In this document: piece by piece, positions 1 to 64,000 of the stretch | Layout of the letters: every line of letters starts with the position of its first letter | Numbering within the stretch: the first letter of the stretch is position 1 | Source: Afipia sp. Root123D2 | Lineage (GTDB): Bacteria > Pseudomonadota > Alphaproteobacteria > Rhizobiales > Xanthobacteraceae | Direction of reading: 5' to 3' | DNA length: 64,000 nt | NCBI RefSeq assembly: GCF_001425835.1 | Contig: NZ_LMDP01000002.1 | Location: 838,828 to 902,827, forward strand | The notes under the pieces: generated by a model | Seen by the model: only the letters and a program-made list of their open reading frames with translations | Databases searched by the model: none | Told to the model about the DNA's origin: nothing | Position numbers and translations under genes: made by a program

Positions 1-884
1 AGGCCGCCGGCATTCCCTACACGCTGTCGACCATGTCGATCTGCTCGATCGAGGACGTCGCCGCCCATGTCGAGAAGCCGTTCTGGTTCCAGCTTTACGT
101 GATGAAAGACCGCGGCTTCGTGAAGGCGCTGATCGAGCGCGCCATCGCGGCGAAATGCAGTGCGCTGGTGTTGACGGTCGATCTGCAGGTGATCGGCCAG
201 CGCCATGCCGACATCAAGAACGGCCTGACGGTGCCGCCGCAACTGCTCAAGCTGAAAAACATCATCGACTTCGCCACCAAGCCCGGCTGGGTCAGCGGGA
301 TGGCGCGCACCAAGCGGCGCAACTTCGGCAACATCGCAGGCCATCTGCCGGGCGCGCAGGATCTCGCCTCGGTGTCGGGCTGGGTCGCTTCACAATTCGA
401 TCCGTCGCTGAACTGGAAGGATATCGAATGGATCCGCAGCATCTGGCCGGGCAAGCTGGTCATCAAGGGCATCCTCGACGTCGCCGATGCGCGTGAGGCG
501 GTGAAGACCGGCGCCGAGGCGCTGGTGGTGTCGAACCATGGCGGCCGCCAGCTCGACGGCGCGCCTTCGTCGATCTCAGTGCTGCCGGATATCGTCCAGG
601 ATGTCGGTTCGCAGATCGAAGTGCTGTTCGACGGCGGCATCCGCTCGGGACAGGACCTGATGCGCGCGCTCGCGCTCGGCGCCAAGTCCTGCATGATCGG
701 CCGCGCCTACATCTACGGCCTCGGCGCCGGCGGCCAGGAAGGCGTCGCCACCGCGCTCGATGTCATCGGCAAGGAATTGAGCGTCACCATGGGCCTGTGC
801 GGCGTCAACCGCATCGCAGACATCGACCGACGGGTGCTGACCGATTATCTGCAGACCAACGCGATCAGCAGTCCGCGGAGCTGA
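1..884 (+). CDS. lldD: L-lactate dehydrogenase (FMN, LldD family), 5' truncated
   Basis: FMN-dependent alpha-hydroxy-acid dehydrogenase that oxidises L-lactate to pyruvate at the inner membrane, passing electrons to the quinone pool. The first complete codon is at base 3 and the frame is already open there, reading AAGIPYTLSTMSICSIEDVA, a conserved LldD stretch. The visible 293 residues lack roughly the first 85-90 of the usual ~380. The signature SNHGGRQLDGAPSS carries the catalytic histidine and FMN/substrate-binding arginine, and DGGIRSGQDLMRALALGAK forms the FMN phosphate site. The family also contains glycolate oxidase and mandelate dehydrogenase, so the substrate is inferred; lactate is the best guess. 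Nothing upstream is visible. Confidence 0.9.
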   Translation, partial: AAGIPYTLSTMSICSIEDVAAHVEKPFWFQLYVMKDRGFVKALIERAIAAKCSALVLTVDLQVIGQRHADIKNGLTVPPQLLKLKNIIDFATKPGWVSGMARTKRRNFGNIAGHLPGAQDLASVSGWVASQFDPSLNWKDIEWIRSIWPGKLVIKGILDVADAREAVKTGAEALVVSNHGGRQLDGAPSSISVLPDIVQDVGSQIEVLFDGGIRSGQDLMRALALGAKSCMIGRAYIYGLGAGGQEGVATALDVIGKELSVTMGLCGVNRIADIDRRVLTDYLQTNAISSPRS

Positions 885-926
885 GGCGCCGTCTCAGGAG
901 GAAGGCACCGTGCGCCCCTAACCGGG

Positions 927-949
927 ATCACCGGCACAAGGCCGGTGAT
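927..949. repeat. REP-like hairpin, single arm
   Basis: Perfect 9-bp inverted repeat (ATCACCGGC, loop ACAAG, GCCGGTGAT) followed by GAC, just after lldD. It matches the arm design of the double hairpins elsewhere in this window (for example 41547-41626). It could also act as a weak terminator for lldD, but no T-tract follows. Confidence 0.6.
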
Positions 950-1002
950 GACAATCACATGCACAGCGCCCCTATGATGCCTCGGATGATCCGGCGCCGC
1001 CC

Positions 1003-1308
1003 TTACTCGCAGTTCCAGCGATAGGTATCGTCCCGCGCCAGCGTTGCGGTGCAGGCCTTTTGCTGCGGCTGATCGGCGCCTGCCGCCTTGAGGGTCACGG
1101 AGCCGGCAAGACGACGCGGCTCGCCGCCGCGGCGCATATCGACATCGACCACCGTATTGCCCTTGCGGGTGAAGTCGTCGCGGATCTCCTGCTTGATCTT
1201 GTCGATCATGGTCGGGTTGAACCCGCGCGCGCCCTGCCAGGTCGTGTAGCCCGCGTAAACCGTCGCCGCGAGAATCGCGATCACGACCAGCTTTCCGTTT
1301 CGATTCAT
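1003..1308 (-). CDS. small exported or membrane-anchored hypothetical protein (101 aa)
   Basis: Function unknown. The start at 1308 gives MNRNGKLVVIAILAATVYAG, a short basic N-terminus followed by a hydrophobic helix of about 16 residues that could be an uncleaved signal anchor. The remaining ~80 residues are polar with two cysteines near the C-terminus (KACTATLA and the terminal WNCE), which could form a disulfide in the periplasm. A longer reading from 1353 exists, but the ATG at 1308 is preceded by GGGAC and puts the hydrophobic helix at the N-terminus. It sits between lldD (convergent) and aroE. I do not recognise a named family. Confidence 0.6.
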   Translation of the reverse strand: MNRNGKLVVIAILAATVYAGYTTWQGARGFNPTMIDKIKQEIRDDFTRKGNTVVDVDMRRGGEPRRLAGSVTLKAAGADQPQQKACTATLARDDTYRWNCE

Positions 1309-1414
1309 CAATTTTGTCCCATGTAAGAACTCTATCCGTACGAAGCCGGACACGCAGACCGGTTGCCTGGATAGGGTTGTATCTCAATCGCGCGAATGGC
1401 GCAGCCTGTGTGAA

Positions 1415-2245
1415 TTACTTCGCGAGATCGGCCTCGACCAGCGCGCGCAGGTCCGGCGTCACCTGCGGCCGCTTGCCGAACCACAGTTCGAAGCCGCGCA
1501 CCGCCTGATGCAGCAACATGCCGAGACCGTCCGCGGTTTTCAGTCCCCGCGCTTTCGCCGCCTGAAGCAACGCGGTCTCGAGCGGCACATAGACCAGATC
1601 AGCAACCACGGCATCGCGGGGCAAACGCGCGAGGTCGATGGTGAGCGGCGGCTGGCCTTTCATGCCGAGTGACGTGGTATTCACCAGCAGGCCCGCGCGC
1701 GGCAACATCGTCCCGACCTCGTTCCAGTCGAGCACCGACACCTTGTCACCGAACTGCTTTGCCAGCGCTTGCGCACGTTCCGTGGTGCGGTTGGCAAGGT
1801 AAACGCGCGCGATGCCGCGCTCCAGTAGTCCGAAAATCACAGCGCGCGCAGAGCCGCCAGCACCGAGCACCAGCGCATCCTGCGCGCGATCCCAGCCCGG
1901 CGCCGAAGCATCGAGATTGCCGATAAAGCCTTCGACATCGGTGTTGGTCGAACACAGCCGGCCGTCGGCGAAATAGAGGGTGTTGGCGGCACCAACGGCG
2001 CGGGCGCGCGCATCGGGTGACGACAGCGCCAGCGCCTGCTCCTTGTGCGGAATGGTGACGTTGGCGCCACGATAGCCTTTCGCCGTCAGATGCGTGATGA
2101 AGTCCGCGAATGCAGACGGCTCCACCGCCTCGATGCGGTAATCGCCGTCGAGGCCGAGTGTCCGGAGCCAGTATTTATGGATGATCGGCGAGCGCGAATG
2201 CGCGGCCGGCCATCCAATCAGGCACGCGGCGGGACTTGCACTCAT
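1415..2245 (-). CDS. aroE: shikimate dehydrogenase
   Basis: NADPH-dependent reduction of 3-dehydroshikimate to shikimate, fourth step of chorismate synthesis, cytosolic. The 276-residue protein shows the substrate site SRSPIIHKYW, the catalytic-lysine motif NVTIPHKE, VGAANTLYF, the second catalytic residue in STNTDVEGF, a nucleotide-binding VLGAGGSARAV, and the C-terminal DGLGMLLHQAVRGFELWFG. The ATG at 2245 is preferred because GGAG lies nine bases upstream; a GTG at 2260 would add five residues. Length and motifs are normal for AroE, so it looks intact. In many relatives aroE sits near maf, coaE and dnaQ, which are not seen here. Confidence 0.95.
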   Translation of the reverse strand: MSASPAACLIGWPAAHSRSPIIHKYWLRTLGLDGDYRIEAVEPSAFADFITHLTAKGYRGANVTIPHKEQALALSSPDARARAVGAANTLYFADGRLCSTNTDVEGFIGNLDASAPGWDRAQDALVLGAGGSARAVIFGLLERGIARVYLANRTTERAQALAKQFGDKVSVLDWNEVGTMLPRAGLLVNTTSLGMKGQPPLTIDLARLPRDAVVADLVYVPLETALLQAAKARGLKTADGLGMLLHQAVRGFELWFGKRPQVTPDLRALVEADLAK

Positions 2246-2304
2246 TGACGACAGCTCCACTGGATTCGACCGGCCCGCACGATCGCACCGGACAAGCGGT
2301 CAAA

Positions 2305-4041
2305 TCACGCGGCGGCGGAGGCTGTCAATGCGGCCTTGCGCTTGATCTCGGCAACGGCGCTCGAAATATCGCTGCGATAGCGCACACGCGGCGGCCGCGC
2401 ACCGTGAACCAGCAGTTCGCGCCGCACCTGCGGCGAGGCGCCGGTAAGAAAAACGCGAACGCCCTGACGCCGCGCTTTTTCGGCGACACGCGCGATGACG
2501 TTGGCGGCGGAGGAATCGAGCAGCGGCACCGCCGTGAAGTCGATCACCAGTCCCTTGTGGCCGCTCGGAATCCGGTCGAGCACCGCGCCGATCGTGGAAG
2601 CCGCGCCGAAGAAGAACGCGCCCGAGATGCGATAGACGATGACATCGGGATCGGTGGACAGCGCCGCATCGTAAGGAACGCGTTCGCCGTTGGAGGTATC
2701 GGCCTTGTCGTCCTCCGCCAGCGGCACGCGGCTTTCAATCGCGGTCGCTTCCGCCATGCGGTGAATGAACAGCATCGCGCCCAGCGCGAAGCCGACGACG
2801 ATGCCTTCGGTGAGATCGCGAAACACGGTGAGCAGGAATGTCGCCAGCAGCACCGCGGCGTCGCCCCACGATGAGCGGATCAGGGTTGCGAACTCATGCT
2901 TTTCCGCCATGGTCCACGCGACCACCACCAGCACCGATGCCAGCGCGCACAACGGAACGTAACTCGCCAGCGGCGCGGCGATCAGGATGAACAGCAGCAC
3001 GAATACCGAATGCATGATCCCTGAAACCGGGCTGCGCGCACCGGCCCGAATGTTGGTCGCGGTACGCGCGATCAGACCGGTCACACTGATGCCGCCGAAC
3101 AGCGCCGACGCCATGTTGCCGACCCCCTGCGCCACCAGTTCGCAGTTCGAGCGATGGCGGCGTCCGGTCATGCCGTCGGCAACGACGGCCGACAAAAGCG
3201 ACTCGATCGAGCCCAGCAACGCGAAGGCAATGGCGTCGGGCAACACCGCCTGCGCCTTCTGCCATGACAGCGTCGGCAGCGTCGGCAGCGGAATCGATTC
3301 AGGAATTCCGCCGAAACGCGAGCCGATTGTTTCAACCGGCAGATTCAGCATCGATGCGAGTACAGTCGCGATGAGGACGCCGATCAAAATGCCCGGCCAG
3401 CCCGGCCGCAGGCGACGCAGCACCGCGATAATCGCGATGGTCCCCACCGCCAGCACTATCGCCCACACGTTGACGGTGCCGATCGCAGTGCCAAGTGCTG
3501 CGAGCTTCGGCAAGAACGCCGCCGGCTCGTGACCCGGCAGTGTCAGGCCGAACAGATCCTTGAGCTGGCTGGCAAAGATGATGACGGCGATGCCGGCGGT
3601 GAATCCCACCGTCACCGGATAAGGAATGAACTTGACGTAGGTGCCGAGCCGCAGGAAGCCGGCCACGATCAGAAACACGCCGGCCATCAGCGTGGCGAGA
3701 ACGACGCCGTCGACGCCGTGATTTTGCACGGTCTGCGCGACCAGCACGATGAACGCGCCGGCCGGGCCGCCGACCTGAAAGCGGCTGCCGCCGAGCAGCG
3801 ACACAAAAAAACCGCCGACAATGGCGGTGTAGAGCCCTCGATCGGGCGTGACGCCCGAGGCGATGGCGATCGCCATCGACAGGGGCAACGCGACGATTGC
3901 AACCGTGAGCCCCGCCACAACATCGGCGCGGAAATCGTCGAGGCCGTATCCCTCGCGAAGGACGGTGAGAAGTTTGGGCGTGAACAGTTCGGCGAATGTC
4001 GGCGCAGTGGAAGAAGGTGCTGAGTGGTTCGTCATATCCAT
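2305..4041 (-). CDS. SulP-family inorganic anion transporter with STAS domain
   Basis: Inner-membrane anion permease of the SulP (SLC26) family, 578 residues. About residues 20-430 are the multi-helix transport domain, beginning after the conserved YGLDDFRADVVAGLTVAIVA. The C-terminus is a cytoplasmic STAS domain (about 465-560) with the core VIDFTAVPLLDSSAANVI, where DSSAA replaces the commoner DSTG. Bacterial members carry sulfate, bicarbonate or dicarboxylates; no carbonic anhydrase gene is adjacent, so the substrate stays open. It lies 25 bases downstream of a small XRE regulator on the same strand, probably one transcript. Two ATGs six bases apart (4041, 4035) are both possible starts. 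Confidence 0.9.
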   Translation of the reverse strand: MDMTNHSAPSSTAPTFAELFTPKLLTVLREGYGLDDFRADVVAGLTVAIVALPLSMAIAIASGVTPDRGLYTAIVGGFFVSLLGGSRFQVGGPAGAFIVLVAQTVQNHGVDGVVLATLMAGVFLIVAGFLRLGTYVKFIPYPVTVGFTAGIAVIIFASQLKDLFGLTLPGHEPAAFLPKLAALGTAIGTVNVWAIVLAVGTIAIIAVLRRLRPGWPGILIGVLIATVLASMLNLPVETIGSRFGGIPESIPLPTLPTLSWQKAQAVLPDAIAFALLGSIESLLSAVVADGMTGRRHRSNCELVAQGVGNMASALFGGISVTGLIARTATNIRAGARSPVSGIMHSVFVLLFILIAAPLASYVPLCALASVLVVVAWTMAEKHEFATLIRSSWGDAAVLLATFLLTVFRDLTEGIVVGFALGAMLFIHRMAEATAIESRVPLAEDDKADTSNGERVPYDAALSTDPDVIVYRISGAFFFGAASTIGAVLDRIPSGHKGLVIDFTAVPLLDSSAANVIARVAEKARRQGVRVFLTGASPQVRRELLVHGARPPRVRYRSDISSAVAEIKRKAALTASAAA

Positions 4042-4066
4042 CGCCGATGTCCGATAGACCGTGAAG

Positions 4067-4321
4067 CTAGGCTGGCGGATTCTTCAGACGTACGCCGCGA
4101 CCGCCTGTTTCGCTGCGTGCATTGTCGCCGATCAATTCGACGCCGGCCCGGTCCAGCGCCTCGACGACACGCGTGAGGGATTCGACGACGCCACGCACCA
4201 CGCCGCCGCTAGCTTCCATCCGCTGGATGGTCGGCAGCGAAACACCGGCGAGTTCGGCGAGCGCCTTCTGATCGATTCCGAGAAGTGCGCGCGCAGCGCG
4301 CATTTGTACTGAGGTGATCAA
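4067..4321 (-). CDS. small XRE-type helix-turn-helix regulator
   Basis: DNA-binding protein of 84 residues. The helix-turn-helix spans about residues 15-40 (IDQKALAELAGVSLPTIQRM), and the rest matches the short single-domain regulators that begin MITSxQMRAARALLG. That N-terminus requires a TTG start at 4321; the next in-frame ATG is at 4303. A promoter-like pair and a short inverted repeat lie immediately upstream (4344-4389), which suggests autoregulation. It precedes the SulP transporter gene in the same orientation, so its likely job is control of that transporter; this is inferred from position only. Confidence 0.85.
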   Translation of the reverse strand: MITSVQMRAARALLGIDQKALAELAGVSLPTIQRMEASGGVVRGVVESLTRVVEALDRAGVELIGDNARSETGGRGVRLKNPPA

Positions 4322-4343
4322 TGGCTGCTATCCACTATGAGAC

Positions 4344-4372
4344 GTTATATCTCAAGTGTAGCATATCTTCAA
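4344..4372 (-). promoter_or_regulatory. sigma70-like promoter for the xre-sulP pair
   Basis: On the minus strand, TTGAAG (4372-4367) is separated by 17 bases from TATAAC (4349-4344). That is a close match to the -35/-10 consensus, in an unusually AT-rich patch. It would start transcription about 16 bases before the TTG start codon at 4321, leaving a very short leader. Prediction from sequence only. Confidence 0.45.
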
Positions 4373-4389
4373 TGATGTATAAAACATCA
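4373..4389. promoter_or_regulatory. inverted repeat, possible operator
   Basis: TGATGT and ACATCA flank a 5-base AT spacer directly upstream of the -35 element of the putative xre promoter. Small XRE regulators usually bind short dyads near their own promoter, so this is a candidate autoregulatory site. Function is inferred. Confidence 0.35.
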
Positions 4390-4403
4390 ATTTATGCACC
4401 CGA

Positions 4404-4422
4404 ACCCGCCTTCGGGGCGGGT
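4404..4422 (-). terminator. stem-loop after the EF-G-like gene
   Basis: Perfect 7-bp GC-rich stem (ACCCGCC, loop TTCGG, GGCGGGT) 17 bases past the stop codon of the EF-G-like gene. There is no T-tract on the minus-strand side, so it may be a transcript-end stabiliser rather than a full intrinsic terminator. Confidence 0.45.
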
Positions 4423-4438
4423 CCGGTCGCAGGTACGA

Positions 4439-6487
4439 TCAGGCCGCGACGCGATGCGCGGCGACGATCTGGTCGGCGGCGCGGCCGGTCACCTCGGCCA
4501 TGCGGTCGAACTGCCGGGTGAAGCCGCCGGCGCCCGCGGTCGCCGAGCGCAGTTCGACTATCAGGTCGCCGATCTCCGCCTCGGGCATCATCGCGCGCAC
4601 CCTGTCCCAGCCGGACCAATCCTCGCGGCTGTCGAACCCGAGAATCTGCGCGCGGCGTCCCGACAGGATGGCGTTGATCTTCGCCGTCGCCTCCGACGGA
4701 CAGACAATCTCGACCAGATTGATCGGCTCGAGCAGCACCGGCTGGCATTTCGGCAGCGCCTCGCTGACGCCGATCCGCGCCGCGGTGCGGAACGCCTGAT
4801 CGGAGGAATCGACACTGTGATAGGAGCCGTCGGTCATCGTTACTTCGACGTCGATCGTGGGGAAGCCGAGCGGCCCGCGCGTCAGCCCGTCGCGAACGCC
4901 TTCCTCCACTGCGCCGATGTAATTCTTGGGCACCGCGCCACCGACGATCTTTTCGCGGAACACGATGCCGCTGCCGCGCGGCAACGGCTTCACTTCCAGC
5001 ACCACATCGCCGAACTGGCCGTGACCGCCGGATTGCTTCTTGTGGCGGCCGCGTTCGGTGGCGGATTTGCGGATCGTCTCCTGATAGCCGATCGCCGGCG
5101 GATGCTGTTTCACCGTAACGCCGAAGCGATCTTTCAACCGCTCCAGCGCGACGCGCAGATGCATCTCGCCCTGCCCCCACAACACGATGTCGTGGGTGCG
5201 CGGATTGTGGACGATGACATAGGACGGATCTTCCTCGCTCAGCCGCGCCAGCGCCTGACCGAGTTTCACATCGTCCTTGCGATCAGGGGCGGACAGCGCG
5301 GTGGCCAGCACCGGCCGCGCAGCCGCGACGCTGACAAGCGCGGCCGGCGCGGTCTTGCCGCCGCCCAGCGTCTCGCCGGTCTTCACCGCATCGAGCTTGC
5401 CGAAACTCACAGTGTCGCCGGCCTCGGCCGACGGGCGCTTGGTGTCGTGACCGCCGTTGACCGACAGGATGCCGGAAATGCGGCCGCTATCGCCGCCCGA
5501 CGCCTGCACTGTGTCGCCATCGTTAAACTGGCCGGACAGAACCCGCGCCAGCGACAGCTTGCCGCCGTGCTGGAGATGAGTCGACTTCATCACGTAAGCG
5601 AGCGGCGCGTTGTCGCCCGGCACACCGAGCCGCGCCGCCGTCGCCACGACATCCGGCGCTTCGTGCCGCAGCGCCTTCATCAGCCGCAGCACGCCGTTCT
5701 CGCGCGCCGCCGATCCCATCAGCACGGGACAAATCTGGCCATCGCGCAATTCGGCAGAGAGATCGTCGAACACCGCATCGCGCGGCGGTGGAATGTCCTC
5801 AAGCAATTGCTCCATCAGCCGGTCGTCGTGATCAGCGAGTTTTTCCAGCATTGAGAACCGCGCTTCTTTTTCGCGGTCGAGATCACCGCCATTGAGGTCG
5901 ATCACCTCGGACGGCATGTGCTCGCGATAGACAAAGGCACGCTCCAGCGCGAGATCGACGAAGCCGGCGACGATGCCGTCCTTCCAGATCGGAATCTGGC
6001 GCAGCACCAGCGGCGTGCGCGACGCCTGCTGCAGCACCTGCAGCGTCTCGCGCACACGCTGGCTCGCCTTGTCGATCTTGTTGAGAAACAGGAAGCGGGG
6101 AATTTTCAGGTCTTCCAGTTCGCGCATGATGAGTTGCAACAGCGGCAGCTTGCGCTCGTCCGCCTCACACACGACGACCGCGGCATCGACCGCGGGCAGC
6201 ACCGCGCGCATGTCATGCACGAACTCGACCGAGCCTGGACAGTCGATAAACGTGTAGGTGTCGCCCATGAAAGTCGTCGAGGCCGCAGTCAGCGCCACGC
6301 TCATGCGATGGCTGCGCGCTTCTGCGGACGTATCGCCCACGGTTGTGCCTGCTTCGACTGTACCTGGTTTTGGAATTGCCCCGGTGCGGGACAGGATGGC
6401 TTCGAGGAGTGTGGTTTTGCCACTTTGGAAAGGGCCCACCAGTGCAATGCACCGGGGACCGCGGGGACTTCTGACGCTCTGTCCCAT
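4439..6487 (-). CDS. EF-G-like translational GTPase
   Basis: Paralogue of elongation factor G, 682 residues from the ATG at 6487. That start is chosen because AAGGAG lies seven bases upstream; a reading from 6565 adds 26 residues without support. GTPase motifs are visible: the P-loop GPFQSGKTTLLEAIL near the N-terminus, DCPGSVEF in the G3 position (canonical DTPG), and NKID as G4. Domains II to V follow, ending in an EF-G C-terminal fold around LRSATAGAGGFTRQFDRMAEV. The main fusA normally sits in the str operon with tufA and rpsL; no such neighbours occur here. Proteins of this second class are found in many alphaproteobacteria, and their role (ribosome recycling or a specialised factor) is not settled. 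Confidence 0.88.
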   Translation of the reverse strand: MGQSVRSPRGPRCIALVGPFQSGKTTLLEAILSRTGAIPKPGTVEAGTTVGDTSAEARSHRMSVALTAASTTFMGDTYTFIDCPGSVEFVHDMRAVLPAVDAAVVVCEADERKLPLLQLIMRELEDLKIPRFLFLNKIDKASQRVRETLQVLQQASRTPLVLRQIPIWKDGIVAGFVDLALERAFVYREHMPSEVIDLNGGDLDREKEARFSMLEKLADHDDRLMEQLLEDIPPPRDAVFDDLSAELRDGQICPVLMGSAARENGVLRLMKALRHEAPDVVATAARLGVPGDNAPLAYVMKSTHLQHGGKLSLARVLSGQFNDGDTVQASGGDSGRISGILSVNGGHDTKRPSAEAGDTVSFGKLDAVKTGETLGGGKTAPAALVSVAAARPVLATALSAPDRKDDVKLGQALARLSEEDPSYVIVHNPRTHDIVLWGQGEMHLRVALERLKDRFGVTVKQHPPAIGYQETIRKSATERGRHKKQSGGHGQFGDVVLEVKPLPRGSGIVFREKIVGGAVPKNYIGAVEEGVRDGLTRGPLGFPTIDVEVTMTDGSYHSVDSSDQAFRTAARIGVSEALPKCQPVLLEPINLVEIVCPSEATAKINAILSGRRAQILGFDSREDWSGWDRVRAMMPEAEIGDLIVELRSATAGAGGFTRQFDRMAEVTGRAADQIVAAHRVAA

Positions 6488-6652
6488 TGCCGTCTCCTTG
6501 TCTGGAGCTCGGCCCGTGATCGGGTCGGCAGCCCTGATCGTCTCAGGGGATGCCGAGATTGGCAAGCGGGAAACTTGCGGCTGTGCAACAGAGCGCCGCG
6601 AGTTCCACCCTAGTGCCGATCAAGAATATTTGCGCGGACGACGCATTAAAAT

Positions 6653-6676
6653 GCGAGAGGCACTCGCGTTTTTTTT
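6653..6676 (+). terminator. short hairpin with T8 tract between two minus-strand genes
   Basis: GCGAG and CTCGC flank a 5-base loop and are followed by G and eight Ts on the plus strand. No plus-strand gene precedes it, so it might stop antisense transcription, or it may be incidental. The stem is only 5 bp. Confidence 0.3.
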
Positions 6677-6685
6677 CGCAGCGCC

Positions 6686-7537
6686 TCAACGTCCGAAAAG
6701 CGCGCGGTGATCTTCCATAAATTCCGGCAGCGATCTGGCCTTGCGGCCGAGCAGCATCGGAAGATCGGGCGAAACCGTATTGTCGGACGCCGCATAGGCG
6801 GACGCGATGTGAGCGAGGTCAAACGCGCGCCAGGCCGGAGCGCCCGCAGCAAGCAGCCGGGCTTCATAGTCGCGCGGCACGACCGCCTCGTAGGTCACGT
6901 CGCGGCCGGCGACGGATGCCATCGCAGCCGCGACATCATCGTAGCCATAGGCAGCGGGTCCGGTGAGCCTGTAGCTCTTGCCGGCGTGCACCGCCGGATC
7001 GCGCAGGACTGACGCGGCCGCCGCACCGACATCACGGGTGTCGACGAGAGGAAATCCGCCGTGTCCCATCGGCGCCGACAGCAATCCGTTGTGCCGGACG
7101 GCATCGGCCGCGCGCAGCAAATTTTGCAGATAGAGATGCGGTTTGAGCAGCGTCCATTCCGCCGGTCCTTGAAGAACGTCTTCATCGACCTCGTGATGCT
7201 CGCGCATCAGCGCCACCTGGGATGTCGCGGACGCGCCGATCGCCGACAGCTTGACGATGTGGCGCACACCCACGCGGCGCGCATGAGCGAGAACGCGCCG
7301 GTGCTGCTCCACGGCGTTCGGACTATCCCGGCCTGCCAGCAGCATCGTCTCCACGCCATCGAACGCACGCGCAAGCGAGGCGTCATCCTCGAAACTGCCC
7401 TGCGCCACCTCGACACCCACAGGCATATCGGCGCGTACCGGATCGCGCACCAGCGCGCGCACCGGCGCACCGGCAGCGATCAGCCCGTTGATCGCCTCAC
7501 GGCCGACTTGTCCCGTTGCGGCCGTGATCAGGATCAT
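6686..7537 (-). CDS. NmrA-family NAD(P)-binding reductase or regulator
   Basis: Atypical short-chain dehydrogenase of 283 residues. The N-terminus MILITAATGQVGREAINGLI is a Rossmann beta-alpha-beta with the NmrA-type glycine motif, followed by RALVRDP, whose arginine favours NADP(H). The usual Tyr-x-x-x-Lys active site of classical SDRs is not evident, as expected for NmrA/QOR2-like proteins that reduce quinones or sense redox state. Its ATG lies ten bases after the stop codon of the upstream DUF992 gene, so the two may be cotranscribed. Substrate unknown. Confidence 0.85.
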   Translation of the reverse strand: MILITAATGQVGREAINGLIAAGAPVRALVRDPVRADMPVGVEVAQGSFEDDASLARAFDGVETMLLAGRDSPNAVEQHRRVLAHARRVGVRHIVKLSAIGASATSQVALMREHHEVDEDVLQGPAEWTLLKPHLYLQNLLRAADAVRHNGLLSAPMGHGGFPLVDTRDVGAAAASVLRDPAVHAGKSYRLTGPAAYGYDDVAAAMASVAGRDVTYEAVVPRDYEARLLAAGAPAWRAFDLAHIASAYAASDNTVSPDLPMLLGRKARSLPEFMEDHRALFGR

Positions 7538-7546
7538 CGCAGTCGC

Positions 7547-8026
7547 TTAGCGGCCGGGACGCAATTCAAGGCTCTGCACTCCGCCGGCGGCGCTGAGGCC
7601 GGTCTGGCCCTGCACGCTGAGCGGCTGCAGTGCGAACGAATTGGCCGAACCGCCAACCATCGCATTGGCGCCGAGGCCGACGCCGATCGACGCGCTGGCA
7701 TTGACGCCGGCATAGTTGCCGGAGAGATCGCCACGGCCGATCTCGTTGGTCGGCGCCAACACCGCCCACGACAGCACCGTCTCATTGGTGATGCCGATAT
7801 CCAGCCCGAGCTTGGTGATGGTCGCGACGTACAGATCGTCCGGCCGCCCCTGGGCCCGGAAGACGCAACCCAGATTGGTGACCGAGCCGACGATCATGCC
7901 GACATTCGGACCACCACGGCATTCGAGCGTGCCGGCCTGCACGCGCCCTTGCTGCGCACTGGCGGTCACGAGAGAAGAGGCAAACGCGGCGGCGGCGACA
8001 CACAGGACGGCGGAAAAGCGACGCAT
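7547..8026 (-). CDS. DUF992 exported protein, copy 1
   Basis: Exported protein of unknown function, 159 residues. The start at 8026 is supported by GGAG nine bases upstream and gives a signal peptide MRRFSAVLCVAAAAFASSLV ending near TASAQQ. The mature part carries the family pattern TLECRGG, LGCVF, GRGDLSGNYAG, and SFALQPLSVQGQTGLSAAGG. It is about half identical by eye to the neighbour at 8229-8774 over the whole mature region, so the two are tandem paralogues. It lacks the His-rich tail of copy 2. The downstream NmrA-type gene starts ten bases after its stop. DUF992 proteins are typical of Rhizobiales. Confidence 0.85.
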   Translation of the reverse strand: MRRFSAVLCVAAAAFASSLVTASAQQGRVQAGTLECRGGPNVGMIVGSVTNLGCVFRAQGRPDDLYVATITKLGLDIGITNETVLSWAVLAPTNEIGRGDLSGNYAGVNASASIGVGLGANAMVGGSANSFALQPLSVQGQTGLSAAGGVQSLELRPGR

Positions 8027-8185
8027 GGAAATCTCCAGGTGATGAACATACGGACACGGCGCGATCCTGCGCCCAAAAATACAGTCCGTCATTTATTCAC
8101 AGCACCGGCGATTGTTCAACGACCGGTGCTCGTCAGCCTTTCCCAAAAATAAAGGCGGCGCGGAAAAACGGGCTCAAAACAAAAG

Positions 8186-8205
8186 AGGCCCGCTTGCGCG
8201 GGCCT
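8186..8205 (-). terminator. intrinsic terminator of DUF992 copy 2
   Basis: Perfect 8-bp stem (AGGCCCGC, 4-base loop, GCGGGCCT) followed on the minus strand by CTTTTGTTTT. It lies 23 bases past the stop codon at 8229, separating the two DUF992 genes into different transcripts unless readthrough occurs. Confidence 0.85.
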
Positions 8206-8228
8206 CCCGATAACCGATCGCCAGCCGC

Positions 8229-8774
8229 TTAGCGGTGATGATGATGACGATGATGCTTCTTGTGGTGGCGATGATGGCGGGCCTTGCCGTGATGCACGAT
8301 GCCGGCCGGACGGAGTTCAAGGCCGACGAGGCCGCCAGCTGCGTTGAGGCCGGTCTGGCCCTGCAGGCTCAGCGGCTGCAGCGCAATCGAGTTGTCCGAA
8401 CCGCCGACCAGCAGGTTGCCGCCGCCGCCGATGCCGATCGAGGCGTTGCCGCCAACACCGCCATAGTTGCCGGACAGATCACCACGGCCGAGACGCCGGG
8501 TCGGCGCGTTCACCGCCCATGCGAGATCCATGCGCTCGGTGACACCGATATCGAGGCCGAAGCGGGTGACGGTCGCCACGTAAGGCTCCGGACGGCGGCC
8601 CTGGCTGGTGAACACGCACTCAAGCTGGGTCGTCGACGCTACAACCATGCCGACGTTCTGGCCGCCATGACACTCGAGAAGGCCGACCTGCGTCCGACCT
8701 TCTTGCGCATTCGCGGTCGCGAACGATGCAATGATAATGGCGGCAGTTGCGCCGAACAGGTGTGACAGTCGCAT
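8229..8774 (-). CDS. DUF992 exported protein with His-rich tail, copy 2
   Basis: Exported protein of unknown function, 181 residues. It has a signal peptide (MRLSHLFGATAAIIIASFAT, cleavage likely after ANA) and the same mature core as copy 1: LLECHGG, LECVF, GRGDLSGNYGG, SIALQPLSLQGQTGLNAAGG. After the shared LELRP, copy 1 ends within two residues, but this one continues with about 26 residues rich in histidine and lysine (HHGKARHHRHHKKHHRHHHH). That suggests metal or polyanion binding, though this is inference. GGAG precedes the ATG. It has its own intrinsic terminator at 8186-8205. Confidence 0.85.
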   Translation of the reverse strand: MRLSHLFGATAAIIIASFATANAQEGRTQVGLLECHGGQNVGMVVASTTQLECVFTSQGRRPEPYVATVTRFGLDIGVTERMDLAWAVNAPTRRLGRGDLSGNYGGVGGNASIGIGGGGNLLVGGSDNSIALQPLSLQGQTGLNAAGGLVGLELRPAGIVHHGKARHHRHHKKHHRHHHHR

Positions 8775-8904
8775 GAGGCGATCTCCAGCTTGGGTTTTTT
8801 ACAGAAGGTAGGGCAAATGAAGGAAGCGACGTGCAGGTAGCACGTCGCCGATCAATTGTAAGTCACGAAATCGAGATTAGTTCCATGCGAAGCACTCTGT
8901 GGAA

Positions 8905-10167
<1,263 letters not shown>

Positions 10168-10233
10168 CTAAAGCGCCCAACGCTGCATCGCAACCGTCGG
10201 ATGGGCGAAACTGTCATGTGAAATGGCTTTCTT

Positions 10234-10256
10234 CCCTCTCCCCTCGTGGGAGAGGG
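10234..10256. repeat. hairpin of C/T- and G/A-rich arms
   Basis: CCCTCTCCC, loop CTCGT, GGGAGAGGG: a perfect 9-bp stem in the 265-base gap between aatA and the GT87 gene. Pyrimidine/purine hairpins of this sort recur in related genomes as short dispersed repeats. Nothing else is recognisable in the gap. Confidence 0.5.
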
Positions 10257-10372
10257 GAAAAGAGATGGTCGCGAATGATAAACAGCCTCAAACGCGAAAA
10301 GCCGCAGTGCTTCAGGAAACATTAAAAACGGACGGCTAGGTTCGGCGCAACATTCATAAAGTTTGCGCGGCA

Positions 10373-11611
10373 ATGTCCCTCCTTCTGCAGCGCCTCAGGA
10401 CCGGTGAATGGCTGACGCCCGCGCGCATCCGCGGCTACAGCCTGATCATGCTCGGCATCACCGTCGTCGCCATCGTCGGCTGGATCGCTCTGGCGGACGG
10501 CCTGATCGACCGCAACGGCAAGCCGCTCGGCACCGACTTCTCCAACGTTTACGCGGCCGGAACGCTCGGCTGGGTCGGGAAGGCCGCCGATGCGTATGTG
10601 CCCGCACTCCAGCACGCCGCCGAAAAGGCAGTGTTCGGCAACAACACGCCGTTTTTCGGCTGGCATTATCCGCCGTTCTTCTTCGTCGTGGCGTTCGCGG
10701 TCGCGGCTTTGCCCTATGTGTGGGGCCTGTTGATGTGGATGGTGGCCGGACTCGCCGCCTACCTGGCGGCCATCCACGCCATTCTGCCGCGCCGGGAAAC
10801 CTGGCTCGCCGCACTCGCCTTCCCCGCCGTATTCGTCAACATCGGCCACGGCCAGAACGGCTTCCTCACTACCGCGCTGCTCGGCGGCGCGCTGCAGATC
10901 ATGGATCGCCGGCCGTGGCTCGCCGGCGTGCTGATCGGGCTGCTCGCCTACAAGCCGCAATTCGGCGTGCTGATTCCGCTGGCGCTGCTGGCCTCGGCGC
11001 GCTGGACCACCATCGCATCGGCGGCAGCGACGGTGGTGGCGCTGGCTGCCGCGACCACCGCGGTTCTCGGCACCGGCATCTGGCAGGCGTTTCTCGCATC
11101 CACGGCATTCACGCAGAACGTCGTGCTCGAACAGGGCGGCACCGGTTGGGAGAAAATCCAGTCGATCTTCTCCGCCGTGAGTGCGTGGGGCGCGAATGTC
11201 CCGATCGCCTATACGATCCAGGTCGCTCTGGCGCTCGTCCTCGCCGCAAGCATCGTGTGGCTGTGGCGCAGCAGCGCGGCGTTTGAATTAAAGGCGTCGG
11301 CGCTGGCAACGGCGAGTCTGCTGGCGACGCCTTACGTCCTCGACTACGACCTCGTGGTGCTGGCGGTCGCGATCGCCTTCTTCGTCCGATACGGACTGGC
11401 CCATGGTTTTCGCGATTGGGAAATCACCCTGCTTGCGGCCGCATGGATCGTGCCGCTGATCTCACGCGGCGTCGCCGGCGCGACCACCTTACCGCTCGGC
11501 CTGATCGCCATGCTGGCGCTGTACGCGATCACGATCCGCCGCGCGGTTCGCGATCTGCAGGACACGCAGCAAAAGCGGGCGCCGCTCGCGAATTCACTCA
11601 CTGCAACTTGA
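10373..11611 (+). CDS. GT87-type membrane glycosyltransferase (DUF2029)
   Basis: Polytopic inner-membrane protein of 412 residues with about ten hydrophobic segments. It shows the GT-C pattern of family 87: an acidic residue in the first periplasmic loop (GTDFSNVYAAG, Asp about 55), WHYPPFFF (97-104), GHGQNGFLT (158-166) and YKPQFGVLIP (193-202). Actinobacterial relatives are polyprenyl-phosphate-mannose-dependent mannosyltransferases; the sugar and acceptor here are unknown. No other glycan genes are nearby, so it appears as a single gene. No clear Shine-Dalgarno precedes the ATG at 10373. Confidence 0.85.
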   Translation: MSLLLQRLRTGEWLTPARIRGYSLIMLGITVVAIVGWIALADGLIDRNGKPLGTDFSNVYAAGTLGWVGKAADAYVPALQHAAEKAVFGNNTPFFGWHYPPFFFVVAFAVAALPYVWGLLMWMVAGLAAYLAAIHAILPRRETWLAALAFPAVFVNIGHGQNGFLTTALLGGALQIMDRRPWLAGVLIGLLAYKPQFGVLIPLALLASARWTTIASAAATVVALAAATTAVLGTGIWQAFLASTAFTQNVVLEQGGTGWEKIQSIFSAVSAWGANVPIAYTIQVALALVLAASIVWLWRSSAAFELKASALATASLLATPYVLDYDLVVLAVAIAFFVRYGLAHGFRDWEITLLAAAWIVPLISRGVAGATTLPLGLIAMLALYAITIRRAVRDLQDTQQKRAPLANSLTAT

Positions 11612-11790
11612 GCGAAAGCTGCGGCACGTTCGCGCAGGTGTGATCTGCGGATCGTGTCGGATCGTTAAATTTGTTCTCTACAACCGCACTGCAGCGCAGG
11701 TTTCGACTATTTCCAGCCTCGGGCTCTTGCGGCATGCGCCTCGCGCCATCATTGTCCTGACAATGACGACGCCCGAATCCGAAGGACAGA

Positions 11791-12441
11791 ATGTACAAGC
11801 TCTATTCGATGCAGCGCTCCGGCAACAGCTACAAGGTCCGCCTTGCGCTGGCGCTGTTGAGCGCGCCCTATCAGGCCATCGAGGTCGACATTCTGCGCGG
11901 CGAAAGCCGCACGCCGGACTTCCTTGCCAAGAATCCGAGCGGCCAGGTGCCGTTGCTCGAAGTCGCTGACGGCCGCTACCTCGCCGAATCGAACGCGATC
12001 TTGTGGTACGTCGCGATCGGCACATCGCTGGCGCCGGAAGATCGCATTGATCGCGCAGAAGCGCTGCAATGGATGTTCTTCGAGCAGCACGCGCTGGAGC
12101 CCAGCGTCGGAGCCGCGTATTTCTGGCTGGCGCTGGTGCGCGGCGGCCGCGACCTGCAGACCCACGCGCTGGAAGACTGGATGGAGCGCGGCTACGCAGC
12201 GCTGCGGGTGATGGAAAATCACCTCAAGACCCACGACTACTTCGCGGCCGGTCATCTCACCGTCGCCGACATCGCGCTCTACGGCTACACCCATGTCGCC
12301 AACCAGTGCGACTTCGACTTGTCCGGCTATCCCTCGGTGCGGGCGTGGCTCAAGCGGGTCGAACGGCAGCCGCGTTTCGTCTCGATGGCCTGGACGCCCG
12401 ACGCCCCGGCCAATGACGAGGATCTGGTCGCAGAAGCGTGA
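11791..12441 (+). CDS. glutathione S-transferase family protein
   Basis: Cytosolic glutathione transferase-like protein, 216 residues. The N-terminal thioredoxin-like domain begins MYKLYSMQRSGNSYKVRLAL, where a Ser of SGNSYK replaces the catalytic cysteine/serine region of beta/theta classes, followed by the glutathione-binding NPSGQVPLLE and LAESNAILWY. The all-alpha C-terminal domain ends with HLTVADIALYGYTHVA. AGGA lies eight bases before the ATG. The substrate is unknown. No co-transcribed neighbour is evident. Confidence 0.9.
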   Translation: MYKLYSMQRSGNSYKVRLALALLSAPYQAIEVDILRGESRTPDFLAKNPSGQVPLLEVADGRYLAESNAILWYVAIGTSLAPEDRIDRAEALQWMFFEQHALEPSVGAAYFWLALVRGGRDLQTHALEDWMERGYAALRVMENHLKTHDYFAAGHLTVADIALYGYTHVANQCDFDLSGYPSVRAWLKRVERQPRFVSMAWTPDAPANDEDLVAEA

Positions 12442-12604
12442 TCCTGCGGATAACCCGCAAACAGCGGGCATAACCTGCATTGACCCCGCCCCGCGGCCAT
12501 GGTTTGGCCATTTTCTATGCATGTTGCGCCGCAATCCTGACAGCGATTCCTGCCAAATCTACCGGACGCGGGTGATTCGCCCGCGCCATGAAGGATTTAC
12601 GGCC

Positions 12605-12781
12605 ATGATACGGTCGCTCGCTGCGGCACACGGCTTTGGAAGCCGGACCGCACGCACTGCTTCTTCACGTTTGACCGGCGCCGTCGCGGCATCACTTGCG
12701 CTCGGCTCGCTGTCGCTTTGCCTGGTCGTCGTCATCGCGGCCATGTCGATCAGGGTCGCGTCGGCCATGCCGATCGGCTGA
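12605..12781 (+). CDS. small single-pass membrane protein (58 aa)
   Basis: Short reading frame with an arginine-rich N-terminus and one strongly hydrophobic segment (GAVAASLALGSLSLCLVVVI, about residues 26-45) ending in MPIG. An AAGGA lies nine bases before the ATG. A larger upstream extension in the same frame has no coding character. A second micro-protein follows at 12883. No recognised family; real-gene status is moderately supported by start context and the membrane segment. Confidence 0.5.
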   Translation: MIRSLAAAHGFGSRTARTASSRLTGAVAASLALGSLSLCLVVVIAAMSIRVASAMPIG

Positions 12782-12882
12782 ACGAGCCGGGCCGGCGTTT
12801 GGCCGGCAGCAGCATCACACTCATTTCAGGGCGTCCGGGGGCACGGGTTGATTGGCGGGCGTGTGCCCGACGGAGACGTATT

Positions 12883-13026
12883 ATGAAAGCACCTTTGGTC
12901 ATTGTCGCCGCGTCGCTGACAGTTGCGATCATCCTGACCGCATCGTTGCTGATCGCGACCGGAACGCGCGGCGCCAGCGCGACCTACGAACCGGCACACA
13001 TTCCGCACGCTTCTCCGGCGAGGTGA
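12883..13026 (+). CDS. small membrane or exported peptide (47 aa)
   Basis: Begins MKAPLVIVAASLTVAIILTA, one hydrophobic helix, followed by a short polar tail rich in Ala, Pro and His. GGAG lies eight bases upstream of the ATG. It is convergent with the DUF486 gene, four bases away. It could be a signal-anchored micro-protein; no family recognised. Together with the 58-residue frame just upstream it forms a pair of micro-membrane proteins. Confidence 0.5.
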   Translation: MKAPLVIVAASLTVAIILTASLLIATGTRGASATYEPAHIPHASPAR

Positions 13027-13030
13027 GCGT

Positions 13031-13387
13031 TCACGACCATTTGTGGAAGATGAAGAACGCGCCGAGTGCAATGAAGGCAAAGCCGAGCGCGTGATTCCAG
13101 CCCAGCGGCTCCTTCAGATACAAAATCGAGAATCCGGCGAACACGATCAGGGTGATGACCTCCTGGATCGTTTTCAGTTGCGCGGCGCTATAGATCGCGC
13201 TGCCCCAGCGGTTGGCCGGAACCGCCAGCCAGTACTCGAAAAACGCAATGCCCCAGCTCACCATGATGACCAACGGCAGCGCGCTGCTCTTGAACTTCAG
13301 ATGGCCGTACCAGGCGAAGGTCATGAAGACGTTGGATGCGAACAGCATCAGGATCGGCAGCACATACGGCGAAATGAACGTGGGCAT
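13031..13387 (-). CDS. DUF486 family membrane protein
   Basis: Integral membrane protein of 118 residues with four predicted helices, resembling half-size members of the drug/metabolite transporter superfamily. Distinctive stretches are FMTFAWYGHLKFK, GIAFFEYWLAVPANRWG, QLKTIQEVITLIVFAGFS and the C-terminal GAFFIFHKWS, all typical of DUF486. The ATG at 13387 is chosen because AAGGA lies at proper spacing; an ATG six bases earlier overlaps that site. Probably forms dimers like other small multidrug-resistance-like proteins; transport substrate unknown. Confidence 0.88.
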   Translation of the reverse strand: MPTFISPYVLPILMLFASNVFMTFAWYGHLKFKSSALPLVIMVSWGIAFFEYWLAVPANRWGSAIYSAAQLKTIQEVITLIVFAGFSILYLKEPLGWNHALGFAFIALGAFFIFHKWS

Positions 13388-13671
13388 GAACATCCTTCCG
13401 GTCTTTGGCGGCTCTCGCCGCGCGGGGCATTCCAAAAGTGCCCGGCGGCGGTATTGGTTCCCTGTGGATAAATCCGAGCGTCACCATCCTGTAACAGAGC
13501 ATGCCTAGTTTTTGCGAGCGTCTGATCCGGCCCCCCGTCGCAGATCACACGCCAAAGCGGTCCCCGGTCGCGCACTCCCCTCATGCGCAGCGTCAGACCG
13601 GGGCCGCATTTTTTTGTCCGCCGGATGTCTCCAGACGCTATAAACGCCCGTCTCCTCGCCCGGACCGCTTC

Positions 13672-14514
13672 ATGATCCGCGTTGCCTTCGTCCTGACATG
13701 TCTCGTGCTGCTGTTTCTGGTGCTGCTGCCGTTCCAGATCGCAGGCATCGTCTTCAACACTAGCCTGCAACGCACGGTGCCGCGGCTATTCCATCGCGTG
13801 CTGTGCAAGGTGGTCGGCGTCCGCATCCGCGAGGTCGGCGAGCGCACCCGTGAGACCCCGGCGCTGATCCTGTCCAACCACGCCTCATGGCTGGACATCG
13901 TGGTGATCGGCGCGATCGCGCCGGTGGTGTTCGTGGCGAAATCCGAAGTGGCGGCATGGCCGGTGTTCGGGCTGCTGGCGAAACTGCAGCGCACGATCTT
14001 CATCGAGCGCGAACGCCGCCACAAGACCGGCGCGGCGGCGCGCGAAATGGCCGAGCGGCTCAGCGGCGGCGATGCCGTGCTCCTGTTTCCCGAAGGCACA
14101 TCAAGCGACGGCATCCGTATCCTGCCGTTTCGCTCCGCGCTGATCGGGGCGGTCCATCACGCCATCGGCGATTCTTCGCATCATGAGCGCGTTACCGTGC
14201 AGCCGGTGTCGCTGGCCTATGTCGGGATCGGCGGCGTGCCGGTCGGCCGCGCGCTGCGCGACAAGGTGGCGTGGTACGGCGACGCTGATCTGCTGCCGCA
14301 TTTCTTCGGGGTTATCGCCGTCGGCGCTATCGACGTCACCGTGAGCTGGGGCGAGCCGGTTGCCTACGACATCAATGCCGATCGCAAACAGATCGCACGC
14401 GATGCCGAAGCCGCGGTGCGGCGGATGACGGCGAGGGCTTTGCGTGGCGCGCCGATCTCCGGCAACATGACGCCCGAGGAAACAAACCCGCTCTCCCTTC
14501 CCGCCCGCCCCTGA
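13672..14514 (+). CDS. 1-acyl-sn-glycerol-3-phosphate acyltransferase (PlsC family)
   Basis: Lysophospholipid acyltransferase of 280 residues, attached to the inner membrane by an N-terminal helix (MIRVAFVLTCLVLLFLVLLP). The acyltransferase block I NHASWLD carries the catalytic His-x4-Asp, and block III is LFPEGTSSDG. It could be PlsC in phosphatidic-acid synthesis or an OlsA-type enzyme of ornithine-lipid synthesis, both of which occur in Rhizobiales; no olsB lies nearby. A longer reading frame from 13501 has no coding look. The aldo/keto reductase gene follows 12 bases after the stop and may be cotranscribed. Confidence 0.88.
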   Translation: MIRVAFVLTCLVLLFLVLLPFQIAGIVFNTSLQRTVPRLFHRVLCKVVGVRIREVGERTRETPALILSNHASWLDIVVIGAIAPVVFVAKSEVAAWPVFGLLAKLQRTIFIERERRHKTGAAAREMAERLSGGDAVLLFPEGTSSDGIRILPFRSALIGAVHHAIGDSSHHERVTVQPVSLAYVGIGGVPVGRALRDKVAWYGDADLLPHFFGVIAVGAIDVTVSWGEPVAYDINADRKQIARDAEAAVRRMTARALRGAPISGNMTPEETNPLSLPARP

Positions 14515-14526
14515 CAGGAATTAAAA

Positions 14527-15468
14527 ATGGAAACAAGAAACCTCGGCGGCTCCGGCCTACGCGTCTCCGCTGTCGGCCTCGGCTGCAACAATTTCGGCCA
14601 GCGAAGCGATCTGGAGACCTCGCGCAAGATCATCCACAAGGCGATCGATCTCGGCATCACGCTGTTCGACACCGCCGATATCTATGCCGGGCGGGGCGGC
14701 TCGGAGAACGTGCTCGGGCAGGTGCTCGGCGACCGCCGCAAGGACATCGTGCTCGCGACGAAATTCTCGAAATCGATGGCCGACGACGGCACCAAGCAGG
14801 GCGCATCGCGGCGCTACATCATGCAGGCGGTCGAAGACAGCCTGCGCCGGTTGAAAACCGACTACATCGACCTCTATCAGCAGCACGACTACGATGACCT
14901 GACGCCGATCGACGAAACCCTGCGCGCGCTGGACGACCTGATCCGTCAGGGCAAGGTGCGTTACATCGGCTGCTCGAATTTTCCGGCATGGCGCGTCGCC
15001 GAGGCCCAGCTCATCGCGCGCAGCATTAACTCCTCCGCTTTCGTATCGTGCCAGGACGAATACAGCCTTCTGGTGCGCGGCATCGAGAAGGATCTGCTGC
15101 CGGCGGCGAAGGCCTACAATCTCGGCCTGCTGCCCTTCTTCCCGCTGGCGAACGGCCTTCTCGTCGGCAAATACAAGCGCGGGGAAAAGCCGCCTGCGGA
15201 TTCGCGCCTCGGCAAGGTCGATTACCTGCGCGAGCGCTACATGAACGATAGAAACCTGGACATCGTGCAGAAGCTCGGCGAATTCGCCCAACAGCACGGC
15301 AAGACGCTGCTCGAACTGGCGTTCTCATGGCTCGCGGCCCGGCCGCAGGTGTCGAGCGTCATCGCCGGCGCGTCCAGCCCCGAACAGATCGAGCAGAACG
15401 TCAAGGCGATCGCGTGGAAGCTGACGGCCGAGGACATGGCGGCGATCGACGAGATTACGAAGCGATAG
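14527..15468 (+). CDS. aldo/keto reductase
   Basis: NADP(H)-dependent oxidoreductase with a TIM-barrel fold, 313 residues. The catalytic tetrad is in place: Asp48 in FDTADIY, Tyr53, Lys79 in LATKFSKS and His120 in YQQHDYDD. The C-terminal cofactor region contains VSSVIAGASSPEQIEQN. It resembles the YajO/voltage-gated potassium-channel-beta-like subgroup that reduces small aldehydes and ketones. AGGAA precedes the ATG. It lies 12 bases after the acyltransferase gene, same strand. Substrate unknown. Confidence 0.92.
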   Translation: METRNLGGSGLRVSAVGLGCNNFGQRSDLETSRKIIHKAIDLGITLFDTADIYAGRGGSENVLGQVLGDRRKDIVLATKFSKSMADDGTKQGASRRYIMQAVEDSLRRLKTDYIDLYQQHDYDDLTPIDETLRALDDLIRQGKVRYIGCSNFPAWRVAEAQLIARSINSSAFVSCQDEYSLLVRGIEKDLLPAAKAYNLGLLPFFPLANGLLVGKYKRGEKPPADSRLGKVDYLRERYMNDRNLDIVQKLGEFAQQHGKTLLELAFSWLAARPQVSSVIAGASSPEQIEQNVKAIAWKLTAEDMAAIDEITKR

Positions 15469-15500
15469 TGGGTGCATAAACATCCCGAGTACTGATTTAT

Positions 15501-15590
15501 TGTCATCGCCGGGCTTGTCCCGGCGATCCCGATGAGGCGGGCACGGTGCTCACCTAAGCGAGATGGCCGGACCAAGTCCGGCCATGACAA
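15501..15590. repeat. REP-like double hairpin, type 1, copy a
   Basis: Two 9-bp-stem hairpins: 15505-15527 (ATCGCCGGG, CTTGT, CCCGGCGAT) and 15563-15585 (ATGGCCGGA, CCAAG, TCCGGCCAT), joined by a conserved linker containing AGGCGGGCA and CTAAGCG. The other copy is at 59004-59092, alike in linker and geometry but with paired base changes in the stems. It occupies the gap after the aldo/keto reductase gene. Confidence 0.85.
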
Positions 15591-15656
15591 CCTCGACTGG
15601 AGCCGTCACTTGCTTCCAACCAGACTCTCAGGATGACCTCGACGACAGACCGAACG

Positions 15657-15863
15657 ATGACACATCCGTCACCCGATCGTCCCGCGCAACCCCGCGCTAT
15701 AACCTGCCCGCGCTGCGGCGCGGCGTTCACTTGTGATCTGGCGGGGCGTTGCTGGTGCATGGATGAAGCCGCACGGCTGCCGATGCCGGTCGAGGGCGAA
15801 GACTGCCTGTGTCCGTCATGCCTGCGCGCTGAGGCCGCACGACGCGAAGCCGATCAGCCGTAA
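15657..15863 (+). CDS. cysteine-rich CWC family protein
   Basis: Small cytosolic protein of 68 residues with the CWC-type cysteine layout: CPRCGAAFTC, then RCWCMDEA, then CLCPSCL. The eight cysteines suggest one or two zinc sites. Family function is unknown. The ATG at 15657 starts eight codons inside a longer frame and leaves the cysteine motifs complete. The last ten bases overlap the 3' end of the convergent SemiSWEET gene. Confidence 0.8.
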   Translation: MTHPSPDRPAQPRAITCPRCGAAFTCDLAGRCWCMDEAARLPMPVEGEDCLCPSCLRAEAARREADQP

Positions 15864-16123
15864 CGCAGCTTCATCGCGATAATGATCAATGTCAGGACCA
15901 TCGAGACGGCGTTGGCGGCAATCAGCGGCCAGTTGCCGATCGCAATGCCGTAGATCAGCCACAGCAGGATGCCGCCGGCGAACACCAGATTGGTCGCCAG
16001 CGAAATCGCATGGGTATCCTTGAGACGGATGACGCGCACCACCTGCGGCAACCAGCACAACGTGGTCAGCACGGCGGCCAGCGCACCGACCCAGTGAACG
16101 ACGGCAGGAACAGACTCGGTCAT
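15854..16123 (-). CDS. SemiSWEET-type sugar transporter
   Basis: Membrane protein of 89 residues with three transmembrane helices, one SWEET/MtN3 repeat. The first helix ends with the PQ-loop motif (TTLCWLPQVVRVIRLKDT), followed by ATNLVFAGGILLWLIYGIAI and a third helix ending in KLRYG. SemiSWEETs dimerise to make one facilitative sugar channel. It is convergent with, and overlaps by ten bases, the CWC-protein gene. Confidence 0.88.
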   Translation of the reverse strand: MTESVPAVVHWVGALAAVLTTLCWLPQVVRVIRLKDTHAISLATNLVFAGGILLWLIYGIAIGNWPLIAANAVSMVLTLIIIAMKLRYG

Positions 16124-16178
16124 CGCTCAGGAGCTAGCGGCGATGTGTTACCGCTGCATGACGGATCTCGTTGACAGC

Positions 16179-16874
16179 CTAGGCCGCGTAACCGGGCACA
16201 TTGCGCGCGAGGCCGCCAAAGGCATCAAACAGCTTCTCGCGCCATGCGTGGACGGGGTCGTCCTCTTTCAGCAGCTTGAACGGGCTGACGATACGCGCCC
16301 ACTGGAACGGGCCGAACACGATGTAGTCGGCGTAGTTCGGCTTGTCGCCGCCGAGGAACGGCTGTGTCTTCAGTGTCAGCCGCAGCGGGTCGAGACTTTT
16401 GCGGAACGCATCGATCTTGTGGTCGCGCTCGGCCGAGACATCTTCCAGCGGGCGGCCAAGACGTGCCTCGCGGCTTTCGCGGAAATAGATCTCATCCTTC
16501 TCGGGCAGGTGCTGCGGAATGTCTGCGACGATCAGCGGAAAGATACCGCCGAGCACCACAGTATCGCCCCACCAGTTCAGCATTCGGCCCATGGCGCGGC
16601 CGCCTTCGCCGCCGAACAGCGACGGACGATCCGGATAAGCGTCATCGAGATAGTTGGCGATGACCCACGAATCGACCACCGCCTTGTCGCCGTCGAGCAG
16701 CACCGGGACCTTCTCCGATTTGTGCGGGCGGATCGCGTCCTTCTCGGTGAAGCGCCACGGAATCGTTTCATGATCCAGCCCCTTGTGGGCCAGCGCCATG
16801 CGCGTGCGCCAGCAATAGGGGCTGAACACACGCTCCGAATCCGTGCCGCACAGTTCGAACAGCTTGCGCGCCAT
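16179..16874 (-). CDS. glutathione S-transferase (LigE-like)
   Basis: Glutathione transferase homologue, 231 residues. The N-terminal domain shows ELCGTDSERVFSPYCWRTRM, where a serine near SPYCW could be catalytic, then KVPVLLDGDK and VVDSWVIANYLDD for glutathione binding. The helical C-terminal domain has PNYADYIVFGPFQWAR. The N-terminal signature resembles beta-etherase-type GSTs of sphingomonads, though this is a common fold variant and no lignin-pathway genes are near. Two bases separate it from the next GST gene upstream on the same strand, so the pair is one operon. Confidence 0.88.
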   Translation of the reverse strand: MARKLFELCGTDSERVFSPYCWRTRMALAHKGLDHETIPWRFTEKDAIRPHKSEKVPVLLDGDKAVVDSWVIANYLDDAYPDRPSLFGGEGGRAMGRMLNWWGDTVVLGGIFPLIVADIPQHLPEKDEIYFRESREARLGRPLEDVSAERDHKIDAFRKSLDPLRLTLKTQPFLGGDKPNYADYIVFGPFQWARIVSPFKLLKEDDPVHAWREKLFDAFGGLARNVPGYAA

Positions 16875-16876
16875 GA

Positions 16877-17578
16877 TTAAGCCTTCACCACAGCAGCGGT
16901 CTGGCCGAACAGCACCTTTTTCTGTTCGTCGGTACTGATGGTGGGGTTCGGATTGATCTTCGGACCCTGTTCATAAGCCCGCACGGTCGCGGGCCGCGCG
17001 CGAATGGCCTCGAACCAGCGCTTCAGATGCGGGAAGTCTTCCAGCTTCTGGCCCTGACGCTCGTAAGGCACGATCCACGGATACGCCGCCATGTCGGCGA
17101 TCGAATAGTCGCCTGCAACGAACTCCCGGTCGGCGAGACGCTTGTTCAACACGCCATAGAGGCGGTTGGTTTCGTTGACGTAACGGATGATCGCATATGG
17201 AAGCTTTTCCGGAGCATAAACCGAGAAATGATGGTTCTGGCCGGCCATCGGGCCGAGGCCGCCCATCTGCCACATCAGCCACTGGATCACGTCGAAGCGC
17301 TTGCGCAGATCCTGCGGCATGAACTGGCCGGTCTTTTCCGCGAGATACATCAGAATCGCGCCGGATTCGAAGATCTTCACCGGCTCGCCGCCGTCCGTCG
17401 GCGCCTGATCGATGATCGCGGGCATGCGGTTGTTCGGCGAGAAAGAGAGGAATTCCGGCTTGAACTGATCGCCCTTGCCGATATTCACGGGATGAATTTT
17501 GTACGGCGTGCCGGTTTCTTCGAGAAACATCGTGATCTTGTGGCCGTTTGGCGTCGGCCAATAATAGAGATCGATCAT
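16877..17578 (-). CDS. glutathione S-transferase (YfcG/Ure2p-like)
   Basis: Glutathione-dependent disulfide-bond reductase-like protein, 233 residues. The start at 17578 gives MIDLYYWPTPNGHKITMFLE, matching YfcG/YghU-type nu-class enzymes in which Thr and Asn of TPNG replace the catalytic Ser/Cys. NNRMPAIID and IFESGAILMYLAEKTG follow, and the C-terminal domain has the YSIADMAAYPWI motif. An extension to 17674 is not needed. It is first of a two-gene operon with the GST at 16179, a tandem pair of different GST classes. Confidence 0.92.
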   Translation of the reverse strand: MIDLYYWPTPNGHKITMFLEETGTPYKIHPVNIGKGDQFKPEFLSFSPNNRMPAIIDQAPTDGGEPVKIFESGAILMYLAEKTGQFMPQDLRKRFDVIQWLMWQMGGLGPMAGQNHHFSVYAPEKLPYAIIRYVNETNRLYGVLNKRLADREFVAGDYSIADMAAYPWIVPYERQGQKLEDFPHLKRWFEAIRARPATVRAYEQGPKINPNPTISTDEQKKVLFGQTAAVVKA

Positions 17579-17737
17579 CTTTGCAGTCCTGCTGAGGTGA
17601 GCTAATCCGGCGCGCGCGGCGCGCGAAATTGAATGCGATTGCATGAATTTCGCGCCGTCTGTCCGCCAAGTCAATACGCATCACAACGCCCGCGCAGAAT
17701 CGTGATCCGCCGAGGACACGCGTTGATCCATCCCCAT

Positions 17738-17767
17738 GACGGCGCTGCGGAGCACCGCAACGCCGTC
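17738..17767 (-). terminator. strong hairpin after the DUF4394 gene, no T-tract
   Basis: Arms GACGGCG and CGCCGTC extend, through one G-U pair, into a 13-bp stem with a 4-base loop. It sits 40 bases past the stop codon of the frameshifted gene. The absence of a T-run argues for a 3'-end stabiliser or an imperfect terminator. Confidence 0.4.
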
Positions 17768-17806
17768 ACTCAGGGGCCTGAGCAGTCTCGACCACGAAGC
17801 GCTGCC

Positions 17807-18581
17807 TTACATGCCGAGAATGGCGATATCCTTCACTGTGCCGCTGACGCCGGAAATCCTGACGGCTTCGGTGGCCTTGCCGGTCGCGAGATCGACGCTG
17901 TAGAGCGTGTCGCCCGCCATCAGCCAGCCTTCGTTCTTCCCAGACGAATCGGTGGAGATATCGAACGCAGCATTATCGGCCTTGATGCCGAGCTTGCCGA
18001 TGGCGCTGAGAGTGCCGTCATTCGGCGGAGCCTGCTTGATGAGGCCGCTGATGGTGCCGTCGATGTTGAGCAGCGTGGTTTCCTTGGTTCCCTTCACCGA
18101 GTTGGTATAGGCGCCGGCGACGATGTTCGGCTTTTCGCCCTTGTGCATGTCGCCGTCGGCGTATTTGTGGCTGCCGTCTTTCGTCACCTTGCCGTCATCG
18201 ACGTTGCCGCGCAGGCTGGTGCCATCCGAACTCATGATGCGGATGCGGTCCGCGGCAGGATTGAAATCGACGGTAATAGCGCCGCCTTGCGCCATGGTTT
18301 CGAGTTTCGATTTCATCGTTGCCTTGCCGTCCTTGGCAACGGTGACGACCGTGCCGTCATCGACGACCCCCGTAGAGCATGCCGTCGGCGGGGCGCACAT
18401 CGATCCCGACCAGAGCGCCGGAAATGCCGCTGACCTTGACGGTTCCAGTCACCTTCTTCTGCGCGGTATCGACCATGGCGATAGTGTCGCCACCGATCAG
18501 GGTCGCAACTTGCGCGGCGTTTGCCGCAACTGAGGTCATCAACAGTGCCGCTGATGCAGCGACGAGCGAACGAACAATCAT
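17807..18581 (-). pseudogene. DUF4394-like exported protein gene with a single-base frameshift
   Basis: The N-terminal part starts at 18581 (GGGAG upstream) with a signal peptide MIVRSLVAASAALLMTSVAA, then QVATLIGGDTIAMVDTAQKK and LVGIDVRPADGMLYG, after which the frame stops at RR*. The next frame continues without a gap as GVVDDGTVVTVAKDGK and runs to 17807 with DUF4394-like content (ITVDFNPAADRIRIMSSDGT, repeated beta-propeller-like segments). Removing one base from the run of five C on the plus strand (18367-18371) restores a single frame of 257 residues. Either a real inactivating mutation, a phase-variable tract, or a sequencing error. No other lesion is seen. Confidence 0.8.
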
Positions 18582-18764
18582 GGACACACTCCCTTGTGAA
18601 ATCGGCGACGATGCCGCGCGAGCTACGGCAGCGAACAACCGCCGGTTTCCGTTTTGCGGCGCTTTGCCCCGCGTCCCGGTGCCACATCGACAGGTCCTGA
18701 GGATATTTTTTGCGAGGGAACAATCGGCCTTCCAACCGCCGAAAATTCTTCCCATATTGCGTCC

Positions 18765-21635
<2,871 letters not shown>

Positions 21636-21826
21636 GTTCGCCGCTCGACCTCGGCAATTTGCCCCGATGACGCCCCGCATGAGGTCAGCCGCCGTGACAT
21701 GGCCACGGCGCAGTTGATCTCGCTTGCCAAACGCCACCCCTATGCAATGATGGAACCGTTCAGCGCAGACTGCATGTTTGTCTGATATTTTATTTTGCGC
21801 TGCAATTTTCCGGACAGGAGGCCTGC

Positions 21827-22288
21827 TTGAGCGAGCCGCTTCATCCAATCGCGCCTCACCATCTCCCCGGCTTTATCACCGCCCCCGGCGACACGGACGT
21901 GCTGATGGTGGTGGTCGGGATCATCCTGATCGGAGCCGTTCTTTTCGTCGGCAACATTTATCTGCAGATCCATTCCCTGCCCGAGCGCATGGCGCACAAA
22001 TCGCAGAAACTGCAATTCGAGATCGTCGCCGTCCTCTGCCTTCTCGCGCTCTTTACGCACAATCACCTGTTCTGGGTGATCGGGCTGTTTCTTGCCATGG
22101 TCGATCTGCCCGATTTCAGCACACCGCTGCGCAGCATTGCAGGTTCGGTCCAGAAGATGGCTGGAATTCCGCCGGAGCCCGATCCATCCGAGAAGCCGCC
22201 TGAAATAGCGGCTCACACCGCTCCTGCGGACGGGCCCGACACGACGAAGGATCCTGTCGGCAAGAGCGAGGCGCAAGGTCATGCTTGA
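21827..22288 (+). CDS. small inner-membrane protein paired with an HlyD protein (DUF3302-like?)
   Basis: Membrane protein of 153 residues with two to three hydrophobic helices (LMVVVGIILIGAVLFVGNIY and IVAVLCLLALFTHNHLFWVI) and a Pro/Glu-rich cytoplasmic tail. It starts at TTG, strongly supported by AGGAGG six bases upstream (21816-21821). The gene overlaps the following HlyD-family gene by eight bases, so they are translationally coupled. The layout recalls E. coli YiaW-YiaV (small DUF3302 membrane protein plus HlyD protein). That assignment is tentative. Confidence 0.75.
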   Translation: MSEPLHPIAPHHLPGFITAPGDTDVLMVVVGIILIGAVLFVGNIYLQIHSLPERMAHKSQKLQFEIVAVLCLLALFTHNHLFWVIGLFLAMVDLPDFSTPLRSIAGSVQKMAGIPPEPDPSEKPPEIAAHTAPADGPDTTKDPVGKSEAQGHA

Positions 22289-23513
22289 GCTGATCCTCTG
22301 TTCGCTTTTGACAATCTTTCCCGATTATCTCTATCGCCGCTACGCGCAGGGCAAGAGGCTTGGCAAAGAGATCACGCTGTTCTCTGTCTGGTACGAATTG
22401 CGATGGGGTATCACTGCATGTGTAATGCTGACCGTCGCCCTGATCACGATGATTTTCTATTTTCACCCGTCGACCACGAGCGCGACGTTGTACTTCCGAA
22501 CCGTACCGATCATTCCGGATACCATCGGACGCGTCGCCGAGGTTCATGCCGATTTCAGCGCCCCCGTGAAAAAGGGCGAGGTGATTTTCAGACTGGACAG
22601 TTCAAAACAGCAGGCCGCACTGGAAACGGCGCGGCGCAAGATCGCGCAGATCGACGCATCCATGGTGTCGGCGCAGGCGGATATTCTGAAAGCGGATGCC
22701 CAGATTCAGGAAGCAAAGAGCGCGTATCAGCAAGCGGCCGAAGAACTCGATGTTAAACGCGAGTTGCAGAGACGAAGCCCCGGCATGGTTCCTCAGCGCG
22801 ATATCGAAAAGCTGGAAGTCGTCCTCGCCGGGCGCCAGGCTTCCGTGGATGCGGCAAACGCTTCGCGGCAATCCGTGATGGCCCGCGTGACATCTCTTCT
22901 TCCTGCGGAAAAGGCCAGCGCGGAGGCTGTACTTGCCGAGGCGCAGGTCGATCTGGACAAAACCTTCATTCGCGCGGGAGTTGCAGGCCGCGTCGAGCAG
23001 TTCACATTGCGGCCGGGCGATATCGTCAATCCGATCATGCGATCCGCCGGCATCCTGATTCCGGAAGGCGCGGGAGAGCGCGCACTGGCCGCCGGGTTCG
23101 GGCAGATCGAAGCGCAGGTCATGAAAGTCGGGATGGTGGCCGAGGCCACCTGCATTTCGAAGCCGTGGACCATTATTCCGATGGTGATCACCAGCGTGCA
23201 GAACTACATCGCAGCGGGCCAGGTCCGCGGCGGCGATCAGCTCGTCGAAGCGCAGCAGACGCTGCGACCGGGCACCATTCTCGTGTTCATGGAGCCTATC
23301 TATAAAGGCGGTCTTGAAGGCGTCACGCCGGGCAGCAGTTGCATCGCCAATGCCTATACCAGCAACCACGACGTGATTTCCGCGAGGGAAACCAGCGCCT
23401 CAAAACGGATCTGGCTGCACGCTGTCGATGCGGTGGGGATCGTGCATGCGATGCTGCTGCGGATCCAAGCCCTCCTGCTTCCCGTCAAAGCTCTGGTTCT
23501 GAGCGGGCACTGA
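22281..23513 (+). CDS. HlyD/EmrA-type membrane fusion protein
   Basis: Periplasmic adaptor of the HlyD family, 410 residues. An N-terminal membrane helix (ITACVMLTVALITMIFYFHP, about 48-67) is followed by a lipoyl-like half (GRVAEVHADFSAPVKKGEVI), a long alpha-helical hairpin rich in Ala, Gln and Glu (about 115-225), and the second lipoyl half (FIRAGVAGRVEQFTLRPGDI). A hydrophobic C-terminal stretch follows, which is unusual for adaptors and may be a second membrane anchor. No cognate inner-membrane pump or TolC is adjacent; the only partner is the overlapping small membrane protein. Resembles YiaV/YibH in this respect. Confidence 0.85.
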   Translation: MLELILCSLLTIFPDYLYRRYAQGKRLGKEITLFSVWYELRWGITACVMLTVALITMIFYFHPSTTSATLYFRTVPIIPDTIGRVAEVHADFSAPVKKGEVIFRLDSSKQQAALETARRKIAQIDASMVSAQADILKADAQIQEAKSAYQQAAEELDVKRELQRRSPGMVPQRDIEKLEVVLAGRQASVDAANASRQSVMARVTSLLPAEKASAEAVLAEAQVDLDKTFIRAGVAGRVEQFTLRPGDIVNPIMRSAGILIPEGAGERALAAGFGQIEAQVMKVGMVAEATCISKPWTIIPMVITSVQNYIAAGQVRGGDQLVEAQQTLRPGTILVFMEPIYKGGLEGVTPGSSCIANAYTSNHDVISARETSASKRIWLHAVDAVGIVHAMLLRIQALLLPVKALVLSGH

Positions 23514-23718
23514 TCGCCTCCTTTCCGGCCGAGAGATCGGAGGCAGGCGGACGCTTGCGTCCGCCCATGGCAGAAGCACCATGGTCACATCCGAAGGCGG
23601 ACCTGTCGAGCGATCGAACCCTGAATGACGCATTTGCCCGGCGCCAATTGCAAAGTCCCCTCTTCAACTGCTAGGTCGTCATTCAGAAATTTTTGCATAT
23701 CGCTTGGAGGACTGAACA

Positions 23719-24105
23719 ATGGCAGACGCCGATCTGGATGTGGTCATCCGGCAGCTTGCGAAGCAGCAACACAAAACTCTGACGGCAGTCGTCAAAAAGC
23801 GACGTGATCGTTACAACTCTCTCGCCGTGAAGGCCAAGGACGCCGAGGCGAAACAGCGCTATCGGCAACTTGCGAAGGACGCGCAGGACCTTGGCACGGC
23901 GGCGGTGAAGCGGCTGCAGATGTCGGCCGATAACGCCGCATACAGCTACGCCCGCGCGATCCGTCAGGCTGTCGAGGCCGCCGCCGCGAAGAAGCCGGCA
24001 CCCTCCGTGAACAAACCCGGCAAGACGACTGCGAAGAAAACCGCCAAAGCCAAAGCTGCCAAGTCTAAACCTGCCAAGACCAGGGCCAAGAAGACCAAAG
24101 CCTGA
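23719..24105 (+). CDS. hypothetical protein with histone-H1-like lysine/alanine tail
   Basis: Cytosolic protein of 128 residues. The first ~90 residues are charged and probably helical (LAKQQHKTLTAVVKKRRDRY, KDAEAKQRYRQLAKDAQDLG). The last ~35 are a low-complexity tail of Lys, Ala, Pro and Thr (TTAKKTAKAKAAKSKPAKTR) resembling eukaryotic H1 or bacterial AlgP/Hc1 tails. Such tails bind DNA nonspecifically, so a nucleoid role is plausible but unproven. GGAGG lies nine bases before the ATG. Followed after 23 bases by csaA on the same strand. Confidence 0.75.
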   Translation: MADADLDVVIRQLAKQQHKTLTAVVKKRRDRYNSLAVKAKDAEAKQRYRQLAKDAQDLGTAAVKRLQMSADNAAYSYARAIRQAVEAAAAKKPAPSVNKPGKTTAKKTAKAKAAKSKPAKTRAKKTKA

Positions 24106-24128
24106 CCGGCGCTTCGAGCGCGTTCGCC

Positions 24129-24482
24129 ATGCCCTCTTCCCCGATCACTTACGACGATTTCGCCAAGGTCGACCTCCGCGCCGGCCGCGTTCTCGAAGTG
24201 CTGCCGTTTCCGAAGGCGCGTAACCCGTCGTGGAAAGTCCGCGTCGATCTCGGCGAGATGGGCGAAAAGTGGTCAAGCGCGCAGATTACCAACTACACGG
24301 CCGAAGAACTGATGGGCTCGCTGGTGGTGTGCGTGTGTAACTTTGCGCCGCGCAACATCGCGGGGTTCATGTCGGAAGTTTTGATCCTCGGCGCGCCCGA
24401 TCAGGACGGGAAGGTCATCGTGCTATCGCCGCGCAGTGCTCACCCCGGCACCGTGATTTCGCCGGGTGCGAAGGTTTATTGA
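24129..24482 (+). CDS. csaA: CsaA-type tRNA-binding-domain protein
   Basis: Compact OB-fold protein of 117 residues, homologous to the C-terminal tRNA-binding domain of methionyl- and phenylalanyl-tRNA synthetases. Diagnostic segments are FAKVDLRAGRVLEVLPFPKA, SSAQITNYT, VVCVCNFAPRNIAGFMSEVL and HPGTVISPGAKVY. B. subtilis CsaA acts as a secretion-associated chaperone and dimerises; whether it binds tRNA in vivo is unclear. No strong Shine-Dalgarno is visible before the ATG. Confidence 0.9.
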   Translation: MPSSPITYDDFAKVDLRAGRVLEVLPFPKARNPSWKVRVDLGEMGEKWSSAQITNYTAEELMGSLVVCVCNFAPRNIAGFMSEVLILGAPDQDGKVIVLSPRSAHPGTVISPGAKVY

Positions 24483-24511
24483 ATCGGCGCGAAGCAGTTT
24501 TGGCCTGCGTG

Positions 24512-24691
24512 TCAGCCAGAGCGGCGGTTGCTGGTGTTCTGCTTGACGTTGGCGCGAGCACCCTGCTCGTCGATGTTCTGCTTCTCGTCGTCGCGATGAC
24601 CCTTGGTGGTATCGATTTCGGCGTCCGGCGCGCTGCCGGGGCCCTTGTGACTCTGGTTTTCCGGCGGAACGGGTTGAACGGTCTTGGTCAT
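24512..24691 (-). CDS. small hydrophilic conserved protein (59 aa)
   Basis: A 59-residue frame (ATG at 24691, TGA at 24514-24512). It begins MTKTVQPVPPENQSHKGPGS and ends with KQNIDEQGARANVKQNTSNR. This C-terminal pattern (DEQGxxANxxQNT) recurs in many tiny acid/Gln-rich proteins of rhizobial relatives; that is recollection, not a search. It has no membrane segment, is very polar and is probably disordered. It is convergent with csaA, 29 bases away. Function unknown. Confidence 0.65.
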   Translation of the reverse strand: MTKTVQPVPPENQSHKGPGSAPDAEIDTTKGHRDDEKQNIDEQGARANVKQNTSNRRSG

Positions 24692-24770
24692 GATCGGCCC
24701 TGAGTGTCTGCGGTCTGGTAGTCAACACGATGCTGCCCGGCGTGGTTCGGGGCGTGCGACTTAACGTCAT

Positions 24771-24805
24771 GCATCCGCACGCGTCAGGTTGACGCGTGCG
24801 GATGC
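24771..24805. repeat. perfect 16-bp inverted repeat
   Basis: GCATCCGCACGCGTCA and its exact complement TGACGCGTGCGGATGC are separated by three bases (GGT). It lies 80 bases upstream of the 24512-24691 gene and 136 bases before the NTF2-like gene at 24941. No T-tract on either side, and no gene ends towards it, so it is not an obvious terminator. It could be an operator, a REP-type element or a structured leader. Confidence 0.7.
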
Positions 24806-24940
24806 GACCACCTCGTCCCTTGCATGCAAGTCGAAACAATCGAAATCAGATTTGAAAGAGTTCGGTAAACCTTATGACAGACGCGGCTTGATCGGCCTCC
24901 GGTTCCCAAATAGGTACCGCCTCGTGTCTGGGAATGAGCG

Positions 24941-25396
24941 ATGGCCGAAAACAAAACCAAAAAATGTGTGCTGGATTTTATCGCTGCCTTCTACGCCGGC
25001 AACATCGCGGCTGCAGAACAATGCTGCGACAATGCGCTGACATCCCTCACCTACGCGCCAGTGGACATCTTTCCTCATCATGGCCTTAAGGAAGGCAAGA
25101 TGTGGCTCGCACAGGCGGTGCGAATCCAGCATGAGCGCTACTCGGCGCGAAATTATACGCTTCAATCCATAGTCGTTGACGACAACAAGGCTGCGACGAT
25201 GGTCGAGGCTCGCCTGACCAAACACGCCGACCAGTGCGTTTTGCAGTTCATGATCGCGGAATTCTTCACGCTGCGCGACGGTCTCATCCTCGAACACCGC
25301 GCGTTCTTCGACTCGCTCGATTTCATTCAGCAGTTGCTGGGGTGCGATCTCACCGCCAATCTCGCCAGCCAGGTCAATTTCGCGATGCGCGGCTAA
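24941..25396 (+). CDS. SnoaL/NTF2-like protein, copy 1
   Basis: NTF2-like cone-fold protein of 151 residues with no N-terminal export signal. Starts KKCVLDFIAAFYAGNIAAAE, continues with FPHHGLKEGKMWLAQAV and ends HRAFFDSLDFIQQLLGCDL, the pattern seen in SnoaL-like ketosteroid-isomerase relatives. Most family members of this class have no assigned substrate. A second member, divergent in sequence but alike in outline, lies 248 bases downstream. GGAATGA precedes the ATG. Confidence 0.75.
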   Translation: MAENKTKKCVLDFIAAFYAGNIAAAEQCCDNALTSLTYAPVDIFPHHGLKEGKMWLAQAVRIQHERYSARNYTLQSIVVDDNKAATMVEARLTKHADQCVLQFMIAEFFTLRDGLILEHRAFFDSLDFIQQLLGCDLTANLASQVNFAMRG

Positions 25397-25643
25397 GCGC
25401 CGGGCTGCCCAGCTGCGAATCCGACTGCTTAACACTTTCTAAATATTGCGGTTTCCGCATACCGCCGAACAGGCCGCTACGCCACGTCTGCGCGGCGGGC
25501 ATTTGTGCATTGCAATAAGTGTCATTGTGCAAGTGCGAAAAGATTGTATCTCAACGCCAATAATTGAAATGCAGTTTGCCGGCAGCGCGCCCATTCCCGC
25601 ACAGCCGCTGCCCGTTTACGTATCGATATCAGGACTTAAGCCA

Positions 25644-26075
25644 ATGACAGAGCACAGCCTCTGGCGTTTCTCGCGCGCGATTCATCTCGCGCTGAACGAC
25701 AACTCCACCAGCGATCTGGAATCCATTCTCGATGACAACATCGAGTGGACGATTTACGGCCCGATCGACATGTTTGGATTTTTCGGCACCCACCGCGGCA
25801 AGCCCGCCGTTCTCGATGTGGTTCGCAAGATTGCCGACACCATCCGCCTGGTGCGCTTTGATCGCGAAGCGGTGATGCTCGGCGACGACACGGCGGCATC
25901 CCTGATGCGATATTCGCTGACCGCGAAGGATTCGGATCAGTCGATCAGCGTTCGCCTTGCTCATTTCGCGCAGTTCAAGGCCGGGCGCCTTTCGAACATG
26001 CGGGTGATCGTCGACACGTTCGATCTGGTCGAGCAGGCACTCGGCCGCCCCATCCATCTGCCGAAGATCGCCTAA
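25644..26075 (+). CDS. SnoaL/NTF2-like protein, copy 2
   Basis: NTF2-like protein of 143 residues from the ATG at 25644 (AGGA upstream); the frame is open from 25446 but that extension looks non-coding. Shared outline with copy 1: a helix, then DDNIEWTIYGPIDMFGFFGTHRGKPAV, strands LVRFDREAVMLGDDTAASLM, and a C-terminal FDLVEQALGRPIHL corresponding to SLDFIQQLLG of copy 1. The pair is probably an old duplication. Substrate unknown. Confidence 0.75.
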   Translation: MTEHSLWRFSRAIHLALNDNSTSDLESILDDNIEWTIYGPIDMFGFFGTHRGKPAVLDVVRKIADTIRLVRFDREAVMLGDDTAASLMRYSLTAKDSDQSISVRLAHFAQFKAGRLSNMRVIVDTFDLVEQALGRPIHLPKIA

Positions 26076-26101
26076 CAAACCTCCCTCACTGATAACGAAA
26101 A

Positions 26102-26124
26102 CGGCCCTGCATATTGCAGGGCCG
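26102..26124 (-). terminator. intrinsic terminator of the His-rich exported protein gene
   Basis: Perfect 10-bp stem (CGGCCCTGCA, 3-base loop, TGCAGGGCCG) followed on the minus strand by TTTTCGTT. It lies 38 bases past the stop of the gene at 26162-26395. It may also stop plus-strand transcripts from the NTF2-like gene. Confidence 0.8.
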
Positions 26125-26161
26125 CTCGGGTCGAATCATCGTGTTGAATACGCCTCACCCG

Positions 26162-26395
26162 TCACGGACGGATGACGATCGCCGGGCCGTGCGACCGATG
26201 ACGATGCACGTCGCGTTTGTAATGATACCGGTGGTGACGATGGCGCTCGACACGATACCGCGTCCGCTCGCGATGCCATCCGTTGTTATGATGATGACGA
26301 TGTACGCCGTCGCGAATGACAACCGTCTGCGCTGACGCCGGGACGGCAACGCAAATCGCCGCTGCCGCTGCAATAGCCAAAGCAATTTTCTTCAC
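26162..26395 (-). CDS. small His/Arg-rich exported protein (77 aa)
   Basis: Starts at GTG (26395), backed by a strong GGAGGAGG a few bases upstream. The signal peptide KKIALAIAAAAAICVAVPAS ends with ASA just before QTVVIRDG. The mature ~54 residues are dominated by His, Arg and Tyr (GVHRHHHNNGWHRERTRYRV). Similar short exported basic/His-rich proteins are common in Bradyrhizobium relatives; function unknown, perhaps metal or polyanion binding in the periplasm. Ends at its own intrinsic terminator. Confidence 0.75.
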   Translation of the reverse strand: MKKIALAIAAAAAICVAVPASAQTVVIRDGVHRHHHNNGWHRERTRYRVERHRHHRYHYKRDVHRHRSHGPAIVIRP

Positions 26396-26650
26396 TCAAC
26401 CTCCTCCGGAAACCGATCCGTTTGTTAATGCGCAGGACAATGTCCGAAGCGCGGATCGGTTCCGAATGAAATGACCTATGAACCCTGCAAGCCTTCAACG
26501 CGACACAATTGGAACAAGGTTGCAGCCGATCGACGTTCATCATCTTGTGAGGAAACGATCACAAAGAGATGCGCAGACTGGGCGCAGAAAGCTGATATTA
26601 ACCCGCGTCGTTCCACCTGCCTGACGAACACACGCGCCGTGAATCGTCGG

Positions 26651-27664
26651 ATGAGCTGCATGATTTCGAAATTCGCCATGTCTCCTGAAGTCAATCCTCG
26701 CAAACTCAATTCCTCGCTCGTCCGTTCACGCGGACCGATCTTCGCTGTGACATGCGCCGCCATTCTGCTGTGCGCCGCATCGGCTCGTGCACAGGACGGA
26801 GACCACGCACCGGACGTCGTTCAAGGTCAGGTCCAGGACAACCAGAACAACGCCGAAGATCAGACCCCGGATCAAATCCAGGATCAGGCGCACGACGTCG
26901 CCGAGGCCAACCCGTCGGATCGGATCGCGGTGCCGGACGACATCGACTGGAGCCTGCTCAACTCGGACGTCACGGCGCTGCCCGGAAAGACGCCGAAGAA
27001 TCGCGCCCCTGCGGCCGGAACACCCAGGGCTCACGCGGACTGGAAACGATCGGACAATGACGACGGCTCGTCGGCCGTCTCGGTCAGGCGATCGATCATT
27101 CCGTTCTGGGACGCAAAAATCGGCGCGGACATGAATGTCGCGTCGTCTCCGGCAACGAGCGCTCAGGAGGTGCTGACACGCAAGATCGACGGCGCGGATC
27201 CCTACGCGCAATCCAGGGGTAGCGCCTGGGCCGGCATGACCGCTCCCGGCGTCGGCACCATCTGGGACAAGACCACGATCGAGGCGCGCATCGATCCATC
27301 CGAAGACCAGACCATGTTCGGCACCGCGATCAGCAAGTCACTGCCGCTTGGCAGCGGCCAGTACGCGCTCATCATGCAAAGCGGCTACAGCCTGATCCAG
27401 CAGGGCAACTCGCCGCTCGCGAGCATCGCCGGGCAAGCCGGCCGCAATATCGCCATCGACAACTCCGCGCGGCTGAACGTTCTCGGGACCGGCACCAGCC
27501 TGATGGCGGGACAAACGCTATCGACCGCCGACGACAGATGGCTTAGCCATGTGGGCGCCGAACAGAAACTGTTCGGCGGTGTCAGCGTCACCGCCTCGGT
27601 CAGCGAGACAGCCGAGGGATATGCGGAACGAAGCCTGAAGGCGGGGTACAAGTATAGCTGGTAG
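26651..27664 (+). CDS. hypothetical exported protein, possible beta-rich outer-membrane component
   Basis: Around 337 residues if started at 26651; ATGs at 26660 and 26678 are equally possible and none has a clear Shine-Dalgarno. A hydrophobic segment (GPIFAVTCAAILLCAASARA) reads as a signal peptide with cleavage after ARAQ. Then comes a Gln/Asp-rich linker (VVQGQVQDNQNNAEDQTPDQ), then a region of alternating residues. It ends with SVTASVSETAEGYAERSLKA and an aromatic final residue (YKYSW), which hints at a beta-barrel or beta-sandwich. I do not recognise the family. Confidence 0.65.
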   Translation: MSCMISKFAMSPEVNPRKLNSSLVRSRGPIFAVTCAAILLCAASARAQDGDHAPDVVQGQVQDNQNNAEDQTPDQIQDQAHDVAEANPSDRIAVPDDIDWSLLNSDVTALPGKTPKNRAPAAGTPRAHADWKRSDNDDGSSAVSVRRSIIPFWDAKIGADMNVASSPATSAQEVLTRKIDGADPYAQSRGSAWAGMTAPGVGTIWDKTTIEARIDPSEDQTMFGTAISKSLPLGSGQYALIMQSGYSLIQQGNSPLASIAGQAGRNIAIDNSARLNVLGTGTSLMAGQTLSTADDRWLSHVGAEQKLFGGVSVTASVSETAEGYAERSLKAGYKYSW

Positions 27665-27833
27665 CCGGCCAGCCTCGTTTGCACTTTGTTTACCCTGTTT
27701 ACTTCAGTGAATCGCCAAACCCTGCCGTCAATCGGCCGCTTTCTGGTCATGATCCGCAGTAATCTGGCACCGTGACTTCGTCGTGCGGGGACATCCGCGC
27801 TCGCTCACCGCGAACCTTAAGGAAAAACAGCCG

Positions 27834-28253
27834 ATGACAGCCATTCGATCCGAAATGCCTGAAGCAACGGAAGAGGATGCCAATCTCGCCGCCGTCTCGG
27901 ACGTCGAAGCCGGGATTCGCGATTTCGTCCGCAAGGACATTGCCTATCTGCGTCGGGCGCCGTCCGCTCTCAGCAGCGACGCCTCGCCGGACGTCAAGGC
28001 CGATGCCGATGCAGCGGTGAGCAACGTCAACACCCTGATCCAGCGCGTTGCCGGCGCGTCGGTCAGCGAAATCGAATCACTGATCTCTGAACTCGATAGT
28101 CTGCGCAGCTTCATGCACAGCGAAGGTCAGCGCGTTCAGCGCGAGTTGGCGAGCTTCGCCCAGCTCAGCCAGACCGCGATGAAATCGACGCGGATGATCG
28201 CCGACAATCTCGCCCAGTGGAAACGCGGTACCCCCGCCGAACCGCAGGAATAA
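27834..28253 (+). CDS. hypothetical cytosolic helical protein (139 aa)
   Basis: Acidic N-terminus followed by mostly helical sequence: DVEAGIRDFVRKDIAYLRRA, then a run with heptad-like spacing (VSEIESLISELDSLRSFMHS and VQRELASFAQLSQTAMKSTR) suggesting a coiled coil. AAGGA lies ten bases upstream of the ATG at 27834. A textbook intrinsic terminator follows. No named family recognised; no neighbour gives a clue. Confidence 0.7.
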   Translation: MTAIRSEMPEATEEDANLAAVSDVEAGIRDFVRKDIAYLRRAPSALSSDASPDVKADADAAVSNVNTLIQRVAGASVSEIESLISELDSLRSFMHSEGQRVQRELASFAQLSQTAMKSTRMIADNLAQWKRGTPAEPQE

Positions 28254-28284
28254 ATCTCCCTGGTCCGGGCGACAGCCCGGCTTG

Positions 28285-28314
28285 ACCGCCGCGCCCGTAA
28301 CGGGCCGCGGCGGT
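28285..28314 (+). terminator. intrinsic terminator
   Basis: Nine-bp arms ACCGCCGCG and CGCGGCGGT enclose a further small CCCG/CGGG stem, followed by TTTTCTTGTTT on the plus strand. It terminates the 27834-28253 gene. Confidence 0.88.
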
Positions 28315-28407
28315 TTTCTTGTTTCCCGCTGAACCTTTCCCTCCGCCACCGCGACATAGATCAAGCGCCGGCACCGTACGGCGCGCTGCGTATGCGGGGC
28401 GACCATT

Positions 28408-28545
28408 GTGAAAATCGTGAAGACCACCCACACCGATCCGATTCCGCTGACCGAGCAGCGGCCGCACATCGCGACCATCCTGATGCGTTTTGTGATGTTC
28501 CTGACGCTGGCGATCGCGGTTCTGCTGCTGGCCTGGGCCGGATAG
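28408..28545 (+). CDS. small single-pass membrane protein (45 aa)
   Basis: GTG-initiated frame of 45 residues: a polar start (KIVKTTHTDPIPLTEQRPHI) followed by one hydrophobic helix (MRFVMFLTLAIAVLLLAWAG) reaching the C-terminus, as in tail-anchored micro-proteins. Only a weak GGGG lies upstream. It follows an intrinsic terminator, so it would need its own promoter. Coding is plausible, not proven. Confidence 0.45.
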   Translation: MKIVKTTHTDPIPLTEQRPHIATILMRFVMFLTLAIAVLLLAWAG

Positions 28546-28644
28546 GTCCACAGCACTTTCACACGAAGCCATAGCGGCTCGCGTCAAGAAACCACGTTCA
28601 CCAACCAACAGCTCCGCGTCTGATTCCATCAGACGCGAAAAGGC

Positions 28645-29121
28645 TCAGGTTGGCCTCCGTGCCATGAATCCGGACGCGATGAATGAATAGACCCGTTCGC
28701 CGCGCTGGTTGGTGCCGGTGTTGAAAAAACTCACCAGCCCCCATTCCGGCCGCGACTTCAGCGGACGCATCGCGACGATTTCCGAGTCGTAAGTCACCGT
28801 ATCGCCGGCCAGCACCGGCTTGATCCACTTCAATTCCTTGAAGCCCGGCGACGGCCCATTAACGATCGGTGGCTCGCCGCGCGCCGCGCGCGCCTCGGCT
28901 TCGCGCTGGAAACTCCCCATTAGAAGTTTCATGCACACCGCGCTGACCTGCCAGCCCGAAGCTGCCAGCCCGCCGAAGATCGACTTGCGGCCAGCTTCCT
29001 CGTCGAGATGGAACGGCTGCGGATCGAACTGGCGGGCAAATGCCTTGATGTTCTCCGTGGTGAAGGTGAACGATCCGATCGGACGACGATCACCGATCTT
29101 GATGTCTTCAAAGTAAGGCAT
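28645..29121 (-). CDS. MaoC-family (R)-specific hydratase-like protein, copy 2
   Basis: Hot-dog fold protein of 158 residues. The hydratase signature FDPQPFHLDEEAGRKSIFGG places the catalytic Asp and His, followed by LAASGWQVSAVCMKLLM and, later, LKWIKPVLAGDTVTYDSEIV. It starts 12 bases after the stop of a second MaoC gene on the same strand and is clearly its paralogue. Such tandem MaoC pairs often act as heterodimers or work on different enoyl-CoA or enoyl-thioester substrates. Specific substrate unknown. Confidence 0.9.
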   Translation of the reverse strand: MPYFEDIKIGDRRPIGSFTFTTENIKAFARQFDPQPFHLDEEAGRKSIFGGLAASGWQVSAVCMKLLMGSFQREAEARAARGEPPIVNGPSPGFKELKWIKPVLAGDTVTYDSEIVAMRPLKSRPEWGLVSFFNTGTNQRGERVYSFIASGFMARRPT

Positions 29122-29133
29122 TGCCGATCGTCC

Positions 29134-29592
29134 TCATTTGACGCCGACGGCAGCACGCCGCAAAACCATGATCGGAATGTCCGCCGTCATCAGTGTGACA
29201 CCCGCGGCGTTGCTCATCGTGTTCTTCAACTGGACAAAACCGATGTCCGAACGGCTTTTCGATTCGCGCTTGCTCACCACCTCCACTTCCAGCGTGAGAT
29301 CGTCGCCGGGCCGCAACGGCGACATCCAGCGCACCTCGTCGACGCCCGGCGCACCGGCGGAGGCAATACGGTTGATAAATCCGTCATAGGACATGCGCAT
29401 CAGGATCGCGCAAAGATGCCAGCCGGAGCCTGACAGACCCTTCAGCATCGAGCGGTTGGCCGCCTCCTCGTCGAGGTGCATGGGTTGCGGATCGAACTCG
29501 GTGGCGAACGCGATGATGTCCTCGCGCGAGACATGGTGCGGTCCGAACGTTCCGAGATGACCGGGCTTGAAGTCCTCGAATGTCAGTTTCAT
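29134..29592 (-). CDS. MaoC-family (R)-specific hydratase-like protein, copy 1
   Basis: Hot-dog fold protein of 152 residues from the ATG at 29592 (an upstream reading to 29649 has no support). The active-site segment is FDPQPMHLDEEAANRSMLKG, then LSGSGWHLCAILMRMSYDGF and VRWMSPLRPGDDLTLEVEVV. First gene of a two-gene operon with the paralogue at 28645-29121. The chemistry expected is hydration of trans-2-enoyl-CoA to (R)-3-hydroxyacyl-CoA. Confidence 0.9.
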   Translation of the reverse strand: MKLTFEDFKPGHLGTFGPHHVSREDIIAFATEFDPQPMHLDEEAANRSMLKGLSGSGWHLCAILMRMSYDGFINRIASAGAPGVDEVRWMSPLRPGDDLTLEVEVVSKRESKSRSDIGFVQLKNTMSNAAGVTLMTADIPIMVLRRAAVGVK

Positions 29593-29855
29593 GCTCGTGG
29601 TTTCACGTGGCTGGTGCCCGATTGTGGCCGTTATTGAAGGCAATCTCAACCCGCACCTGCACGGAGCCGAGCGCGGGGATATCCGTGGCTATCGCGTATT
29701 CACACAAGCATCGCGCGAGCTATGACTTTCAGCGAACCACGCGACATGCGACAATGAGCGCGAGCCCCGTCATTCACGTAAGCAGATCGGCGCGCGGCAA
29801 ATGGCGCGCAATGACATTTGGCGTCGGCTTGAACGACAGACCGGGAGAACGAGCG

Positions 29856-30155
29856 ATGTTCGACATCAAGGATCTTTTTCAGTGGGACCGATTCATCACC
29901 CCCACCATCATCAAATCGTTCTACTGGCTGGTCATCGCGCTGGTCATCCTTTTCGGAATTTCCGGCGTATTCACAGGCCTGATGCAGATGGCCGTCAGTC
30001 CGTTCGGCGGCTTTATCCTGGTGCTGTCCGCTCTCGCAGGGGTCGTCGTCGGCGTGGTGTTTTCGCGCATCGCCGCGGAGTTCATCCTGATCATCTTCCG
30101 GATCAACGAGCATCTTGGCGCCATCCGCGACCGGGAGCGCGAGCGGCAAACGTAA
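29856..30155 (+). CDS. DUF4282 membrane protein
   Basis: Inner-membrane protein of 99 residues. Begins MFDIKDLFQWDRFITPTIIK, which is the DUF4282 N-terminal signature, then two transmembrane helices (YWLVIALVILFGISGVFTGL and GGFILVLSALAGVVVGVVFS) and a short cytoplasmic end (RIAAEFILIIFRINEHLGAI). GGGAG lies nine bases before the ATG at 29856. Function unknown; stands alone between divergent MaoC genes and the convergent ychF. Confidence 0.85.
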   Translation: MFDIKDLFQWDRFITPTIIKSFYWLVIALVILFGISGVFTGLMQMAVSPFGGFILVLSALAGVVVGVVFSRIAAEFILIIFRINEHLGAIRDRERERQT

Positions 30156-30170
30156 GCGGGCTTCGATCCG

Positions 30171-30283
30171 CGTCATCCTGAGGCGCCGAAGCGCAGTGAA
30201 GACCTCGAAGGGCAATGCCGTCGGATGTGCTGTCATCCTTCGAGACTCGCCGCAAAAGCGGCTCGCACCTCAGGATGAGGTCC
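30171..30283. repeat. long imperfect inverted repeat of the CATCCTGAGG type
   Basis: TCATCCTGAGG (30173-30183) and CCTCAGGATGA (30268-30278) bracket about 84 bases that contain further inverted segments (CCTCGAAGG near 30203 and CCTTCGAGACTCGC near 30238). It belongs to a dispersed intergenic repeat family well known in Bradyrhizobium-type genomes. It lies between the convergent DUF4282 and ychF genes. A fragment is at 57003-57043. Confidence 0.75.
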
Positions 30284-30286
30284 CCT

Positions 30287-31384
30287 TTACGTATTGAACC
30301 GGAAATGCATCACGTCGCCGTCGGCGACGACATATTCCTTGCCTTCAAGACGCAGCTTGCCGGCATCACGTGCGCCGGCCTCGCCGCCCAGCGCGACGTA
30401 ATCGTCATACGCGATGGTTTCGGCGCGGATGAAGCCCTTCTCGAAATCGGTGTGAATGACGCCCGCCGCCGCAGGGCCCTTGGTGCCCTTGGTGATGGTC
30501 CAGGCGCGTGCTTCCTTCGGGCCGACCGTGAAATAAGTGATGAGATGAAGCAAATCGTAGCCGGCACGGATCAGACGATCGAGCCCGGCTTCTTCCAGTC
30601 CCAGCGTCTCAAGAAAATCGACGCGCTCCTCGCGCGACAGCGTCGCGATCTCGGATTCGATCTTGGCGGAAATCGCCACCGCAACCGCGCCTTCCTTCTT
30701 GGCGTGCTCGAACACGGTCTGCGAGAAACTGTTACCCGTCGCCGCCGAACCTTCCTCGACGTTGCAAACGTAAAGCACCGGCTTCGAGGTCAATAGTCCG
30801 AGCATCCGGAACGCGCGTTCCTCCTCGAGCTTACGCTCGAGAAACCGCGCCGGCTTGCCGTCGCGCAGCAGCTTCAGCGCACGCTCCACCAGATCGAGTT
30901 GCTCCTTGGCGTCCTTGTCGTTGCCCTTGGCCTTTTTCGACAGGTTGTTGACGCGCTTCTCGAGACTGTCGAGATCGGCCAGCATCAGTTCGGTCTCGAT
31001 GGTTTCGATGTCTGCCAGCGGCGCGATCTTGCCTTCGACATGGGTGACGTCGGAATCTTCGAAGCAGCGCACCACATGCGCCACCGCATCGACCTCCCGG
31101 ATGGTGGCGAGGAACTGGTTGCCGAGGCCTTCGCCCTTCGACGCGCCACGCACCAGACCGGCGATGTCCACGAAAGTCAGCCGCGTCGGGATGATCTGCG
31201 CCGACTTGGCAATTTCAGCCAGCTTGTCGAGGCGCGGATCCGGTACAGCGACTTCACCGACATTCGGCTCGATGGTGCAGAACGGATAGTTCGCCGCCTG
31301 CGCCGCCGCTGTTTCCGTAAGCGCGTTGAAGAGGGTGGACTTGCCGACGTTCGGCAGTCCGACGATGCCGCATTTGAATCCCAT
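30287..31384 (-). CDS. ychF: redox-regulated ATPase/GTPase YchF (OLA1 homologue)
   Basis: Obg-family P-loop NTPase of 365 residues, ribosome-associated, hydrolysing ATP rather than GTP. Starts at the ATG at 31384, giving the conserved [20 protein letters not shown] with G1; the GTG at 31390 is not needed. [20 protein letters not shown] is G3 with its flank, and the atypical G4 region is [11 protein letters not shown] helical insertion (about 130-200) and a C-terminal TGS domain ([16 protein letters not shown]) complete the family layout. Shares orientation with pth and rplY upstream, a common order in Rhizobiales. Confidence 0.96.
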
Positions 31385-31424
31385 ATCCACTGTCCTTGCG
31401 AGGCGTCAGCCCCGGCTTCGGTTC

Positions 31425-31498
31425 GTCATACGCGGGCCCGACCCGTGTATCCATCTTCGCTGCGCGATGGATCGCCGGATCAAGTCCGGCGATGACAG
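31425..31498. repeat. REP-like double hairpin, type 2, copy A
   Basis: Hairpins 31428-31450 (ATACGCGGG/CCCGTGTAT, one mismatch) and 31471-31493 (ATCGCCGGA/TCCGGCGAT). ATCCATC after the first arm pairs with GATGGAT before the second, so the whole is a nested palindrome bounded by TCAT and ATGA. In the gap between ychF and pth. Confidence 0.8.
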
Positions 31499-31504
31499 CC
31501 CATT

Positions 31505-32122
31505 TTATTTGGCGCCGTTTGCGGTACCGTTCTCATCTTCCGGACCAAGCCCCTTGGCCTGCATCGCAAGATGCACCTTGTTCTGAAACGTCGAGTCCTT
31601 GCCCGTCGCAAGCAACGCGGCGTTTTCCGCGACGATATCGCACAACCCTTCGACCCACGGCCGCTCGCTCTTGGCGAAATCGTTCAGCACGTGGATGTGC
31701 ACCAGTTCCTTGACGCCGGGATGCCCGACGCCGAGGCGGACGCGGCGATACTCGTTGCCGACATGCGCCGAGATCGAGCGCAGGCCGTTATGTCCGGCGA
31801 TGCCCCCGCCGACTTTGACACGCACTTTCGCCGGCGGCAGTTCGATCTCGTCGTGAAACACCACGATGTCGTCCTGCGTCAGCTTGAAGAAATTCGCCGC
31901 CTCGCCGACCGACCGGCCGGACTCGTTCATATAGGTCGCGGGCTTCAGCAGGATGACGCGCTCGCGATCGAGCGTGCCTTCGGAGGTCTCGCCCTGAAAG
32001 CGACGGCGCCACGGTGCGAAACCGTGACGCCGCGCAATCTCGTCCACGACCATGAACCCGATGTTGTGCCGGTTGCCCTGGTACTTCGTGCCGGGATTGC
32101 CCAGTCCGACGAACAGGCGCAT
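31505..32122 (-). CDS. pth: peptidyl-tRNA hydrolase
   Basis: Cleaves peptidyl-tRNA released from stalled ribosomes, 205 residues. Catalytic His19 sits in [14 protein letters not shown]; Asn9 in [10 protein letters not shown]; the Asp/Glu-rich [20 protein letters not shown] and GHNGLRSI are the other conserved blocks. The C-terminus is about 15 residues longer than E. coli Pth. It follows rplY by 15 bases on the same strand; rplY-pth-ychF is a conserved translation cluster. Confidence 0.96.
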
Positions 32123-32137
32123 GGCGCGGGCTGTCGC

Positions 32138-32854
32138 TTACTTCTTCTTGTCGCCACCAGCGGCAGGCGCCTTGGCGGCACCGGCTGCGGGAGCGGCACC
32201 GGCTGCGGGGGCAGCCGCGGGAGCAGCACCGGCTGCGGGGGCAGCACCACCGGCCGCGGCAGCGGCAGCGGCTTTCTGCTCTTCGGCGTAACCCGACGGC
32301 GGAACGATGGTAACCAGCGTCGCGTCCTCGCGGGTCAGCATTTTCACGCCGGCCGGCAGCTTGACGTCGCCAATATGCAGCGAGTGGCTGATGTCGAGCG
32401 AGCCGACGTCGGCCTCGATGTACTGCGGGATGCTGTCAGCCGAGCACTCGAGATCGATCGCGTGGGTCACGACATTGATGGTACCGCCACGCTTCACGCC
32501 CGGCGCCGTTTCGGCGTTCAGGATATGCAGCGGAACGCTGACGCGGATCTTGGCGCCTTGGCCGAGACGGAGGAAATCGACATGGAGCGGGAAATCCCTG
32601 ACCGGATCGAGGGCGTAGTCGCGAGGAATCACGCGATGCTTCTTGCCGTCGAGTTCGACGTCACAGACCGTGGTGAGGAAGCGGCCGGCCTGAATACGCA
32701 AGCGCAGCTCGGCATCGTCCACCGAGATCGCGAGCGGGGGTTGGTTGTCTCCATAGATCACTGCCGGAATACGGCCAGCGCGACGTTCAGCCCGGGCGGC
32801 CCCCTTGCCGGCCTTCGGACGAGCGGTCGCCTTCAATTCCTTGACGGTCGCCAT
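32138..32854 (-). CDS. rplY: 50S ribosomal protein L25/general stress protein Ctc
   Basis: Binds 5S rRNA in the large ribosomal subunit; 238 residues, the long two-domain TL5/Ctc form. N-terminal L25 domain: MATVKELKATARPKAGKGAA, RRAGRIPAVIYGDN, and a beta-domain with IPRDYALDPVRDFPLHVDFL. The C-terminal domain ends LLTREDATLVTIVPPSGYAE followed by a tail of Ala, Pro and Gly repeats (GGAAPAAGAAPAAAPAAGAA) of about 45 residues ending in GGDKKK. AAGGA precedes the ATG. The tail is encoded by a repetitive tract at 32165-32262 and is likely variable between strains. Confidence 0.95.
   Translation of the reverse strand: MATVKELKATARPKAGKGAARAERRAGRIPAVIYGDNQPPLAISVDDAELRLRIQAGRFLTTVCDVELDGKKHRVIPRDYALDPVRDFPLHVDFLRLGQGAKIRVSVPLHILNAETAPGVKRGGTINVVTHAIDLECSADSIPQYIEADVGSLDISHSLHIGDVKLPAGVKMLTREDATLVTIVPPSGYAEEQKAAAAAAAGGAAPAAGAAPAAAPAAGAAPAAGAAKAPAAGGDKKK
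32165..32262. repeat. degenerate tandem repeat encoding the Ala/Pro/Gly tail of L25
   Basis: Units resembling GGCACCGGCTGCGGGAGC (18 bases) with shortened 12-base variants recur four or more times on the plus strand. It encodes the flexible C-terminal tail of rplY. Length polymorphism by slippage is expected. Confidence 0.7.
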
Positions 32855-33349
32855 TGGTTAAGTCCTTGTTTTCGCAAAAGTTAAGGGCCGCATCGCGGCC
32901 CGGTTCAAGCGTTGCGGCAAGCCTCCAGGGGTGCGGGGGCCGCGAACGTGGGGGTTCTTAGCGCCAAAGCCCCCGAAAGACAAGGAAAGCAGCCGGTTTT
33001 TTGCCCCGAATGGACCCGCGACGCTATCGGGAATCGGCTCGGTCCGGACAATCTGGGTTCCGGTGTTCTCGGCCAGCAGATCTTTCAGCGCCCGGACGAA
33101 CTGGCGGGAGGCGGCACCTCGGCGGCCATCCCCGGGCACGTAACAATCGTTCCTGTTACCACAATCATCTCAAACCTCGCCTGCCGGATATTGCCCGCCG
33201 GCCCAGCCATTCCACGAAGCCTCGCGGCCATCCGCCGCGTCCATTTCATTAAAATCCTAACTATCACGGAACCGTTTTGTCGAAATTTCTGGGTTAGCGT
33301 CCTGCAACCGCAAGAAGACTCAAGAAGAAGAAGACGTGAAGAGGACGAA
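32855..33349. other. 495-base intergenic region between rplY and the HD-GYP gene
   Basis: Both flanking genes are transcribed away from it. It contains a 7-bp hairpin just upstream of rplY (32885-32901, GGGCCGC, ATC, GCGGCCC) that would lie in the rplY leader, a G-rich stretch around 32930-32990, and an AT-richer part near 33240-33300 likely to hold the HD-GYP promoter. The last 40 bases before the HD-GYP start are almost all purines. Open frames here show no coding character, and I see no tRNA. Confidence 0.6.
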
Positions 33350-34438
33350 ATGAGTTTGGCAAACCGGTCCCCCGCCCGACGGCGCATGTTGCTCGCGTCC
33401 GACCGCGCCGACCGAAGCCGAGAACTGGCCAACATTCTGCAAAACGCCGGCGAGGTTGAACACACGTCAACCCTCAACATGCCGGAAAACCCGGAAGGCC
33501 GCTTTTCCGGCGTGGTCGTCGACATTGACCTTACCTCGGTCAACAGCATGCAGGTGATCCGCCGCAAGCTGATCGGCAAGGCCTATCAGGCCCTGCCGCG
33601 GCTGTTCGTGCTGGCCGACGCCCTGCATCACGAATCCACCCAGGCCTGGGCGCTCGGCGCCACCGATACGATTCGCCGACCGTTCGACCCCGAAAGCATC
33701 CTGCATCGCGTACGCTACTCCTTCCCCGAAACGCCGGACGAATTGAGCGAAAGCGAAGCCGCGCTCAGCGAAGGCGTCGCCGCCGCGCAGTCGGTGATGG
33801 TGAAAATCTTCGAGAAGTTGCCGGCGGGAAATCCGCTCACCCTCGACGACGTGATGCAGGTGGAGAAAGCGATCCTGAAGGCGCTGAAGCGATCGACGCT
33901 TCGCGAATGGCTGATCGCGGTCAACAAGCATCATATCCGCAGCTATCGCCATTGCCTGATGGTGACGGGCTACGCCGTCGCCTTCGCCCAGCATCTGAAC
34001 ATGCGTGAACATGACCAGCGCCGTCTGGCGCGCGCGGCTCTCATTCACGACGTCGGCAAGGCCTACATTCCACTGTCGATTCTCGACAAGCCGGGCAAGC
34101 TGACCGAACAGGACGAGATCGAGATCGCGCAGCATGCCCGTATCGGCTACGACGTGCTCAGCCGCCAAGGATATTTCCCGCGCGAAATGCTCGACGTCGT
34201 GCTGCATCACCACGAGCTTCTCGACGGCACCGGCTATCCGGATGCGCTCAGGGACGAACAGATTTCCGACATCGTGCGCATGTTGACCATTGTCGACACC
34301 TTCTCCATGCTGGTGGAAAAACGCGGCGACACTCCGCCGATGCACCATGCCGATGCGTTCGCCTTCATGGAGCGGATGACCGGAAAGCTCGACATGCAAT
34401 TGCTGCAGGCGTTCCGCCCGGTGGCGTTCGGCGCATAA
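33350..34438 (+). CDS. receiver-like/HD-GYP protein, putative c-di-GMP phosphodiesterase
   Basis: Cytosolic 362-residue protein. Residues 10-125 resemble a response-regulator receiver (VVVDIDL with acidic residues at 58 and 60), but the usual invariant lysine motif KPF reads RPF (110-112), so phosphorylation is doubtful. Residues ~190-350 form an HD-GYP domain: His201 in YRHCLMVTGYA, HDVGK at 233-237, and HHHELLDGTGYP at 286-297, keeping the metal ligands and GYP, with Leu where Arg is usual in HHERxDG. Expected reaction: hydrolysis of cyclic di-GMP. It stands alone, GAGG upstream of the ATG at 33350. Confidence 0.88.
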   Translation: MSLANRSPARRRMLLASDRADRSRELANILQNAGEVEHTSTLNMPENPEGRFSGVVVDIDLTSVNSMQVIRRKLIGKAYQALPRLFVLADALHHESTQAWALGATDTIRRPFDPESILHRVRYSFPETPDELSESEAALSEGVAAAQSVMVKIFEKLPAGNPLTLDDVMQVEKAILKALKRSTLREWLIAVNKHHIRSYRHCLMVTGYAVAFAQHLNMREHDQRRLARAALIHDVGKAYIPLSILDKPGKLTEQDEIEIAQHARIGYDVLSRQGYFPREMLDVVLHHHELLDGTGYPDALRDEQISDIVRMLTIVDTFSMLVEKRGDTPPMHHADAFAFMERMTGKLDMQLLQAFRPVAFGA

Positions 34439-34475
34439 GCGCGGTCTCAGTTGTTCCCGTGCGCAGCTTCGGCGC

Positions 34476-34739
34476 TCAGGCCTCGGCGACCGGCCCTGCT
34501 TTTTTCTCGAGCTTGTCGAGGCGCGCCTTCAGCGCTTCGTTCTCCTCGCGGGCGAGCCGGGCCATGTCCTTGACCGCCTCGAACTCCTCGCGCTTGACGA
34601 GATCGAGATCGCGCAGGATTCTCTCGGCCTGATTGCGCACCACAGTGTCGACCTCGCGCTTGACACCCTGCGCGGCACCGGCCGCGTCGTTCATCAGGCG
34701 CGCGATCTCGTCAAAAAACCGGTTGCTGGTCTGCGTCAT
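34476..34739 (-). CDS. ubiK: ubiquinone biosynthesis accessory factor UbiK
   Basis: Small protein of 87 residues (YqiC/BMFP family) that helps assemble the ubiquinone biosynthesis complex and is membrane-fusogenic. Starts MTQTSNRFFDEIARLMNDAA, with a helix (AQGVKREVDTVVRNQAERIL) and a C-terminal coiled coil (LAREENEALKARLDKLEKKA) that forms trimers in relatives. The ATG at 34739 is chosen; the reading to 34784 is spurious. Divergent from lgt with a 200-base spacer, a common order in Rhizobiales. Confidence 0.9.
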   Translation of the reverse strand: MTQTSNRFFDEIARLMNDAAGAAQGVKREVDTVVRNQAERILRDLDLVKREEFEAVKDMARLAREENEALKARLDKLEKKAGPVAEA

Positions 34740-34938
34740 CGTCTGTCTCCGAAGCCCATGGCCACTCGTCACGAGCCCTGACAATGGGGATCGGCGCGCG
34801 CCGACGCAAGATGCAAAACAGGGTCTGTTCCGTGTCGTGACGGATCGCCGTCACGATCCTTGACTTGCCGCGCCGAAAGACCCCATGACCTTTTAGATAT
34901 ATCGCGGCACGCCGCATTTCGCAGGGATCGACCGGCCA

Positions 34939-35805
34939 ATGCTTCTTCCCGCCATGCCTCTTCTCGCGATGCCCTTTCTCGTCATCGCCTTTCCGGTGTT
35001 CGACCCGATCGCCATTGCCATCGGCCCGATCGCGATCCGCTGGTACGCGCTCGCCTATATCGGCGGCATCGTGCTCGGCTGGCTGTATGCGCGCGCGATC
35101 ATCCGCAATGACCGGCTGTGGGGCGGCAAGGCGCCGATGACCCTTCAGGGCTTCGACGATTTCATCCTGTGGGTGACACTCGGCATCATCCTTGGCGGCC
35201 GCACCGGATACGTGCTGTTCTACAATTTCGGTTATTTCGCCCAGAACCCGATGGAGATTTTCGCGCTGTGGCGGGGCGGTATGTCGTTCCATGGCGGATT
35301 CATGGGCTGCGTGATCGCGGTAATGGCCTTCGGGCGCAGCCGTGGAATTCCGGTGCTGTCGCTCGGCGACGTGACCTGCGCGGTCGGACCGATCGGGCTT
35401 CTGCTCGGGCGCATCGCCAACTTCATCAACAGCGAATTGTGGGGCCGGCCGGCCGACGCCAGCGTGCCGTGGGCGATGGTGTTTCCGAACGGCGGACCGC
35501 TGCCGCGCCACCCGAGTCAGCTTTACGAAGCCGGCCTCGAAGGCATCGTTCTGTTTATCATCCTTGCGCTGCTGATTCGAGCTGGCGCTCTGAAGCGGCC
35601 GGGCCTCACCATCGGCGTGTTCGCGCTGTGCTACGGGTTAGCGCGCATCACATCCGAATTTTTCCGCGAACCCGATCCACAGCTCGGATTTCTGTGGGGC
35701 GGCCTGACCATGGGCATGATATTGTCGATTCCGATGATCATCGCGGGGCTCAGTTTCATTGCATACGCCTGGCGGCGCGGGCCGCAGCCACGGAACCTGC
35801 CGTGA
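34939..35805 (+). CDS. lgt: prolipoprotein diacylglyceryl transferase
   Basis: Inner-membrane enzyme that adds diacylglycerol to the lipobox cysteine of prolipoproteins, first step of lipoprotein maturation. 288 residues, about seven helices. The conserved periplasmic motif MSFHGGFMG and the Lgt signature [19 protein letters not shown] are present, along with [14 protein letters not shown]. Three in-frame ATGs lie close together (34939, 34957, 34972), and the start is uncertain. Its stop overlaps the GTG start of the next gene (GTGA), so the lgt-midA-pgeF genes are translationally coupled. Confidence 0.96.
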
Positions 35806-36926
35806 CCGAATTCAGCCCGCTTGAAGCCCATATCCGCCACCTGATCGCGACCAGCGGGCCGATGCCCGTGTCACGCTACATGCAGCTCTGCCTGACCCAT
35901 CCCGAGCACGGCTACTACGTCGCGCGCGATCCGCTCGGCCGTGAAGGCGATTTCACCACCGCGCCGGAAGTCAGCCAGATGTTCGGCGAACTGCTCGGCC
36001 TGTGGGCGGCGTCGGTGTGGAGTGCGATGGGCATGCCGCCGGAGGTGCAGCTGATCGAACTCGGCCCCGGACGCGGCACCATGATGAACGACGCGCTGCG
36101 CGCGATCCGCATCCTGCCGGCATTCCATGAAGCGATCCACGTTCATCTCGTCGAGGTTAGCCCGACGCTGCGGGCGCGGCAGCGCGAAACGCTCGGCGAC
36201 ACGCGGCCGGTCCAGTGGCATCATTTGCTCGAGGACATTCCGCCGGGCCCGGCGATCATCCTTGCCAACGAATATTTCGATGTGCTGCCGGTCCACCAGA
36301 TGGTGAAGAAGGACACTGGCTGGCATGAGCGGATGATCGACGTCGACGACGACATTTTCGTTTTCACCACCGCACCGGACCCCGCGCCCCGTTTCGAGGT
36401 GCTGTTGCCGCCGCAAGTGCGTGCAGCCCCGAGCGGCGCGATTTTTGAGTGGCGCGCGCCGACCGAGATCATGACGCTGGCTCGCAGGATTCGCGACCAC
36501 GGTGGTGCGGCACTCATCATCGACTATGGCCATCTGCGCAGCGATGCCGGCGATACGCTACAAGCCGTCGCCCAGCATTCCTATGCCAATCCGTTGCGCT
36601 CGCCCGGTCAGGCCGACATCACCGCGCATGTCGATTTTCAGGCACTGGCGCTGGCCGCGGAAGATGTCGGCGTCCGCACCCACGGCCCGGTCGAGCAAGG
36701 CGTGTTCCTCAACCGTCTCGGCATCGACACCCGCGCGCAAACGCTGATCAAACATTCGAGCAACGTCGGCGCCGGCGATGTCGCCTCTGCCTTGCTGCGG
36801 CTGACCGACAGCGGCAACAAGGGCATGGGCTCACTGTTCAAGGTGCTCGGCATCTCGCATCCCTCGATCGAAACGCTGGCCGCACTGTCCGATCTTCCGC
36901 TGCCGCCGGGACCCGCCGCGCCATGA
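35802..36926 (+). CDS. SAM-dependent methyltransferase, MidA/NDUFAF7 family
   Basis: COG1565 methyltransferase of 374 residues starting at GTG (35802), overlapping lgt by four bases. In mitochondria the homologue NDUFAF7 methylates an arginine of complex I subunit NDUFS2; the bacterial target is presumed similar but unproven. Motifs: [19 protein letters not shown] near the N-terminus, SAM-binding [17 protein letters not shown], and [15 protein letters not shown]. An open frame on the same strand runs upstream to 35118, but that part overlaps lgt out of frame and is a shadow. Its stop overlaps the start of pgeF (ATGA). Confidence 0.92.
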
Positions 36927-37690
36927 AGTTTGAATCCTCCCTGCTGCAGGCGGTGCCCGCTCTGCGTCATGCGTTCTTCACCCGTGAAGGCGGTGTTTCT
37001 GAAGGAATCTATGCGAGCCTCAATGGCGGAGTCGGCTCGAACGACAATCCCGCGCATATTCAGGAAAACCGCCGCCGCATGGCCGACAGCCTCGGCGTCG
37101 CGCCGTCGCATTTCCTCACGGTGTTTCAGATCCATTCGCCCGACGTCGCGGTGGTGACGCAACCGTGGAGCACCGGTGACCGTCCGCGCGCCGACGCGAT
37201 GGTGACGAAAACTCCGGGTCTCGCCATCGGCGTGACTGCCGCCGACTGCGGCCCGATCCTGTTCGCCGATCCGCAGGCGCGCGTCATCGGCGCGGCGCAC
37301 TCCGGCTGGAAGGGCGCGTTCACCGGTGTGCTGGAAGCGACGATCACAGCAATGGAAAATCTCGGCGCCGCGCGCGGACAGATCATCGCCGCCATAGGCC
37401 CGCTGATCCGCCAGCGCAGCTATGAGGTGGGTGCGGAATTCGTCACGCGATTCACCGATGCAGACCGCGACAATGCGCGGTTCTTCGTGCCGAGCGCACG
37501 CGCCGATCACGCGATGTTCGATCTCGCCGGATATATCCGCGCACGGCTGGAAGGCGCCGGCATCCTGCTGATCGACGATGTCGACGTCTGCACCTACGCT
37601 GACGAACGGTTCTTCAGTTACCGGCGCTCGGTGCACCGCGCCGAGCCTGACTACGGCCGCAACATTCACGGCCTCGTTCTGGAAGGCTGA
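36923..37690 (+). CDS. pgeF: peptidoglycan editing factor PgeF (multicopper-oxidase-like, YfiH family)
   Basis: YfiH/DUF152 protein of 255 residues. E. coli YfiH removes L-Ser mis-incorporated in peptidoglycan precursors; relatives have laccase or purine-nucleoside phosphorylase activity. Zinc/copper-site residues are in FQIHSPDV, TAADCGP and AAHSGWKGA, and the C-terminus shows CTYADERFFSYRRS. Begins at ATG 36923, overlapping midA's stop by four bases. Operon lgt-midA-pgeF ties lipoprotein modification, complex I methylation and cell-wall quality control on one transcript, as in many Rhizobiales. Confidence 0.93.
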   Translation: MKFESSLLQAVPALRHAFFTREGGVSEGIYASLNGGVGSNDNPAHIQENRRRMADSLGVAPSHFLTVFQIHSPDVAVVTQPWSTGDRPRADAMVTKTPGLAIGVTAADCGPILFADPQARVIGAAHSGWKGAFTGVLEATITAMENLGAARGQIIAAIGPLIRQRSYEVGAEFVTRFTDADRDNARFFVPSARADHAMFDLAGYIRARLEGAGILLIDDVDVCTYADERFFSYRRSVHRAEPDYGRNIHGLVLEG

Positions 37691-37830
37691 GGCCGACGGC
37701 TCGAGCCAATTTGTGACCAGCTCTGCCCTAGACGTTAACGCTTATTAACGATATCGCTGGACCGTCGGCGTGTTCTCGCTCACAACCGCCGCCACAAGCG
37801 CATCGAAAAGGCGCACAGGAACGGCGGGGC

Positions 37831-38478
37831 ATGAAAATCCAGCGGATCAGAATCCGGGGTACAAAAATCCAAACCATCGCAAATGGTTGGGCACCGTCGC
37901 GCACGCTTCGCGCGGCTGCGCTGCTAACCCTGCTCTCCCTTGCTGCCGGATGCACCGCGAACGGGCCGAGCCCGATGGCCTCGTCGCAAGGCTTCGGCCC
38001 CACCGTGGCCTTCGAATCGGTTGATGGCCCGCCGCCGCAGGTGTTCGACCGGCTGGTCAAGGCTCTGGAAACCGAATCCACTGGCCGCAGCTTTTCCATC
38101 GTCTCCCGCGAAGCCCCGGCCTCCTATCGGGTGCGCAGCTATCTGTCCGCCCAGGTCAGCCGCGGCAAGAACACGATTGCCTGGGTGTGGGATATCTACG
38201 ACCGGGACAAGCAGCGCGCCCTGCGCCTGAGTGGCGAGGAACCTGCCGGAAAAAGCCCGCAAGATGCCTGGGCCAGCGCCGATGACGGCGTCATGCGCCG
38301 AATCGCCCAGGCTGGACTGGCTGGCCTCAACGGCCTGATCGACGGAACCGCTCCGGCACAAGACCAGCCGGCCCCCGGAGTAGCCCCGTCCGCCGGACCG
38401 GCGGTTGCAACAATCGACGGATCCGGGCCGGAAACGGCGCCGGTCGAACACCGCGCCCTCGCCTTCAACGGCCAATAG
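37831..38478 (+). CDS. putative lipoprotein
   Basis: 215 residues. The N-terminus is long and basic ([20 protein letters not shown]) before a hydrophobic core and a lipobox [11 protein letters not shown], so the protein is probably lipid-anchored by Lgt, whose gene is just upstream. The mature part includes [20 protein letters not shown] and [20 protein letters not shown], and ends in a Pro/Ala-rich low-complexity tail. It resembles conserved hypothetical lipoproteins found beside prs in Bradyrhizobium relatives. Function unknown. Confidence 0.78.
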
Positions 38479-38684
38479 CCGGTTTTCCTCACGCTCCGCC
38501 TGCTGCGATCGGGGTCTCCGACCATTGGACCCGTGATTTTGCAGGAAAAACCGCCTGCGTCGTATTGCCTTGGGCGGCAGGGCCTTGTTATCACCTCGCG
38601 CGTGCAAAAGACCTGACCAGCGTTGTTATCCGGGTGGCTGAGATGTTGACGAGCGTATCCACCAAGTCGCGAGGAGATGCCGCG

Positions 38685-39638
38685 ATGTCGGCGAAAAACG
38701 GCTCGATCAAACTGGTCGCCGGAAACTCCAACCCCGCCCTCGCCGCCTCGATCGCCGAATGGCTCAATCTGCCGCTGACCAAGGCCAGCGTCCGCCGCTT
38801 CGCCGACGAGGAAATCTTCGTCGAAATCCAGGAAAACGTCCGCGGCTCCGACGTCTTCATCATTCAGTCGACTTCTTATCCCGCCAACGACCACTTGATG
38901 GAATTGCTGATCATTACCGACGCGCTGCGCCGCGCCTCGGCGCGCCGGATCACTGCAGTGATCCCGTATTTCGGCTACGCCCGGCAGGATCGCAAGGCCG
39001 GTTCGCGCTCGCCGATCTCAGCCAAGCTCGTCGCCAATCTGATCACCCACGCCGGCGCCGACCGCGTGATGACGCTCGACCTGCACGCCGCCCAGATCCA
39101 GGGCTTCTTCGACATTCCGACCGACAACCTGTTCGCCTCGCCGGTGATGGTGCGCGACATCCGCGAGAAGTTCGATCTCGGCACCGTGATGGTGGTCTCG
39201 CCCGACGTTGGCGGCGTGGTCCGCGCGCGCGGCCTCGCCAAGCGTATCAATGCGCCGCTGGCGATCATCGACAAGCGCCGCGAGCGCGCCGGCGAATCCG
39301 AAGTGATGAACGTGATCGGCGACGTCGCCGGCTACACCTGTATTCTCGTCGATGACATCGTCGATTCCGGCGGCACACTGGTGAACGCCGCCGATGCGCT
39401 GCTCGCTAACGGCGCAAAGGACGTTTACGCCTACATCACGCACGGCGTGCTGTCCGGCGGCGCGGTGGCCCGCATCGCGTCATCCAAGCTCAAGGAGTTG
39501 GTGATCACGGATTCGATCCAGCCGACCGAGGCAGTGCGCAAGGCCGCCAACATCCGCGCTCTGCCGATCTCGTCGCTGATCGGCGAGGCGATCGGACGCA
39601 CCGCGTCTGAAGAGTCGGTTTCCAGCCTATTCGACTGA
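38685..39638 (+). CDS. prs: ribose-phosphate pyrophosphokinase
   Basis: Makes phosphoribosyl pyrophosphate from ribose-5-phosphate and ATP for nucleotide, His and Trp synthesis. 317 residues from the ATG at 38685, with GAGGAG upstream; an upstream in-frame extension to 38565 is not coding-like. Motifs: [20 protein letters not shown], the ATP-binding [18 protein letters not shown], the flexible loop region [12 protein letters not shown], and the PRPP-binding [14 protein letters not shown]. Ends VSSLFD. Intact and typical. Confidence 0.97.
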
Positions 39639-40041
39639 GCACCTCTCCCTCGAAGCCTTTGCCGCGACGCGAACTCTCCTCGCGTCATCCCTGCCTTCGC
39701 GGGGACGACACCTGGAGCGTCGTATGCCCAATCCCAGCGCTTCAGGACACGCCCAAGACTCGCCTGACGCGAAATTCCCTGCCCCGACTCGCAATCCGCG
39801 CATTTGATTCCGGTTTGTTCTCATCAGCTGTTGATGACGTTGCGATTTGTCCGGAATGCCTGTGGACGGACTCGGCACGGCGTTGCGCCCCTGTCGCAAA
39901 TCACCGATCAATTTGACCACGCAAGTTTGCTGGTGGATCGGACGCAGATTGTTCCAGCAAAACGCGCAGCGATGAAGATCGCGCAGTATCCGGCGTTTCG
40001 TGCCCGCGTGCATTCCATCACAAGAACAGGATGAAGGCAGC
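39639..40041. other. 403-base intergenic region between prs and the ybjN-like gene
   Basis: No gene recognised. A fragment near 39685-39715 (CGTCATCCCTGCCTTCGCGG) looks like half of a dispersed repeat. From about 39800 the DNA becomes AT-richer (TTTGTTCTCATCAGCTGTTG) and is a candidate promoter region for the downstream gene. Short frames present have no signal peptide, motif or ribosome-binding site I can support. Confidence 0.55.
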
Positions 40042-40542
40042 ATGTCCCTTCTGGACATCACAATCGATTCCCGGATTCATCCGCTCTCGGTCGTCGAGGA
40101 AATCGCGGCCACCAACGACCTCGCTTTTGAGCGTTCGGGCGAAGATGAAATCACCATTATCGCCAAGGGCCGGTTCGCTGACTATCAGCTGTCGTTTACC
40201 TGGATGGCGGAGATCGACGCACTGCATCTCGCCTGCGCCTTCGACCTGAAGATTCCGCAAGGCCGCAGTGCCGAGGTTCAACGGCTGGTCGCTGCGATCA
40301 ACGAGCAGTTGTGGGTCGGGCATTTCGATCTGTGGACCCAGTCCGGCCTCGTGATGTACCGGCAGGCGCTGGTGCTGCCCGGCGGAATGCAGGCCTCGAA
40401 CGCGCAATGCGAGATGATGCTGGAAGGCGCCGTCCACGCCTGCGAACGTTATTTTCCGGCGTTTCAGTTCGTGGTGTGGGCCGGCAAGTCCGCGCCGGAC
40501 GCGATGGCCGCCGCGATGTTCGATACCGCCGGCGAAGCGTGA
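40042..40542 (+). CDS. YbjN domain-containing protein
   Basis: Cytosolic protein of 166 residues with a YbjN fold resembling type III secretion chaperones. Sequence features: HPLSVVEEIAATNDLAFERS, YQLSFTWMAEIDALHLACAF, VAAINEQLWVGHFDLWTQSG and the C-terminal CERYFPAFQFVVWAGKSAPD. Family members are tied to stress tolerance in enterobacteria, but no biochemical function is established. GGCAG is the only Shine-Dalgarno candidate before the ATG at 40042. A double-hairpin repeat separates it from proC. Confidence 0.88.
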   Translation: MSLLDITIDSRIHPLSVVEEIAATNDLAFERSGEDEITIIAKGRFADYQLSFTWMAEIDALHLACAFDLKIPQGRSAEVQRLVAAINEQLWVGHFDLWTQSGLVMYRQALVLPGGMQASNAQCEMMLEGAVHACERYFPAFQFVVWAGKSAPDAMAAAMFDTAGEA

Positions 40543-40559
40543 GCACGCCATCACCGCAC

Positions 40560-40678
40560 CGTCTTGCCCGGGCTTGACCCGGGCATCCATCACAAGACAA
40601 CGTGCGAATTGATGGATTGCCGGGCATAGGCGAGCGGAAGCGACGCCGTTCTTCGAACAGCTATGCCGGCAATGACAA
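40560..40678. repeat. REP-like double hairpin, type 2, copy B (extended second arm)
   Basis: First hairpin 40565-40585 (TGCCCGGG, CTTGA, CCCGGGCA). The second arm, after GATGG, carries ATTGCCGGGCATAG (40616-40629) and, about 30 bases later, CTATGCCGGCAAT (40661-40673), so its stem is longer and its loop enlarged relative to copies A, C and D. Between the ybjN-like gene and proC. Confidence 0.75.
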
Positions 40679-40690
40679 TTTGAGGCTGTG

Positions 40691-41524
40691 ATGATGACCA
40701 ATTCTTCGGACGCGCTCGCAAGCCTTCGCGGCTCCATCGTTCTCGCCGGCGCGGGCAAGATGGGCGGCGCGATGCTATCGGGCTGGCTGACGCAGGGTAT
40801 CGCGCCATCGGCAGTGGCGGTGATCGAACCGATGCCGTCCGACGAGATCAAGGCGCTCGTTGCAAAAGGCGTCCGGCTCAACGCAACGCCAGCGGAGATC
40901 GGCGATGTTGCCGCCCTTGTCGTTGCGGTGAAGCCGCAGATGTTTCGCGACGCCGGAGCGCTCCTGCGGCCTCTGGTGAAGCCATCGACGCTGGTGGTGT
41001 CGATCATGGCCGGCACGCCGATTGCAGTGCTGGCGGACGTGATCGGCGGCGCCGTCGTGCGCGCGATGCCGAACACGCCTGCAGCGATCGGGCGTGGCAT
41101 CACGGTGGCCGTCGCGAGCGGCAGCATTACGCCGCAGCAACGCGGCATCACCGATGCGCTGTTGCGCACCACCGGGTCGGTGGAATGGGTCGACGAAGAA
41201 TCACTGATGGACGCGGTGACCGCGGTGTCGGGGTCGGGACCGGCCTACGTGTTTCTGCTCGCCGAGGAGCTGGCGCGCGCCGGTGCCGCGGCGGGATTGC
41301 CGGAAGCACTGGCGACGAAACTCGCGCGGGAGACCGTTGCAGGCTCTGGCGAACTGCTGCATCGCTCGGATCTGGACAGCGCGGTGCTGCGCCAGAACGT
41401 GACGTCGCCGGGCGGCACCACCGCTGCCGCGCTAGAGGTGCTGATGGGCAAGGATGGCTTCCAGCCGCTGCTGATGCGCGCCGTCGCGGCGGCGACCAAA
41501 CGCTCGAAAGAACTGGCGAAGTAA
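40691..41524 (+). CDS. proC: pyrroline-5-carboxylate reductase
   Basis: Last step of proline synthesis, reducing pyrroline-5-carboxylate with NAD(P)H. 277 residues. Rossmann motif IVLAGAGKMGGAMLSGWL, ALVVAVKPQMF, and the ProC signature spanning NVTSPGGTTAAALEVL in the C-terminal dimerisation domain, after VTAVSGSGPAYVFLLAEELA. A GTG at 40688 and ATGs at 40691 and 40694 are alternative starts; GAGG lies upstream. Appears monocistronic, followed by a double-hairpin repeat. Confidence 0.95.
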   Translation: MMTNSSDALASLRGSIVLAGAGKMGGAMLSGWLTQGIAPSAVAVIEPMPSDEIKALVAKGVRLNATPAEIGDVAALVVAVKPQMFRDAGALLRPLVKPSTLVVSIMAGTPIAVLADVIGGAVVRAMPNTPAAIGRGITVAVASGSITPQQRGITDALLRTTGSVEWVDEESLMDAVTAVSGSGPAYVFLLAEELARAGAAAGLPEALATKLARETVAGSGELLHRSDLDSAVLRQNVTSPGGTTAAALEVLMGKDGFQPLLMRAVAAATKRSKELAK

Positions 41525-41546
41525 AATAAGCTCAAATCTCACATGT

Positions 41547-41626
41547 GTCATTGCCGGGCTTGACCCGGCAATCCATCCACTTTTCTCATAGAATGATGGA
41601 TCACCGGGTCAAGCCCGGTGATGACG
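41547..41626. repeat. REP-like double hairpin, type 2, copy C
   Basis: Hairpins 41550-41572 (ATTGCCGGG, CTTGA, CCCGGCAAT) and 41600-41622 (ATCACCGGG, TCAAG, CCCGGTGAT), linked by ATCCATC ... GATGGAT. The most regular copy in the window. It lies between convergent proC and the sensor kinase gene, and could terminate either weakly. Confidence 0.88.
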
Positions 41627-41662
41627 CATTGGATATGACGATAGGCCTCGGCTGAAACACAC

Positions 41663-43051
41663 TTACACCGGCACCCGCACAGTCGCGCGCAGGCCGCCCA
41701 TCGGACTGTCCCCGAGCGTGATGTCGCCGCCATGCGAGCGCGCGATGTCGCGGGCGATGGCGAGGCCGAGACCGGTTCCGCCCTCGTCCTGATTGCGTGC
41801 ATCGTCGAGCCGCAGGAACGGCTTGAACACTTCTTCACGCATCTTCATCGGAATGCCGGGGCCGTCATCGTCGATCGTCACCGTCAGCCAGCGGTGATCG
41901 CGGTGGCCGCTGATGGCGATGGTATTGGCGTGACGCGCCGCGTTCGACACCAGATTGGCGAGGCAGCGCTTGAACGACGCCGGCTTGACGGTGACCACCG
42001 GCAGGCCGCGAAATGCCACCGTCGCGACGTGGCCCTGACGCTCTGCGTCGCTGCGCAGTTCCTCGAGTGCCTTCTCCATATCGGTCGGTTGCGCCGTCTC
42101 GCCGCTGTCGCCGCGCGCGAAGGCGAGATATGCCTCGAGCATCGCGCTCATTTCATCGACGTCCTTGCGCATGCCGTCGACTTCCGGGCTGTCGCCAATC
42201 AACTCCAGTTCGAGCTTGAAGCGGGTCAGGATGGTGCGCAGATCGTGCGACACGCCGGCCAGCATCGCGGTGCGCTGCTCGATGCTGCGCTCGATGCGGG
42301 TTTTCATTTCGAGGAAAGCCTGCGCGGCGCGGCGCACCTCGCGCGCACCGCGCGGACGAAAGTCCGGTGCATCGCGCCCCTTGCCGAAATTCTCCGCCGC
42401 ATCCGCCAGCCGCAGGATCGGTCTGATCTGGTTGCGCAGAAACAGCACCGCCACGAATAGCAGGATCGCCGACGTGCCCACCATCCAGAACAGGAATATC
42501 TGGGAATTCGAGGCGTAAGCCGCGCTGCGCTGAGCGTAGACCCGCATCACGGTATCATCGAGCTTGATGCGGATTTCCACCAGCGACGACCGCCCCACCG
42601 TATCGATCCAGAACGGCCGTCCGATCTGGCGGCTGAGCTGCACCGACAGCGTCTGATCGAGCAGCGAGAAGAACGGCTTCGGCCCCGGCGGCGGCATGTC
42701 GTTCGGCGGCAGGAAATCCACCACCAGGCCTAGCCGGTTCTGGGCGATCGCCTTGATCTTGGTGCGATCCTTGTCCTGCGGATACATCTTGTAGACATCG
42801 ATCAGCGCGGAGATGTCCTGCACCACCGCCGACGAGAGGCGCCGCGTTACCGTGTTCCAGTGGCGCTCCATGAATACGAAGGCGATCACCGATTGCAGCA
42901 CCACCATCGGCACGATGATGATAAGCAGCGCGCGGGCATAGAGCCCCTTCGGCATCAGCTCCTTGAATGAACGGCTCATTCGGCCGTTGAGGTCGGACAT
43001 CCGCCGCGATGCGGAGCGGATCAGGGTGAGTCCGGTGTCGAGCGTGCTCAT
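41663..43051 (-). CDS. EnvZ-like sensor histidine kinase
   Basis: Inner-membrane sensor of 462 residues from the ATG at 43051. Helix 1 (about 39-61) and helix 2 (about 186-205) flank a periplasmic domain of ~120 residues; a HAMP domain follows, then the H-box SHDLRTILTRFKLELELIG with His269. The proline usual after the H-box threonine (LRTPL) is isoleucine here, as in several rhizobial EnvZ-like kinases I recall. N-box NLVSNAARHA, G1 DDDGPGIP and G2 GGTGLGLAIARDI complete an active ATPase domain. The response regulator stops 19 bases upstream; with the MarR gene they form a three-gene operon. Signal unknown. Confidence 0.92.
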   Translation of the reverse strand: MSTLDTGLTLIRSASRRMSDLNGRMSRSFKELMPKGLYARALLIIIVPMVVLQSVIAFVFMERHWNTVTRRLSSAVVQDISALIDVYKMYPQDKDRTKIKAIAQNRLGLVVDFLPPNDMPPPGPKPFFSLLDQTLSVQLSRQIGRPFWIDTVGRSSLVEIRIKLDDTVMRVYAQRSAAYASNSQIFLFWMVGTSAILLFVAVLFLRNQIRPILRLADAAENFGKGRDAPDFRPRGAREVRRAAQAFLEMKTRIERSIEQRTAMLAGVSHDLRTILTRFKLELELIGDSPEVDGMRKDVDEMSAMLEAYLAFARGDSGETAQPTDMEKALEELRSDAERQGHVATVAFRGLPVVTVKPASFKRCLANLVSNAARHANTIAISGHRDHRWLTVTIDDDGPGIPMKMREEVFKPFLRLDDARNQDEGGTGLGLAIARDIARSHGGDITLGDSPMGGLRATVRVPV

Positions 43052-43070
43052 GATCGGCTCACCACCGGCG

Positions 43071-43799
43071 TCACGGCGAAGCGACAAGACGATAGCCGAT
43101 GCCGCGCACCGCCTGCAGGAACAGCGGATTGGCCGGATCGTGCTCGATCTTGCGCCGCAGGCGGTTGATCTGCACGTCGACCGCGCGCTCGTTGATGCTG
43201 TCGCCGCCGCCGGTCAGCGCGCCGCGCGGCACGGTCTCGCCCGGCGTGTTGGCGAGAATCCGCAGCATCTCGCGCTCGCGGTCGGTGAGATGGACGATCT
43301 CGTCGCCGTTGCGCAACTCGCCGCGGTCGAGATGATAGACGTAAGGACCGAACGCCACCGACTCGAGCGGCGCAACCGTGACCGGCGCGGCACGCTTGAG
43401 GATATTGGCAATGCGCAACACCAGCTCACGCGGCTCGAACGGCTTGGCAACGTAGTCGTCGGCACCGATCTGCAAACCCTCGATCCGGCTTTCGGCTTCG
43501 TGCCGCGCCGTCAGCATCACGATCGGCACTGAGGAGGACTCGCGGATCGAACGCGCAAGGTCGAAGCCGGTTTCGCCCGGCATCATCACATCAAGGATCA
43601 GCAGGTCGAAGTGCAGGCCGGCAAGCTTGGCGCGCGCGTCGCCCGCGCTTTTCGCCGTGGTGACGCGATAGCCTTCGCTGGCGAGAAAGCGCGACAGCAG
43701 ATCGCGGATGCGGCGGTCGTCATCGACCAGCAGAAGATGCGGCGCATCGTCGGCCGGTTCGCGAGGCATTGCACGCACGGGTGTTGCGGCTTCCGTCAC
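43071..43799 (-). CDS. OmpR-family response regulator (PetR-like)
   Basis: DNA-binding response regulator of 242 residues. Receiver domain: Asp26/Asp27 in LLLVDDDRRIRD, phospho-acceptor Asp70 in LLILDVMMPGETGF, Thr/Ser in VMLTARH and Lys in VAKPFEPREL. The C-terminal winged helix ends DVQINRLRRKIEHDPANPLF. Starts at GTG 43799, overlapping the MarR gene's stop (GTGA). In Rhodobacter capsulatus the PetP (MarR)/PetR (OmpR) pair upstream of the cytochrome bc1 genes is needed for growth; the gene order here fits that pair plus an EnvZ-like kinase, but bc1 genes are not in the window. Confidence 0.92.
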   Translation of the reverse strand: MTEAATPVRAMPREPADDAPHLLLVDDDRRIRDLLSRFLASEGYRVTTAKSAGDARAKLAGLHFDLLILDVMMPGETGFDLARSIRESSSVPIVMLTARHEAESRIEGLQIGADDYVAKPFEPRELVLRIANILKRAAPVTVAPLESVAFGPYVYHLDRGELRNGDEIVHLTDREREMLRILANTPGETVPRGALTGGGDSINERAVDVQINRLRRKIEHDPANPLFLQAVRGIGYRLVASP

Positions 43800-44341
43800 C
43801 GTGAATCCTTCGCAGCCCTCGGGCCGCCTTTGAGAATGATCTCCAGCACCTTGTCCGGATCGTCTTGGTCGATCATGCCGAGCAAAAACTGTCGCACCGC
43901 GTCAGCCCCGCTCGCCGGAACGTCTTTCAGCGCGCGGTCGATACGGATCGTCTGCAGGCCTGCGAGCTTGGCCACAAGCGCCTCGCCCTTTGCGGTGGCG
44001 AAAAGAAGGCGCTGCCGCCGGTCGCTGTCTCCGGCCTTCTGAACGATATACCCTTCGTCGAGCAGCTGCTTGAGCACCCGTCCCAGCGATTGCTTGGTGA
44101 TCCGCAGCACATCGAGCAGATCGGCAACCTTGAGGCCCGGATAGCGCTGCACGAAATGCACCACACGATGGTGAGCCCGGCCGAAACCGAACTCTTCGAG
44201 TACATGGTCGGCGTCGCCGACGAAATCGCGATAGGCGAAAAACAGCAGTTCAATAATGTCCCAGCGCAAGTCCTCGGCCGCCGGGGCGGCATTGCCGCCC
44301 TCCGCGATCGAAGATGAGCCTTTGAAATTTATGTCAGCCAT
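43796..44341 (-). CDS. MarR-family transcriptional regulator (PetP-like)
   Basis: Winged-helix regulator of 181 residues; ATG at 44341 chosen over a TTG at 44362. The DNA-binding region is VHFVQRYPGLKVADLLDVLR followed by ITKQSLGRVLKQLLDEGYIV, where the recognition helix lies around KQSLGRV, and the wing QKAGDSDRRQRLLFATAKGE. First gene of the marR-ompR-envZ operon, stop overlapping the next start by four bases. Divergent from ilvE; the 286-base spacer contains palindromes that could be its operator. Confidence 0.9.
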   Translation of the reverse strand: MADINFKGSSSIAEGGNAAPAAEDLRWDIIELLFFAYRDFVGDADHVLEEFGFGRAHHRVVHFVQRYPGLKVADLLDVLRITKQSLGRVLKQLLDEGYIVQKAGDSDRRQRLLFATAKGEALVAKLAGLQTIRIDRALKDVPASGADAVRQFLLGMIDQDDPDKVLEIILKGGPRAAKDSR

Positions 44342-44449
44342 ATTGACATATCTGGGTTTCAATGTTACAAAAAAGGCAAGTTACGCGAAATATTCGAGAA
44401 TTGGCCTGCTCCGGCCCGGACCCGAGGTCCTGCCGCCCGGCCTTCTGCT

Positions 44450-44459
44450 GGAATATTCC
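44450..44459. promoter_or_regulatory. palindrome between marR and ilvE
   Basis: GGAATATTCC is a perfect 10-base palindrome in the divergent marR/ilvE spacer. A related sequence CGAAATATTCG lies 65 bases away, close to the marR start. MarR proteins bind short AT-centred palindromes of this sort, so both are candidate operators. Prediction only. Confidence 0.3.
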
Positions 44460-44559
44460 GCGATTGTTCTCACCTTGCGATTGTCGGTCGACATCGCGCA
44501 AAACATACTGGACTTCGCGCCTTCCGCCAAAGCGGAAACCGGCCCTCGGGCCGGCGGGC

Positions 44560-44577
44560 CAGGTCCTCTAGGACCTG
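44560..44577. promoter_or_regulatory. inverted repeat in the ilvE leader
   Basis: CAGGTCCT and AGGACCTG separated by two bases, 50 bases before the ilvE start. It follows a GC-rich stretch with another hairpin (GGCCCTCGGGCC near 44541-44552). Could be an operator or a leader structure; I cannot tell which. Confidence 0.35.
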
Positions 44578-44627
44578 AATGACCAGCCCGCCGCCGCGTG
44601 GACTGCACCAAAGCCGGGAGAAGACCC

Positions 44628-45740
44628 ATGGGAGTTTCGTTCGATAAAATCGATGGTGCGATCTTGTTGAATTTCGAAATTCAGCCCTCGGCGAATCCGA
44701 CGTCCGAGAAGGACCGTGCGGCAAAACTCGTGGACCCGGGCTTCGGCCGGGTTTTCACCGATCACATGGCTGTGGTCCGATACAGCCAGGCAAAGGGCTG
44801 GCATGGCGCGCGCGTCGAATCCCGCGCGAATTTCCAGCTCGATCCGGCCACAGCCGTGCTGCACTACGCGCAGGAAATTTTCGAAGGCCTCAAGGCCTAC
44901 AAGCGGGACGACGGCGGCGTGAACCTGTTTCGCCCCGACGCCAATGCCCGGCGCTTCAGGAATTCAGCTGACCGGATGGCCATGGCGCCATTGCCCGAGT
45001 CCGTCTTCATCGAAGCGGTCGAGCAGATCGTGCACATCGACAGCGCCTGGATACCCGGCGGCGAGGGCAGTCTTTATCTGCGGCCCTTCATGATAGCGAA
45101 CGAGGTTTTCCTCGGCGTGAAGCCCTCCGCGGAATACATCTTCGCCGTCATCGCTTCGCCGGTCGGCTCCTATTTCAAGGGCGGACCTGCGCCGGTGTCG
45201 ATCTGGGTCTCGGAAAACTACACGCGCGCCGCGATCGGCGGCACCGGTGCCGTCAAATGCGGCGGAAACTACGCCGCCAGCCTGCGCGCGCAGGCTGAAG
45301 CTATCGAGCACGGTTGCGATCAGGTTGTCTTCCTCGATGCGGTCGAACGCCGCTACATCGAGGAGCTCGGCGGCATGAACATCTTCTTCGTGTTCGACGA
45401 CGGTTCGCTGCTGACGCCGCCGCTCGGCACTATCCTGCCGGGCATCACCCGCGATTCGATCATCGCGCTCGCGAAGGAAACCGGCACGCGCGTGCGCGAG
45501 GAGACCTACACGATCGACCAGTGGCGCGCCGACGCGGCCAGCGGAAAGCTGAAAGAGGCCTTCGCCTGCGGCACCGCCGCCGTCATCTCGCCGATCGGCA
45601 AGGTGTGCTCCACCAGCGGCGATTTTCTCATCAATGGCGGCGCGGCCGGCCCCGTCGCGATGGGACTGCGCAAGAAGCTGGTCGACATCCAGTACGGTCG
45701 CGCGGCCGACCCGCATAACTGGATTCGCAAAGTTCTGTAA
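44628..45740 (+). CDS. ilvE: branched-chain amino-acid aminotransferase
   Basis: Fold-type IV PLP enzyme that interconverts Leu, Ile and Val with their keto acids. 370 residues, ATG at 44628 with GGGAG nine bases upstream. Motifs: LDPATAVLHYAQEIFEGLKA, LYLRPFMIANE, and the PLP-lysine region AVKCGGNYAASLRAQ. Then YIEELGGMNIFFVF and the C-terminal FACGTAAVISPIGK. The length fits the larger eukaryote-like type II IlvE. Divergent from the regulator operon; a hairpin follows at 45773. Confidence 0.95.
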   Translation: MGVSFDKIDGAILLNFEIQPSANPTSEKDRAAKLVDPGFGRVFTDHMAVVRYSQAKGWHGARVESRANFQLDPATAVLHYAQEIFEGLKAYKRDDGGVNLFRPDANARRFRNSADRMAMAPLPESVFIEAVEQIVHIDSAWIPGGEGSLYLRPFMIANEVFLGVKPSAEYIFAVIASPVGSYFKGGPAPVSIWVSENYTRAAIGGTGAVKCGGNYAASLRAQAEAIEHGCDQVVFLDAVERRYIEELGGMNIFFVFDDGSLLTPPLGTILPGITRDSIIALAKETGTRVREETYTIDQWRADAASGKLKEAFACGTAAVISPIGKVCSTSGDFLINGGAAGPVAMGLRKKLVDIQYGRAADPHNWIRKVL

Positions 45741-45772
45741 TCAGGGGCGCGAGAATCTTCACATCTTCGACG

Positions 45773-45797
45773 AATGGCCGGGCCTCTCCCGGCCATT
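45773..45797 (+). terminator. hairpin terminator or REP-like single arm after ilvE
   Basis: Ten-bp stem (AATGGCCGGG, CCTCT, CCCGGCCATT) followed by ATTCTTTTG on the plus strand, 33 bases past the ilvE stop. The stem sequence matches the type 1 REP arms, so a repeat may have been recruited as terminator between the convergent ilvE and MATE genes. Confidence 0.6.
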
Positions 45798-45829
45798 ATT
45801 CTTTTGTGGCAGGGTAGGAAATGGCGCGT

Positions 45830-47227
45830 TCAACGTGCCGTCACCAGCCCGAGCCGATCGCGCCGGATCCAGCGCGCCATCATCATGACCGCGACAATGG
45901 CGAGGCCGGAGGCGAGACCGATCCAGATCCCGAGCCCCTGCAGTCCCATGTAAAATCCGAAAAACAGACTGAGCGGCATGCCGAAGCCCCAATAGCCGAG
46001 ACCGGCATAGATCATCGGCACACGGGTATCCTGCAGCCCACGCAACATCCCGGCGCCGATCGCCTGGGCGCCGTCGACAATCTGGAACACGGCGGCGCAG
46101 AACAGGAAGGTCGCGGCGAGTTGAACGACCGCGGCATTCGCAGGATCGGCGATGTCGATGAACGCGCCAATCAGCAGGTGCGGCGCGGCGATCATCACCA
46201 TGCTCATCGTCGCCATGAAGGAAATGGCGAGCGCAAACGCGGTCCAGCCCGCCCGTGTGATGCCGTCGGGATCGTTCGCGCCGAGCGCGCGGCCGACGCG
46301 CACTGTCGCGGCTTGCCCCAGTCCCAGCGGCACCATGAAAGAGGCCGAGGCGATCTGGATCGCGATCGAATGGGCGGCGATCGCCGCCATGCCGAACTGT
46401 CCCATCAGGAACACGGCGGCGTTGAACACCGTCACCTCGAAGCCCAGCGTCGCACCGATCGGCAGGCCGAGCCGCCACAGCCCGGCAAGACGTGGCCAGT
46501 CCGGCCGCCACCAGCGCCCGAACAGATGATAGCGGCGGAATTTCCGGTTGGTGAGAACCACAACGGTCAGCGACACGAACAGAAACGTGTTCGACAGCGA
46601 TGTCGCCATGCCCGAGCCGCGCAGGCCGAGCGCCGGAAAACCGAGATGGCCGAACACCAGAACCCAGTTCGCGGCGACGTTGAACAGGATCGCAATCGCC
46701 GTCACTACCAGTGCCCAGATCGGCCGTTCCAGCGCCGAGACGAACGAACGCAATGCGATGAAGCCGAGGAACGGCAGGAATCCCCATTGCAGTTCGTGGA
46801 CGAAAGATTGCGCATCGGCTGCGAGCTGCGGGTCCTGCCCGAACAGCAGCAGCACCGCCTCGCTGTGCCACAGCACGACCCAGCTCGGCAGCGTGATGAT
46901 CACGGCCGTCCACAATCCTTGCCGGAAGGTGCGCCGGACATCGCGCGCCGCATGTCTCTTGCGGCCCAGTGCTTCCGCCATCATCGGTGACGTCGCACTC
47001 ACCACACCGATGGCGAAAATCTGGATCGCAATATAGAGATTGGTGCCGAGTGTGGCTGCCGCCAGCGCCGACGGCCCGAGCCGCCCGAGAATGACCACAT
47101 CGGTCGTAGTGAGCGCGATCTGAGCCAGATTGGTGAGCACCAGCGGCGCGCCAAGCGCCAGCATCGCCCGGAATTCGCCGAGCCACGCCGCGCGCGAAAG
47201 CGCGTTCTGGTGAGGAGAAAAAAGCAT
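45830..47227 (-). CDS. MATE-family multidrug/toxin efflux transporter (NorM-like)
   Basis: Inner-membrane antiporter of 465 residues with about twelve helices arranged as two homologous halves. N-terminal half begins [20 protein letters not shown] and contains [13 protein letters not shown]; the second half carries [20 protein letters not shown] and [20 protein letters not shown]. Members expel cationic drugs in exchange for Na+ or H+; the substrate here is unknown. GGAG precedes the ATG at 47227. Convergent with ilvE. Confidence 0.93.
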
Positions 47228-47379
47228 GCGTCTCCGATCATCGGCACAGACGGGTAGCGATCAAGGGCGCCGGGTATCGCAACATCGGAGCATTTTGACC
47301 AGAGGCGGCACGGCAAGTCAGCCATGAAGAGAGACGAGCACACGGACACGAACACACGCCTGTGAGCAGTTAGTTGCTC

Positions 47380-47844
47380 CTACATTTCGGAGTGCGCCTT
47401 CCACATATCGTAAAGATCCTCGCCCTCGATCCGGACAGGAACGTGGATCGCCTTCAGCGATCGCGCGGCCAACGGGCGCGCCATCTCGGCATAGATCGCG
47501 GCGGTCGACAGGCCGTAACGCTCGCCGTCCTCATTGGAATAGGCGTAGGCGACATCTCGAATGCCGGTGAGATGCATCGCTGCCAGACACATCGGGCACG
47601 GATGGCCGCTCGCATAAATGACGCAGCCATCGAGGCGCGGAGTGCCAAGCATGCGGCTCGCGGCGCGGATCGCCTGCAATTCCGCGTGCGTGGTCGGATC
47701 GCCGGTCGCCGCGATCTCGTTGACGCCGATCGCAACCACCTTGCCATCCCTGACTAGCACGGCACCGAACGGCCGGCCGCCGTTGCGAACATTGTCGCGG
47801 GCAAGCTCAATGGCTTCGCACAGAAAACGCCTGGCGCTCGACAT
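47380..47844 (-). CDS. nucleoside/guanine deaminase family protein
   Basis: Zinc-dependent cytidine-deaminase-superfamily enzyme of 154 residues. Active-site motif THAELQAI supplies the zinc-binding His and the catalytic Glu; the two zinc cysteines are in SGHPCPMCLAAMH. Similar proteins are annotated guanine deaminase or tRNA-specific adenosine deaminase; the YAYSNEDGERYGLS region favours a guanine-deaminase-like group. Start at 47844, supported by GGAGGTGAG. The upstream prmB stop is 20 bases away, same strand, so it may be the last gene of the uvrC-to-deaminase run. Confidence 0.85.
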   Translation of the reverse strand: MSSARRFLCEAIELARDNVRNGGRPFGAVLVRDGKVVAIGVNEIAATGDPTTHAELQAIRAASRMLGTPRLDGCVIYASGHPCPMCLAAMHLTGIRDVAYAYSNEDGERYGLSTAAIYAEMARPLAARSLKAIHVPVRIEGEDLYDMWKAHSEM

Positions 47845-47864
47845 GCTCACCTCCCGAGACGGGG

Positions 47865-48818
47865 TCAGCCGAGATCTTGCGCGCCGATCCAGAAGACTTC
47901 GCCGTCCGAGTCTTCGGTATCGAGCCACAGCAGCGGCAGATGCGGAAACGCAGCCTCGACCACCTCGCGGCCACGGCCGATCTCGCACAGCAGTCCGCCA
48001 GCCGGCGTCAGATGACGCGGCGCCTCCGCGATGATCCGCCGCACGATGTCGAGTCCATCCTTGCCGCCATCGAACGCGATCTTCGGCTCGTGGCGACATT
48101 CCGGCGGCAATCCAGCCATGCCATCGGCATCGACATAAGGCGGGTTGCTGACGATCAGGTCGTAACGGGCATCGCCGAGCGGCGCGAACAGATCGCCCCG
48201 ATGCAACGCGATGCAATCTTCAAGGCCGTAGTCCGTGACGTTGATCTTTGCGACCGCCAGGGCATCTTTTGAAATATCGACAGCATCGACATGAGCGTTG
48301 GGAAACGTCTGACTGGCGAGAATCGCGAGACAACCTGAGCCGGTGCATAGATCGAGCACACGCTCGACCGCGGTGGGTTCGTCGATCAGCGAGGCGTCAT
48401 CCCCGCTGAAATGGGTATCGAACAATTCGCCGATGAAGGAGCGCGGCACGATCACGCGCTCGTCGACGAAGAACGGCAGCCCGCGCATGTAGATCTTGTT
48501 GACCAGATAGGCCGCGGGCTTCTGCATCGTTACGCGCTGCTCGATCAGCTTGAGGATTTTCGCGCCTTCCGCCCTGGTGACGCGCGCGCCCGCAAACGGC
48601 TCGAACTGATCGGGATGCAGATGCAGCGCCTCGCATACCAGAAACGCCGCTTCAGCGACCGGATCGGTCGTGCCATGGGCGAATACAACATCCGCCTCGA
48701 CATAGCGGCTGACTGCGAAGCGGATGAAATCGAGCACCGTCACCAACTCGCCGGTTGCCACCTTGGGAAATGCCTTCGCCCGCACGCGCTTTGCCGGTGC
48801 TTTCGCTTTCTTCGCCAT
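47865..48818 (-). CDS. prmB: ribosomal protein L3 N5-glutamine methyltransferase
   Basis: SAM-dependent methyltransferase that modifies a glutamine of ribosomal protein L3; 317 residues. SAM-binding DLCTGSGCLAILASQ and the glutamine/adenine-recognising SNPPYVDADGM are clear. The N-terminal helical domain VFAHGTTDPVAEAAFLVCEA and VPRSFIGELFDTHF match PrmB rather than PrmC (release-factor methyltransferase), which is closely related. The basic N-terminus (MAKKAKAPAKRVRAKAFPK) is an extension. It starts six bases after the moaE stop. Confidence 0.9.
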   Translation of the reverse strand: MAKKAKAPAKRVRAKAFPKVATGELVTVLDFIRFAVSRYVEADVVFAHGTTDPVAEAAFLVCEALHLHPDQFEPFAGARVTRAEGAKILKLIEQRVTMQKPAAYLVNKIYMRGLPFFVDERVIVPRSFIGELFDTHFSGDDASLIDEPTAVERVLDLCTGSGCLAILASQTFPNAHVDAVDISKDALAVAKINVTDYGLEDCIALHRGDLFAPLGDARYDLIVSNPPYVDADGMAGLPPECRHEPKIAFDGGKDGLDIVRRIIAEAPRHLTPAGGLLCEIGRGREVVEAAFPHLPLLWLDTEDSDGEVFWIGAQDLG

Positions 48819-48824
48819 TCCTGC

Positions 48825-49292
48825 TTACTTTTTCCATCGCGCCGCGGCGGCGTCATCATGATCGCGCGCATCGACCCACGTTGTCTGATTGTCCGCGCGC
48901 TCTTCCGATTTCCAGAACGGCGCATTGGTCTTGAGATAATCCATCAGGAATTCAGCGGCCTGAAACGCCGCTTCGCGGTGCGACGAGGCGGTGAGTACCA
49001 GCACGATGTTCTCACCCGGCGTGACGCGGCCGAAGCGATGGATCACGGTCAATCCGGTCAGCGGCCAACGCGACATCGCTTCCTCGGCGTGGCGCGCGAT
49101 CTCGGCCTCCGCCATACCGGGATAATGTTCGAGCGTCAGCGCGGCGATCGCGTCAGCGCCCTCGCCGCCACGGCAAATGCCGACAAAACTGACAACGGCC
49201 CCGATATTGGTGTTGCCTGCGGTCAGCGCCGCGATTTCCCGATTCACGTCGAAATCGGCGGCCTGCAAACGGATGGTGACGAGCATCGTCAT
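48825..49292 (-). CDS. moaE: molybdopterin synthase catalytic subunit
   Basis: Large subunit of molybdopterin synthase, inserting sulfur carried by MoaD into precursor Z. 155 residues. Motifs: GAVVSFVGICRGG, LEHYPGMAEAEIARHAEEA, HRFGRVTPGENIVLVLTAS and the catalytic-lysine region LKTNAPFWKSE. Starts eight bases after the moaD stop; pgsA-moaD-moaE read as one transcript. ATGs at 49292 and 49286 are both usable. Confidence 0.95.
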   Translation of the reverse strand: MTMLVTIRLQAADFDVNREIAALTAGNTNIGAVVSFVGICRGGEGADAIAALTLEHYPGMAEAEIARHAEEAMSRWPLTGLTVIHRFGRVTPGENIVLVLTASSHREAAFQAAEFLMDYLKTNAPFWKSEERADNQTTWVDARDHDDAAAARWKK

Positions 49293-49300
49293 GGCGGCGC

Positions 49301-49552
49301 TCAGCCGCCGGTCATCGGCGGAAAGAAGGCAATCTCGCGTGCGCCGGCAATGGCGGCGTCGGGTTTGACGTGGGTATGATCGATCGCGGTGCGAATCACC
49401 CGCGGGGTCGCAAACGCGTTGGCGTATTCCTCGCCACGCGCCACCAGCCACTGCATCAGGTCGGCGACCGTGCGCACGCTGGCCGGCGGATCGATGGTTT
49501 CTTCCGCCTTCCCGACCCGCTCACGCACCCAGGCGAAATAGAGAACCTTCAT
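49301..49552 (-). CDS. moaD: molybdopterin synthase sulfur-carrier subunit
   Basis: Ubiquitin-like protein of 83 residues. Begins MKVLYFAWVRERVGKAEETI and ends FFPPMTGG, the C-terminal Gly-Gly that becomes the thiocarboxylate. Its ATG shares one base with the stop of pgsA (TGATG), so translation is coupled. Partner MoaE is encoded next. A longer frame to 49633 overlaps pgsA out of frame and is not used. Confidence 0.95.
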   Translation of the reverse strand: MKVLYFAWVRERVGKAEETIDPPASVRTVADLMQWLVARGEEYANAFATPRVIRTAIDHTHVKPDAAIAGAREIAFFPPMTGG

Positions 49553-50163
49553 CAGTCCTCCTCGATCAGGTGATGGATTCCGGCACGGAAATAATCCCAG
49601 CCAGTATAAAGCGTGACGATCGCCGAAACCCACAGCAGGACAATACCGATGATGGTGGTCGGGGGCAGGATCTTCTCACCGGCCTGACCCGCGATCAGGA
49701 ACCCGATGGCGACGAGCTGGACCGTCGTCTTCCATTTCGCGAGTTGCGTGACCGGCACGCTGACGCGCAACGCGGCGAGATATTCGCGCAGGCCGGAGAC
49801 GAGAATTTCACGGCACAGGATCACGATGGCCGCCCACAGCGACCAGCCCTTGATGGTCCCGTCGGCCGCCAGCATCAGCAGGCAGGACGCCACCAGCAGC
49901 TTGTCGGCGATCGGATCCAGCATCCGTCCGAATGCCGACGACTGATCCCAGATCCGCGCATAATAGCCGTCGAGGAAATCGGTCACTCCAGCGACGATGA
50001 AAACCGCCAGCGCCACCCAGCGCAGCCACAACGGCCCCTCGCCGATCGACTGGGCATACATGCAGCCCACCACCACCGGAACGGCGGCGATCCGCGAGTA
50101 TGTCAGCATATTGGGCAGGGCCAGAGAGTGGTTCGCCTGCTTCCGGGTCGTGACACTGGTCAT
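49552..50163 (-). CDS. pgsA: CDP-diacylglycerol-glycerol-3-phosphate 3-phosphatidyltransferase
   Basis: Inner-membrane enzyme making phosphatidylglycerol phosphate. 203 residues. The CDP-alcohol phosphotransferase motif is complete: DFLDGYYARIWDQSSAFGRM followed by LDPIADKLL, giving D-G-x2-A-R-x8-G-x3-D-x3-D. Helices include LWLRWVALAVFIVAGVTDFL and TTIIGIVLLWVSAIVTLYTG. ATG at 50163 preferred; a TTG at 50175 is possible. Lies between uvrC and moaD; uvrC-pgsA-moaDE is a conserved rhizobial order. Confidence 0.95.
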   Translation of the reverse strand: MTSVTTRKQANHSLALPNMLTYSRIAAVPVVVGCMYAQSIGEGPLWLRWVALAVFIVAGVTDFLDGYYARIWDQSSAFGRMLDPIADKLLVASCLLMLAADGTIKGWSLWAAIVILCREILVSGLREYLAALRVSVPVTQLAKWKTTVQLVAIGFLIAGQAGEKILPPTTIIGIVLLWVSAIVTLYTGWDYFRAGIHHLIEED

Positions 50164-50255
50164 GCGCGATACCAATACTGCCCGGGCCTCGGGGTCAACC
50201 GTTTAACCGCACCATTACGGCAGATGAGACATTCACTTCATAACTGCCAGACCCG

Positions 50256-52334
50256 TCAGCCGTGACTGGGGTGAAAAAAATCGAAGATCTTGCGAGCGCT
50301 TTCGGCGCTGACGCCTGGAACCTTGCCGAGATCGGCCAGCGAGGCCCGCTCGATTTCCTTCAAGGTCCCGAAATGATGAAGCAAAGCGCGCTTGCGGGAC
50401 GGCCCGATGCCGGGAATTTCCTGCAAGCCGGCCTCGCGGATGTCCTTCTTGCGCAGTTTGCGGTGCGACCCGATCACGAATCGATGGGCTTCGTCCCGCA
50501 GCCGCTGGATAAAATAGAGCACCGGATCGCGCGGCTCGAGCTTGATCGACGGCCGATCCGGCAGAAACAGCGTCTCCCGCCCCGCGTCGCGGTCCGGCCC
50601 CTTGGCCACCGACATCAGCGTCACATCGGTCACGCCCAGTTCGGTGAAAATCTCCCGCACCGCGTTCAACTGGCCTAATCCGCCGTCGATGATGACGAGA
50701 TCGGGCCATTGCGGGGTGGCGTCGTCGTCTTTCGCCGCAGCGTCGGGAGCTTCGGCGAGCAGGCGCTTGAACCGGCGCTGCAGGACCTCGCGCATCATGC
50801 CGTAATCGTCGCCCGGCGTCAGGTTCTCCGACTTGATGTTGAATTTGCGATACTGGTTCTTGAGGAAGCCTTCGGGCCCGGCAACGATCATGGCGCCGAC
50901 CGCGTTGGTGCCCTGAATGTGGCTGTTGTCATAAACCTCGATTCGCTTCGGCGCACGCGGCAGACTGAGCGAAGTCACAAGACCGTCGAGCAGCCGCGTC
51001 TGGGTCGCGGTGTCGGCGAGCTTGCGGCCAAGTGCCTCGCGCGCGTTGGTCAGCGCGTGCGTGACCAGGTCCTTTTTCTCGCCGCGCTTTGGCGTCGTCA
51101 CCTCGACCTTGAAACCGGATTTGATCGTCAGCGCGCTGGCGAGCAATTCTTCTTCCTCGATCCGGTGCGACAGCAGAATCAGCTTCGGCGCCGGCTTGTC
51201 GTCGTAGAACTGCGCCAGGAACGAGCCGAGGACTTCTTCCGCCGTCAGCGATTTGTCCGCGCGCGGAAAATAGGCGCGATTGCCCCAGTTCTGACCGGTG
51301 CGGAAGAAGAACACCTCGACGCAGGAGAAGCCGCCCTCCTGATGGATGGCGAACACGTCGGCTTCTTCCACTGTGCGGGGGTTGATGCCCTGCTGCGACT
51401 GGATCGCCGACAGCGCCGCAAGACGGTCGCGATAGAGCGCCGCGCTCTCGAATTCGAGATCGGCGGAGGCCTTCTCCATTTCAGCGGCCAGTTCCTGCTT
51501 CACCGCGCGGCTGCGGCCGGAGAGAAAATCATTCGCTTCCCGCACCAGCTCGCTGTAGCCGGGAAAATCGATCTCGCCGGTGCATGGCCCCGAGCAGCGC
51601 TTGATCTGAAACAGCAGGCATGGCCGGGTGCGGCCCTCAAAAAACGAGTCGGTGCAGGAGCGCACCAGAAATGCGCGCTGCAGGGCCGTAATGGTGCGGT
51701 TGACCGCGCCCACCGATGCGAACGGCCCGTAATAGCGGCCCGGCTTGGTCTGCGCGCCGCGATGCTTGAGAATCTGCGGCGCCCAGTGGTCGCCGGTCAA
51801 CAGGATATAAGGAAACGATTTGTCGTCACGCAGCAGCACGTTGAAGCGCGGCCGCAATTGCTTGATGAGATTCGCTTCGAGCAGCAGCGCCTCGGTTTCG
51901 GTTGCGGTCGAGACGATCTCCACCGTCACCGTTGCCGCAATCATCCGCGCGATGCGGGCGACATGACCGGTCAGCCGCGCATAGGATGCAAGGCGCTTTT
52001 TGACGTTCTTCGCCTTACCGACATAGAGCACGTCACTACCGGCATTGAGCATCCGGTAGACGCCGGGCGAGGTCGGCGCCAGTTTCACCGCGCGCTCGAT
52101 CGCCGCGCGTCCGGTGGCAAACGTTCCCTCCCCGGCGATATCCGCGGCCTCGTCGACGGGTTCCGGCAAGCGGCCTTCGTCGTCTTCATCCGGCACGGCA
52201 TCGGCAAGATCGAGTTCCTGGGGCGGAACGTCGGCCGCGCTCGCACGCCGCCGCGCGGAGCCGAGCCCGGTATCTTCCGCAGTCGCATCGACCGGCCGCG
52301 GCTTTGACGTCTCAGTATCGTCGTTATCCATCAT
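50256..52334 (-). CDS. uvrC: UvrABC excision nuclease subunit C
   Basis: Dual-incision nuclease of nucleotide-excision repair, 692 residues. The GIY-YIG domain starts after a ~75-residue acidic leader: [27 protein letters not shown], with the 3' incision site. An UVR motif (about 270) interacts with UvrB, an RNase-H-like domain near [20 protein letters not shown] makes the 5' incision, and tandem helix-hairpin-helix motifs end the protein ([19 protein letters not shown]). The acidic N-terminal leader is absent from E. coli UvrC (610 aa). The start could be GTG 52337 or ATG 52334/52331. Confidence 0.95.
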
Positions 52335-52459
52335 CACAAACTAGGTGCGGCTGGCCTGATCGGCCAGCGCTCATCAATCCACAAAACCGCCACGTCCGTG
52401 AGGCACGCAGATGGCCCTGTAAGACTCTCTTAATAACGTTCGGACCCCGAAGTCGGAGC

Positions 52460-52475
52460 TTAACGACTGTTTAAC
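52460..52475. promoter_or_regulatory. CtrA-type box upstream of the Omp25-like gene
   Basis: TTAACGACTGTTTAAC is an exact fit to the alphaproteobacterial CtrA full-site consensus TTAA-N7-TTAAC. It lies 135 bases before the ATG of the outer-membrane protein gene and 126 bases upstream of divergent uvrC. Function is inferred from the motif alone. Confidence 0.55.
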
Positions 52476-52609
52476 GTAAAATTCTCGATAAATCTTACAC
52501 ACAAACGGTGGACATCCGTAACCACGGAGAGCCATCGGCGCAGCCGTTTCGACAGCGCGACAGGAATCGATCGGCTGACTTTGTTGCGTGCGTATCGGGG
52601 AGAGTTGAG

Positions 52610-53233
52610 ATGAATAGACTAGCTTTTGGCGCGATCGTCGCCGCCGCCACTTGCATCGGGGCTTCCGCGCAAGCCGCCGATTTCGGATATGGGCGTCAGC
52701 CCGCACCCTACACCGTCAACCAGCCCCTCAACATGTACAGCTGGGCCGGCCCGTATCTGGGCGCCAATGTCGGCTATGCATGGGGCGACGTGACCAACAA
52801 CGGCGCAAGCCCGTCCGGCCCTGCCGGCGGCTTGCAGGCCGGTTACAACTGGCAGTCCGGCCCGCTCGTGTTCGGTGTCGAAGGCGACATTCAGGCCAGC
52901 GGCGCTGACGACACTTTCGCGGCTTGGAAATTCTCCAATCCATGGTTCGGCACCGCGCGCGGCCGCGTCGGCTACGCCCTCAACAACATCCTGCTCTACG
53001 CCACCGGCGGTCTTGCCTTCGGTTCGCTGAAGGGCGAAACGCTGGGCCTCAGCGAAAGCCACACCAGCCTCGGCTGGACGATCGGCCTCGGCGCCGAAGT
53101 CGCGCTCAGCCAGAACTGGTCGGCAAAGGCCGAATACCTTTACGTCGATCTGTCGAACAGCACGTTCCTCACCGGCCTTCAGCATGGCTATGAGTTCGGC
53201 ATGCTGCGCGTCGGCGTGAACTATCACTTCTAG
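52610..53233 (+). CDS. Omp25/Omp31-like outer-membrane beta-barrel protein
   Basis: Eight-stranded barrel of 207 residues. Signal peptide MNRLAFGAIVAAATCIGASA with cleavage after QAA; the mature protein starts with a Pro/Tyr linker, then SWAGPYLGANVGYAWGDVTN, a first strand typical of the family. Alternating-pattern strands continue to the final VGVNYHF with C-terminal Phe for BAM-mediated assembly. Rhizobial relatives are abundant surface antigens. GGGGAG lies before the ATG at 52610, a CtrA-type box is upstream, and an intrinsic terminator follows. Confidence 0.92.
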   Translation: MNRLAFGAIVAAATCIGASAQAADFGYGRQPAPYTVNQPLNMYSWAGPYLGANVGYAWGDVTNNGASPSGPAGGLQAGYNWQSGPLVFGVEGDIQASGADDTFAAWKFSNPWFGTARGRVGYALNNILLYATGGLAFGSLKGETLGLSESHTSLGWTIGLGAEVALSQNWSAKAEYLYVDLSNSTFLTGLQHGYEFGMLRVGVNYHF

Positions 53234-53258
53234 ATTTCGCGAACATCCACGCACGATC

Positions 53259-53290
53259 AAAATCCCGGGCGCACCGCGACCCGGGATTTT
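53259..53290. terminator. bidirectional intrinsic terminator
   Basis: Perfect 11-bp stem (AAAATCCCGGG, ten-base loop, CCCGGGATTTT) with T-rich sequence on the plus side (TTTTTCTTTC) and TTTTGATC on the minus side. It sits between the convergent omp and cold-shock genes and can serve both. Confidence 0.9.
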
Positions 53291-53314
53291 TCTTTCATCG
53301 AGCGGCGAAAACGC

Positions 53315-53530
53315 TCAGGGCGAAATAACGAGATCGACCGCCTTGGGGCCCTTGCCCTTCTTATCCGGTTCAACCTCGAACGTAATACGCTGTCCCTCGG
53401 TCAGATCTTTCAGTCCAGCACGTTCGACTGCGGTGATGTGCACGAACACATCGCGTCCGCCATCGTCCGGCTTGATGAAACCGTAACCGCGCTCTGCATT
53501 GAAGAACTTGACCGTACCAGTCATTGCCAT
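53315..53530 (-). CDS. cold-shock domain protein
   Basis: Single-stranded nucleic-acid-binding OB-fold protein of 71 residues. RNP-1 is RGYGFIKP and RNP-2 is VFVHITAV, both intact; starts MAMTGTVKFFNAERGYGFIK. Members are RNA chaperones in cold shock or stationary phase. ATG at 53530 with GGGAG upstream; an alternative ATG at 53524. The long, structured 5' region (hairpin at 53557-53579) is typical of cold-inducible mRNAs, but induction is not shown. Confidence 0.95.
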   Translation of the reverse strand: MAMTGTVKFFNAERGYGFIKPDDGGRDVFVHITAVERAGLKDLTEGQRITFEVEPDKKGKGPKAVDLVISP

Positions 53531-53556
53531 CGGGAACTCCCCTCCCCGCCTGTACC

Positions 53557-53579
53557 GCAAGTGCAGCACATGCACTTGC
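53557..53579 (-). promoter_or_regulatory. leader hairpin upstream of the cold-shock gene
   Basis: GCAAGTGCA and TGCACTTGC form a perfect 9-bp stem with a 5-base loop, 27 bases upstream of the cold-shock start codon. The stretch between contains the Shine-Dalgarno. It may be a temperature-responsive leader structure or an operator. Prediction only. The rest of the 287-base gap to rlmJ shows nothing recognisable. Confidence 0.45.
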
Positions 53580-53817
53580 CTGACTGGTCGCGCGCTGCCG
53601 AAACAGCGGCCTGGAAGGGGCTTCAGAAAATTCCGGACCGGGTTTTTCCATTACATCCGGAAGAAAGTCCGAAGTCGTTCAAGGGCCATCTGGTCCGCCG
53701 CTTCCATTTGCGAAAGCAGGGCGCAACGCCAGCCACGGGAACAGCATAATACGGTTCCCGGCAAATTGCCTACGGTCGTGATGACAGTTTCGTGCTACGG
53801 CCCATTGCACGTTCGGC

Positions 53818-54681
53818 TTAGGGCCGGGCGGTTTCGACCCGGTAGCGCCCTGCCCCGCCAAGGCCGAGCGGCTTCTCAAGCTCTGGCAGGATGACCTTCA
53901 AATCCGCCGCCAGCGTCCACGGCGGATTGACGATCAGAAGTCCCGCCGACACCAGCCCGGACTGCGCGGTCTGCGGCGCCACGCTGAATTCGACCCGCAG
54001 GCATTTGTCGGCGCCGCCTCCCGCTTGCTGCACGGTACCGGCTACACGTTTGGCGAGTGTATCGGCGGCGCGGCGCTCCTTGATCGGATACCACAGCATG
54101 TAGATGCCGTTCGGCCATTTGGCGAACGCACCCGCAAAACCATCGGCCATGCGGTCGAACTCGTCGCGGCTTTCATAAGGCGGATCGATCAGCACCAGCC
54201 CGCGCCGCTCGTTCGGCGGCACGAAGGCGGGCAGCCCGGTCCAGCCGTCGAGATCGACCACCCGCGCCTGGGGATCCTTGCGCAGCGCTGCGATCAGGCG
54301 CTTGCGTGCATCTGGCACGATTTCGCAAGCCACCAGACGATCCTGCGGCCGCATCAGCGCGCGCGCCACCAGCGGCGAGCCGGGATAGGTTTGCAGATCG
54401 CGCTGCGGGTTGAAGGCGCGCACGATGTCGAGATAGGGCGCGACCAGCGCCGCAGCGGCGTCGCTCAATCGCGCCTGCATCAGGCGCGCGATGCCGGTGC
54501 GCCATTCGCCGCTGCGCATCGCTTCATCGCCGGTCAGATCATAGAGACCTGCACCGGCATGGGTATCGATGACGCGAAATGCCGCCGGCTTCTCGTGCAG
54601 ATAGGTCAGGATGCGCGCCAGCACGATGTGCTTGACGACGTCAGCGAAATTGCCGGCATGGAAGGCGTGGCGATAATTCAT
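53818..54681 (-). CDS. rlmJ: 23S rRNA (adenine-2030-N6)-methyltransferase
   Basis: SAM-dependent rRNA methyltransferase of 287 residues. The start MNYRHAFHAGNFADVVKHIV is diagnostic of RlmJ (YhiR). VIDTHAGAGLYDL is the SAM site, and the catalytic motif is VLIDPPYESRDEF. Sequence length and motifs match E. coli RlmJ. Appears monocistronic; RNase T2 lies upstream on the same strand, 98 bases away. Confidence 0.94.
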   Translation of the reverse strand: MNYRHAFHAGNFADVVKHIVLARILTYLHEKPAAFRVIDTHAGAGLYDLTGDEAMRSGEWRTGIARLMQARLSDAAAALVAPYLDIVRAFNPQRDLQTYPGSPLVARALMRPQDRLVACEIVPDARKRLIAALRKDPQARVVDLDGWTGLPAFVPPNERRGLVLIDPPYESRDEFDRMADGFAGAFAKWPNGIYMLWYPIKERRAADTLAKRVAGTVQQAGGGADKCLRVEFSVAPQTAQSGLVSAGLLIVNPPWTLAADLKVILPELEKPLGLGGAGRYRVETARP

Positions 54682-54779
54682 GGCGCAGGGTTACGACATC
54701 GCGCGGCGAAAGTAACGCGATTGGATGCGACAAGTCCAAGGCGCATCCTGCGCGGGCTTGAACCGCGCAGAGTTGAAGC

Positions 54780-55484
54780 TCACCCCCCGCGCACCGGCGG
54801 CATCATTACCTGCTTGCGGCGGCAGGGACGGCGGTCGATCTCATCGCAGGCGCGGAATTGCAGGTCCTTGCTCATGCAAATCCGTACCTCGCTGAGGCGC
54901 TTGCTGTCGCAGGTCACCGCGATCGCCGCACTGCTCAAACCCGGATTGGCCTTGATGAAAGCATCCTCGATCGCGGCAGGCTCAACGGTCTTGGTGGTGT
55001 TCAGTTCGAGATAATCGGCCGGGATTTTCACGGCGGCCCGTGCCTTGCGGATCGCTTCAAAATAGCGCCGCGCGCCGAGGCCGGAACAGGTGCCGTGCTT
55101 GTCCCACTCGTTGTAGATCAGCCCCGGCGCAGGCATCAGGTCGAGCATCGAACTCATGACCCGGCGATCGAGCCGCGGCGCCGGCCGCTGGCAATAATTC
55201 GGGAAGCCGCGCTCGTATTGCGGCCATAACCCGTGCACCACGAACGAATAGGGCCGCCCACCGCACTGGATCCGTGTGTTCTTTCCGGTGTTGCCGCGCT
55301 CGCTTGCCGCCTTGCAGAACGATGGCGACCACGACAGCGACAGAACATAGAAGTCGAACTCGCCGGGCGCGTTCTGGCGCCGGTCCTGCGCCGCCGCACC
55401 GCTGACCGACAGCGCCGTCGCGAACAGGCCGACGACGGCCAGCGCCGCCAGCCGGCGGCCAATCAACCTCGAGAAACCCAACAT
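54780..55484 (-). CDS. exported ribonuclease T2 family protein
   Basis: Periplasmic endoribonuclease, 234 residues from the ATG at 55484. The signal peptide includes GRRLAALAVVGLFATALSVS with cleavage near GAAAQ. CAS1 is FVVHGLWPQYERGFPNYC and CAS2 is YNEWDKHGTCSG, together supplying both catalytic histidines and Lys/Glu. Several cysteines (FCKAAS, IQCGG, TCDSKR, ICMS) fit the disulfide pattern of T2 enzymes. Role may be scavenging of RNA. No operon partner is evident. Confidence 0.92.
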   Translation of the reverse strand: MLGFSRLIGRRLAALAVVGLFATALSVSGAAAQDRRQNAPGEFDFYVLSLSWSPSFCKAASERGNTGKNTRIQCGGRPYSFVVHGLWPQYERGFPNYCQRPAPRLDRRVMSSMLDLMPAPGLIYNEWDKHGTCSGLGARRYFEAIRKARAAVKIPADYLELNTTKTVEPAAIEDAFIKANPGLSSAAIAVTCDSKRLSEVRICMSKDLQFRACDEIDRRPCRRKQVMMPPVRGG

Positions 55485-55609
55485 GGATACGCCCCCGCTC
55501 CCTCGGTGCAGAAAGCCTACCGAGGCCAAAAGAACATTACAAGAACAAATATGCACCGCGATCCGGGCACCGGATGACGCCACATCAGATCGGAGATTTG
55601 GCTGAACGA

Positions 55610-56089
55610 TCAGGGCCGCGCGGATTTGCAGGACGGGTTGTAGGCCCAGTTGCGGTCAAGCCCCACGACGCACCATTGCACACCCGACTGATAGCCGGCG
55701 AAACCGCCGTCTTCGGTGATCGAGTAATGAACCTGCCGCACGCGGCCGTCGCTCAACAGCGCATTCGCGGAGCAGAAGCGGCGCGGAATGGTGTCCGGCG
55801 CGCCGCGGGACCACGGACGGAACGCCGTTTCATGGACACGATCGAAACCGGTGATCTGCAGGCTGGAATTCCAGAACGTGCTTTCCTTTTCAGCGAACTG
55901 ATAGGAAATCGCATTCAGCGCCTGCTCGCACTGCCCCATCTGGCCGTCATAGCGCGGCCCGGACAGCCAGAAATTCAGTTCGAGCGGATTGGCGGCCCGT
56001 GCCGCATCGCCCATGGCCAGCAATCCGAGCGCTGCGCCGACAACGGCGGCAAGGCTGGATGTCCTGAAAGATGTGAAAAGGTCGCGCAT
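55610..56089 (-). CDS. hypothetical exported protein (159 aa)
   Basis: Exported protein of unknown function; start at 56089 gives MRDLFTSFRTSSLAAVVGAA, a signal peptide cleaved near ARAAN. The mature part has a conserved look with Trp and Cys residues: LELNFWLSGPRYDGQMGQCE, STFWNSSLQITGFDRVHETA, IPRRFCSANA and the ending WCVVGLDRNWAYNPSCKSAR. Four cysteines suggest two disulfides. Small secreted proteins of this composition occur widely in Bradyrhizobium relatives; no domain name comes to mind. Confidence 0.75.
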   Translation of the reverse strand: MRDLFTSFRTSSLAAVVGAALGLLAMGDAARAANPLELNFWLSGPRYDGQMGQCEQALNAISYQFAEKESTFWNSSLQITGFDRVHETAFRPWSRGAPDTIPRRFCSANALLSDGRVRQVHYSITEDGGFAGYQSGVQWCVVGLDRNWAYNPSCKSARP

Positions 56090-56256
56090 GAAGCAGCCCA
56101 CCGCAAATCGTTGGGGCGGAAGGTGCCGCGAAGCCGTAACCGGGTCAAGTGCAACGCGGCAACACCCCGGAACAACCCCGTGCGGAGCGGCCAGCCGTTC
56201 TTTCAAAGGCTTATGATGGCGTTTACAGTGCCTCTGCGGAATCAACGGAGACGACG

Positions 56257-56583
56257 ATGCGAGCGATCGACATGGCGAAACGGACGGCGATCCTGACCTG
56301 TGCGCTGGTTTCCGGTGCAGTGGTCTCCGGTGCGCTGTCGGCGACGCCGGCCATGGCCGACTGGGTGCCGCCGTTCAAGGGCAACGACACCGGCGGCATC
56401 ATCGCCTATTCGCTCTACACCAGCGGCGCCGACGCCAAGGGAATGGCTGTCGATCACTGCGCGCGCTACGGCAAGGTGGTGAAACTGACCGGCGCCCAGG
56501 CGACCTACGGCGGCTACATCTCGTTCGCCTGCATATGGGTGCCGGAAGGCTCCTACGGGCGGCCGTTGCGCACCCGCTACTGA
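56257..56583 (+). CDS. small hypothetical exported protein (108 aa)
   Basis: 108 residues starting MRAIDMAKRTAILTCALVSG, with a hydrophobic stretch and cleavage near AMADW. The mature region includes PPFKGNDTGGIIAYSLYTSG and YGGYISFACIWVPEGSYGRP, with two cysteines. GGAG is seven bases upstream of the ATG at 56257. The last seven bases overlap the convergent thioesterase gene. Function unknown. Confidence 0.75.
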   Translation: MRAIDMAKRTAILTCALVSGAVVSGALSATPAMADWVPPFKGNDTGGIIAYSLYTSGADAKGMAVDHCARYGKVVKLTGAQATYGGYISFACIWVPEGSYGRPLRTRY

Positions 56584-56969
56584 GCCAACCGCCTCTCGAA
56601 CTCGGCGGCGTTGACGACGCCGCGACGATGGCTGCCATCGCCGATCTTGCGCTCGCCGTCCCACGCCTCCACCGCGAACATCACGCTACGTCCCTTGATT
56701 GCGGTGACGCGCGCAACCGCATGGACGGTGTGACCGACCGGCGTCGCGGCAAGATGCCGGATGTTGACCTCGGTGCCGACGCTGACATAGCCGTCCGGCA
56801 GATGCGGCGCGATCGTCGCGCCTGCCGCCCGCTCCATCAGCAGGATCATCATCGGCGTGGCGAACACCATCGGCATGTTCGGCACGAAATGCCCGACAGT
56901 GTGATCGGGCGCGACAACGACCGAGGCTTCCCCCGTCATACCGACCTTGACGTTTTCGAGCACGCTCAT
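56577..56969 (-). CDS. thioesterase (FlK-like hot-dog) family protein
   Basis: Hot-dog fold protein of 130 residues. The active-site region VPNMPMVFATPMMILLMERA contains the Thr and Glu typical of fluoroacetyl-CoA-thioesterase-like enzymes, and TEVNIRHLAATPVGHTVHAV carries the histidine. Such proteins hydrolyse small acyl-CoA thioesters; the actual substrate is unlikely to be fluoroacetyl-CoA in this context. ATG at 56969. Overlaps the convergent small exported-protein gene by seven bases. Confidence 0.85.
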   Translation of the reverse strand: MSVLENVKVGMTGEASVVVAPDHTVGHFVPNMPMVFATPMMILLMERAAGATIAPHLPDGYVSVGTEVNIRHLAATPVGHTVHAVARVTAIKGRSVMFAVEAWDGERKIGDGSHRRGVVNAAEFERRLAQ

Positions 56970-57002
56970 GGCCACCTCGCGAGATGAAGTCACCGGCATA
57001 CG

Positions 57003-57043
57003 CTTCATCCTGAGGAGCAAGCCGAATGATCGCGCCTCAGGTG
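57003..57043. repeat. fragment of the CATCCTGAGG repeat family
   Basis: TTCATCCTGAGGAGC and GCGCCTCAGGTGAGC form an imperfect inverted repeat, related in sequence to the longer element at 30171-30283. In the gap between the thioesterase and tautomerase genes. Confidence 0.55.
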
Positions 57044-57115
57044 AGCACCGTTAGAAACGTGTGGATGTTGCATCATGGCCAGCGACGGCGACAGGCCGTC
57101 GCGCCGGGAAATCCG

Positions 57116-57310
57116 TTATTTCTTCTGCCGCTCGACGAAGGTCTTGCCGCCCTTCATCTTGTTCGTGAGCGGTGCCTCATTGATCTGCACCACCACCGCT
57201 TCGGCATCGACGCCGAGATTCTTCACCAGCGCCTGGGTGATATCGAGCATCATGCCCTTCTTCTGTTCTTCGGTGCGGCCGGCCGCCAGATTGATCGTCA
57301 CTTCGGGCAT
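57116..57310 (-). CDS. 4-oxalocrotonate tautomerase family enzyme
   Basis: Tiny enzyme of 64 residues, MPEVTINLAAGRTEEQKKGM onward. After removal of Met, Pro1 becomes the catalytic base; the beta-alpha-beta fold and ALVKNLGVDAEAVVVQINEA fit the 4-OT subfamily, which forms hexamers. AGGAG lies six bases before the ATG at 57310. The adjacent hisS is 23 bases upstream on the same strand and may be cotranscribed. The substrate is unknown; promiscuous keto-enol tautomerase activity is expected. Confidence 0.92.
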   Translation of the reverse strand: MPEVTINLAAGRTEEQKKGMMLDITQALVKNLGVDAEAVVVQINEAPLTNKMKGGKTFVERQKK

Positions 57311-57333
57311 GTTTTGCTCCTGTATTTTTGGGT

Positions 57334-58911
57334 TTACATCCAGTTGATAGCATGCCGCGCCAGAACCTTGCGCACGGCTTCGACCAGTTCGCTTTCCTTC
57401 GCGGCGAACTGCGCCTGCGCCTGCTTCTCGCGATAATCGTCGCGGTCGCTCGACAGGTTCGCAATCTCGGCACCGAGGATCAGATCCTTGATCTGAATTT
57501 CGCCTTTCGCCTTCTCGTCACCGCCCTGAATGACGACGCATGGCGAGTTGCGGCGGTCGGCATATTTGAACTGGACGCCGAGATTGTTCTTCGGATTGCC
57601 GAGATAGAGTTCGGCGCGGATACCCGCATTGCGCAGCGTCGCGACGAACGTCTGGTACTGCGCGATCTCGTTGCGATCCATCACCACGACCACCACCGGA
57701 CCGAATTCGGGAGTCGTGTCGATCTTGCCGAGCATCGTCAGCGCGGCTTGCAGCCGCGACACACCGATGGAGAAGCCGGTCGCCGGCACCGGCTCGCCAC
57801 GAAAGCGCGAGACAAGGCCATCATAACGCCCGCCGCCGCCGACCGAGCCGAACCGCACCGGGCGGCCCTTCTCGTCCTTCGTTTCGAGCAGCAATTCCAC
57901 TTCGTAGACCGGGCCGGTGTAATATTCGAGGCCGCGCACGACGGAGGGGTCGATTAGAATACGTTTGCTGCCATAGCCGCCTGAATATGCAAGGTCAGAA
58001 ATGGCTTCGAGTTCATCGATTGCGTTTGAGCATTCGGGGAAGTGCCCTCGAAAAACCTTCAGGGTCTCGCGATTCGTGAAAGCAAGTGACGCTCCTTCCA
58101 GCAGAGAGTCTTCTTGCTCCCAATGTTGCAACGACTTCACATCAACTAGTTGAGGCTTGGAACCAAGTAACGTCAGAACACCATGGATTTGCTCCGCGTT
58201 CAGCCCCGCCCCCTTCGTGAAGTCGCCACTTTCATCTTTGCGGCCGTCGCCGAGAAGTTGTGTGACGCCTTCCACGCCGAGACGATCCAGCTTGTCGATC
58301 GCGCGCAGCACGGTAAGCCGCTTGCCGGCATTGTCGTCGCCGCCAAGGCCGATGCTTTCCATCACACCATCGAGCACCTTGCGGTTATTGACCTTCACCA
58401 CATAGGAGCCGCGCGGAATGCCGAGCGCTTCCATGGTGTCGGCCGCCATCATGCACATCTCGGCATCTGCGGCGGGCGACGCACTGCCGACCGTATCGGC
58501 ATCGAACTGCATGAACTGGCGGAAGCGCCCCGGCCCCGGCTTCTCGTTGCGATAGACGTAGCCATGGCGATAGCTGCGATAGGGCTTCGGCAGGGTATCG
58601 AAATTCTCCGCGACGTAGCGCGCCAGCGGCGCGGTCAGGTCGTAGCGCAGCGAGATCCACTGCTCATCGTCGTCCTGGAATGAGAACACACCTTCGTTGG
58701 GCCGGTCCTGATCGGGCAGGAACTTGCCGAGCGCATCGGTGTATTCCATCGCCGGGGTCTCGACCGGCTCAAAGCCGTAGCGCTCATAGACGGCGCGGAT
58801 TTTCTCGACCATCTGCCGCGTCGCCGCGATTTCGGCGGGCGTGCGGTCGACCAGCCCGCGCGGCAAGCGGGCGCGGAGTTTCTGCGGCTTTTTCGGTTTC
58901 TTGTCGGACAT
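57334..58911 (-). CDS. hisS: histidyl-tRNA synthetase
   Basis: Class II aminoacyl-tRNA synthetase, 525 residues. Motif 1 lies around [18 protein letters not shown], motif 2 in [20 protein letters not shown], and the His-specific loops [14 protein letters not shown] and [13 protein letters not shown] are present, followed by the C-terminal anticodon-binding domain. About residues 237-317 (58200-57961) form an insertion-like segment whose DNA is near 50% GC against about 73% just beyond it, with many codons rare elsewhere here (TCA, CTT, CTA, CGA). Alphaproteobacterial HisRS is known to be divergent and to recognise a tRNA-His lacking G-1. Downstream tautomerase is close. Confidence 0.95.
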
Positions 58912-59003
58912 GGGCTCGTGCTGTTTTTATAAGTCAAAGTTGACTTACAAAGTCGACACCGAGTTACCAGCCACGAGGAACTGCGGCAAGCGTTCCCGTT
59001 CGA

Positions 59004-59092
59004 TGTCATGGCCGGGCTTGTCCCGGCCATCCCGATAGGGCGGGCAGGGTGCTTTCCTAAGCGGGATGCCCGGCACGAGGCCGGGCATGACA
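59004..59092. repeat. REP-like double hairpin, type 1, copy b
   Basis: Hairpins 59008-59030 (ATGGCCGGG, CTTGT, CCCGGCCAT) and 59066-59088 (ATGCCCGGC, ACGAG, GCCGGGCAT), with the linker GGGCGGGCAGGGTGC ... CTAAGCG. Compared with copy a at 15501-15590, base changes in the stems occur in complementary pairs. Between hisS and tadG-like genes. Confidence 0.85.
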
Positions 59093-59108
59093 GCCGAAAC
59101 ACATGGCT

Positions 59109-60758
59109 TTAGTTCACCAGCACCGCCCCATCACACCGCACGCCGGTCACCCAGACATCCGCCTGCCCGAGTCCGACGCCGAGCGTCTGCAGCACGCTGG
59201 CGAGCGGCGCATCCACCGAATGGGTCGCGCCGCCGATGATCGAGAGAACCAGCGGCGCGAGGCCGGGCACCGGCAGCCCGAGCGGGCCAAGCTGGACAGC
59301 GAGTTGCAAATCGCCAAGCAGGCTCGCCGTGAGCGACGACGTGAACGACGTGGTGTTCACAGTCTTCTTCGTCTGCGCCTGAATATCCGGATAGCTGAAC
59401 GTCACCGGCGTCGGCGCGGTGTTGGCCATCGTCGCGTGCGCCCTCCCCGTCACCTGCACCGCGCCGAGATCGACAAGCTTCGCCGCAGGCGGATTGGGTT
59501 TGGTGGAAAAGTTGTTGAGGTCGGCGGTGGACACCTTGCCGATCCACGCATCGACGATGCCCGGCGACACGCCGAGCCGCACCGACGAGGTGCTGACATC
59601 GGGATAGCCGCAAGCGACCGCATCGAGTGTCGCGGTGCCCGCGGCGATCTCGACATAGACCGGTAGATTGACCACCGACACCGTGCCGCTGCCGATCAAC
59701 TTGACTTGCAGGAGTATGCGGGTCTGCGCGGTGTGCACGCTGGCGCCCTGCGTCCCCACCGTGACCCAGTTCGTGCCGACCGGCCGTTCGCCGACCGTCG
59801 CCGTCAACGTCACCGCCGCGATGCCCGGCAGACCGAGATTGACCGTCGCCGCGATCTGGTGCGCACCGTTGGCGATCTGCCCGGCCGCCGACAACAGATC
59901 GAGCGCCGACACCGTGACCGCCGCTTTCGGCTTTTGCCCGACGGGAAGCGTGCCGTACGGTCCCGCACCGAACAGCGAACTCAGGGCGATCTTTGTCGTC
60001 AATCCCGCCAGCGCCAGCGAGATATTCGACAACGCCGCCGTCGCCGCGCTGTTTCCGCCTGAGGCAGTTTGCAGCGCCGCGATCACATCGGTGAGTTTGA
60101 GGTTTGAATCGAGCAGCGCATCGTAGGTGACTCCGGTCAGATTCGCCCGCGTCGCCAGCGCCGACAGAAAATCGAACATGTCGATCTTCGCATCGAGCAG
60201 CGCCTGATAATCCATCGCCGACAGCGACAGCGAGGTGCCGAGCAGCCCGCCGAGCAGCGCGTTCAACAGTCCGCCATTCAGCGAGGCCAGCCGCGAGCCG
60301 ATCGCGAAACTCGCCATCTGCGTGGTCGCGGCAATCGCGGAGGCGTGAACATCGAAGCTTGGCGAACCGGTCAGCACCTTGCCGAAATACAGCGGTGTTC
60401 TGGTCTTCAGGGTGACGCGGACGGCGTTCGATGGTGTGGCCGACGGCGTGAAACGCTGCGGCGGCGATAGCGCGCCGTCGGCCACATAGAGGCCGGGCTC
60501 GACAGCCACGAGCGAGTCCGGCGGGTAGTTGTTTTTGGCGACAGTCGCAGCGGCCGCGCGCGCGGCGTGGGACAGATCGCTCGCCGCGACGATGGCGGCG
60601 AGATCGGCCGTGCTCTGGGTCCGGCGCTTGTCGGCAAAGACGGTGCCGATATCGACGCCGAATGCCGCCATCCCGACCACAAGCAACATGCCGCCGGCAG
60701 CCATGATCGCGACGTTGCCGCGCTGATCGGAGATGAAACGATGAAGTATCCCCCGCAT
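59109..60758 (-). CDS. TadG-like protein (Flp pilus assembly family)
   Basis: 549-residue protein anchored by an N-terminal helix: RFISDQRGNVAIMAAGGMLL, then VVGMAAFGVDIGTVFADKRR, the TadG/TadE-type prepilin-like start. The large remainder is Ala/Thr/Ser/Val-rich and predicted beta-structured, without the von Willebrand A-domain (DxSxS) of full TadG proteins. GGGAGG lies before the ATG at 60758. A same-length open frame in another phase (59131-60774) is a shadow. It follows a TadE-like gene by 12 bases; no tadABC or flp genes are in the window. Confidence 0.82.
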   Translation of the reverse strand: MRGILHRFISDQRGNVAIMAAGGMLLVVGMAAFGVDIGTVFADKRRTQSTADLAAIVAASDLSHAARAAAATVAKNNYPPDSLVAVEPGLYVADGALSPPQRFTPSATPSNAVRVTLKTRTPLYFGKVLTGSPSFDVHASAIAATTQMASFAIGSRLASLNGGLLNALLGGLLGTSLSLSAMDYQALLDAKIDMFDFLSALATRANLTGVTYDALLDSNLKLTDVIAALQTASGGNSAATAALSNISLALAGLTTKIALSSLFGAGPYGTLPVGQKPKAAVTVSALDLLSAAGQIANGAHQIAATVNLGLPGIAAVTLTATVGERPVGTNWVTVGTQGASVHTAQTRILLQVKLIGSGTVSVVNLPVYVEIAAGTATLDAVACGYPDVSTSSVRLGVSPGIVDAWIGKVSTADLNNFSTKPNPPAAKLVDLGAVQVTGRAHATMANTAPTPVTFSYPDIQAQTKKTVNTTSFTSSLTASLLGDLQLAVQLGPLGLPVPGLAPLVLSIIGGATHSVDAPLASVLQTLGVGLGQADVWVTGVRCDGAVLVN

Positions 60759-60770
60759 GGCAGCCTCCCA

Positions 60771-61211
60771 TCAATATCCGCCACGCGGAATCGCGGCGGC
60801 GCGCACGACTGTCGAAGGCGGTGACGGCACGAACGACGGCAGTGAATAGATGAACATGCCGGAGGCGTCGTAACGCACCGTCACCGTGAACACGTTCGCG
60901 TCCGACGCCGATGTCGCGGCATTGATCGCAAGGTGCGACGGATCGATCAGCGCATAGGAGCCGGCGTTGGCGGTGACGTAACTGTTCGCCGGTGCGCTGC
61001 GCTCGGTTTCGCTCAGGCCCGCGACCGAGGCACGCGCCGCTTCGGCGGCAAGTTGCTGCACGCCGTGGACCACTGCGAGATACGATCCGAACACGACGAT
61101 GCCGAACATGATCGCGAGAAACGCCGGCAGGATCAGTGCGAATTCAACCGCTGCCGCGCCGCTGCGCGCGCGACGAAACCACTGAACCAAGGTTGGGAGA
61201 GAGCCAGTCAT
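60771..61211 (-). CDS. TadE-like pilus-assembly pseudopilin
   Basis: 146 residues. MTGSLPTLVQWFRRARSGAA leads into a TadE motif AAVEFALILPAFLAIMFGIV, with Glu at the position conserved for prepilin-peptidase processing. A Cys-free soluble domain follows, ending VVRAAAIPRGGY. Start at 61211. It is the first gene of a pair with the TadG-like protein; together they may form part of a Flp-type surface structure encoded elsewhere. Divergent from the aminotransferase across an AT-rich spacer. Confidence 0.85.
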   Translation of the reverse strand: MTGSLPTLVQWFRRARSGAAAVEFALILPAFLAIMFGIVVFGSYLAVVHGVQQLAAEAARASVAGLSETERSAPANSYVTANAGSYALIDPSHLAINAATSASDANVFTVTVRYDASGMFIYSLPSFVPSPPSTVVRAAAIPRGGY

Positions 61212-61396
61212 GAGCGCATTTGCGCACACAACCTTTAAGAGCAAATAAATCAGATACACTACTAATGGTAGTATATCTATACGACCGCCTTCGCAGTTTC
61301 ACTTACCGGCGACCGGCGGCAGCTATGCGTTTCGATCTGCATGCGAAACTGATAGGCTGGCTGCGCCCACAGCTACTTTGCCGGAAGGAAACCACC
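61212..61396. promoter_or_regulatory. AT-rich divergent promoter region
   Basis: Between tadE-like (minus) and the aminotransferase (plus). Bases 61235-61285 are markedly AT-rich (AAATAAATCAGATACACT, GTAGTATATCTATACG) in an otherwise GC-rich neighbourhood. ACTAC and GTAGT around 61259-61273 form a small inverted repeat. Likely holds promoters for both sides, exact elements not assigned. Confidence 0.45.
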
Positions 61397-62740
61397 TTGA
61401 ACATTCAGCACCCCCGTCCGCCCGTCGCCTCGCCGAACGATCTTGCCGCCTACTGGATGCCGTTCACCGCCAATCGCTCGTTCAAGCGTGCTCCGCGCAT
61501 GCTCGCCGGCGCCGATGGCATGCACTACATCACGACGGACGGCCGCAAGATTCTCGATGGCGCATCGGGCATGTGGTGCACTAACGCCGGCCACAACCGC
61601 GCGCCGATCGTCGATGCGATCCAGAAGCAGGCCGCGACCATCGACTACGCGCCGCCGTTCCAGTTCGGCCATCCGAAGGCGTTCGAACTGGCGAGCCGCA
61701 TCGCCGCGCTGGCGCCGAAGGGCCTCGATCACGTGTTCTTCTGCAACTCCGGTTCGGAGGCGGTCGACACCGCGCTGAAGATCGCGCTCGCCTATCACAA
61801 CGGTCGCGGCGACGCCGGACGGACCCGGCTGATCGGCCGCGAGCGCGGCTATCACGGCGTCGGCTTCGGCGGCATTTCCGTTGGCGGCATGGTCAACAAC
61901 CGCAAGATGTTCGGTTCGCTGCTCACCGGCGTCGATCACCTGCCGACCACCTACGATCGCGAGAAAATGGCGTTCTCCAAGGGCGAGCCGGAATGGGGCG
62001 CGCATCTCGCCGATGAACTCGAGCGTATCGTCGGCCTCCACGGTCCGGGCACCATCGCCGCCGTGATCGTCGAGCCGATGGCCGGTTCGACCGGCGTGAT
62101 CGTGACGCCGAAGGGCTACCTGCAAAAGCTGCGCGCGATCTGCGACAAGCACGGCATCCTGCTGATCTTCGACGAAGTCATCACCGGTTTTGGCCGTCTC
62201 GGTTACGCCTTCGCTGCCGAGCGTTACGGCGTGACGCCGGATATGATCACGTTCGCCAAGGGCGTCACCAACGGCGCTGTGCCGATGGGCGGCGTGCTGG
62301 TGCGCGACGAGGTCCACGACTCCTTCATGAAGGGTCCGGACAACGCCGTCGAACTGTTCCACGGCTACACCTATTCGGCACATCCGCTGGCCTGCGCCGC
62401 CGGCATCGCCACCCTCGACGTCTACCGCGAGGAAGGCCTGTTCGAGCGCGCCCGCACGCTGGAACCGAAATGGGCCGATGCGGTGATGGACCTGCGCAAG
62501 GAACCGAATGTCGTCGACATCCGCACTGTCGGCCTCGTCGTTGGCATCGATCTTTCGCCGAACAAGGACGGGCCGGGCGCGCGCGGCTACGCAGCGCTCG
62601 ATAGCGCCTTCCATGACCACGACGTCATGATCCGCGTCGCCGGCGACGCCGTCTGCCTGACCCCGCCCTTGATCGTCAGCGAAAGCCAGATCGGCGAGAT
62701 GATCGACAAGGTCGCCAAGGTGATCCGCGCGGTGGCGTAA
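61397..62740 (+). CDS. omega-amino-acid:pyruvate aminotransferase (class III PLP)
   Basis: PLP-dependent aminotransferase of 447 residues using beta-alanine or similar omega-amino acids with pyruvate. Starts at TTG (61397), backed by GGAAGG at good spacing; an ATG at 61325 would add 24 residues that do not resemble the family. Motifs: AAYWMPFTANRSFKRAPRML, cofactor phosphate site NSGSEAVDTALKIAL, LIFDEVITGFGRLG and the PLP lysine in ITFAKGVTNGAVPMGGV. Family substrates vary (beta-alanine, GABA, phenylethylamine). Monocistronic, followed by a double hairpin. Confidence 0.93.
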   Translation: MNIQHPRPPVASPNDLAAYWMPFTANRSFKRAPRMLAGADGMHYITTDGRKILDGASGMWCTNAGHNRAPIVDAIQKQAATIDYAPPFQFGHPKAFELASRIAALAPKGLDHVFFCNSGSEAVDTALKIALAYHNGRGDAGRTRLIGRERGYHGVGFGGISVGGMVNNRKMFGSLLTGVDHLPTTYDREKMAFSKGEPEWGAHLADELERIVGLHGPGTIAAVIVEPMAGSTGVIVTPKGYLQKLRAICDKHGILLIFDEVITGFGRLGYAFAAERYGVTPDMITFAKGVTNGAVPMGGVLVRDEVHDSFMKGPDNAVELFHGYTYSAHPLACAAGIATLDVYREEGLFERARTLEPKWADAVMDLRKEPNVVDIRTVGLVVGIDLSPNKDGPGARGYAALDSAFHDHDVMIRVAGDAVCLTPPLIVSESQIGEMIDKVAKVIRAVA

Positions 62741-62765
62741 GCTGCTGGCGCCCGATGCGAAACTG

Positions 62766-62873
62766 TCATGCGCGGGCTTGACCCGCGCATCCATCTTCTT
62801 CCATGGCAAAAGCCGGGATGGATTGCCGGGTCAAGCCCGGCAATGACACATCGGGGATAAATGACACATCGGG
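62766..62873. repeat. REP-like double hairpin, type 2, copy D, plus short direct repeat
   Basis: Hairpins 62768-62790 (ATGCGCGGG, CTTGA, CCCGCGCAT) and 62822-62844 (ATTGCCGGG, TCAAG, CCCGGCAAT), with ATCCATC and GATGGAT linkers. Immediately after, AATGACACATCGGG occurs twice (62842-62855 and 62860-62873), a small tandem duplication of the element's end. Confidence 0.82.
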
Positions 62874-62960
62874 ATAGTTGCAACACCGGGAAACACCAGC
62901 TTTCGCCCCGAATCAGCGTTTGATGCTAGTCTGTTCGCCTCCTGGGGCTGGACTGACTGG

Positions 62961-64000
62961 ATGATTCGGATATCGACGATTTTCATCGCCATCTGCATGG
63001 TGCTGATCGCAGCTTCGCTCGGTCTCATCCTTTATTCAGTGGCGGGATGGAGCGTCCAGGAATCGGGGCTGGTCGCGCTGGCCGCGCTGACCTTCCTGAT
63101 CCTCTACAACGCGGTGTCGCTGCGGATGCGCGACCGCGCCAATGTCGGCAACCAGATCGCCGATCTGTCGCGCGGCACCACTGATCTCGCCCGTCAGATT
63201 TCCGAATACGGACGCCGCCTCGCGGCGATCGAAACCCGGGTTGCCGCTGTCACCGAGTCGGGCAGTGCGGACCGGCTGCGGACCATCACCGGCGAAATCG
63301 GCGAACTCGGCATGCTGGTGAAACATCTCGCCGACCAGGTCGCATCACAGGGAGAATTGCTGTCCGGCGCGGCCCGCCAAGAGCGGTACGACGATGCCGA
63401 TCATGTTCATGCAACTAATGTGGCCGTTCCGCGGCACGCCGAAATGCCGGCCGAACCGCAGCCCGTACGCTCACAGCCCGTCCCATCGCCCGCGATCAAC
63501 GACGCCGAAATCGTTTCCGCGGTGAGGAACGCGATCGCGGCCAACCGCATCGACCTTTATCTCCAACCGATGGTGACGCTGCCCCAGCGCAAGGTGCGCT
63601 TCTACGAGGCGGTGTCGCGGCTGCGCGACGACAACGACCAGCTTCTGCCCGCTGCCGACTTTATCGGTCCCGCCGAATCCGCCGGGTTGATGGGACAGAT
63701 CGACTACATGGTGCTGTTCCGCTGCGTGCAGGTGCTGCGACGACTGATGGTACGCAGCAAGGACGTCGGCGTGTTCTGCAACATCTCGGCGGCGACGCTC
63801 GGCAATGCCGAGGTGTTCGCGCAATGCCTCGACTTCCTCGAAACCAATCGCGTGCTGGCGCCGTCGCTGGTGCTCGAGTTCAAGCAGGACACCTTCCGCC
63901 ATCTCGGCCCGCTGCAGAGCGAGCATCTCGGCAAATTGGCGCGGCTCGGCTATCGCTTCTCGATCGACAATGTCAGCGACCTGCGGATCGACGGCCGCGA
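62961..64000 (+). CDS. TipF-like membrane protein with degenerate EAL domain, 3' truncated
   Basis: Runs off the right edge after 346 residues. Two N-terminal helices (about 5-28 and 35-53), a coiled-coil-like stretch (58-133), a Pro-rich linker, then an EAL-fold domain from about 183. Sites differ from active phosphodiesterases: EAV at 216-218 in place of EAL, NIS at 274, LEF at 304-306, and IDN in place of the DDF motif at 335-337. Layout and degeneracy match Caulobacter TipF, a c-di-GMP-binding flagellar assembly factor; catalysis is unlikely. No flagellar genes are visible. ATG at 62961 with no strong Shine-Dalgarno. Confidence 0.8.
   Translation, partial: MIRISTIFIAICMVLIAASLGLILYSVAGWSVQESGLVALAALTFLILYNAVSLRMRDRANVGNQIADLSRGTTDLARQISEYGRRLAAIETRVAAVTESGSADRLRTITGEIGELGMLVKHLADQVASQGELLSGAARQERYDDADHVHATNVAVPRHAEMPAEPQPVRSQPVPSPAINDAEIVSAVRNAIAANRIDLYLQPMVTLPQRKVRFYEAVSRLRDDNDQLLPAADFIGPAESAGLMGQIDYMVLFRCVQVLRRLMVRSKDVGVFCNISAATLGNAEVFAQCLDFLETNRVLAPSLVLEFKQDTFRHLGPLQSEHLGKLARLGYRFSIDNVSDLRIDGR

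Follow-up and report, generated by a model that had tools for sequence, protein, structure and literature searches.

A single-base frameshift in a DUF4394 gene of Afipia sp. Root123D2 that lacks the usual sigma/anti-sigma neighbours

The only DUF4394 gene found in the genome of Afipia sp. Root123D2 is split by a one-base frameshift in a run of five Gs, and the divergent sigma/anti-sigma operon that precedes the gene in most orthologous loci is absent from this spot. The locus was studied within a 64,000-nt stretch of DNA (the window). Taken as a whole, it most likely represents an ordinary and recent single-base inactivation, or a sequence error, of a dispensable gene for an exported protein. 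The features concerned are the following, in coordinates of the window.

16179 to 16874, minus strand: second glutathione S-transferase-like (GST) gene, named from its sequence
16877 to 17578, minus strand: GST-like gene downstream of DUF4394, named from its sequence
17807 to 18581, minus strand: DUF4394 gene, frameshifted, for a predicted exported five-bladed beta-propeller protein (profile match; fold from the model of an orthologue)
17807 to 18370, minus strand: downstream piece in the shifted frame, remainder of the propeller (profile positions 42-230, 183.9 bits; dN/dS 0.124)
18357 to 18581, minus strand: upstream piece of 74 aa with start codon, signal-peptide-like segment and about one blade, after which the frame is lost and a TGA reached (profile positions 2-42, 28.0 bits)
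18367 to 18371, minus strand: G5 run, the point of frame change, read in the sequence and not conserved
18582 to 18767, no strand: 186-nt gap to uvrB, in which the sigma/anti-sigma operon and the two inverted elements of most orthologous loci are absent (locus comparison)
18589 to 18594, minus strand: AGGGAG, Shine-Dalgarno-like site, retained in aligned orthologues (sequence and orthologue alignment)
18768 to 21635, plus strand: uvrB, the divergent neighbour, with the ATG start at 18768 picked by eye

The gene starts at ATG 18581-18579, and its first frame is closed by TGA 18359-18357 to give the 74-residue product. The second frame is open from ATG 18400 down to 17807 (197 aa) and ends in the stop of the gene, TAA 17809-17807. 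Both pieces abut on a single Pfam profile, DUF4394 (PF14339), and jointly cover its positions 2-230; against a cut-off of 29.6 bits, the upstream piece alone falls slightly short. The original prediction, that a one-base change at the run divides one exported DUF4394 protein, is borne out by these adjoining matches, and the start, Shine-Dalgarno site, signal-peptide-like N-terminus (judged by eye) and stop all lie where it had placed them. The junction also fits the propeller continuation that it expected, with orthologues having LYG[L/V]VDDG there. By its full profile and its invariant residues the gene belongs to the PF14339 family, but its reading frame is interrupted where a family member has a single open one. 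Neither piece contains any other disabling change. PHROGs and NCBIfam searches of the split gene returned nothing significant, as did a sequence search of the downstream piece against solved structures (best E 0.1). A 714-codon open frame runs on the minus strand from 18357 to 20501, antisense through most of uvrB and into the start of DUF4394; high G+C probably accounts for it, because in the orthologues compared the frame stays open over a much shorter distance upstream of DUF4394.

Modelling of the intact orthologue from A. clevelandensis with AlphaFold2 gave a structure (mean pLDDT 88.8, pTM 0.84) of 20 strands, which may be read as five blades of four. Among the 50 Foldseek matches listed from the PDB, the best are beta-propellers such as YWTD domains, with E-values of 4.6e-08 to 2.8e-06 and TM-scores by query of 0.37-0.55. 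The frame in Root123D2 is lost after residue 71, so that the short product would amount to approximately one predicted blade.

Orthologues were compared across the junction in the best 80 of 441 relatives, a sample to which loci L003-L009 do not belong. The frame is continuous over the junction in 80/80, and in 79 of them it also spans the 70 upstream codons, the last (L014) ending at a contig end. The original prediction had called for such an alignment and held that homologues terminating at the same position would speak against a broken gene; all 80 continue past it and none terminates there. The longest G-run at the site is one in 24 of these orthologues, two in 48 and three in eight, and neither the tract nor the split is conserved among them.

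This variation bears on two readings in which the run would serve a function. Slippage in the G run could toggle the protein on and off, as in a phase-variable contingency locus, a reading that would suit a homopolymer situated one unit out of frame within the first third of a gene for an exported protein. Known contingency tracts, however, are usually seven or more units in length, whereas five-base runs are ordinary in this DNA: 19 C5 and 8 G5 occur in the window, 160 C5 and 94 G5 in 564 kb of the Root123D2 genome, and runs of up to eight are present. In place of an unusually long tract that varies around a conserved repeat, the site carries a run of ordinary length whose counterparts in the best 80 of 441 relatives never exceed three Gs. 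Alternatively, programmed ribosomal frameshifting or transcriptional slippage could still yield the full-length protein. The run would permit a glycine tRNA to re-pair one base on, with a stop three codons later, and the downstream frame is conserved. Against this, none of the same 80 orthologues would need such a mechanism, the run is not conserved, and the RNA of 18290-18400 is predicted to fold no more stably than its 200 shuffled versions (z = -0.42). The usual marks of a programmed site, a conserved slippery sequence with a split frame and a stimulatory RNA structure, are thus not seen here, the fold test being purely negative evidence. Since runs of this length are commonplace in Root123D2 and the orthologues do not conserve this one, both readings are unsupported; phase variation is very improbable, and programmed frameshifting is equally hard to credit.

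The original prediction had left three readings open, of which phase variation falls away. Recent inactivation and sequence error both stand, with the former moderately favoured. The state of preservation of the gene is good. In a 32-sequence alignment, the two pieces together keep 49/49 family-invariant residues and 101 of the 105 residues conserved at the 29-of-32 level. Between the downstream frame and its counterpart in genome G004, dN is 0.109 and dS 0.879, and the resulting dN/dS of 0.124 ranks 44 of 197 ORF pairs compared with G004 (median ratio 0.199). Relative to close relatives, a mild excess of changes is apparent. Of 127 columns invariant in 10 such relatives, the Root123D2 copy differs at 11, compared with 0-6 when each relative is left out in turn, and its pairwise dN/dS values are 0.098-0.175 versus 0.054-0.102 for nine pairs of relatives. 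This excess would fit slight relaxation or a lineage that evolves a little faster. If the inactivation is real, it is a recent one: with so little decay visible, the gene has either been inactivated very recently or contains an isolated sequence error.

An isolated sequencing or assembly error, with an intact DUF4394 gene in the living strain, is a serious candidate, though one that falls short of probable. The change sits in a homopolymer, no further disabling change accompanies it, all invariant residues remain and purifying selection is visible. The assembly speaks against an error without deciding the matter. It is judged not to be frameshift-prone because, when 564 kb of the Root123D2 genome were compared with 500 kb of G004, a single frameshift, that of DUF4394, was found in 195 genes (61,005 aa), the genes being non-overlapping, uncurated ORFs with at least 55% identity and the test missing shifts near gene ends and genes that have no G004 match. 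This rate was measured against G004 only, as stretches of G006 and G007 shared almost no genes. The 564 kb contain no N, and their 254 G5/C5 runs are associated with no second frameshift among the compared genes. The assembly itself comprises 4.8 Mb in 7 contigs with 99.93% completeness, and the window lies within contig C2 (1.26 Mb). The reverse scan yielded two frameshift candidates in G004 among 185 genes. Another candidate in Root123D2, corresponding to a 91-codon ORF of G004 at 75683-75959 of a 164-kb stretch, is absent from the filtered list.

The state of the gene does not by itself separate the two readings, since all 49 residues are kept, dN/dS is 0.124 and the orthologue in genome G026 is intact although it too has no adjacent sigma gene. 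A real and recent inactivation, by insertion of a single base in a short G run of the sole DUF4394 gene in the genome, is moderately favoured because only one frameshift was found in 195 genes, the gene is patchily distributed in the genus and its regulators are already lost; on balance we consider it probable.

In orthologous loci, DUF4394 is preceded by two divergent genes. The first encodes a protein with sigma-70 regions 2 and 4, of the ECF type (5/5 tested), and the product of the second has an RskA anti-sigma C-terminal domain, RskA_C (4/4 tested). NCBIfam agrees in kind for this pair, with most equivalog models under their cut-offs. Among the best 80 of 441 relatives, the sigma gene adjoins DUF4394 in 76 of the 79 loci with upstream sequence, L014 being excluded because of a contig end on its upstream side; in the other three (L019, L035 and L039) it does not. 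Between the two genes lie two inverted promoter-like elements, approximately 17 nt apart, with the consensus GCATCC...GTA. The consensus occurs on one strand in 75/80 and on the other in 72/80 of these best 80 loci, counts that include faulty L014 rows and some chance matches. Intact DUF4394 genes for which no adjacent sigma gene was found were observed at L019, L035, L039, L165, L170 and L174, and at L170 and L019 a GCATCC element is still present upstream.

Root123D2 departs from this arrangement. No adjacent divergent sigma/anti-sigma genes occur in the 64-kb window, and neither CATCC nor GGATG is present in the gap between DUF4394 and uvrB. Orthologues of the pair, which have 76-100% identity in the 6 of 29 genus genomes that carry them, were not found anywhere in the Root123D2 genome. 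Its best matches to the sigma and anti-sigma factors have 42% and 28% identity, and they correspond to a pair that G004, G006, G007 and G021 possess as well as the true orthologues. This second ECF sigma/anti-sigma pair of the same kind (identities relative to the A. clevelandensis pair) is located at C2:760671-762136 and has counterparts in most genus genomes.

Within the genus, the locus occurs in several states. Only 9 of 29 genomes have a DUF4394 match, including Root123D2 and a remnant in G015, and seven of these copies are intact. The order in G020 is uvrB, anti-sigma, sigma, DUF4394 and GST. In G026, uvrB is followed by an intact DUF4394 gene with no sigma pair, and GST does not follow (judged by eye). 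Root123D2 has uvrB, the broken DUF4394 gene and GST; a GST-like gene also follows DUF4394 in L015 and L016. G015 retains a 30-residue 3′ remnant (L010:1501-1593), situated away from contig ends. In G011, G012 and G019, uvrB and GST are neighbours with no module between them, and in G002, G003, G005, G008, G010 and G014 GST lies approximately 1.3 kb from uvrB with no match to the module. The gaps upstream of DUF4394 in Root123D2 and G026 are homologous, with 128 identities in 194 columns and an alignment score of 41, where 200 shuffles gave no more than -25. Both gaps contain matching blocks, among them GGCAAA-CGCCGC and GAAACCGGC...CGTAGCTCG, which could perhaps serve the orphan gene as an alternative promoter.

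These states fit a stepwise loss. We infer its order and direction, because Root123D2 and G026 are not resolved in either the DUF4394 or the UvrB tree and the Bradyrhizobium locus L018 has no GST or uvrB match beside its module. The intact gene of G026 stands in the same sigma-less arrangement, and loss of the regulators therefore does not force decay.

A family-wide sample of 296 genomes gave 88 with a DUF4394 match, of which 85 copies are intact and three are broken (Root123D2, G083 and G277). G083 bears an independent frameshift near residue 145 (L184:887-1656) and has no sigma gene in the 886 nt upstream, and G277 retains only the 3′ part, residues 181-256 (L185:1466-1693), away from contig ends. 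A sigma gene is adjacent to 68/85 intact versus 0/3 broken copies (Fisher P = 0.010, or P = 0.0025 once the G015 remnant is added to the broken set, with relatedness ignored in both). The 68 consist of 27/30 in L154-L183, 6/7 genus copies and 35/48 others. Some of the 17 intact copies in which no adjacent sigma gene was found may be search misses, because the search in distant genera used a single A. clevelandensis sigma query with a reach of approximately 0.9-1.4 kb. It is also possible that truncating deletions removed gene and neighbour together.

The following course can be proposed. In its intact state, the locus would encode a small exported five-bladed propeller, transcribed divergently from an ECF sigma factor and an RskA-type anti-sigma factor. 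The sigma factor probably controls DUF4394 and, acting at the two elements, would drive both its own operon and the propeller gene. Until a signal is received, it would be restrained by the anti-sigma factor in the membrane, and the exported propeller may act in the periplasm. In Root123D2, the sigma pair and the shared elements, whose absence is observed, would have been deleted from this spot and control lost with them. Loss of the regulators apparently preceded the frameshift, leaving the propeller gene an orphan that a single-base insertion in the G run would then have inactivated. Translation would now produce a 74-residue protein of approximately one blade, presumably non-functional if made. 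Loss of the orphan would cost little, because the sigma pair is absent. On this view, the frameshift would have come late in the piecemeal loss of a dispensable module, with other genomes displaying other states.

Recent frameshift pseudogenes typically have a single indel in a short homopolymer, an otherwise intact gene and a patchy distribution in relatives. As assembled, the Root123D2 gene resembles them in all of these respects, but differs in that its neighbouring regulators were apparently lost earlier. A parallel for the intact module is offered by SigK/RskA, for which a SigK site upstream of mpt83 has been reported (PMC7509140). Like that system (ECF18/ECF19 type), the orthologous loci appear to combine an ECF sigma factor and an RskA_C protein in a divergent two-gene operon beside a gene for an exported protein. 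In contrast to SigK/RskA, a DUF4394 propeller is the exported partner here, sigma control is suggested by the elements and their position, and the Root123D2 window is without the pair altogether. In the literature searched, there was no mention of DUF4394, and no paper dealing with SigK, RskA and a beta-propeller together was found.

The frameshift itself is ordinary, and the sigma/anti-sigma/DUF4394 module is the more informative finding. As a tentative proposal, which we regard as possible rather than probable, DUF4394 would be the exported propeller partner, as a target and perhaps also as a sensor or modulator, of an ECF sigma/RskA-type switch that is widespread in Alphaproteobacteria and undescribed in the literature searched, and the window would capture an intermediate of its dismantling, regulators first and effector second. 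In 76 of the 79 loci with upstream sequence, a family with no assigned function is tied to an ECF sigma/RskA-type pair with paired promoter-like elements, providing a regulon that can be tested and an initial hypothesis on what DUF4394 does. Within one genus, the intact, orphaned, broken and empty loci form a natural series, and this series, if the proposal is true, could be used to test what role the propeller has once the switch is gone.
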